Of a stretch of DNA of 36,378 bases, positions 1-36,378 are shown piece after piece. Each line of letters starts with the position of its first letter. Position 1 is the stretch's first letter. A program made the position numbers and the translations under genes. Origin of the DNA: Chitinophaga pinensis (GTDB lineage: Bacteria; Bacteroidota; Bacteroidia; CAMBQF01). Under the pieces are notes generated by a model. That model had not been told where the DNA came from. It worked only from the letters and a program-made list of their open reading frames with translations, and did not search any database. The stretch lies in contig CAMBQF010000013.1 in NCBI GenBank assembly GCA_945869825.1, positions 1-36,378 of the forward strand, read 5' to 3'.

Positions 1-419
1 GCTAAAGGCTCTAAATGGTGCAGGGTATCTTGCAGTATGCAAATATCAATAGTACCATCAGCAGGGTGGCTATCAAATATATTTTCGTAGCTCCATGTAA
101 AGCCTGATACATCGCCAAACTGCGACCAATAATTAATACGGGCTGGTAATGATGTTTCGTAAAACTCGAGCGTGGTGCCGAATACTTTATGGCCGTTCAG
201 GGCAAGGAAAATATCGGTAGTACCGTAGCCGCAGCCACAGTCAAAAATAGCGGCGTTTTTATCGGTAACGTTGCGTTGTATGTACTTTAAACGCTCGATA
301 AAATAAGCCTTGCGGAAGTAAAACGACTTTTCATCGTTTAAAAACTTATAGTAGCTGTGCAGGTGCGGGCTTTGCTCCAGCTCTTTTAAAAACAGTTCGA
401 AAAATTCCTCAGCGCTCAT
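1..419 (-). CDS. SAM-dependent methyltransferase, C-terminal part cut by the window edge
   Basis: Reverse-strand translation from ATG at 419: MSAEEFFELFLKELEQSPHLHSYYKFLNDEKSFYFRKAYFIERLKYIQRNVTDKNAAIFDCGCGYGTTDIFLALNGHKVFG...; DCGCGYGTTD fits SAM-binding motif I. Open to the window edge, so absent from the ORF track. Confidence 0.8.
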   Translation of the reverse strand, partial: MSAEEFFELFLKELEQSPHLHSYYKFLNDEKSFYFRKAYFIERLKYIQRNVTDKNAAIFDCGCGYGTTDIFLALNGHKVFGTTLEFYETSLPARINYWSQFGDVSGFTWSYENIFDSHPADGTIDICILQDTLHHLEPL

Positions 420-515
420 ATATTCAAGGCGAAAATACGGTGGAATCCTGTTAGTTTAAAATTTAATATTCAGCCCGATTTAAATTTGGGCTAAAGCCCT
501 CGCATTTAGTGCATT

Positions 516-545
516 AATTGCCCCGACCTAAAGGTCGGGGCAATT
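516..545. repeat. Perfect palindrome AATTGCCCCGACC-TAAA-GGTCGGGGCAATT (13-bp arms), REP-like or terminator downstream of mgtE
   Basis: Direct reading; preceded by a second small inverted repeat gggct-aa-agccc (488-499). Confidence 0.75.
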
Positions 546-584
546 ATAATTTTCACCCATCAGGGCTTATAACTCTTTAGTAAA

Positions 585-1940
585 CTAAAACATTCCGTAC
601 AATATACGGCCTACGGTAAAGTAGATAAACAGGCCCAGAATATCGTTAGTAGTGGTAATAAACGGCCCGGTGGCCACGGCGGGGTTTACTTTGTAGCGGT
701 GCAGTATCAATGGTACAACGGTACCAAATATTGCCGCGAAGCAAATAACAGTTATCAGGGCTATGCTAACGGTAATGCTCAATGCCATAGAGTCTGAAAA
801 CAAAATATTGTAAGCAAAGACCAGCGATGAGCAGATAGAACCGTTTACCAATGCCACTGCCAGTTCCTTCATCAACCGGGGGAACATGCTATCATCGCCA
901 ATGGTTTTGTTGGCTAAGCTTTGCACCACAATAGCCGACGACTGTACACCCACGTTGCCACCCATAGCCGCTATAAGGGGCATAAATATGGCCATTTCGG
1001 GGTGAATTTGTATTTGGGGCTCATAGTTGCTAATAACCTTAGAACCCAATATACCACCAAACAAACCTACCATAAGCCACGGCAAACGGGCACGGGTTAG
1101 CAGCCATACACTATCGCCCGACTCTACATCCTCTGATATACCTGATAGTAACTGAAAATCTTTTTCGCTTTCTTCCTTAATAACGTCTACCACATCATCA
1201 ATAGTAATCCGGCCCTGCAAATGCCCCTGATAGTCTACCACCGGTATAGCCACAAGGTCGTATTTCTGCATAAAGGTTGCCACCTCTTTGGCGGGCATAT
1301 CTGTAGTTACCGATTGTATATCGGGGTCGTAAATATCGGCAACGCTGCTTTGGGTGCTGGCTAATAACAACTTTTTTAATGATAGTTTGCCTTGTAACCT
1401 ATCATCATCATCAACCACATAAATGGTGTAAACAGCATCAATATCTTCGGCCTGGCGGCGCATTTCGCGCACGCAGCGCAACACCTTCCAGCCTATGTTA
1501 ACCCGTATAAGCTCTTTGCCCATAAGGCCACCGGCGGTGTCCTCATCATACTCCAGCAGCGATTTAATTTCATCGGCCTGCTCAATATCCTCCAGTTGCG
1601 ATAATACCTCTTCCTGGCGCGATTCAGGCAGCTCGGCAATAACGTCGGCGGCATCGTCTGTCTCCAGATTATCAATCTCCCGGGCAATTTGCTGGGTAGA
1701 TAATGAAGCCATAAAGCGCTCGCGCACCTCTTCTTCCATCTCTACCAGCACATCGGCAGCGGTATCTTTATCAAGCAGATTATAAACAAACTTGGCTTCG
1801 TGCAGGTCTAACTCATTGATAACCTCAGCAATATCGGCAGGGTACAATTCATCTAAGGCGCGTGTAACCGCCTCTGTATCACCTAACTCAATGTCGGTAC
1901 GCAGATGGTCAAAGTATTCGCGTGTTAGTTCAAACTGCAT
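585..1940 (-). CDS. mgtE: Magnesium transporter MgtE
   Basis: 451 aa with MgtE N-domain (ELYPADIAEVINELD...), two CBS domains, and C-terminal TM region (PLIAAMGGNVGVQSSAIVVQ, ATGPFITTTNDILGLFIYF). Confidence 0.95.
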   Translation of the reverse strand: MQFELTREYFDHLRTDIELGDTEAVTRALDELYPADIAEVINELDLHEAKFVYNLLDKDTAADVLVEMEEEVRERFMASLSTQQIAREIDNLETDDAADVIAELPESRQEEVLSQLEDIEQADEIKSLLEYDEDTAGGLMGKELIRVNIGWKVLRCVREMRRQAEDIDAVYTIYVVDDDDRLQGKLSLKKLLLASTQSSVADIYDPDIQSVTTDMPAKEVATFMQKYDLVAIPVVDYQGHLQGRITIDDVVDVIKEESEKDFQLLSGISEDVESGDSVWLLTRARLPWLMVGLFGGILGSKVISNYEPQIQIHPEMAIFMPLIAAMGGNVGVQSSAIVVQSLANKTIGDDSMFPRLMKELAVALVNGSICSSLVFAYNILFSDSMALSITVSIALITVICFAAIFGTVVPLILHRYKVNPAVATGPFITTTNDILGLFIYFTVGRILYGMF

Positions 1941-1990
1941 GGTACTAATAGCCTATAAACGGCTGCAAAGGTGGCATTTTTATACTTAGC

Positions 1991-2008
1991 AGCTAACACC
2001 TGTTAGCT
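1991..2008. promoter_or_regulatory. Palindrome AGCTAACA-CC-TGTTAGCT in the divergent mgtE / LysE-family intergenic region
   Basis: 8-bp perfect arms, 2-nt spacer; about 50 bp upstream of the mgtE start. Confidence 0.45.
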
Positions 2009-2052
2009 AAAAAAATACGCTTATCTAACAATTTATTAATATTTTGCGGCCA

Positions 2053-2691
2053 ATGTTAACGGCAATTAGTTCGGGCATATTACTCGGCGTAATTATAAGC
2101 TTTTTGATAGGCCCTGTGTTTTTCGGGCTTATCCAAACCAGTATACGCCAGGGTTTGGGCCGCGCAATGATATATGAGATTGGCACCATACTAAGCGATA
2201 CCATTATCCTTTTTTTGTGCTACCTGGGCCTTGCCAAAATACTGGCAGGCGACAGTTACCGCCACGCCATAGGCATTGCCGGTGCCATTTTGCTATTTGG
2301 TATGGGCTTGTACCCGTTGGTTTTTAAAAAGAAAAAAAAGCCAGCCGAACAAGGTGTAGAACCTATTGACGATAAAAGCCACCCCTTGGCATTAATTTTA
2401 AAATCATTCCTGTTAAACACCATCAACCCATCGGTTATTTTATTCTGGATATTTCAGGTAAGCCTTGCTGTATCTAACTTTGGTGGCAAACAGGGCATTA
2501 TAATAACCCATTTTATAGCGGTACTTAGTACCATGATATTATTTGACTTTTTAAAGGCATTTGGGGCTAACAAGATAAAAAAGTACCTTCGACCTCGCAC
2601 TTTCGATCTTATTGCTAAGGTAGAAGGCGTATTATTGATTATTTTTAGCGTAGTTATTTTGGTGCGCACTTTTTGGCCTACCGAAGCTTAA
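2053..2691 (+). CDS. LysE-family translocator / amino-acid exporter
   Basis: Start of SGILLGVIISFLIGPVFFGLIQTSIRQGLGRAMIYEIGTILSD is LysE-like; multiple TM segments. ATG at 2053 preferred over the TTG at 2044. Confidence 0.85.
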   Translation: MLTAISSGILLGVIISFLIGPVFFGLIQTSIRQGLGRAMIYEIGTILSDTIILFLCYLGLAKILAGDSYRHAIGIAGAILLFGMGLYPLVFKKKKKPAEQGVEPIDDKSHPLALILKSFLLNTINPSVILFWIFQVSLAVSNFGGKQGIIITHFIAVLSTMILFDFLKAFGANKIKKYLRPRTFDLIAKVEGVLLIIFSVVILVRTFWPTEA

Positions 2692-2723
2692 TTTGGCCCT
2701 TAACCCTTCCCGAAGCATAGGGA

Positions 2724-2741
2724 CCCTCTGCCAAAAGAGGG
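2724..2741 (+). terminator. Putative terminator after the LysE-family gene (CCCTCT-gccaaa-AGAGGG)
   Basis: 6-bp stem; ATAAATTTTTT follows after a short gap. Confidence 0.45.
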
Positions 2742-2759
2742 GAAATAAATTTTTTCAGT

Positions 2760-4007
2760 ATGAAAAAGATTTTATTTGCAATTCTTGTTTTAACGGTGTT
2801 AAAATCATCGGCACAAATTGCCTGTGTCAACCTCAATACAACAAACTCGCCATTACCAAACAACACCATTTACTCTATCTCATCGCATCCGTTAGACTCT
2901 GTTAGCATTGATAATATCTGGGTAGGCACCAATGGTGGTTTAGTGCATTATAATGCAGGTAACTGGAGTATATACACAACAGCCGACGGCCTGCCCGATA
3001 ACTCTATACGCAGCGTTTATGTGGCGCCCGACAGCACCGTTTGGTGCGGTACTTTTACAAGTGGCCTTGTTAAGTTTAAAAACGGGGTGTTTACCACCTT
3101 TAACACTGCCAACTCTGGCCTGCCCGATAACTTTGTAAAAGCCTTTGCCTTTGAAGCCCCATCGACTGTTTGGATGGCTACCACGGGAGGTTTGGCCAAA
3201 ATAAAGAATGATACCATTACAGCCTACAACCTATCGCAATTAGGTTTAGAATCTAACCACGTTGCTGCTTTAGCGGTAAGACCCGATGGCATTAAAATTA
3301 TTGGTATGGTAAATGGTGGCTTTGCCTATTTTAACGATACTACATTTACTTTTTATACCAACAACAACTCTGGCCTGCCAGACAATACCATTGCCGGCAT
3401 AGCAGTAGACGAGCTAGGAAATCCTTATATGGCTATGCCATCGGGCGGGCTGGTGGCACACTTTGGCGGCAATACCTTTCAGGTATATAACCAGGGCACT
3501 ATACCTGGTATGGAGAGCAACAGCTTTCGCTGTGTTGTTAAAGACCCCTGGGGTTTTTGGGCCGGCAGTGTAAACAAAGGCGTGTTCCGCAAAATGGGTA
3601 CGGGCAACTTTATAAACCAGGCCAACCTGGGTATTGTAACCCCTGCCGTACCTGCCGACTTTATACTATGCGGCCACTTTACTCCCTACGCTTTTAAAAA
3701 CCAATATTTAACCGGGTGGTTTGGCAGCGACCAAGAAGGCCTGTACAACATAACGGCGGTAACAGGTGTAAACCAAACCCCTGTAGATAACTCTGTAACC
3801 CTTTGGCAGGGCACTAACGGGCAACTACTTGTAAAAGCCGATAGCAAGCTACTACAAGTGCAAGCCTATAGCATTGATGGCCGCTTATTGGCCGATAATC
3901 AACCCGAAGGCACTTCTACCCTACTCCAGCTACCAAATACCGGCATGGTGGTTATCCGCACCGTAACAGCTAAGGGTGTTAGTGTGGGGAAGGTGGTGGT
4001 GGAGTAA
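2760..4007 (+). CDS. Secreted two-component-regulator-propeller-type beta-propeller protein with degenerate C-terminal sorting domain
   Basis: Signal peptide MKKILFAILVLTVLKSSAQ; repeated DGLPDNSIRSVYVAPDSTVWCGT / SGLPDNFVKAFAFEAPSTVWMAT / SGLPDNTIAGIAVDELGNPYMAM blades; C-terminal VQAYSIDGRLL...VVIRTVTAKGVSVGKVVVE. Confidence 0.8.
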   Translation: MKKILFAILVLTVLKSSAQIACVNLNTTNSPLPNNTIYSISSHPLDSVSIDNIWVGTNGGLVHYNAGNWSIYTTADGLPDNSIRSVYVAPDSTVWCGTFTSGLVKFKNGVFTTFNTANSGLPDNFVKAFAFEAPSTVWMATTGGLAKIKNDTITAYNLSQLGLESNHVAALAVRPDGIKIIGMVNGGFAYFNDTTFTFYTNNNSGLPDNTIAGIAVDELGNPYMAMPSGGLVAHFGGNTFQVYNQGTIPGMESNSFRCVVKDPWGFWAGSVNKGVFRKMGTGNFINQANLGIVTPAVPADFILCGHFTPYAFKNQYLTGWFGSDQEGLYNITAVTGVNQTPVDNSVTLWQGTNGQLLVKADSKLLQVQAYSIDGRLLADNQPEGTSTLLQLPNTGMVVIRTVTAKGVSVGKVVVE

Positions 4008-4073
4008 TTCTCCCCTTTCGGTCTGGCTGCATTTGCGAGATTGCAGCAAAATTTCGCCTTTTTAGAAAACAAA

Positions 4074-4097
4074 AAGTCCCGCTTGGTGGCGGGACTT
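4074..4097. terminator. Terminator-like hairpin AAGTCCCGC-ttggtg-GCGGGACTT between convergent genes
   Basis: 9-bp perfect stem with A-rich left flank; lies between the propeller gene (+) and yebC (-). Confidence 0.75.
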
Positions 4098-4117
4098 AAA
4101 CTACAGTTCGTTATTTA

Positions 4118-4831
4118 TTATCGTAGTGTATGAAATACGTTTAGCACATCATCGTCGGCTTCAATTTTGTCTATCAACTCCAGCACCTCTTCTTCGTGCT
4201 CGGGTGTCAAGTCGGCATAGGTGTTAGGTATGCGTTGCAAATCGGCACTAATAGTGTCTATCTTCCGCTCTTCCAGTGCTTTTTGCATGGTGTTAAAGTC
4301 GGTATAGTCAGTGTATATGTACAACACGTTATCCTCCTGGTCTTCCACAATCTCTTCCAGGCCAAAATCTATAAGCTCCAGTTCAAGGTCTTCAATATTG
4401 CGACCTTCGGCGCCTATTTTAAACACCCCTTTGCGGGTAAACATAAAGCTTAGCGAACCCGATGTGCCCAGCGTGCCGCCGTTACGGTTAAAGTACATAC
4501 GTATGTTGGCAACGGTGCGGGTAGGGTTATCGGTAGCACACTCTACAAAAATAGGTATGCCGTGCGGGCCGTAACCTTCGTACGATACCTCTTCAAAACC
4601 ACGCTCGTCTTTACCTGCTGCCTTTTTAATAGCCGCATCAATGCGGTCTTTAGGCATGTTCAGGTTTTTGGCATTTTGAATAGCCACACGCAAACGCGGG
4701 TTAAACTCGGGGTCGTCAGTGCCGTTTTTTACAGCAAGTGCAATCTCCCTTCCGGCCCTGGTAAAGCCTTTGGCCATTTTATCATAACGGGCAAACATCT
4801 TGTGCTTGCGTTTCTCAAATCCACGTCCCAT
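4118..4831 (-). CDS. yebC: YebC/PmpR-family DNA-binding regulatory protein
   Basis: MGRGFEKRKHKMFARYDKMAKGFTRAGREIALAVKNG and IFVECATDNPTRTVANIRMYFNRNGGTLGTSGSLSFMF. Confidence 0.93.
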   Translation of the reverse strand: MGRGFEKRKHKMFARYDKMAKGFTRAGREIALAVKNGTDDPEFNPRLRVAIQNAKNLNMPKDRIDAAIKKAAGKDERGFEEVSYEGYGPHGIPIFVECATDNPTRTVANIRMYFNRNGGTLGTSGSLSFMFTRKGVFKIGAEGRNIEDLELELIDFGLEEIVEDQEDNVLYIYTDYTDFNTMQKALEERKIDTISADLQRIPNTYADLTPEHEEEVLELIDKIEADDDVLNVFHTLR

Positions 4832-4867
4832 TTAATATGCTATATAATTTGGTGCAAAAATAATCAT

Positions 4868-5974
4868 TTATTCAGATAACAAAATATACCCCCATTTACC
4901 GTCTTTTTTAACGGGTATAAGTCCATCAACACAATTGCCTGCCTGCTCAAACTGCGGGGCTACAATCTTTTCGCCTGCGGTATTTACCACGCCAATGTAG
5001 CCATCCATTTTAACAGTAGCAACCCCGTCAGAGAATTTAGACACTTTCTCAAACTCCATAGGAAAAGGCTGGTTGCCCGATTGGTTTAAAAAGCCATAGT
5101 AGTGGCCGTCTGCCACCGGCAGGAAGCCTTCGCTAAAGGGCCCGTCTGTCCACCACCCTGCTTTTAGGGTAAAAAGCTTTTTGCCCGTTTTATCGTAATA
5201 AGTAGCCACACTGGCATCTGCATTACTCTCAAACACCTCTATAACACCGTTGGTAAAGTTAGCCTGCATATCAAACTTAAAAGGTATTACCACAGCGCCT
5301 TTGGTATCTATAAACCCAAACTTGCCGTTTTTCTGCACACAGGCCAGCCCTTCAGAAAACCTCCCGGCATCCTCATATTCCATAGGTATTACCAGCTTGC
5401 CTTTAGTGTTGATATAGCCCCATTTATCTTTTAAGGCTACGGCACAAAGGCCATCGCCAAAGGTGCCTACGTTGGTATAGGTAAGTGGCACAACGGTGGT
5501 TCCTTTGGTATCGTAAAAACCATATTTAAGCCCGTAGAAAAAGTAGGTCATATGGTTGCTAAAGGGCAACAGGTTGCCATATTTGCAGGGCACAATCTCT
5601 TTACCAAAGGTATCAATAAAACCATAGTCGCCTTTTTGCACTTTGGCGCAGCTATCGCTTACGGGGAATATTTTCTCATAATCCTTTTCGCACAGCACCC
5701 TGCCTTTGCAATCAATAATACCCACCTTGCCATTGGCGCGTTTATATGATGTTACCTTCTCGGTAAAGGGGTTCAGTTCGGCAAACTCCACAGGCACTAC
5801 CTCTTTGCCGTTGGTATCAATTGCGCCAAACAGGCCACCCTTTTTAACTATGGCAAGGCCATTGCTAAAGTCGCCCGCATCATCGTAAACAGGGTTTACC
5901 ACCCACGAGTACCCTACCTGAGCTTTGGCGCTAACTACAAGGGCTATTGCCAGTAAAAAACAAAATCGTTTCAT
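4868..5974 (-). CDS. Secreted WG-repeat protein
   Basis: Signal peptide; repeated KDGKWGYIL / KDKWGYINTKGKLVIPMEYEDAGRFSEGLACVQKNGKFGFIDTKG units. Confidence 0.9.
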   Translation of the reverse strand: MKRFCFLLAIALVVSAKAQVGYSWVVNPVYDDAGDFSNGLAIVKKGGLFGAIDTNGKEVVPVEFAELNPFTEKVTSYKRANGKVGIIDCKGRVLCEKDYEKIFPVSDSCAKVQKGDYGFIDTFGKEIVPCKYGNLLPFSNHMTYFFYGLKYGFYDTKGTTVVPLTYTNVGTFGDGLCAVALKDKWGYINTKGKLVIPMEYEDAGRFSEGLACVQKNGKFGFIDTKGAVVIPFKFDMQANFTNGVIEVFESNADASVATYYDKTGKKLFTLKAGWWTDGPFSEGFLPVADGHYYGFLNQSGNQPFPMEFEKVSKFSDGVATVKMDGYIGVVNTAGEKIVAPQFEQAGNCVDGLIPVKKDGKWGYILLSE

Positions 5975-5988
5975 TTGGTTTATGTATT

Positions 5989-7824
5989 ATGGCTATTTTC
6001 GGGCATAAATCTATGAAAAAGCTGGCTGACAATAAGGCAAAACACCAACAACTCCCGTTTTTTTCGGGGGCGCGGCTGCATTATGCCCTTATAAGCCTGC
6101 TTACATTGGTATTATACATAAACAGTTTGAAAAACAGCCTGGTAAACATTTACAACCCCGGCATCAAGAGTATTTTGGCAAAACCTCTACCTACTGATTT
6201 TTTTGATGTATTTACCACCCAACCTCAGCTGGGCCACTTTATTTGTATTGTGATATATGCTTTTACCGTGGCGGCATTTTATATTTTTTTGCGCCGTTGC
6301 TTAAACAACCAAAATGCCTGGTTGCCTTTATTATCAACCATTTTGTTTATTACCTACCCGGCACATACCGAGGTAGTGAATAATATAGCCAATTGCACTA
6401 TTCAGCTATCGCTACTTTTTAGCCTGGTTGCCTGCCGCGCTTTTTTAAGGTATGTTGATGAAAACAACCGCATACAGCTTGCCCTGGGCTTTTGTATGTT
6501 CTGCATGGCCTTATTGTTAAATGCAAACTGTTGGGCATTTGTAGCTATAGCACCGCTGGCCATATACTATTTCAGGGCTAATAAAAGTGCCGCTATAACC
6601 ACAGCTAGCGGACTTTTAGCTTTAACCTCAGCCTATTACATTATTGTTGCGGTGCTTGTACCACTAACAGGCCGCGAAATGCTACTTACAGAAAACCCAT
6701 TAGCGGCAGAACCCGGCATTGGTATCCACATAGCGTCGGCATTTTATTGGCTTAGCCACTATATACGGCTACTTATTTTACCTTATCCGCTGGCATCGTT
6801 TTATGGCTATAACCAATTACCGCCCACCACTTTTGCCAACCCGTTGGCTATCTTGTCGCTACTGCTGCATATTGGCTTGTTGGGCTATGCACTATGGGGC
6901 CTGAAAAAAAGAAGCATACTTAGCTTTGCAACATGGGTTTATTTATGTGGAATTATTACCTACAGCAACCTTTTTGCACCTGTATATGGCATAGTGGGCG
7001 AACGCTTTTTATACATAGGCTCTATAGGATTTTGCATTGCCATAGCCTACGCCATTATCCATCTGGCAAAGCTAAACACCTTGCCTGCAATGCCATTAAA
7101 AGCAAACACTGTAGCAATGGGTATGCTGGCACTGTTCTTAATTCCTTATTCTGCCATAACCATAAGCCGCAACACCGACTGGAAAGACACCCTTACCCTT
7201 TTAAGGCACGATGTAAAGGTGGTTAAAAACTCGGCCAAGGCCCATGGCGAACTGGCTATGGAGCTCCGCCGCCAGTTTAAAAGGCTGCCCAATGGCAACC
7301 CTAACCGCGCAAAACTAGCTGCCGAAGCAGCCGAACACTTTGAAAGGTCGATAAGGCTATACCCTAAAAACAATGAATACCGCAACCTGTTGGGTTGTAT
7401 CTATTTGTTTGAAGAGCATAACCCGTCAAAGGCATTGCCCGAGCTACGCCTGGCCGTTGCCAACAGCAAAAACCCATCGGTAAAATACCTGCTAGACCTA
7501 GCCAACTGCTACCAGGCAAAGGAACCGCGGCAACTAGACAGTGCCGAAAAGTACTTTCTTAAGGTACTTGATACTGATAGTTTGCACATACAGGCGCACT
7601 ACCAATTAGCTAAAAACTCCTACCTGAAAGGCGATACCACCACCGCTAAAAACATCAACCGCAGGTTTTTAAAACTACACCCCGACAACCCCCTGCCATA
7701 CCGCAACCAGGGCGACTTTTACCTTATTGAAGGCGATACACTAAAGGCCCGCGAATGGTATAGAAAAGAGAAGTACTACCAGGACAGGCTAGTAACCAAA
7801 CCCAAACAAACAGACGAAGAGTAA
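5989..7824 (+). CDS. Polytopic membrane protein with C-terminal tetratricopeptide repeats
   Basis: Many hydrophobic segments then TPR-like region (AAEHFERSIRLYPKNNEYRNLLGCIYL, AEKYFLKVLDTDSLHIQAHYQLAKNSYLKGD). Track start 5947 overlaps the divergent WG gene; ATG 5989 or 6013 more likely. Confidence 0.8.
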   Translation: MAIFGHKSMKKLADNKAKHQQLPFFSGARLHYALISLLTLVLYINSLKNSLVNIYNPGIKSILAKPLPTDFFDVFTTQPQLGHFICIVIYAFTVAAFYIFLRRCLNNQNAWLPLLSTILFITYPAHTEVVNNIANCTIQLSLLFSLVACRAFLRYVDENNRIQLALGFCMFCMALLLNANCWAFVAIAPLAIYYFRANKSAAITTASGLLALTSAYYIIVAVLVPLTGREMLLTENPLAAEPGIGIHIASAFYWLSHYIRLLILPYPLASFYGYNQLPPTTFANPLAILSLLLHIGLLGYALWGLKKRSILSFATWVYLCGIITYSNLFAPVYGIVGERFLYIGSIGFCIAIAYAIIHLAKLNTLPAMPLKANTVAMGMLALFLIPYSAITISRNTDWKDTLTLLRHDVKVVKNSAKAHGELAMELRRQFKRLPNGNPNRAKLAAEAAEHFERSIRLYPKNNEYRNLLGCIYLFEEHNPSKALPELRLAVANSKNPSVKYLLDLANCYQAKEPRQLDSAEKYFLKVLDTDSLHIQAHYQLAKNSYLKGDTTTAKNINRRFLKLHPDNPLPYRNQGDFYLIEGDTLKAREWYRKEKYYQDRLVTKPKQTDEE

Positions 7825-7826
7825 CC

Positions 7827-8228
7827 ATGCTTAAAATAGAACACATAGGCATTGCCGTAAAAAATATAGAAGAAAGCAACAACCTTTTTGCTAAATTATT
7901 TGCCCGCCAAGCCTACAAAACAGAGGCGGTGGAGAGCGAAGGGGTATCTACCTCTTTCTTCCGGATGGGCGACAGTAAAATAGAGCTGTTGGAAGCCACC
8001 AACCCCGATAGCGCAATTGCTAAGTTTATTGAAAAACGCGGCGAGGGTATACACCACATAGCATTTGAGGTAGAAGATATTCATGCTGAAATGAAACGCC
8101 TGGAAGCCGAGGGTTTTCAATTGATAAACAAAGAACCCAAACCCGGCGCTGATAATAAGTTGGTTTGTTTTTTACACCCTAAAGGCACTAATGGGGTGCT
8201 AATTGAATTGTGTCAAGAGATAAAATAA
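7827..8228 (+). CDS. mce: Methylmalonyl-CoA epimerase (VOC family)
   Basis: MLKIEHIGIAVKNIEESNNLFAKLF...GEGIHHIAFEVEDIHAEMKRLEAEGFQLI...FLHPKGTNGVLIELCQ is characteristic. Confidence 0.92.
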   Translation: MLKIEHIGIAVKNIEESNNLFAKLFARQAYKTEAVESEGVSTSFFRMGDSKIELLEATNPDSAIAKFIEKRGEGIHHIAFEVEDIHAEMKRLEAEGFQLINKEPKPGADNKLVCFLHPKGTNGVLIELCQEIK

Positions 8229-8271
8229 GGTGCTAGGGACTAGGTGTTAGGCGCCAGGTGCAAGAAAAAAT

Positions 8272-8937
8272 TTAACTAAATAACCCTCTAACATCTTCTT
8301 TTGGTGATTGTAGGTGATAGGTAACAATACCCAACGCATTGGCCGCTTCTATATTGGGTAGGTTATCATCTATAAACAGCGTTTCTGCCGCGTTTAGTCC
8401 TTCCTGCTTTAGCAGCTGCTCATAAATATCAGCATTAGGTTTGCGCTTACCCACTTTGTAAGAGTAGTATACATTGTGAAAATAGGGCGCAATATTATTT
8501 ACGCCATGTGCCGATTTAAGGTATTGATCTACTGCCGCTATATGCAGCGCATTGGTATTGCTGAGCAAGAAAGTGTTATAGCTGCTTTTAAGGTTGGTTA
8601 GCAATTCCAGCCTTTCGGTGGGTATTTCGCCCAGCATAGCATTCCAGGCAGAAATAACTTTGTATACTGTGTCACCCTCCATATTAAGGTGTGAGGGCAA
8701 CAGGTTTAGTATCCTGTTTATAAATGCCTCAGCTCCTAAAGCACCAACCTCAAACTGATAAAATACGTGGCTTTCTTTTAGCTTGCCCATCAGGTCGGGC
8801 AGGTTGTCTACCCCAAGTTCGGCAAAAGCTTTGTAGGTACGGTCCATGTAAAGGTCAATAATAACCCCGCCATAGTCAAATACAATATTCTTAATGCCCG
8901 AGTGTTCAGGATTAATAAGCTTAACTGTATGCTGCAT
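8272..8937 (-). CDS. HAD-family hydrolase
   Basis: NIVFDYGGVIIDL motif I, LLSNTNALH motif II, KRKPNADIYEQLL motif III, TLFIDDNLPNIEAANALGI motif IV. Confidence 0.88.
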   Translation of the reverse strand: MQHTVKLINPEHSGIKNIVFDYGGVIIDLYMDRTYKAFAELGVDNLPDLMGKLKESHVFYQFEVGALGAEAFINRILNLLPSHLNMEGDTVYKVISAWNAMLGEIPTERLELLTNLKSSYNTFLLSNTNALHIAAVDQYLKSAHGVNNIAPYFHNVYYSYKVGKRKPNADIYEQLLKQEGLNAAETLFIDDNLPNIEAANALGIVTYHLQSPKEDVRGLFS

Positions 8938-8942
8938 GGTGA

Positions 8943-9710
8943 TTATTTCCCTTTGTTAACCTGTAAAGTGTATTGGTCTAGCGCCATAGTCATAGAGGGA
9001 GCGTTAGCTTGTGGCGCATGAATGTCTAAACGCAGGTTAGCATCTGTAATAGCTTTGGCGGTTGTAGGGCCAAAGGCGGCAATGCGCGTTGGGCCTTGTA
9101 CAAAGTCAGGAAAGTTTTGAAACAATGACTTAACTGCCATAGGGCTAAAAAACACCAGTATGTCGTACTTAACATCAGCAAGGTCTGATAAGTCGCTACA
9201 AACCGTTTTGTACAATACGGCCTTGGTGTAATTTATTTTATGCTGGTCAAGTATGTCGGCAATCTCATCTTTGGCAATGTCAGAACAAGGCAGCAAAAAG
9301 CGCTCGTCTTTGTTTTTTTTAATTACGTCTATCATATCGATAAACTTCTGTTTGCCGTGAAATATTTTACGCTTACGGTATACAACATACTTTTGCATGT
9401 AAAGGGCCGTAGATTCCGAAATACAGAAGTACTTCATGGTATCGGGCACCGTTACACGCATCTCGTTGCACATACGGAAAAAATGGTCAACTGCGTTGCG
9501 GCTGGTAAGAATAATGGCCGTATGGTCCATGATGTTTATACGGTCGCGGCGGAAGTCTTTAGAATCGACTCCTTCCACGTGGATAAACTCCCTGAAATCA
9601 ATTTTCAGGTTATTCTTTTTTGCAAGGTCAAAGTAGGGCGATTTGTCACCCTCGGGCTTAGGCTGGGTAACCAGGATGGATTTTACCTTAGGCGGTTTCT
9701 CTGCACTCAT
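8943..9710 (-). CDS. hemD: Uroporphyrinogen-III synthase (HemD)-like protein
   Basis: VKSILVTQPKP... AIILTSRNAVDHFF ... DILVFFSPMAVKSLFQNFPDF ... RIAAFGPTTAKAITDANLRLDI. Confidence 0.8.
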   Translation of the reverse strand: MSAEKPPKVKSILVTQPKPEGDKSPYFDLAKKNNLKIDFREFIHVEGVDSKDFRRDRINIMDHTAIILTSRNAVDHFFRMCNEMRVTVPDTMKYFCISESTALYMQKYVVYRKRKIFHGKQKFIDMIDVIKKNKDERFLLPCSDIAKDEIADILDQHKINYTKAVLYKTVCSDLSDLADVKYDILVFFSPMAVKSLFQNFPDFVQGPTRIAAFGPTTAKAITDANLRLDIHAPQANAPSMTMALDQYTLQVNKGK

Positions 9711-9737
9711 TAATTCGACTCCTTGATTGGTTGACTA

Positions 9738-10607
9738 CTATACGTAAATTCTTATCAGTTTTACCACTATCAGTAATGGTAAAATTTCAAGGGTGCAAAG
9801 ATACAAAATTAAATACAATAAATTCAAAGGGCTAATAATCCCCTCTATTGATAGCGATTTAAGGAAACGCAAGACAAAAAACACGGCAAACAGTACAATT
9901 CCGAAATATACTGCCCATGTATCTGCTGGCCCGCCTGAATAGTAGGCTATTGCAACCAACGGAATTAATAGTAACCCAAGAATATTATTAAGCAGGTAAA
10001 CATTAAAAGCATATTGCCTGGCAACAGGGTAAATATTAAAAACCACGCCAACAAATTGTATAAATAAAATTTTTGCCGTGTAAACCACCAGCAATAAAAG
10101 AGAGAAAACACCAAATGCATTTAGCGCCCCGTATTGTTCTAAAAAGCCGTACGGGGTAATACCTAATACTTTTATAGTAAATAAGCTGGCTGTTAGACAA
10201 AACGCAACAAATAGAATTAAAGAAAAGGGCGATGATAGAAGATTTTCCTCTTCAAACAATTCATTTTGTGCGCGCCTGTTGTATACAGCACTAAGGTATG
10301 TAACCAGCTTTTTGGGGTTTATGCGGCGTGTTACCAGCAGCAAAATAAAAATACCTATCAGTGCTACAAAAACCCAGCCTTCGCCAGGCTTGCGCTCGGT
10401 TGCTTTCAATGCGCGGGTGTGCAATTCATGCTTTACAAAGGGGCTTTTTACAAAGCGGTTGTCCTTTGTTTCGGGCACATAGCCTTTAGGGTAAATTAAT
10501 ACCCGTCCTTCTTTATTACTTGATAAAAACCACAACGACCCATCTGATGTGGTAAAATCTACCGTATCGTGTTTTGTTACAGATGTAAAGGGGCCAGTGC
10601 TTATCAT
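9738..10607 (-). CDS. DUF4271-like integral membrane protein
   Basis: Hydrophobic segments; sits directly upstream of hemD, an arrangement I recall for DUF4271. Internal ATG at 10607 chosen because the track start (10658) lies inside a terminator hairpin. Confidence 0.65.
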   Translation of the reverse strand: MISTGPFTSVTKHDTVDFTTSDGSLWFLSSNKEGRVLIYPKGYVPETKDNRFVKSPFVKHELHTRALKATERKPGEGWVFVALIGIFILLLVTRRINPKKLVTYLSAVYNRRAQNELFEEENLLSSPFSLILFVAFCLTASLFTIKVLGITPYGFLEQYGALNAFGVFSLLLLVVYTAKILFIQFVGVVFNIYPVARQYAFNVYLLNNILGLLLIPLVAIAYYSGGPADTWAVYFGIVLFAVFFVLRFLKSLSIEGIISPLNLLYLILYLCTLEILPLLIVVKLIRIYV

Positions 10608-10646
10608 TTTCAATGGTTCAAAATTACAAAAGGCATTGGCATAAAA

Positions 10647-10672
10647 AAGGGCTAACATTGCTGTTAGCCCTT
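10647..10672 (-). terminator. Hairpin AAGGGCTAACA-ttgc-TGTTAGCCCTT
   Basis: 11-bp perfect stem, A-run on plus strand (T-run on minus) next to it; downstream of the gene ending at 10697. Confidence 0.85.
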
Positions 10673-10696
10673 AATTTTATAAACGGTTTATCAGCC

Positions 10697-11548
10697 TTAC
10701 TGAACAACCATTTTCACAATCTTACTAATGCCTTCCGCTTCAACCGACACAAAGTACATACCTGTGCTAAGTTTACCACCACCATTAATATCAAGCACCT
10801 GTTTGCCGGCACCGTTATTTGCAAATACATTGCTGTAAACAAGGCGGCCTTCGGTATTAAACACCTTTGTATTTATGGCCGATTTTGCACCTGCTATGGC
10901 TACGTTAAACGCTCCGTTTGATGGGTTGGGGAATACCAACACTTCGGGTTTAGCAGTTTGCATATCTTCAATACCTGTAGCTGTGCCCTCTTGCACGGTA
11001 AGGCTAGATGCAAATACAAGGTCGCCACCATCTCCACCGTCGTTATTGGCTGCCAAAAAAGACCCATAAATAGTTACAGCACCTGTGCCTGCTGTGGGGG
11101 CCACCCAGTCAAAAGACCATGAGCGTGTACCCTGGCCACCTGTGCCTGCTGTTTTGTGGGTAATGTATTTAGTGCTTACTATTTTAGTATCGGTACTATT
11201 AGTAACTACTATTTGCCCCTGCAATTGGCCTGCGTTGTTTTGCGGCGACATTTGGAAGCCCCATTTAACTTTGTTGGCCACAGTAATGGTGCCCGTAATA
11301 GTATACGTTTGCCCGGGCACATAGCCTGTGTTAGGAATATTGCTGGTTATCATACCAGGCTGCTGCGTAGTGGCAACATTATGGCAGCTGCTTCTGCCAC
11401 ATGTGCCGGTTGCAATACCACCATCGGCCGGAGAGCCTGATGCACCTGCGGGTGCCCCCGATGGGTTACCATGCCCTTGTTGCGTACTTGCTGAAAACAC
11501 TACCAGTCCGGCTACAACCGCTGTTATGGCAATAAAAACTTTTTTCAT
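10697..11548 (-). CDS. Secreted choice-of-anchor-V/Reeler-like protein with T9SS type A sorting domain
   Basis: Signal peptide MKKVFIAITAVVAGLVVFSAS; GTCGRSSCHN then Ig-like region; C-terminal VLVFPNPSNGAFNVAIAGAKSAINTKVFNTEGRLVYS...STGMYFVSVEAEGISKIVKMVVQ. Confidence 0.8.
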   Translation of the reverse strand: MKKVFIAITAVVAGLVVFSASTQQGHGNPSGAPAGASGSPADGGIATGTCGRSSCHNVATTQQPGMITSNIPNTGYVPGQTYTITGTITVANKVKWGFQMSPQNNAGQLQGQIVVTNSTDTKIVSTKYITHKTAGTGGQGTRSWSFDWVAPTAGTGAVTIYGSFLAANNDGGDGGDLVFASSLTVQEGTATGIEDMQTAKPEVLVFPNPSNGAFNVAIAGAKSAINTKVFNTEGRLVYSNVFANNGAGKQVLDINGGGKLSTGMYFVSVEAEGISKIVKMVVQ

Positions 11549-11578
11549 ATAACTTAATGTTTTTTCTTTTAATAATTG

Positions 11579-11607
11579 GTTACAATGATAATAATTATTG
11601 TTGTAAC
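11579..11607. promoter_or_regulatory. Imperfect palindrome GTTACAATGATAAT-A-ATTATTGTTGTAAC upstream of the secreted protein gene
   Basis: 14-nt arms, 12/14 complementary, starts about 30 bp upstream of ATG at 11548. Confidence 0.4.
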
Positions 11608-11810
11608 ACGCATATAGTTTTTATACATATACACCCTTTAAAACAAAACCACACAGCGCTTTTGAACCATACACCGTTGCATACAATTGCTATATCAACA
11701 GCATTAAATTTATTAAAACAAACGCACAATCAGCCACTTACAATAATGTTAATATTGGCAGCCAATGCCTTAAAATTAAAGCATTAGCTGCTGCTTTTAA
11801 TTTTTATATT

Positions 11811-11818
11811 TAACTTTG
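11811..11818 (+). promoter_or_regulatory. Bacteroidota-type -7 element TAACTTTG for the acyl-CoA dehydrogenase
   Basis: Matches TAnnTTTG upstream of ATG at 11907. Confidence 0.5.
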
Positions 11819-11906
11819 CCAGGTATTGTTTTAAACATTTTTAGCACTTAAGCATTAGTTAATGCCTGATGCAAAGGCTACTAACACATAAATAGATATT
11901 TAAAAT

Positions 11907-13088
11907 ATGGCGCGTACCGACCTTTACCAAGCACCTGATTACTACGCAATTGACGACCTGCTAACCGACGAACAAAAACTGATACGAGACACCGTACGCA
12001 ATTGGGTTAAAAAAGAACTTTCTCCTATTATTGACGATTACGCTCAGCGTGCAGAATTTCCCAAACATATTATTAAAGGCCTTGGCGAAATTGGCGCCTT
12101 TGGCCCATACATTCCGCAAGAGTACGGTGGTGCTGGCCTAGACCAAATAAGCTATGGTATAATAATGCAAGAACTTGAGCGATGCGATTCGGGTATCCGC
12201 TCTACGGCATCGGTACAAAGTTCGTTGGTTATGTACCCTATTTACTCTTTTGGTACCGAAGAGCAAAAACGAAAATACCTGCCTAAACTGGCTACAGGTG
12301 AGTTTATGGGTTGCTTTGGCTTAACAGAACCTGACCATGGTTCTGACCCATCGAGCATGATTACCAATTTTAAAGATGCTGGCGACCATGTTATTTTAAA
12401 TGGCGCTAAAATGTGGATATCGAATGCGCCATTTGCTGATATTGCCGTTGTTTGGGCTAAAGACGAGGCAGGCGACATTCGCGGCCTGGTGGTAGAGCGT
12501 GGTATGGAAGGTTTTACAACGCCCGAAACGCATGGAAAATGGTCGTTGCGTGCATCGGCTACCGGCGAGTTGGTGTTTGATAATGTTAAAGTTCCTAAAG
12601 AAAATATCTTCCCTACCATAAAAGGCCTTAAAGGCCCGCTTAGCTGCTTAAACAGCGCCCGCTATGGCATTGCCTGGGGAGCCTTGGGTACCGCTATGGA
12701 TTGCTATGATACCGCCCTGCGTTATGCCAAAGAGCGTATACAGTTTGGCAAACCCATTGCAGCTTTTCAGCTGCAACAGAAAAAACTGGCTGAATTTATT
12801 ACTGAAATTACCAAAGGCCAGCTGTTGGTATGGCGTTTAGGTGTTTTGCGTAATGAGGGTAAAGCTACCCCTGCACAAATATCTATGGCTAAGCGTAACA
12901 ACGTGTATGAATCTATTAAAATATGCCGCGAAAGCCGCCAGATTTTGGGTGGTATGGGCATTACCGACGAATATTCTGTTATGCGCCACATGGCTAATTT
13001 GGAGTCGGTAATTACTTACGAGGGCACACATGATATACACCTGCTTATTACTGGTATGGATATTACCGGTATTAACGCTTTTAAATAG
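11907..13088 (+). CDS. Acyl-CoA dehydrogenase (glutaryl-CoA dehydrogenase-like)
   Basis: MGCFGLTEPDHGSDPSSMITNFKDAGDHVILNGAKMWISNAP; YAKERIQFGKPIAAFQLQQKKLAEF; NLESVITYEGTHDIHLLITG. Confidence 0.92.
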   Translation: MARTDLYQAPDYYAIDDLLTDEQKLIRDTVRNWVKKELSPIIDDYAQRAEFPKHIIKGLGEIGAFGPYIPQEYGGAGLDQISYGIIMQELERCDSGIRSTASVQSSLVMYPIYSFGTEEQKRKYLPKLATGEFMGCFGLTEPDHGSDPSSMITNFKDAGDHVILNGAKMWISNAPFADIAVVWAKDEAGDIRGLVVERGMEGFTTPETHGKWSLRASATGELVFDNVKVPKENIFPTIKGLKGPLSCLNSARYGIAWGALGTAMDCYDTALRYAKERIQFGKPIAAFQLQQKKLAEFITEITKGQLLVWRLGVLRNEGKATPAQISMAKRNNVYESIKICRESRQILGGMGITDEYSVMRHMANLESVITYEGTHDIHLLITGMDITGINAFK

Positions 13089-13110
13089 AAAATATATTTA
13101 CTTTGTAAGC

Positions 13111-14229
13111 ATGAAAAAAATCACACTAGGCATTATATGCTTGTTTACAAGCGCTGTTGCTCTTGCACAGCAACCTACAAGAATTGAGATATTACCATCA
13201 GGCGATACCCTGATAGTGCCTATTGACGATAGTGACATTGTTTACGATACTACATCCTATGCATCATCAGGTAGCGATGATAGTGGCGGAGGCTATTGCA
13301 ATAACTCTGTATCAGGTTTGTCCCCTACCAAAATCCTGTCAATAGGTTATGATTATGTAGGCCCGTCAGCTTTCAATTCAACATACAGCTATACGGGTGC
13401 CGATACATCAGTATATAACCGCACCGCCAATTTTGCAGGTGGCTTGCGCTTTTCGGGCAATATTCCTGTTGTATCGCGTTTAAAAGGGTTGTTAAACCTG
13501 GGTTTTAACTACTGGCGCACAGGGTATAAGTTTAAAGAAGAACCGGCCCCTACCGATTTTTTTGGCAAAAGGCTTCAAGAAAGGGGCTTAAGCAACTTTG
13601 GGTTATCACTAACCTTTTTTAAGCCTTTAAATGATAGGCACTTTATTATTCTTATGGCTCAGGGCGAGGTAAGTGGCGATTATAATTTTAAAGAATTTTT
13701 CAATCGCTTTAAATATACCAAAGGCAGCTATACCGCCTTATTTGGCTGGAAAAAGAGGGATGACAAATTATTTGCAGTGGGCTTATCGCGTACTTGGCGC
13801 GGAGGCGAATCGTTACCTATACCGGTAATACTATGGAATCAAACCTTCAACTCTAAATGGGGTGTAGAACTATTGTTGCCTGCCCGTGGTGCCGTTAGGT
13901 ATAACTTTTCTCCGCGCTCGTTGTTATTATTGGGCTACGAATTAGAAGGCAGCAGCTACAACATGCAGTTTAACTACTTTGGGCCTAACTTTAGCGCGCC
14001 AATGCTAAACAAAGAGCATGAGCTTCGCCGCTCTGAAATAAGGGCACGCCTAACATGGGAGAAACAAATACTGGGCTTTATTTGGCTTAGCATACAAGGT
14101 GGCGCACGGGTTAATTACAGAAATGCCGTTGCTTTTGACAGTGGCTTAGACCGTGGCCAGTTTGTTGTTGACAATAAAGTAGGCATTGGCCCTTACGGCA
14201 TTGTAAGCATAAACTTTATTTCGCCTTAA
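13111..14229 (+). CDS. Outer-membrane beta-barrel-like protein (DUF6268-like)
   Basis: Signal peptide MKKITLGIICLFTSAVALAQ; alternating amphipathic strands ending in GIGPYGIVSINFISP. True start at 13111, not 13030 (which overlaps the upstream CDS). Confidence 0.65.
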   Translation: MKKITLGIICLFTSAVALAQQPTRIEILPSGDTLIVPIDDSDIVYDTTSYASSGSDDSGGGYCNNSVSGLSPTKILSIGYDYVGPSAFNSTYSYTGADTSVYNRTANFAGGLRFSGNIPVVSRLKGLLNLGFNYWRTGYKFKEEPAPTDFFGKRLQERGLSNFGLSLTFFKPLNDRHFIILMAQGEVSGDYNFKEFFNRFKYTKGSYTALFGWKKRDDKLFAVGLSRTWRGGESLPIPVILWNQTFNSKWGVELLLPARGAVRYNFSPRSLLLLGYELEGSSYNMQFNYFGPNFSAPMLNKEHELRRSEIRARLTWEKQILGFIWLSIQGGARVNYRNAVAFDSGLDRGQFVVDNKVGIGPYGIVSINFISP

Positions 14230-14263
14230 GCATTAGCTGCTTTCAAGGTTTTAATTTATTAAC

Positions 14264-14602
14264 GTGAAGTACGCTTTAGCCGCTATTTTTCTGCTGCTGC
14301 TTACAGCGTGCGATGCATACATACACGTTACAGGCAAAGCGGTTGATGCTAAAACAGGCTTACCGCTTGACACATTCAGGGTATATGAAGTAAGCAGAGC
14401 ACACCCTGATACTATAGGTTTATTCGGTTATTTGTATTTACCAAGCGATAGTGGAAAATACGAAGCATCTAAAATAACAGGCGGACTTAAACCTGACTGG
14501 TTGAAACTGGTGTTTGTTGCCAAAGGCTATGAGGTTATCCACACACTCGACCTTAAAAGAGGTGAGTTAACCATTAAACTGAAAAAGGCAAAAACGAAAT
14601 AA
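14264..14602 (+). CDS. Small predicted lipoprotein with carboxypeptidase-regulatory-like fold
   Basis: GTG start; MKYALAAIFLLLLTAC lipobox; HVTGKAVDAKTGLPLDTFRVYEV. Confidence 0.6.
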   Translation: MKYALAAIFLLLLTACDAYIHVTGKAVDAKTGLPLDTFRVYEVSRAHPDTIGLFGYLYLPSDSGKYEASKITGGLKPDWLKLVFVAKGYEVIHTLDLKRGELTIKLKKAKTK

Positions 14603-14728
14603 CCTCTCCTTAAAGCTTCCCCAAAAGATAGCGTAGTAAAAATTGCTCTTATAAAACGTTTTGCGGCTAACCGAAGGTAGCGATTTTCAACATTAAACTT
14701 TCATACGAAGCACTAAACCGCCACTTTT

Positions 14729-14754
14729 GGGTAGGTGCTGTTATGTGCTGCCCT
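14729..14754. repeat. Left flank of AT-rich gene segment: TIR GTTATGTGCTGCCCT (14740-14754) with hairpin GGGTAG...CTGCCC
   Basis: Inverted copy at 16054-16068 (12/15 identical). Confidence 0.55.
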
Positions 14755-14768
14755 TGAATCCATTCCTG

Positions 14769-15974
14769 TTATTGCTTTATTAGTTCTATTGTTTGTTGTC
14801 CGTCTTGATTAAATACTCTTAGAAAATAAATACCGCTTTCTAAGTCTGAAAAGTCTTGTTGGTCTACGTTTTTGCCCGTCCAAATTACCTGTCCTGAAGA
14901 ATTGGTTAAAACAAAGTCTTCGATTCCAGCTTTATTCTTAAGTTGAATTTTGCTTGTAAATGGATTCGGAAAAATACTAATTTTATTTATGTTACCTATA
15001 GATTCAGAAATAGATGTTGCTATGTTAGTGGTTAACAAATACATCCAAACGTCTATAAAATTAGGATTGTTCAGATTATCTAACGGAGTCCACATATCAA
15101 TTACTGTCGAATTATGATAAGGAGTTATTAACATAGATTGGGGTGTTGCGTTAGTATAAAGTAGATGTGAATTATTGTAAGGAATATTCAAGTTGTCAAC
15201 TAATGTACTATCATCACCTCCAGTCCATAGCCCCAGTGCTTGAGTAACCTGTATTTGTGATGAATATGGAACGCCATCATCTTGTAAATGTAAAAAACTA
15301 AAAATTCTATTTTTCGCGGTAGAAAAACTACCATAAATCCAGCTTGGAGGAGCGTTGTAAAAATTGCTAAAGTCGTTAGCTCCCGAAAACATTACACATC
15401 TGTCTATGTTGTTAATACTCGCAAAATACAGTGCATGTCCGGCACCCTGAGAATGACCAGATGTAACTACTTTGCTCCAGTCAAGAGAATTCCCAACAAT
15501 AAATTGTCCCCAATTTTGAGTTGGGTAAGTAGTATTTAGGTATTGCAAAAGTTTAATGGCTCTTATATGAAGGCTATTTAAAGTGTCTATTGAAATTGCC
15601 GAACTGACTGGTGTTCCATAACAAGCTTCTTGTCTAAAATTAGTGTAACAATTAATGTCAGAACTTGAACCACATGCGGTCTGAATAGAAATTGTATTGG
15701 GATAAGCTACGGATATTACATGATAGCCAAGATTAGCAGCCAACTTTAAAAACAAAGTTGTCCTTTTTGGACTTGAATTTGTGCCTCCGATGTAGAACAA
15801 AAGTTTATTGAAAGAAGTTACCGATGTGTTTATCGCAACATAATTGCTGTCGCCAGAGGCAGGATAGGCATTGTCGGTTTGCCATGGTTGAACATAAAAA
15901 GTTGAAAGTTGCCCAATGGATGAGCTAATTTTGAATATGGCTACTAATAATATGGCGATTGATTTTGTTTTCAT
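14769..15974 (-). CDS. Secreted alpha/beta-hydrolase-like protein (BPSS1187-like) with T9SS type A sorting domain
   Basis: Signal peptide MKTKSIAILLVAIFKISSSIGQ; GHSQGAGHALYFASI nucleophile elbow; C-terminal ISIFPNPFTSKIQLKNK...GIYFLRVFNQDGQQTIELIKQ. ATG at 15974 better than track start 16040. Confidence 0.75.
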   Translation of the reverse strand: MKTKSIAILLVAIFKISSSIGQLSTFYVQPWQTDNAYPASGDSNYVAINTSVTSFNKLLFYIGGTNSSPKRTTLFLKLAANLGYHVISVAYPNTISIQTACGSSSDINCYTNFRQEACYGTPVSSAISIDTLNSLHIRAIKLLQYLNTTYPTQNWGQFIVGNSLDWSKVVTSGHSQGAGHALYFASINNIDRCVMFSGANDFSNFYNAPPSWIYGSFSTAKNRIFSFLHLQDDGVPYSSQIQVTQALGLWTGGDDSTLVDNLNIPYNNSHLLYTNATPQSMLITPYHNSTVIDMWTPLDNLNNPNFIDVWMYLLTTNIATSISESIGNINKISIFPNPFTSKIQLKNKAGIEDFVLTNSSGQVIWTGKNVDQQDFSDLESGIYFLRVFNQDGQQTIELIKQ

Positions 15975-16049
15975 GTTTTTCAACTGTGAATATGATTTCA
16001 CTTTAGACTTTAAAAACTTCAAAAGGTTTAATCTATTCATTGCTCTGTT

Positions 16050-16088
16050 TTTTAGGGTTGCGCATAACTACACGCTAATCCCTAAAAC
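16050..16088. repeat. Right flank of AT-rich gene segment: TIR (16054-16068) inside hairpin TTTTAGGG...CCCTAAAA overlapping the recJ stop codon
   Basis: 8-bp outer stem 16050-16057/16081-16088, with GCG/CGC pairing inside. Confidence 0.55.
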
Positions 16089-17788
16089 GCGATATCCTTA
16101 ATATTCAACTGTAGGGTTACTTTGCCGTTCCACTCGTTAGGCTCTATGCTGTAGCAAATATCAAAAGGTATTTTCTTAGCAACGTTTTCTGCATAATGCC
16201 CCTGCCCGAACGCTATTGCGTTGAAGAATAAATTGGGGTTGTCCTGCTGCACATCCATCTTAAGGTGGGTTGAGCCTACAATCCTTCCATAGCCCCTATC
16301 CCTAACCCCACGCGTTAAAAACACGGGGTTCATATTACCGGGCCCAAAGGGGGCAAATTGTTTCAAGACATCGTAAAACTTAGGGGTAATTTCATCCAGA
16401 TCTATTTCGGCGTCTATCTCCACTTCCGGCGTCAGCGATTCTTCTGTTATAGTAGCTGCTACTACCTCTTCAAAACGCTGGATAAAGGCATCTACATTGC
16501 TTTCTTCCATAGTAAGGCCGGCCGCAAATTTATGCCCTCCAAACTGGATTAATAAATCGCTGCAAGAGAGTATGGCCTCGTACACATCAAAACCTTTAAC
16601 AGAACGTGCAGAGCCTGCCACATGCTCTCCACTTTTGGTTAGCACAATAGTAGGGCGGTAATAGCTTTCTATCAACCGCGATGCTACAATACCTATAACC
16701 CCTTTATGCCAGTCGGGACTATAAAGCACAGTACTGCGGCGGTTGGTATATGCATCGTTACTTACGATCATATCCAACGCACTTTGGGTAATGCTGCGGT
16801 CTAAATCGCGGCGGGTAGTGTTGTTATCGTTAATATCGGCGCTCGGTAATACAGTACTATCGGCATGGTCAGATATTAATAAATCTACCGCGCGGCTGCC
16901 ACTTTCTATGCGTCCTGCGGCATTAATACGCGGGCCAATAATGAACACCACATCAGATATCGTGAGTTCTCTGCTTATCTTATTGAATTCTATTATAGCT
17001 TTTAAACCCGGCAGTGGGTTGGTGTTTAACTTGTTTAAGCCCATGCAGGCAAGGGTGCGGTTTTCGCCAACAATAGGCACAATATCGGCGGCAATACTAA
17101 CCGCAACTAAATCAATGTACTTAAAGAGATTTTCTATATCAACACCGGCTTTTATGCAATAACCCTGCATCAGCTTAAAGCCAATGCCGCAGCCCGAAAG
17201 CTCGTCAAAAGGGTAGGCACAATCGACACGTTTAGGATCTAAAACTGCAACAGCTTTGGGTATTTCATCGCCGGGTAAGTGGTGGTCGCAAATAATAAAA
17301 TCGATGTTCCTTTGTGTTGCGTATTCAACTTTATCAATAGATTTTATGCCACAGTCTAATGCTATAATCAGGCTATAGCCGTTGGCATTAGCATAGTCTA
17401 TACCATCGAATGATATACCGTAGCCTTCTTTATAACGATCAGGTATGTAATAGGCTAAGTTTGAGTAATAGTTTTTAAGAAAAGAATAAACCAGTGCTAC
17501 CGATGTAGTTCCATCTACATCATAATCGCCATAAATTAAAATCTTCTCCCCTGTTTCAATAGCGTCTAACAAGCGATTTACCGCCTTGTCCATATCGGCC
17601 ATTAAAAAAGGGTCGTGCAGGTGGCTTGCATCAGGCCTGAAGAATTTCTTCGCCTCGTCAAATGTGTTAATGCCACGCAATACCAGCAAGCGCGCCAGTG
17701 TTTTGTTAATGTTCAATTCCTTGCTGAGCCTTTCTATAGCCTCTATATCATCTACCTCTTGTATTACCCAGCGCTTATTTATACCCAT
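16082..17788 (-). CDS. recJ: Single-stranded-DNA-specific exonuclease RecJ
   Basis: ILIYGDYDVDGTTSVALVYSFL, FIICDHHLPG, GPRINAAGRIESGSRAVDLL, GHKFAAGLTM. Confidence 0.95.
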   Translation of the reverse strand: MGINKRWVIQEVDDIEAIERLSKELNINKTLARLLVLRGINTFDEAKKFFRPDASHLHDPFLMADMDKAVNRLLDAIETGEKILIYGDYDVDGTTSVALVYSFLKNYYSNLAYYIPDRYKEGYGISFDGIDYANANGYSLIIALDCGIKSIDKVEYATQRNIDFIICDHHLPGDEIPKAVAVLDPKRVDCAYPFDELSGCGIGFKLMQGYCIKAGVDIENLFKYIDLVAVSIAADIVPIVGENRTLACMGLNKLNTNPLPGLKAIIEFNKISRELTISDVVFIIGPRINAAGRIESGSRAVDLLISDHADSTVLPSADINDNNTTRRDLDRSITQSALDMIVSNDAYTNRRSTVLYSPDWHKGVIGIVASRLIESYYRPTIVLTKSGEHVAGSARSVKGFDVYEAILSCSDLLIQFGGHKFAAGLTMEESNVDAFIQRFEEVVAATITEESLTPEVEIDAEIDLDEITPKFYDVLKQFAPFGPGNMNPVFLTRGVRDRGYGRIVGSTHLKMDVQQDNPNLFFNAIAFGQGHYAENVAKKIPFDICYSIEPNEWNGKVTLQLNIKDIAF

Positions 17789-17797
17789 ATCTCAAAT

Positions 17798-18439
17798 CTA
17801 TTTCTTTCTCAATACCATCAATCCATCTCTTACCGGCAGCAGCACGTTCTCTACCCTTTCATCGGCCTGCACCTTGTTGTTAAATTCCATTATGGCTTTG
17901 GCCTCATAGTCGTTATGGACAACATCAGTAACTACTTTGCCGCTCCACAAAACATTGTCTGCAATTATATAACCTCCGCTTGGTATTTTATCAATCAGCA
18001 AATCGTAATACAAAGGATAGTTATACTTATCGGCATCAATAAACACCAGGTCAAATGGCCCTTCCAATGTCGTTATAACCTCTTTAGCATCGCCAATAAT
18101 CAACTCTATGCTGTTGCTGTAGGGGCTTTGGAAGAAGTACTCTTCCAGTACATGCTTAAGCTCCTCGTTAGCTTCTATGGTAGTTAGCTTTCCACCATCA
18201 GCCAACCCCTCGGCCATGCATAAGGCAGAATAACCCGTATAACTTCCAACTTCCAATATCCTGTTAGGTTTTATCATGTGCGATAACATACTCAGCACAC
18301 GGCCCTGCAGGTGCCCGCTAAGCATACGAGGCGCAATCTGTTTAAGGTATGTATCGCGTGTTATGCGTGCCAGCAACTCACCCTCGGGCGATGTATGGTC
18401 TTCGGCATAACGTTCAATATCTGCAGGCAAAAAATTCAT
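17798..18439 (-). CDS. Class I SAM-dependent O-methyltransferase
   Basis: RILEVGSYTGYSALCMAEGLADGGKLTTIEAN; FDLVFIDADKYNYPLYYDLLIDKIPSGGYIIADNVLWSGKV. Confidence 0.93.
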   Translation of the reverse strand: MNFLPADIERYAEDHTSPEGELLARITRDTYLKQIAPRMLSGHLQGRVLSMLSHMIKPNRILEVGSYTGYSALCMAEGLADGGKLTTIEANEELKHVLEEYFFQSPYSNSIELIIGDAKEVITTLEGPFDLVFIDADKYNYPLYYDLLIDKIPSGGYIIADNVLWSGKVVTDVVHNDYEAKAIMEFNNKVQADERVENVLLPVRDGLMVLRKK

Positions 18440-18463
18440 GCCGCAAATATATAGCTAACAAAG

Positions 18464-19270
18464 CTATTTACGCCCCACAAAGCTGCTCATGGTGTTGTAT
18501 ATGCCAAAGCCTTTGCCAATAACAAAATCAAACACGCGCAGCGGCATGGTAGCTTTGGCAAAAGGCAGCAGGTTTACAATCCAAGGCAGTTTTACAACCA
18601 ACTTGTTACTGCTTATAGCTTTTATTATGCGTTTAGCCACTACTTCGGGCTTAAGCAGGGGTATCCGAGATTTTACGCCGCTAAACATACCCGTTGAGAT
18701 ATAATAGGGGCATACAGTGGTTACATGCACCCCGGTTTTGCCTTGCTCCATCTCTATCCGCAAGCTTTCAGACCAACCATACACAGCCCATTTGCTGGCA
18801 ACATACACCGCCATTTTAGGATTGGCCAAAAGCGCCGCTGCCGATGCTATGTTGCAAATATGACCTTGTTTACGTGACCGCATACCAGGCAAAAACTCGC
18901 GGGTAATGTGCATTAGCGCCAGGGTGTTTATATTCATTGTTTTAGCAATATCATCGTGGGTATGTTCGGTAAAAAGCTTACCCACCACAATGCCCGCATT
19001 ATTTATCAATATATCTATTCCACCCAGCTTTTTTAGTGTTAATGCTGCATTGATTTTTATATCATCAACACTGGCAACATCAACCTTGTAGGTATGCACA
19101 TTGCCCTTTACCGTGGCAAATTCAGCTTTGGTTTCTTCTAAAGCTGCATCGTTAATATCCCAGATAACCAGATTAGCGGCGCCGTTTTCTAATGCCATAC
19201 GACCCATAAGCTTACCAATGCCCGAAGCCCCCCCTGTTATCAGCACATTTTTACTATTAAAACTACTCAT
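18464..19270 (-). CDS. Short-chain dehydrogenase/reductase
   Basis: NVLITGGASGIGKLMGR; NNAGIV; YVASKWAVYGWSESLRIE (YxxxK). Confidence 0.92.
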   Translation of the reverse strand: MSSFNSKNVLITGGASGIGKLMGRMALENGAANLVIWDINDAALEETKAEFATVKGNVHTYKVDVASVDDIKINAALTLKKLGGIDILINNAGIVVGKLFTEHTHDDIAKTMNINTLALMHITREFLPGMRSRKQGHICNIASAAALLANPKMAVYVASKWAVYGWSESLRIEMEQGKTGVHVTTVCPYYISTGMFSGVKSRIPLLKPEVVAKRIIKAISSNKLVVKLPWIVNLLPFAKATMPLRVFDFVIGKGFGIYNTMSSFVGRK

Positions 19271-19440
19271 AACATTATTATTTTAATACAAAGCTACTTA
19301 TTGCAACACTACGGTATTGATTTAGTTTTAAACCACTAATAATTAAACCAAATAAAGGCATAATTGTAGTATAAAAAGTTAACACATTATTAGAATTAGG
19401 TTAGTAATAGGGTACCAGCACCGAATTTTAAAAAGAATAG

Positions 19441-19448
19441 TACCTTTG
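19441..19448 (+). promoter_or_regulatory. -7 element TACCTTTG for ilvE
   Basis: TAnnTTTG match 39 bp before ATG at 19487. Confidence 0.5.
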
Positions 19449-19486
19449 TATTGGATATTGATATTTATTAAAAAAGGATTTTGGAT

Positions 19487-20554
19487 ATGGCTACATTAAC
19501 GCATCGTTTTGAGGTGACTCTCTCGGACACCGCACGGAAAGAGCAAATAAGCTCGCCCGTTCCTGATTTTGGCTCGGTTACCACCGACCATATGTTTATT
19601 GCCGAATATGCCAACGGCCAATGGGTAAATGCCCGTATTACGCCGTTTCAAAATATCCCAATGGGCCCGGCGTCGTCGGTGTTCCATTACGGACAAGCTA
19701 TTTTTGAAGGTATAAAAGCATACCGCCAGGTCGATGGTAAGGTGAAAATATTCCGCCCAGAGAAAAACTGGGAGCGCTTTAACACATCAGCAGAACGTAT
19801 GGCTATGCCTACCATTCCGCGCGATTTGTTTATGGACTCTATTACCGAGCTTGTGCAGATTGAAAATTTATGGGTTCCCGATGAAGAAGGCTCATCGCTT
19901 TACATACGCCCGTTTATGATAGCCACCGAAGAGTTGTTGCGTGTTAAACCCAGCGACAACTTCCTTTACATGGTATTGCTAAGCCCGGCGGCCAACTACT
20001 ACAGCAAACCGTTGAACATATTGGTAAGCGACCACTATACCCGTGCCGACTATGGTGGTACCGGCTTTGCAAAGGCCGCAGGCAACTACGCCCGCGCTAT
20101 GAAAGGCCAGGTAGAAGCCCGCGCCAAAGGGTACGACCAGATGTTGTGGATGGAAAGCCCCGATTATAAATATATACAAGAGAGCGGCACTATGAACGTG
20201 TTTTTTGCCATTGGCGAAACCCTTGTTACCCCTGCCCTTGATGGTTGTATTTTAGATGGTGTTACTCGCGACAGTATTATTCAACTGGTACGCAATGCAG
20301 GCCATAAAATTGAGGAGCGCCGCATTACTATTGACGAGGTACTCTGGGCACATAAAAACAACCTGTTGCGCGATGCCTTTGGCACCGGCACCGCAGCATC
20401 GGTAGCGCCGTTCCAAAAAATCACTTACAAGTCTATGGATTTGGAATTGCCACCAATGGCCGAGCGCCCTTTCTCTAACGACCTTAAAACTGAGTTAGAC
20501 AAGATTAAATACGGCCAGACTCCAGATATTTTTAACTGGATGCTGGAGATTTAA
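19487..20554 (+). CDS. ilvE: Branched-chain amino acid aminotransferase
   Basis: SVFHYGQAIFEGIKAYR; YGGTGFAKAAGNYARAMKGQVEAR; GCILDGVTRDSIIQL; AFGTGTAASVAP. ATG at 19487 or 19481. Confidence 0.93.
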   Translation: MATLTHRFEVTLSDTARKEQISSPVPDFGSVTTDHMFIAEYANGQWVNARITPFQNIPMGPASSVFHYGQAIFEGIKAYRQVDGKVKIFRPEKNWERFNTSAERMAMPTIPRDLFMDSITELVQIENLWVPDEEGSSLYIRPFMIATEELLRVKPSDNFLYMVLLSPAANYYSKPLNILVSDHYTRADYGGTGFAKAAGNYARAMKGQVEARAKGYDQMLWMESPDYKYIQESGTMNVFFAIGETLVTPALDGCILDGVTRDSIIQLVRNAGHKIEERRITIDEVLWAHKNNLLRDAFGTGTAASVAPFQKITYKSMDLELPPMAERPFSNDLKTELDKIKYGQTPDIFNWMLEI

Positions 20555-20587
20555 TTAGTTGATTAGTTTATTAGCTGATGATATACA

Positions 20588-20607
20588 GCCTCTGCAAATG
20601 CAGGGGC
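20588..20607 (+). terminator. Terminator GCCTCTGCA-aa-TGCAGGGGC followed by T-rich run
   Basis: 9-bp stem with one G-T wobble, then TTTTTATTTT; downstream of ilvE. Confidence 0.75.
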
Positions 20608-20610
20608 TTT

Positions 20611-21732
20611 TTATTTTAATTCAGTAATAAGCCTGTCAATCTCGGCAGTAGTATTAAAGCTGTGCAGGCAAATGCGGATACGCTCGGCACCTTTGGGTAT
20701 GGTTGGGCTTACAATAGGCCTTGTATCAAAGCCTTTTTCTTCCAGCTTTTGGGCCAGGGCACGTACCTCAGCATTGCCCGGTACTACTATGCCCTGTATA
20801 GCCGATGGGCTATCTAATACCTGATAGGGTAAACCCTTGGTTTTTTCGCGGTAGTAGTTTATAAGGCTATAAAGCTGCTCTATTTTTTGATGGTTGCCCA
20901 ACATATACCAATACGCCGCCAAGGCCTGCCTGTAAGCATGTGGTGGCAATGCCGTAGAGTATATAAAGGGGCGGGCATAATTAGTAAGGTAGTTGCGCAG
21001 GGTGTTGCTACCCAAAATTATAGCACCGTGGCTGGCTAATGCCTTGCCAAACGTATGCAGGCGGGCAAAACATTTATCTTCTATACCTAAATGATTAACA
21101 AGGCCCAAACCTGTTTCGCCAACAAAGCCTGTGGCGTGCGCTTCGTCTACTATCAAAGCGGCATTGTGCAGTTCGCAAAGCACCGCAATCTCATCCAGCA
21201 GGGCAAAGTCGCCATCCATAGAATAGACACTCTCTACCGACACAAAAACCTGCCCGTGGGTCTGTTTCAGCTTTTCTTCTAAATCGCCCAAATCATTATG
21301 CTTAAAAGCGATGTTGTTGGCCTTGCTCAGCTTTAACCCATCGTGTATAGATGCATGTACCAACTCATCATATAATATCGTATCGCCTTCATCGGCAATA
21401 CAGCCAAACAAGCCTAAATTGGCATCGTAACCACTGTTAAATATCAGACCTGCTTCGGCCTTGTGTATTTTGGCAATCTCGGCTTCAACCCCTTCGGCAA
21501 TTTGGGTGTTACCAGCTAATAAACGCGAGCCTGTAGCCCCCGTCATATCATCAGGAAAATCAACCGTAAGCCTTAGTAAAAGCAGCTTGAATTTTTCGTC
21601 GCGCGCCAAGCCCAGGTAATCGTTAGAGCAAAGGTCTACCAAACCATCTCCGGTGCGCAGTTTACGCAGCAAACCTCTGTCTGCGCGCGATTGCAGTTTG
21701 TGGGAAAGGGTATGGTTGATTTGTTTGCTCAT
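20611..21732 (-). CDS. bioF: 8-amino-7-oxononanoate synthase-like PLP enzyme
   Basis: DLCSNDYLGLA; GATGSRLLAGN; LIVDEAHATGFVGETGLG; FGKALASHGAIILG; next to bioB. Confidence 0.88.
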   Translation of the reverse strand: MSKQINHTLSHKLQSRADRGLLRKLRTGDGLVDLCSNDYLGLARDEKFKLLLLRLTVDFPDDMTGATGSRLLAGNTQIAEGVEAEIAKIHKAEAGLIFNSGYDANLGLFGCIADEGDTILYDELVHASIHDGLKLSKANNIAFKHNDLGDLEEKLKQTHGQVFVSVESVYSMDGDFALLDEIAVLCELHNAALIVDEAHATGFVGETGLGLVNHLGIEDKCFARLHTFGKALASHGAIILGSNTLRNYLTNYARPFIYSTALPPHAYRQALAAYWYMLGNHQKIEQLYSLINYYREKTKGLPYQVLDSPSAIQGIVVPGNAEVRALAQKLEEKGFDTRPIVSPTIPKGAERIRICLHSFNTTAEIDRLITELK

Positions 21733-21745
21733 GATGTCCTCCCTC

Positions 21746-21782
21746 CCCTCGCTTCGCGAGGTACTCTCTCTAAAGGGAGATA
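21746..21782. repeat. Intergenic hairpin repeat CCTCGCTTCGCGAGGTACTCTCTCTAAAGGGAGATA between bioB and bioF
   Basis: Shares arrangement with 25209-25246. Confidence 0.5.
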
Positions 21783-21786
21783 TTAG

Positions 21787-22806
21787 CTAGGCTGTTACCC
21801 CTACACTTGTTGCCGCCTCAGCAGCTTTGGCTTTGCGGGCAGGGTCGCCTTTAAAGGCTTCTTTTGCTGTAAGACCCAGTATCTCAAACATCTGCATATC
21901 CTCGTCAAACTCAGGGTTTGGGGTGGTAAGCAGCTTATCGCCTGCAAAAATAGAGTTAGCGCCTGCCATAAAGCACATAGCCTGGCCGGGTATACCCAGT
22001 TGCATGCGCCCTGCCGATAAACGCACGGCAGATTTTGGCAATACTATGCGGGCTGTGGCTACCATACGCACCATATCCCAAACGGGTACTGGTGGTTGGT
22101 CTTCCATAGGGGTACCTTCTACCGCAACAAGGGCGTTAATAGGCACACTCTCTGGCTGTGGGTTAAGGTTTACAAGGGTGTGTAGCATACCTATACGGTC
22201 GTCAACACTTTCGCCCATGCCAATAATACCACCTGAACATACGGTCATCCCTGCTTTGCGAACGTTTTTAAGCGTATCTAAGCGGTCGTCGTACGTGCGG
22301 GTAGAAATGATATTTGTGTAGTTTTCTTTTGATGTATCAATGTTGTGGTTGTAGGCATACAAACCAGCTTCGGCAAGGCGTGCGGCTTTCTCTTCATCAA
22401 GCATACCCAGGGTGCAGCAAACCTCCATCTCCAGGCCATTAATGCCTTTTACCATTTCAATTACACGGTCAAAGTCGCGGTTGTTGCGCACCTCGCGCCA
22501 TGCAGCGCCCAAACACATACGCGATGCGCCTGCATTCTTCGCACGGGTGGCCATTTCCATCACCTCATCCACCTGCATAAGCTTTTGCACCTTAACCTCG
22601 GTATTGTAGCGGGCAGCTTGCGGGCAATAGGCGCAATCCTCCACACATCCACCGGTTTTGATAGACAGGAGCGAAGACACCTGCACCTCGCCTGCGGTGT
22701 GGTGTTGGCGGTGAACGGTAGCGGCCTGGTAAACAAGCTCTAATAAAGGGGTATTGTATATGTTAAGAATCTCTTCTTTAGTCCAGTTGTGGCGTACTTC
22801 AATCAT
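21787..22806 (-). CDS. bioB: Biotin synthase
   Basis: [23 protein letters not shown] radical-SAM CxxxCxx[29 protein letters not shown]. Confidence 0.96.
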
Positions 22807-22947
22807 AAAAAACTATATTAATAGATAGCAAATGTAGCAAAAATAGCTACTTATGCAGCCAACGTTATACTGCTGTAAACTAAAAAAATGGGAATAGTTT
22901 TGCATTTCAGTATTAAAAACTATATTTCGGCTTAAATCTAACCAAGC

Positions 22948-24255
22948 ATGAAAAGGTACCTGTTTACATTTTTACTTTTCTCGGTGGCTGTATTTGGCGC
23001 CTGCAAAAAAGATGATGACAATAATAACGGAAATAATACCCCACCCACCAATTACCGGCCCATTATCATGGTACACGGGTTTTTAGCATCGGGCGATACT
23101 TATGCCGGGCAGGCTATGCGCCTATCTAGCAACGGGTATGAGAATAACAAAATTTATGTTTTTGACTGGAACAGCCTAAACCAGGGCGGCAACACCAACG
23201 ATTTGCTAGACCAGCTAATTGATAGCGTATTGTCAGCTACCGGCGCTACCCAGGTTGATTTGGTAGGCCACTCTGCCGGCGGCGGGGTTGGGTTTAGCTA
23301 TATAGGTGATAGTGCACGCGCAGCAAAGGTTGCCCACTATATACACTTGGGCAGCAATCCGCAAAGCAGTGTGCCTGTGTATGGCGGCGATACCGTTAAG
23401 GTGCTTAACATTTGGTCGGCGGCAGACTCTGTAGTTGCCGGCGGTAATATACCGGGAGCTTCTAATGTAACATTACAAGGAGCCGACCATTACCAGGTGG
23501 CTACATCAGAACAAACCTTTACCGAATTGTTTAAGTTTTGTAACGATGGCAAAGCCCCTAACACCACTGTTATAACGCCCCAAACCCCCATACAGATTGG
23601 CGGCAAATGCGTAACCCTTGGCGAGAATGCCCCAATGGCGGGTGCTACCGTTAAAATTTATGCTGTAGATAATGCCACCGGCTTTAGGACGGGCACATTA
23701 CCCGAGGCTACACTAACGGTAGACAGCAAAGGCAAATGGGGGCCTGTAAGTGTATCGGCTAACTTAACGTATGAGTTTGAAGTGGTAAGCGCCAATAGCG
23801 CCGACAGGGTTGTACACTACTACCGCGAAGGCTTTAAACGATCGAACTACCTGGTGTATTTACGCACCCTGCCACCGACAAACTCTATTGCAGGCTTTTT
23901 ATTAAACGGCCTGCCTACTGACGATAATCAAAGTGTGGTAGCCTTTTTTGCATCGAGCCAGGCAGTAATAACAGGGCGCGATAATTTTAGCGTAAACAAC
24001 ACCAATTTGGCCATATCGCCATTTGCCGATGCCTCTAAAACCGCTATTGCCTATTTTATGTATGATGATGGAGACAATACATCAGAAGTAACACCTGTAG
24101 GCCTTTTTGGCCAGTTTCCGTTTTTAAATGGCGTAGATATGTTTTTTGCCACTACCCCACCCCAAACTATTGGTTTACAGCTTAATGGCCGCACACTAAA
24201 TGTTCCTAACCTAAAATCGGGTACGGATGGAGTAATTGTAGCAGTGTTTGATTAA
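22948..24255 (+). CDS. Lipase-like alpha/beta-hydrolase, predicted surface lipoprotein
   Basis: Lipobox VFGAC-KKDDDNNN; IIMVHGFLASGDTY; VDLVGHSAGGGVGFSYI nucleophile elbow. Confidence 0.82.
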   Translation: MKRYLFTFLLFSVAVFGACKKDDDNNNGNNTPPTNYRPIIMVHGFLASGDTYAGQAMRLSSNGYENNKIYVFDWNSLNQGGNTNDLLDQLIDSVLSATGATQVDLVGHSAGGGVGFSYIGDSARAAKVAHYIHLGSNPQSSVPVYGGDTVKVLNIWSAADSVVAGGNIPGASNVTLQGADHYQVATSEQTFTELFKFCNDGKAPNTTVITPQTPIQIGGKCVTLGENAPMAGATVKIYAVDNATGFRTGTLPEATLTVDSKGKWGPVSVSANLTYEFEVVSANSADRVVHYYREGFKRSNYLVYLRTLPPTNSIAGFLLNGLPTDDNQSVVAFFASSQAVITGRDNFSVNNTNLAISPFADASKTAIAYFMYDDGDNTSEVTPVGLFGQFPFLNGVDMFFATTPPQTIGLQLNGRTLNVPNLKSGTDGVIVAVFD

Positions 24256-24279
24256 TAATTTCAATACTTTCTTTACATT

Positions 24280-24314
24280 AAAAATCCCCGTCATTATTAT
24301 GGTTGGGGATTTTT
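24280..24314 (+). terminator. Terminator AAAAATCCCC...GGGGATTTTT
   Basis: 10-bp perfect arms followed by further T residues, downstream of the lipase. Confidence 0.8.
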
Positions 24315-24396
24315 TTTGCCTGTAACTTTATTTTTTTGAAGATGACGTAGGGGTACTTTGTTTTTGAATTGTCATAGCTGTATAAAACAAAAAACT

Positions 24397-25125
24397 ATGT
24401 ACAATTTTAAAACTTTCAAAACAGTATTTTTTGCCGTAGCACTAGTAGCATTAATAAGCTTAGCAACATCGTGCGGCAAGCGTGTAGATGGGTCGGGCAA
24501 TGTAATTAGCCAAACACGTAATGTAGCCACCTTTACCAATGTAGATATGAGTGGCAGTTATGATGTGGTTATTACGCAAGACACTTTTCAAAGCGTAGTA
24601 GTAAAAACCGATGATAATATTATGCCCGATGTGCGCACCGACGCAGAAAACGGCTCCCTGCGTATATATTTTAGCAACCACCATTGGAACTACGACCCTA
24701 CGTTTATGACTGTCTACATTACCTCTCCGCATATTGAAGATTTAAACCTGTCGGGGTCGGGTAATATTACATCGGTAAACCAACTAACAGCTAACCACCC
24801 GCAGTACACTATTAGCGGCAGCGGTAATATTAATGTGGCGATAGACGCACAATCGCTCCGTACCAATATATCAGGCTCGGGCGATATTACATTAAGTGGT
24901 GTTTCGCCCACCAGCAAACACACCATTTCAGGCTCGGGCAATACAAGGGCATTGAACTTAGATAGTGATGATGTTACAGTGAACATATCAGGCTCGGGCG
25001 ATTGTTTTGCAAACGCCGACAGTACCCTGAATGTGAGCATTAGCGGCAGCGGCAAGGTGCGCTATACCGGCAACCCGCAGGTTACAACCAATATTACAGG
25101 CAGTGGGAATGTGTCGCCTTACTAG
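24397..25125 (+). CDS. DUF2807 (head GIN) lipoprotein
   Basis: Lipobox LATSC; VDGSGNVISQTRNVATFTNVDMSGSYDVVITQ plus serial ISGSGN/D repeats. Confidence 0.9.
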   Translation: MYNFKTFKTVFFAVALVALISLATSCGKRVDGSGNVISQTRNVATFTNVDMSGSYDVVITQDTFQSVVVKTDDNIMPDVRTDAENGSLRIYFSNHHWNYDPTFMTVYITSPHIEDLNLSGSGNITSVNQLTANHPQYTISGSGNINVAIDAQSLRTNISGSGDITLSGVSPTSKHTISGSGNTRALNLDSDDVTVNISGSGDCFANADSTLNVSISGSGKVRYTGNPQVTTNITGSGNVSPY

Positions 25126-25140
25126 AGAAGAGAGGAGCAT

Positions 25141-25246
25141 TATCCCCTCTTGAGAGGGGTGCCGAACGGAATGAAGGCGGGGTGTGTTTCGGCAACATAC
25201 ACACCTCTCTCCTGCTTCGCAGGAGTGATACTCTCAAGAGGAGATA
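25141..25246. repeat. Multi-hairpin intergenic element with outer inverted repeat
   Basis: Outer arms TATCCCCTCTTGAGAG (25141-25156) / CTCTCAAGAGGAGATA (25231-25246); inner GGTGTGT/ACACACC (25181-25187/25199-25205) and CTCCTGC-ttc-GCAGGAG (25209-25225). Confidence 0.7.
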
Positions 25247-25365
25247 AAAAAATTAACTGCTGCTGTAACTTTTAACACTGCTTGTACATCTTATGTAAAA
25301 CAAGCAATATCATCATCTCCATATATAGTCAGTTTTCTTGATAAGGAAACAAAAATCAACAAACG

Positions 25366-25386
25366 TCCCCGGCTGGTTCCCGGGGA
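25366..25386 (+). terminator. Hairpin TCCCCGG-ctggttc-CCGGGGA then TTTTT
   Basis: 7-bp stem, T-run on plus strand. Confidence 0.6.
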
Positions 25387-25404
25387 TTTTTGGTTATACA
25401 GGCC

Positions 25405-26676
25405 TTACTTCCCAAACCGCTCAAACACTTCCCTATCCAACCATTCGCGGTGGTTAGGGTGGGCAATTTTTACAAGTTCAATAGCGCGTTGCCTTAGGTT
25501 TTTGCCAAATAAATAGGCCACTCCGTATTCTGTTACCACATAGTGCACATGCCCGCGGGTAGTAACAACGCCTGCCCCCTGCTTTAAAAAGGGCACTATT
25601 TTCGACTGCCCGTTTTTGGCAATGGAATTCATAGCAATAATAGGCTTGCCGCCTTCTGATATGGCTGCCCCGCGCATAAAATCTACCTGGCCACCAATGC
25701 CCGAGTATTGGTACATGCCAATAGAATCGGCACATACCTGGCCGGTTAAATCTATCTCTAAGGCTGAGTTGATGGCTACCACCTTGGGGTTTTGCAAAAT
25801 AACAGCCGGGTTGTTTACATACGCAATATCCAGCAGGCGCACCAAAGGGTTATCGTCCACAAAATCGTACAACTTGCGGGTGCCTGTTACAAAACCCGAT
25901 ACTATTACGCCCTGGTGTTTCCTTTTGTATTTATTGGTTATTACACCTTTTTCTACCAGTGGCAATAAGCCATCAGAGAACATTTCGGTATGCACCCCTA
26001 AATCTTTATGGTTTATCAGGTTTGCCAACACGGCATCGGGTATGGCGCCAATGCCCATTTGTAGGGTTGCTCCATCTTCTATAAGGCTTGCACAATTTGC
26101 ACCAACCTGTAAGCAAACATCGGTTTGTTTGCCGCCATAACTAACCTCGGGCAAAGCCTCGTCAACCTCCACCATGGCGTTAATATTACTAACATGGATA
26201 ACCCCATCGCCATGCGTGCGGGGCATTTGCTTGTTTACCTGGGCAATAACATACTTGGCATTTTTTACAGCGGCGCGGGCAATATCTACCGATGTGCCCA
26301 ACGAACAATAGCCATGCGCATCGGGCGGCGAAACGTGTATCAACGCCACATCTAAAGGCAGTATACCTTCTGAAAACAAGCGCGGAATCTCGCTTAAAAA
26401 TACAGGAACATAATCGCCATGCGGCCCATCAACTATGGCCCGCACATTATCTGACACAAATAAAGAGTTAATGAAAAAATGCCCAGCAAGGCTATCATCA
26501 AAAAGCCCATCGCCCAATAAGGTAATGCTAACCAGCTCTACGTTTTTAAGTTCGGCCTTTCGCGCTAGCAATGCTTTTAATAAATGGATGGGCGTAGCTG
26601 CGCTGCCATGCACAAAAACACGGTGGCCGCTTTGTATTATTTCAGCAGCTTTGCTTGCGGGTATATAGTTTGGCAT
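25405..26676 (-). CDS. Acetyl-CoA hydrolase/transferase family (4-hydroxybutyrate CoA-transferase-like)
   Basis: LLKALLARKAELKNVELVSI; LIEDGATLQMGIGAIPDAVLANL; VHTEMFSDGLLPLVEKG; RGHVHYVVTEYGVAYLFGKNLRQRA. Confidence 0.92.
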   Translation of the reverse strand: MPNYIPASKAAEIIQSGHRVFVHGSAATPIHLLKALLARKAELKNVELVSITLLGDGLFDDSLAGHFFINSLFVSDNVRAIVDGPHGDYVPVFLSEIPRLFSEGILPLDVALIHVSPPDAHGYCSLGTSVDIARAAVKNAKYVIAQVNKQMPRTHGDGVIHVSNINAMVEVDEALPEVSYGGKQTDVCLQVGANCASLIEDGATLQMGIGAIPDAVLANLINHKDLGVHTEMFSDGLLPLVEKGVITNKYKRKHQGVIVSGFVTGTRKLYDFVDDNPLVRLLDIAYVNNPAVILQNPKVVAINSALEIDLTGQVCADSIGMYQYSGIGGQVDFMRGAAISEGGKPIIAMNSIAKNGQSKIVPFLKQGAGVVTTRGHVHYVVTEYGVAYLFGKNLRQRAIELVKIAHPNHREWLDREVFERFGK

Positions 26677-26759
26677 ATTGGGTTTGTATTAGCCATAAAA
26701 ATAGGCTAATTGCATAGTACGGACCCTGACTATAATCAGCACCCAACATTATTTATTTA

Positions 26760-26785
26760 AAAATAGTTTTATGTAAAACTATTTT
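26760..26785. promoter_or_regulatory. Operator-like palindrome AAAATAGTTTT-ATGT-AAAACTATTTT upstream of marR
   Basis: 11-bp perfect arms; core TAGTTTTATGTAAAACTA recurs at 27300-27317. Confidence 0.7.
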
Positions 26786-26801
26786 AATTGGTATATGTTC
26801 C

Positions 26802-26809
26802 TACATTTG
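26802..26809 (+). promoter_or_regulatory. -7 element TACATTTG for marR
   Basis: TAnnTTTG match; implies the translation start lies downstream of the track start (26788). Confidence 0.5.
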
Positions 26810-26826
26810 CATTATACATTTTTGCT

Positions 26827-27279
26827 TTGGGCATAGAAGAACAAATAAAAAACAAGCCATTTGATAATGAGCAAGTAAAGGCCAATATCAACCTGTTGTA
26901 TACTGCCAACTGGCTGTACAACAAGATATCGGCTGTGCTAAAGCCCTACAACCTAACGCACGAGCAGTTTAATGTATTGCGCATTTTGCGCGGCAGCCAT
27001 CCCCGGTGTATGTGCCAAAAAGAGGTGCTTAGCCGCATGATATCTCCTCAATCTAACATTACAGCATTAATGAAGAAGCTCATAAACAAGGGGTTTGTGA
27101 GTATTATTAAATCGGAGGCAGATAAGCGAGAGTATGTAATAAGTATAACAGACGAAGGCTTAGTACTGCTTAAAAAGCTTGATGCAGAGATTAAGCCCCA
27201 GATGGCAGAGTTGCTTAAACTATCTGTTTCAGAGTCTTTTCACCTAAACAGCTTGTTGGATAAACTAAGGGGTGATTAA
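26827..27279 (+). CDS. MarR-family transcriptional regulator
   Basis: LKPYNLTHEQFNVLRILRGSHPRCMCQKEVLSRMISPQSNITALMKKLINKGFVSIIKSEADKREYVISITDEGLVLLKKL. Start approximate (non-ATG candidates). Confidence 0.9.
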   Translation: MGIEEQIKNKPFDNEQVKANINLLYTANWLYNKISAVLKPYNLTHEQFNVLRILRGSHPRCMCQKEVLSRMISPQSNITALMKKLINKGFVSIIKSEADKREYVISITDEGLVLLKKLDAEIKPQMAELLKLSVSESFHLNSLLDKLRGD

Positions 27280-27299
27280 AAAAATTTGCCCTACAATAA

Positions 27300-27317
27300 T
27301 AGTTGTATACAAAACTA
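27300..27317. promoter_or_regulatory. Second operator-like palindrome TAGTTGTATACAAAACTA
   Basis: 15/18 identical to 26764-26781; between marR and the next ORF. Confidence 0.65.
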
Positions 27318-27356
27318 ATTTACACAAAAATAATTAACAACCTAAAAACATATAAA

Positions 27357-27767
27357 ATGAAAGCAAAACTATCTTTTAAACAATCAATTATTGCAGGCTT
27401 ATTAGCTGCCGGTGTAGCGGCCGTTGTAAACGCTATACTGTTTTTCATCTTTCACGCCGCAGGAGTAATTACTGATGATATTATGATACAACCCAATACC
27501 CCTATGACAGTTGTCCCCATAATTATATCAAGCATAATGCCTACCCTTATTGCCACTGTTGTATTCTTTTTAATAGAAAAATACACCAACAACGGGTTTA
27601 AAATTTTTACCATTATTTCTATTATACTAATGGTGCTTACGTTTGCCAACCCTTTTGTGGGTATACCAGGTATTGGCGTGGCTTACGGCATTGTACTTAA
27701 TGTTATGCACGTAGTAGTAGTTGCAGCATTATTATTCTTTATAAACAGGGCCAAAAATAACGCCTAA
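27357..27767 (+). CDS. Small four-TM membrane protein (DUF6069-like)
   Basis: MKAKLSFKQSIIAGLLAAGVAAVVNAILFFIF with four hydrophobic segments. Confidence 0.65.
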   Translation: MKAKLSFKQSIIAGLLAAGVAAVVNAILFFIFHAAGVITDDIMIQPNTPMTVVPIIISSIMPTLIATVVFFLIEKYTNNGFKIFTIISIILMVLTFANPFVGIPGIGVAYGIVLNVMHVVVVAALLFFINRAKNNA

Positions 27768-27778
27768 TACCTATAAAT

Positions 27779-28126
27779 GTGTTATTGCGTATGGTATTAG
27801 ATAGCAACCCCGACGCACCTGCAATGGTTGTTTTTGGAGGGAGCCCCCACCGCATGAATGAGGTAATAAGCCTGATAAAACAAGTAGGCAAAATAACCGC
27901 CTACGGGGCTTTTAGCGAAGAGGAAGGAATAGAATTGCTAAAAGCACACCCAAAACTACAATTGGTATTAATTGACGGACGATATACCGGCGAACAAAGG
28001 CTGCGTATACGCAACTACATAAGCACCCATTTACCCAATGTAAAGCTAACCGAGCCGGGACATGATTACCCGTATGATAATAAGTTTATTCTGCAGAATA
28101 TAAAAGAAAAACTAGGAATAAAATAA
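27779..28126 (+). CDS. Hypothetical protein, possibly receiver-like (Rossmann-like alpha/beta)
   Basis: AMVVFGGSPHRMNEVISLIKQVGKITAYGAFSEEEGIELLKAHPKLQLVLIDGRYTGEQRLRIRNYISTHLPNVKLTEPG alternating pattern. Confidence 0.55.
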   Translation: MLLRMVLDSNPDAPAMVVFGGSPHRMNEVISLIKQVGKITAYGAFSEEEGIELLKAHPKLQLVLIDGRYTGEQRLRIRNYISTHLPNVKLTEPGHDYPYDNKFILQNIKEKLGIK

Positions 28127-28132
28127 ATATAT

Positions 28133-28158
28133 AACCCCCAACCAAATGGTTGGGGGTT
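28133..28158 (+). terminator. Hairpin AACCCCCAACCA-aa-TGGTTGGGGGTT
   Basis: 12-bp perfect stem between convergent ORFs. Confidence 0.8.
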
Positions 28159-28171
28159 TGAATATGTTCAG

Positions 28172-28202
28172 ATTGCTTCTCCCGATAAGTCGGGATCGCA
28201 AT
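28172..28202. repeat. Small nested hairpin ATTGC-ttct-CCCGA-taag-TCGGG-atc-GCAAT
   Basis: Two nested perfect 5-bp stems. Confidence 0.5.
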
Positions 28203-28206
28203 GACC

Positions 28207-29475
28207 TTAGCGCACAATAGTCTGCTTACGGTCAGGTCCTAAAGACACGATAGTAATAGGCAGGCGCATTTTATCTTCTATAAACTTAATATAGTCGCGC
28301 AGTTCTTGTGGAAAGTCTGCCTCTAAAGTAATCTGTGTAAGATCAACCTTCCAGCCTTTCATTTCGGTATATACTGGCTCTGGTATTTCGGTACAAATAT
28401 CATACGGCATATGGTCTATTACCTCGCCACGGAATTTATAGCCTGTGCATATTTTGATGGTATCAAAACCGCTCAATACGTCGGCCTTCATCATAATAAG
28501 CTGGGTAGTACCATTTACCATGTTGGCGTATTTAAGGGCGGGCAAATCTAACCAGCCACAACGGCGCGGACGGCCTGTGGTAGAGCCATACTCACGGCCT
28601 ACATCGCGCATTTGTTGTCCGTCGGCATCTTCCAGTTCGGTAGGGAACGGACCGCTGCCAACGCGGGTGCAATAGGCTTTAAACACACCATATACCTCGC
28701 CAATTTTGCTTGGCGCCACGCCTAAACCTGTGCAGGCACCAGCGGTGGTGGTGTTAGATGATGTTACGAATGGGTATGAGCCAAAATCAATGTCAAGTAA
28801 TGAACCCTGTGCGCCTTCGGCCAAAATGTGCTGGCGGCTATCAAGGTAGTTGTTTACCACATACTCGCTGTTTATCAACTTAAAGGTACGCAGCAATTCA
28901 ATGCCCTCAAACCAATCGGGCTCAAGGTCGGCAAGGTCGTATTTAAAGTCATGGTACTGAGCCAAAATGCTTTTGTGCTTGGCAACCAGGGCCTCGTATT
29001 TCTTTTTAAAGTCGGGCAAGTTGATATCGCCAATACGCAAACCGTTACGGCCTGTTTTATCCATATAGGCAGGGCCTATACCTTTTAGCGTTGAGCCAAT
29101 TTTATCTTTGCCCTTGGCAGCTTCTGATGCCTGGTCTAACAAACGGTGGCTAGGAACAATAAGGTGTGCTTTACGCGATATTACTATGCGGGCATGGACA
29201 TCAACCCCAATATTATGCAGGCCTTTAATCTCTTTGGTAAAAACCACAGGGTCTATTACCACGCCATTGCCAATAATGTTAATCTTATCATCGTGAAAAA
29301 CACCTGAAGGAATGGTGTGCAATACGTGTTTTATACCATCAAACTCTAGTGTATGTCCGGCGTTTGGGCCGCCCTGAAAACGGGCTATAACTTTATACCG
29401 CGGGGCTATAACGTCTACAATCTTTCCTTTTCCTTCGTCGCCCCATTGGAGGCCTAACAATACATCAACTGCCAT
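28207..29475 (-). CDS. purA: Adenylosuccinate synthase
   Basis: VDVLLGLQWGDEGKGKIVDVIAPRYKVIARFQGGPNAGHTLEF; STLKGIGPAYMDKTGRNGLR. Confidence 0.97.
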   Translation of the reverse strand: MAVDVLLGLQWGDEGKGKIVDVIAPRYKVIARFQGGPNAGHTLEFDGIKHVLHTIPSGVFHDDKINIIGNGVVIDPVVFTKEIKGLHNIGVDVHARIVISRKAHLIVPSHRLLDQASEAAKGKDKIGSTLKGIGPAYMDKTGRNGLRIGDINLPDFKKKYEALVAKHKSILAQYHDFKYDLADLEPDWFEGIELLRTFKLINSEYVVNNYLDSRQHILAEGAQGSLLDIDFGSYPFVTSSNTTTAGACTGLGVAPSKIGEVYGVFKAYCTRVGSGPFPTELEDADGQQMRDVGREYGSTTGRPRRCGWLDLPALKYANMVNGTTQLIMMKADVLSGFDTIKICTGYKFRGEVIDHMPYDICTEIPEPVYTEMKGWKVDLTQITLEADFPQELRDYIKFIEDKMRLPITIVSLGPDRKQTIVR

Positions 29476-29480
29476 TTAAC

Positions 29481-29837
29481 TTAGAGGTGTGCTTGGTTAA
29501 AATATTTTGTCGCGTCTTCATCAGACTCAACGTGAGTAAATATAGAATCTAGTTTGGTAATGGTTAACAGGTTTTTAATGCGGGCAGGCGGGTTGGTAAC
29601 CAATGCCTCGCCACCACGGTTGCGTGCTTTGGTAAGTATATGCAGCATTACCTGTATACCGCCGCTGCCAAGGTTATCAAGGCCGCCAAGGTCTATAACA
29701 TAGTATAGGTTGCCTGTGGCAATAAGCTCGTCTAGCTGCTCATACATAAGGCCCGTTTGGCTTTTGTCGAACAAATAGCCCTTAAGCGCAATGGTGTGGT
29801 AACCAGTGGCTGGTTCTATTTTGTATTCAAAGGTCAT
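29481..29837 (-). CDS. STAS-domain protein (anti-sigma-factor antagonist-like)
   Basis: LKGYLFDKSQTGLMYEQLDELIATGNLYYVIDLGGLDNLGSGGIQVMLHILTKARNRGGEALV. Confidence 0.88.
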   Translation of the reverse strand: MTFEYKIEPATGYHTIALKGYLFDKSQTGLMYEQLDELIATGNLYYVIDLGGLDNLGSGGIQVMLHILTKARNRGGEALVTNPPARIKNLLTITKLDSIFTHVESDEDATKYFNQAHL

Positions 29838-30307
29838 TATGGTTTATGGTTTTCGCAAAACCCTTGAGCAAGCTTATGGCATTTGCCATGAAAGTTTAGG
29901 GAATGGCTGGTTATGTTAAAGTTTAGCAATTCGCCGGCAAGCTTTTGAATTTCGTAAATGCGGGGGTCGCAAAACTCAAATACCTTACTGCAATCGGCAC
30001 AAATAAGGTGGTCGTGCTGCTTGTATTTGTACGACTTTTCAAACTGCGCTTGGTTGCGGCCAAACTGGTGTTTAGACACAAGGTTACACTCCAGCAACAA
30101 CTCTATAGTGTTGTACAGGGTGGCACGGCTTACGCGGTACTTTTTATTCTTCATCAACACATACAGCGATTCTATATCAAAATGGCCGGTGTGCGAATAT
30201 ATTTCATCCAATATAGCAAAGCGCTCGGGTGTTTTACGGTGCCCGTTCTGCTCTAAAAAACTGGTGAATATTGTTTTTGCGGTGTCTTTAATTTCTGTTT
30301 CTGCCAT
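29837..30307 (-). CDS. Fur-family transcriptional repressor
   Basis: [67 protein letters not shown]. Confidence 0.92.
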
Positions 30308-30370
30308 ATAAGGCTCTTCAAAAGAGGTGTAAAAATAGCAAAAAACGCAATATATGAACCTAAAAAGAAA

Positions 30371-30399
30371 AAGCCGCCTTGTTTAAAACAAGACGGCTT
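30371..30399. terminator. Hairpin AAGCCGCCTTGTTT-a-AAACAAGACGGCTT
   Basis: 14-nt arms with one mismatch; lies between the M43 protease stop (30427) and fur start (30307), with A-rich left flank. Confidence 0.75.
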
Positions 30400-30426
30400 C
30401 TCTATATATTGAATTTCTGCTTCTAC

Positions 30427-32358
30427 TTATTCCACTATCAGTTTTTTAACTAAACGGGTAGCGCCTTGATTAACCTCTACAAAATAAATACCGTGGGCGT
30501 TGCCTGTAAGGTCTACATTAAACAGGTTTTGACCTTTAGTAGCAGCAAAGCGGGTGTTAACCACAGCTTTTCCGGTTATATCAAACACACGAACAAAAGC
30601 ATCATTCTCGCTATCGCTTAGTAACGATACGGTAAAGTTGCCTGTTGATGGGTTCGGGAACAGGCTTAATGCCTCAAGAGGTTCTAATTCTATACTCTCT
30701 GAATCGTCGGCACCGCTCATGGTTTTGAATGATGAGCTGCTAACGTCTACCCTTAAACGGTAGCAAGATGAAGCATTGAAAGCACCATTGTAGCCATAAA
30801 CCTGCAGGAAGTAAGTACCGCTTCTGTTGGTGTTGCGGATAATAGACTCAGCCGTAGTGCCGCTATTTTGAGAGATAGCCAACTGCGAGCCCGATGAGTT
30901 GTATAAACGTACGTCATAATCGGCTGGAAGCTGGTCTACCGTTACACGGATATTACGAGCAGATGAAGTGGTAGAGAATCTAAAGTAATCTTTATCTGTA
31001 GCAGTGCCAATTCTGGCTGATATATTTGAGTTTGTAGCAATGGTTTTTGCTGTTGTGCGGGTTTCGTTGCTCTCGTAAGTATCAGTACAAGTAGTACCTG
31101 TGCTAAGTGTGGTGAACGATGTTAGGGCGCTGTATGTACCAGAAGTTGAAGAACAAACCGCCTGAACCTGGAACTGGTAAGAGCTGGCAGCTGTTAAACC
31201 TGTCAGAACCAATGATGTACCCGTAGTAGAAGTAGTTGTGAAGGTAGTTGCGCTTGCTAATTTATATTGTACGTTGTAAGATGTAGCACCTGACACTGCA
31301 GACCAGCCTAAAGTTGCAGTAGTAGTAGTAATACCTGACGCTGCTAAGCCTGATGGAGTTCCACAACCTGTTTGAGATACCGGAGTACAACCTAAAGAAG
31401 TTGTTAAACCAACACGGGCGCCGCCAGTAGCAAACAATGCCGCCATACGGGCCGATTGGCCAGTGGTAAACATATTCATACAAGCATCATCGGTATAGTC
31501 CATGTAGTTCATAAACATATCGCCATTGGTAGTATTACCGCATGTGCGACGTGGGAAAGTAGGGCAACCGTAATTAGATGTTTGCTGGGTTGGGGTATCG
31601 CTTACAAGGTCGCTGCCGCAGTTAGCATCGCCCCAAATGTGGCGTAGGTTAAGCCAGTGGCCCACTTCGTGGGTCATAGTACGGCCGTAATTGTACGGCG
31701 CTGAAGTACCAGGCAGTGTTAGGCTGCCAAATGTAGAGAAAAGGCATACTACACCGTCTGTAGCAGCAGAACCACCAGGAAACTGAGCGTAACCTAAAAG
31801 GCCGCTGCCTAAGTTACACGACCAAATGTTCAGGTACTGCGATGAGTTCCAGGCGTTAAGGCCACCGTTGGCGGTGTATTTAACCGCATTGTTACTGCTA
31901 AAAGATGTTACTGTAGTTTGGCGGCGCTCTATACCCGTAGTAGCTGCACCGTTAGGGTCGCGCTGTGCAAGGCAAAACTGAATTTGCGTGTTTGCAGCAA
32001 GGCCTTGAAATGCGGCTGGCGTGTTGCCGGCATCAGAATTTAAGCGGGCAAAGTCTTTATTTAGCTGGTCTAACTGAGCATAGATAACAGCATCAGAAAT
32101 GTTTTGAGCTGATGTATTGTAAACTACGTGAAATACTACCGGAATGGTAATAATTGCCTTTTCCTGTCCGGTATGGGTGCTTACGTAATTATTGGTAAAG
32201 GTTTCAATATCAGCCATACGATCGGCTAATTGAGGGTCAGTGTCCAACTGGTGTTGGTGGTACTCTGTAGTTCCGCAATTACGCAAATCTTGTGCTGACG
32301 CAGGCACGATTGCTAATAAGGCTATAAAAGCCGATGCGAGGATTGATTTTACTTTCAT
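30427..32358 (-). CDS. Secreted M43-family (pappalysin-like) zinc metalloprotease with FN3, PPC-like and T9SS sorting domains
   Basis: MTHEVGHWLNLRHIWGDANC zinc site and MNYMDYTDDACMNMFT Met-turn; FN3 segment; DYFRFSTTSSARNIRVTVDQLPADYDVRLYN; LSLFPNPSTGNFTVSL...GIYFVEVNQGATRLVKKLIVE. Confidence 0.93.
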   Translation of the reverse strand: MKVKSILASAFIALLAIVPASAQDLRNCGTTEYHQHQLDTDPQLADRMADIETFTNNYVSTHTGQEKAIITIPVVFHVVYNTSAQNISDAVIYAQLDQLNKDFARLNSDAGNTPAAFQGLAANTQIQFCLAQRDPNGAATTGIERRQTTVTSFSSNNAVKYTANGGLNAWNSSQYLNIWSCNLGSGLLGYAQFPGGSAATDGVVCLFSTFGSLTLPGTSAPYNYGRTMTHEVGHWLNLRHIWGDANCGSDLVSDTPTQQTSNYGCPTFPRRTCGNTTNGDMFMNYMDYTDDACMNMFTTGQSARMAALFATGGARVGLTTSLGCTPVSQTGCGTPSGLAASGITTTTATLGWSAVSGATSYNVQYKLASATTFTTTSTTGTSLVLTGLTAASSYQFQVQAVCSSTSGTYSALTSFTTLSTGTTCTDTYESNETRTTAKTIATNSNISARIGTATDKDYFRFSTTSSARNIRVTVDQLPADYDVRLYNSSGSQLAISQNSGTTAESIIRNTNRSGTYFLQVYGYNGAFNASSCYRLRVDVSSSSFKTMSGADDSESIELEPLEALSLFPNPSTGNFTVSLLSDSENDAFVRVFDITGKAVVNTRFAATKGQNLFNVDLTGNAHGIYFVEVNQGATRLVKKLIVE

Positions 32359-32661
32359 TATTTATTTACTGTTAGATGAACTACAAATTTCAAAAACAGA
32401 ATTGGTAAAAAACTAACTTATGTTTTAACCTTAATAATATGGCAAGGCTATTTTTACCACCAAAGCGACTTTGTGCTAAAAATTACAATTTGCTGTTTTA
32501 CAACAATCTAAATAAGAAAAACTAATCTAAAATGCCTACCTGAAATTTAATTACCCTCACTAATATGCTTAAAATAAGTTGAATTAATACTATTGTAGTG
32601 TGGTTATATATATTTTTATGAATGATGATACCTGAATGGGAGGTAATAAGCAAAAAGCAGG

Positions 32662-33510
32662 CTATACTTTTACACCAATAACAAAATCAGCTACATGGCT
32701 AACTATAGTCTGATTCCACAGCATACGGTAGTGCCCAACTTTTTGCATGGTTATAAATGTAGCACGGCTCCCAAGCGCGTTAGCTACATTTTTTGTGTAC
32801 TGAATAGGGATAATTTTATCAAACTCATCGTGCACAATTAAAAACTCGCCAACATTAACACCATCAACTACTTTAGCAACCTCAATATCATTAATATTAA
32901 GCTTAAAATAATTCTCCATATAGGCTATAAACCTATTATAATTTTTAGCTGAGAACTGCATTAAATCTGTAAACTCAGTAATTACATCCTTTAATTTATT
33001 GGGCGATGTAAGCAATACCATGCGCCGAATACTAATATGCGGGCTTTGTGATAAGGCGTACATAGTAGTGGCCGACCCAAAGGAATGGGTGATAACAAGG
33101 TCTTTAATTTTTTTCTGCTCTATAATGCGGGCAACGGTGTACGAGAAATTGATTACGTTGGTGCTCTTGCCTGTGCTTTTGCCGTGGGCGGGGCCATCAA
33201 AAGAGTAAACAGTATAGCCAATAGCTATCAGCTCATCTTTAAAACCGGCAAGGCTACCACCGTTGCCCTCCCAGCCGTGCACCAGCAGGGCCGTTTTAGG
33301 GCCGTTGCCCCATTTGTATACTACTATATTGTTACCATCAAGTAGCAGCGTCTCTTCTTGGGCGGTAGCAAGGGCTTCTGTCTCTTGTGTGCGCACCTTT
33401 TTATTTATAGGCGTGGCAAACAACTCGAATGCCATGCGCGATGCGTATTTAGGCGCTATTGCAAATAGTGTTTTAAAATATAGGCGGTAGTATTTAATTG
33501 CTTGTTCCAT
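32662..33510 (-). CDS. Alpha/beta hydrolase
   Basis: TALLVHGWEGNGGSLAGFKDELIAIGYTVYSFDGPAHGKSTGKS; LVITHSFGSATTMYAL. ATG at 33510 preferred over 33546. Confidence 0.85.
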   Translation of the reverse strand: MEQAIKYYRLYFKTLFAIAPKYASRMAFELFATPINKKVRTQETEALATAQEETLLLDGNNIVVYKWGNGPKTALLVHGWEGNGGSLAGFKDELIAIGYTVYSFDGPAHGKSTGKSTNVINFSYTVARIIEQKKIKDLVITHSFGSATTMYALSQSPHISIRRMVLLTSPNKLKDVITEFTDLMQFSAKNYNRFIAYMENYFKLNINDIEVAKVVDGVNVGEFLIVHDEFDKIIPIQYTKNVANALGSRATFITMQKVGHYRMLWNQTIVSHVADFVIGVKV

Positions 33511-33535
33511 GGCTTTATTGTATTTCAGGGAACAA

Positions 33536-33557
33536 AAATATACCAATCGGTATATTT
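33536..33557. promoter_or_regulatory. Operator-like perfect palindrome AAATATACC-AATC-GGTATATTT
   Basis: 9-bp perfect arms, starts 26 bp upstream of the hydrolase ATG. Confidence 0.65.
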
Positions 33558-33584
33558 AACCAAATTTTTAGGCAACTATTTTAA

Positions 33585-33621
33585 ATACCGCGGGCTGTAG
33601 CAATGCTACAGCCCGCGGTAT
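33585..33621. terminator. Hairpin ATACCGCGGGCTGTAGC-aat-GCTACAGCCCGCGGTAT
   Basis: 17-bp perfect stem downstream of the YceI gene. Confidence 0.75.
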
Positions 33622-33642
33622 AACTACTATTACTATGAAAAA

Positions 33643-34182
33643 TTATCCTTTCATCAACTGCACTTCGCAGCTAATGCGTACCTCATCGCTAACCAAAACA
33701 CCACCGGCTTCAAGGGCGGCGTTCCAGTTTAGGCCAAAATCTTTACGGTTTATTTTACCGTTGATGGTAAAGCCCGCTTTTTTGTTGCCCCAGGGGTCAG
33801 TCATAACACCGCCAAACTCCACATCAAGCTTAACGCGGTGGGTAATGCCTTTAATGGTAAGGTCGCCATACAGTTCGTAGCTGCCGTCGTTATCAACAGC
33901 CTCGTAAGTGTTGGCTACAAAATTTATTTGCTTATGGTTTTCAACGTCAAAAAAGTCGGCGCTGCGCAGGTGTCCGTCGCGGTCGGCACTGCGGGTGTCA
34001 ACACTGGCAGGGTCTAACCAAAAGTCAATTTCGGCACTCATAAAATCGTCGCCGGTAGTATATATACTAGCCTCAAAGGTTTTAAACTCGCCTTTTACGT
34101 TGGTAAGCATAAGGTGTTTAATCTTAAAGCCAATTTCAGAATGGGCAGCATCCAGCACCCATTTGGTTTTTTCTTCGCTCAT
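33643..34182 (-). CDS. YceI-family protein
   Basis: KWVLDAAHSEIGFKIKHLMLTNVKGEFKTF...GDLTIKGITHRVKLDVEFGGVMTDPWGNKKAGFTINGKINRKDFGLNWN. Confidence 0.94.
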   Translation of the reverse strand: MSEEKTKWVLDAAHSEIGFKIKHLMLTNVKGEFKTFEASIYTTGDDFMSAEIDFWLDPASVDTRSADRDGHLRSADFFDVENHKQINFVANTYEAVDNDGSYELYGDLTIKGITHRVKLDVEFGGVMTDPWGNKKAGFTINGKINRKDFGLNWNAALEAGGVLVSDEVRISCEVQLMKG

Positions 34183-34295
34183 TGTTTTAGTGTTTAGGTA
34201 ATTAATTTTTGTTGATTTGGAACAGGCAAGTTAATTAATTGTTGCAACATTAAAAAACAAGGAGGAGAAAATCAGAAAAAAGGGGGAAGGGTTAT

Positions 34296-34805
34296 TTACT
34301 GTTTAGGCACCTTCTCAAACCGAACCTCGCCAAACAGGCACCAGCCGCGTTTTGGGGTGTGCATACAATCTTTCAGCTTAATAATATGTGCTTTGCCATC
34401 GTATTTAAAATGGATAAACACATCGGCTTGCGATACCTCTTTAACAACCGTTACCACAGGCACCTGTATGTAATCAAGCTCGGCCTTTTCCCAGGTTATA
34501 CCTTTGTTTTCGCCCTCTTTACGTATTCGGGTAAACGCCATTTTGCCAGCATTTTCAAATTTGCTCGTATAATCGTCAATAAGCTCATCGTCGTCAACCA
34601 TTTGGAATGGCTGCTTAACCGCTTGTTTAAGTTCCTTTTTTAACTCCTCGGGTTTAATGTAGTACGAGCGATATGTTTCCACATCGTTCTTTTTAAAGGC
34701 ATTTAATACCTTTTCACCAAGGGGTTTGGGTGAATTATCAACCGTTGCAGCCGATAGCGCCACCAATGCAAATACAGCAACAACTACTATTTTAAAATAC
34801 TTCAT
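34296..34805 (-). CDS. Hypothetical exported protein
   Basis: Signal peptide MKYFKIVVVAVFALVALSAA; ATG abuts the upstream stop codon. Confidence 0.65.
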   Translation of the reverse strand: MKYFKIVVVAVFALVALSAATVDNSPKPLGEKVLNAFKKNDVETYRSYYIKPEELKKELKQAVKQPFQMVDDDELIDDYTSKFENAGKMAFTRIRKEGENKGITWEKAELDYIQVPVVTVVKEVSQADVFIHFKYDGKAHIIKLKDCMHTPKRGWCLFGEVRFEKVPKQ

Positions 34806-35291
34806 TTATAAAGGGACTTCTGTATTATACTTGGTTTCAATCAGCTTGTAATTCTCGGTAACCACAAAGCAAACATTATCGGCCACATCGCTCACCGACC
34901 AGTTTTCGTCAAAATCCGAAACATCATCGTTAGAGTATAAGTCGCAAAAAACATCTAAACGGTAAGCTTTGCCTAAGGTTATTTTCAGGTCGAAGAAATC
35001 GCCAATCTCAATATCTTCCAGCGTAAGGCCCTCAATCTTCTTAATCACCGGTGCCTCGGCTTCCAGCTCGTCCTCCTCTTCTTCCTCGTCAGCCACCACG
35101 GCATCGTTCCAGGTAGTAAGTACCTTATCGTAGCGCGAAAGGCGCCATGCACAGTGTATAAACAGGCTGTGCGACTCGCCAAAATCCAACACCACAATAC
35201 CCTCGTTATCGCTGCCTGCGGTAACGGCGGTAATGGTTTTCTTCTTCAGGCTGTTTAGTATGGAAATGAACTTAGGATTGTCAATTTTCAT
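34806..35291 (-). CDS. Hypothetical cytoplasmic protein with acidic linker
   Basis: Open frame with plausible operon context; ADEEEEEDELEAEAP acidic stretch. Confidence 0.6.
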   Translation of the reverse strand: MKIDNPKFISILNSLKKKTITAVTAGSDNEGIVVLDFGESHSLFIHCAWRLSRYDKVLTTWNDAVVADEEEEEDELEAEAPVIKKIEGLTLEDIEIGDFFDLKITLGKAYRLDVFCDLYSNDDVSDFDENWSVSDVADNVCFVVTENYKLIETKYNTEVPL

Positions 35292-35494
35292 ATAACAAAT
35301 ATACCTACGTACTATGCTGATACTAAGACCATGCCAAAGGGGTTATTAACAGGGTTTTTAGCTCCCTCATCCCCAACCCTTCTCTTGGGGAGAAGGAGGT
35401 TTAAATACGAGAACCTATTAGAATAACATATCGCACCTCATGGGCTAATAATTAACCTATCCCCTACCCCCTGTAACCTATCCCCTAAAAACCC

Positions 35495-35502
35495 TATCTT
35501 TG
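35495..35502 (+). promoter_or_regulatory. -7 element TATCTTTG for the aminotransferase
   Basis: TAnnTTTG match 20 bp upstream of ATG 35522. Confidence 0.55.
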
Positions 35503-35521
35503 GCATCCTAAATATGTGCGT

Positions 35522-36378
35522 ATGACTTTGCTATCAGAGCGAATATTAAATATGTCGGAGAGTGAAACCATTGCCATGTCGCGCCGCAGCCGCGAGCTGA
35601 AAGCGCAGGGCATTGATGTAGTTAACCTGAGTTTGGGCGAACCCGACTTCCCCACCCCCGATTTTATTAAAGATGCCGCCAAACAGGCTATAGACAATAA
35701 CTTCTCGTACTACCCACCCGTAGCGGGCTATATGGATTTGCGCGAGGCAGTTGCCAAAAAATTTGAGCGTGATAACGGCCTGCATTTCAAACCCGAGCAG
35801 ATTATTGTTTCTACCGGGGCCAAGCAATGTATTGCCAACGCTATCTTAAGCCTTATAAACCCTGGTGACGAGGTTATTGTACCAGCGCCGTTTTGGGTTA
35901 CATATATCGAAATTATTAAGCTGGCCGGCGGTGTGCCCGTAGTGGTGCAAACGGGTGTAGACAGCAACTTTAAGTTTACCCCCGAGCAAATAGAAGCCGC
36001 CATTACGCCCCGCACCAAAATGCTGATGTACAGCTCGCCGTGCAACCCAACGGGCGCTGTGTTTGGCAAAGAAGAGTTACGTGCTTTAGCAGCTATGCTG
36101 GGCAAGCATCCTGATGTTATTGTCCTGTCAGACGAGATATACGAGCATATAAACTTTGTAGGCAAGCACGAGAGTATTGCCCAGTTTGACGAGGTGAAAG
36201 ACCGCACCATTGTTATAAACGGTGTGTCTAAAGGCTTCGCTATGACCGGTTGGCGCATTGGCTTTATGGCCGCCCCGCTGGAGATTGCCAAGGCCTGCGA
36301 TAAAATGCAGGGGCAGTTTACATCGGCAGCATCGTCTATTGCAGAGCGTGCCGCGTTAGCAGCCGTTTTAGCCGACCC
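35522..36378 (+). CDS. Class I/II PLP-dependent (aspartate-type) aminotransferase, truncated by the window end
   Basis: Translation MTLLSERILNMSESETIAMSRRSRELKAQGIDVVNLSLGEPDFPTPDFIKDAAKQAI...SSPCNPTGAVF...VLSDEIYEHI...GVSKGFAMTGWRIGF. No stop in window, so absent from the track. Confidence 0.93.
   Translation, partial: MTLLSERILNMSESETIAMSRRSRELKAQGIDVVNLSLGEPDFPTPDFIKDAAKQAIDNNFSYYPPVAGYMDLREAVAKKFERDNGLHFKPEQIIVSTGAKQCIANAILSLINPGDEVIVPAPFWVTYIEIIKLAGGVPVVVQTGVDSNFKFTPEQIEAAITPRTKMLMYSSPCNPTGAVFGKEELRALAAMLGKHPDVIVLSDEIYEHINFVGKHESIAQFDEVKDRTIVINGVSKGFAMTGWRIGFMAAPLEIAKACDKMQGQFTSAASSIAERAALAAVLAD

Follow-up and report, generated by a model that had tools for sequence, protein, structure and literature searches.

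A single AT-rich gene beside recJ

The window analysed here is a stretch of 36,378 nucleotides of Chitinophaga pinensis DNA, in which one AT-rich gene and an attC-like recombination site lie between a small lipoprotein-like gene and recJ. The features of this segment were annotated as follows:

14264..14602 (plus strand): left flank, small lipoprotein-like gene, read from the sequences; a similar gene occupies the same place in the genus mate G001 (L253:4400-4750)
14650..14748 (minus strand): attC-like recombination site, 99 nt (covariance model R1, 70.1 bits, E 1.2e-12 genome-wide)
14657..16067 (minus strand), 1411 bp: putative mobile cassette of one gene and its attC-like site (site-model match, end arms, empty site in G001)
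16068/16067 and 14657/14656: cassette joins, insertion at G^TT (cleavage point placed by the integron G^TT rule)
14740..14754: 3' outer arm (R'' box and extension), the left repeat of the sequence-only reading (read directly; pairs with 16054-16068)
14769..15974 (minus strand): cassette gene, predicted secreted alpha/beta hydrolase with a T9SS sorting domain (Pfam PF18962, 3.1e-8; GHSQGA motif)
16054..16068: 5' outer arm, GTTATGCGCAACCCT on the gene strand, with the invariant A at position 11 (sequence and comparison with array cassettes)
16082..17788 (minus strand): right flank, recJ (Pfam DHH, DHHA1, RecJ_OB; 92% identical in G001)

The sequence-only reading had marked 14660-16088 as an AT-rich segment with imperfect terminal inverted repeats. 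The segment stands, and its limits are refined to 14657-16067. Both 15-mers, GTTATGTGCTGCCCT at 14740-14754 (plus strand) and AGGGTTGCGCATAAC at 16054-16068, were confirmed in position and agree at 12 of 15 bases, and no integrase or transposase is encoded between them, as had been stated. The repeats are real, but they are not the ends of a transposon: the left one belongs to a folded site of 99 nt, and the two together represent the paired outer arms of the attC-like site that the cassette itself carries. The claimed compositional bias was also borne out. GC content of the cassette gene is 0.348 versus 0.441 ± 0.032 in the other window genes (z -2.9), with an atypical codon usage (GC3 0.271, z -3.65), while the whole cassette has a GC content of 0.352 compared with 0.433 and 0.436 in its flanks. 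One further gene of the window (27303-27767) is equally AT-rich (GC 0.342) and has no site nearby.

The longest ORF of the cassette gene starts at 16040, and its protein is 402-423 aa long. The T9SS sorting domain is the sole Pfam match of this protein, and the alpha/beta hydrolase fold is predicted from the GHSQGA motif. The hydrolase has a patchy distribution, with homologs in nine other genomes among the 386 sampled. These relatives were expected to occur as cassettes as well, an expectation that was rejected since none of the ten homolog loci has an attC-like site within its 1.5-kb flanks. The viral contigs searched with the cassette gene gave no match.

In G001, the gene order is the same as in the window (acyl-CoA dehydrogenase-like, DUF6268, lipoprotein-like, recJ), but the distance from the lipoprotein stop to the recJ stop is 25 bp rather than 1480 bp. 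Homology to G001 detected by blastn on the recJ side reaches 16068, the first base of the right repeat and the edge of the cassette. Both genus mates lack an attC-like site and the hydrolase part of the gene, showing matches to the sorting domain only; G001 is the informative one, as recJ of the other mate is cut by a contig edge. The empty site expected of a mobile insertion is thus present in one close relative, at the very recJ-lipoprotein junction where the sequence-only reading had suggested looking for it. Relatives do not all carry the gene at this locus, and the flanking motifs recur next to many unrelated genes.

Integron recombination proceeds by cleavage at G^TT. By this rule, the G of the target would be 16068 on the gene strand, the cassette would run from 16067 to 14657, and the target would resume with TTTTAT from 14656. 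By the same rule, the bases following the G at the far end belong to the target, which would account for the imperfect look of that R box.

attC-like sites and their cassettes in Bacteroidota

The covariance model R1 was built from twelve aligned sites, none of them from the window, and its E-values are rough owing to a short calibration. In the search of the whole genome it scored 14650-14748 on the minus strand at 70.1 bits (E 1.2e-12); in the window alone with filters off, the site received an E-value of 1.4e-14 and the next match 0.29. Compared with the usual site of ~135 nt, the window site has a terminal loop shortened by ~37 model positions, and several pairs of its stem are broken. Compensatory changes, in which both sides are altered and pairing is kept, occur in 16 of the 27 pairs of the site alignment, a level reached by none of 500 shuffles, and covariation is 0.453 for the site pairs versus at most 0.075 with slid partners. 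Like attC, the site folds into an imperfect palindrome, contains R and L boxes and is conserved in structure rather than in sequence. The integron R box has the consensus GTTRRRY / RYYYAAC. The GTT and AAC of the R boxes are invariant in these sites, whereas the bases next to them often depart from RRRY (GTTATGC, GTTAGCG, GTTGGCA).

When 396 Bacteroidota genomes were searched with the pattern CCRCCACTTTTGGN{0,14}GTTATG, it was found in this genome and in three genomes of other families, the 28-bp core being identical in two of these and changed at a single position in the third. The core copies are surrounded by an imperfect palindrome of ~130 bp and adjoin AT-rich genes, with a whole array of sites in two genomes. 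A 22-mer of the core occurs in at least 119 contigs, mostly of Bacteroidota (Chitinophagales, Cytophagales, Flavobacteriales, Bacteroidales and Sphingobacteriales), with a few from outside the phylum. The statement of the sequence-only reading that GTTATG...CCGCCACTTTTGG sequences flank AT-rich genes in other Bacteroidota was therefore correct. Exact copies of the 22-mer were also seen in contigs labelled Deltaproteobacteria, Ignavibacteria and Limnohabitans (L207, L186 and L200); the Limnohabitans-labelled one is a small MAG contig that may be misbinned.

Altogether, attC-like sites were predicted at E<=1e-3 in 174 of the 396 sampled Bacteroidota genomes, often as arrays of single unrelated genes. 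The resulting 44% counts the genomes in which one or more sites were predicted, with only eight candidates scored per genome and in a sample drawn evenly and not complete. Sites are also present on plasmids, and none was found in phage records. The cargo is very mixed, with 124 Pfam families in 108 proteins and few of them occurring twice; defence genes among the array cassettes of alignment A5 include restriction-modification, AbiU, AbiP2/DRT and a 4TM effector. A mobilizable plasmid of Flagellimonas marinaquae (L261, NZ_CP092416.1) carries Tn3, ermF, an integrase of the family described below and two sites, which enclose a gene of the dihydrofolate reductase family.

The ends of 126 array cassettes were compared by matching the first 15 bases with the reverse complement of the last 15. 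At least eight of the first nine positions match in 102 cassettes, and all of these 102 have, at position 11 of the 5' end, an A that its partner does not match. Outer arms consist of 9-10 bp, the mismatched A at position 11 and ~4 more bp. The window cassette shows the same A/G mismatch at position 11 (GTTATGCGCAACCCT versus GTTATGTGCTGCCCT). Agreement at positions 4-9 is 0.84-0.90 between the two ends of one cassette and 0.29-0.60 between ends of different cassettes of the same locus; over positions 4-20, own ends have 9.65 matches compared with a permuted mean of 6.31 and maximum of 7.21. Such agreement is expected if both ends of a circular cassette must pair. Own ends pair over 10-12 bp in a control array of eight Vibrio cassettes as well, so the idea that extended end complementarity is unique to Bacteroidota sites was dropped: the pairing principle is common to both, and the differences lie in the fixed mismatched A and the additional pairs. 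The longest ORF lies on the strand of the site in 113 of 118 array cassettes.

In the 2.98-Mb genome, the degenerate 15-mer pattern with one mismatch allowed gave seven matches versus one for the reversed control, the other matches lying mostly inside coding sequence and being mostly due to chance. The bare pair of 15-mers is weak on its own, and it is the whole element that rises above chance. A blastn search of the left flank against its own genome returned the self match only, since site copies are too diverged for this method. Three more sites were predicted on contig C64 (L111:6158-6294, 8136-8270 and 12513-12587) in two AT-rich stretches, the second site being strong and the other two weak; the gene preceding the strong site also has a T9SS-like tail. 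No recombinase of the array-integrase family was detected in this genome at E<=1e-40, so the enzyme would be encoded elsewhere or has since been lost. The cassette copy of the window is probably old and little active.

Tyrosine recombinases beside the arrays

A tyrosine recombinase is encoded 0.3-6 kb from the arrays. Of the 20 regions centred on integrases of the strongest group, 16 carry every site downstream of the integrase and on its strand, one is divergent and three are without sites. An array with one site orientation accompanies 17 of the 20 strongest integrases in related genomes, whereas the window holds a single cassette. The divergent order, which is the canonical one, was found in seven regions over both groups; these loci (L317, L319, L325, L327, L332, L336 and L337) fall in one part of the tree, with co-oriented arrays elsewhere. 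Since IntI-family matches occur in every genome and are mostly Xer background, the array-integrase family was instead delimited with an alignment of its own and with E-value bands. Sites were predicted in 43 of 44 genomes with an integrase at E<1e-110, in 53 of 70 at E 1e-110 to 1e-70 and in 78 of 282 without the family (Fisher 4e-20 for the first group).

The array recombinases are scored best by NCBIfam NF040815 or the IntI model, in each case below the cut-off, and no match in the six genomes searched reaches the cut-off of the IntI family. In the tree, which has few IntI references and some long branches, they are placed beside IntI and separated from XerA, XerC and XerD with 99/94 support. 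The gap between K[DN]R in patch III and HxLRH comprises 58-61 residues in 37 of the 38 clean readings and 71 in one, versus 100-101 in IntI1 and a Vibrio IntI. The IntI-specific domain of ~42 residues, itself an integron criterion, is missing from every array recombinase that was cleanly measured, and the SPLD/SPFD motif is retained in most. At most clade-A loci, the integrase stop is followed by the conserved sequence TATAWANNA|GTT and then by the first cassette; this attI-like junction is the candidate attI.

Relatives of the integrase lie directly beside IS91 transposases on Myroides and Bradyrhizobium plasmids (L262, L263), and the wider family thus does not consist solely of array enzymes. 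Some arrays (L118, L116, L052, L127) are headed by truncated or frame-broken integrases; such intI genes are common.

Integron-like gene capture and its relation to known systems

We consider it very likely that the segment represents a single gene cassette that an integron-like system inserted, by site-specific recombination at G^TT, between the lipoprotein-like gene and recJ. The cassette may move as a circle. One strand of its site would fold, with outer arms of ~15 bp, a 5-nt spacer, the L box and a variable loop, and this single strand could serve as the substrate. The candidate enzyme is the Bacteroidota tyrosine recombinase that is sister to IntI and lacks the IntI-specific domain, which would join the folded strand to G^TT. 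The usual target would be attI beside the integrase, and the present location a secondary site. The R1 match, the arrays beside a dedicated recombinase and the empty site in G001 all support what the sequence-only reading had proposed, a mobile cassette beside recJ recalling integron attC elements.

That an ordinary IntI moved a canonical integron cassette on the known attC class is very improbable. The plan is common to both, including a folded site, a G^TT-like core, an attI-like junction and arrays; canonical Vibrio cassettes likewise have own-end complementarity of ~10-12 bp, and the array recombinases branch beside IntI. However, the short K[DN]R-HxLRH gap and the failure of any match to reach the IntI cut-off in the six genomes speak against a canonical integrase, while R1 detects none of the Vibrio sites and many outer cores break GTTRRRY. 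We give an even smaller probability to a MITE or another non-autonomous TIR transposon mobilized by a transposase in trans. It would fit the imperfect terminal repeats, the AT-rich cargo and the lack of an enzyme inside, but the joins show no target duplication. The ends on which a transposase acts have to be shared between copies, whereas the repeats here are cassette-specific, with own ends agreeing far above those of different cassettes, and one end has a covarying site of ~130 nt that recurs in head-to-tail arrays beside a recombinase.

The smallest chance is given to an AT-rich gene that was acquired by homologous or illegitimate recombination and has ends that only look like those of a cassette. 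A pair of such 15-mers alone is not rare and the window has another AT-rich gene without a site, yet the match to an independent model, the position-11 mismatch shared with all end-matching array cassettes, the gene orientation, which is that of the arrays, and the break of G001 homology at the cassette edge speak against this reading.

Integrons are the best-known natural gene-capture platform. An integron-like gene-swapping system appears to be widespread in Bacteroidota, where integrons were thought nearly absent. Published accounts first knew In0 only and later one complete integron in Salinibacter (PMC9024848; open-access surveys), and an attC survey makes no mention of Bacteroidota (PMC8352920); this near-absence stands against predicted sites in 44% of the sampled genomes. 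Survey integrases were selected by the additional domain (PMC2426708), and the insertion has been described as not fully conserved, yet essential for integrons to function (PMC8138268). It seems likely that Bacteroidota have an integron class of their own, with IntI-sister recombinases without the supposedly essential domain, sites with extended outer arms and an invariant mismatched A, and near-identical sites over many orders, which would have been missed because integrases were selected by that domain. The literature covered was open-access, and an earlier description may exist in subscription papers or preprints. A domain-less lineage beside cassette arrays makes the role of the IntI-specific domain directly testable. 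Given the defence cargo and the Flagellimonas plasmid with sites and an integrase near ermF, the system could be relevant to gene exchange among environmental and clinical Bacteroidota.

The closest known counterparts are the chromosomal (sedentary) integrons of Vibrio with IntIA and VCR-type attC. They share tandem single-gene cassettes with a folded imperfect-palindrome site after each gene, the G^TT core, an integrase gene at one end, an attI-like junction, unrelated cargo including defence genes and own-end complementarity. They differ in that the Bacteroidota recombinase lacks the IntI-specific domain, R1 finds no sites in the Vibrio array, the Bacteroidota outer arms continue beyond the first 9-10 bp with the mismatched A and ~4 bp, and the main-clade Bacteroidota integrase reads towards its array whereas the canonical one reads away. 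Like CALIN and solitary cassettes at secondary sites (PMC9024848, PMC8618304), the recJ cassette is without an integrase and inserted outside an array, but its site is of the Bacteroidota type rather than a canonical attC. NF040815, the XerA-like 'site-specific tyrosine recombinase/integron integrase' family, resembles the array recombinases in profile score, which remain below its cut-off and split from XerA, XerC and XerD in the tree. The account of the 'integron-like' subgroup of simple tyrosine recombinases (PMC8138268) holds that integron function requires the insertion, whereas the Bacteroidota members beside arrays are insertion-less.
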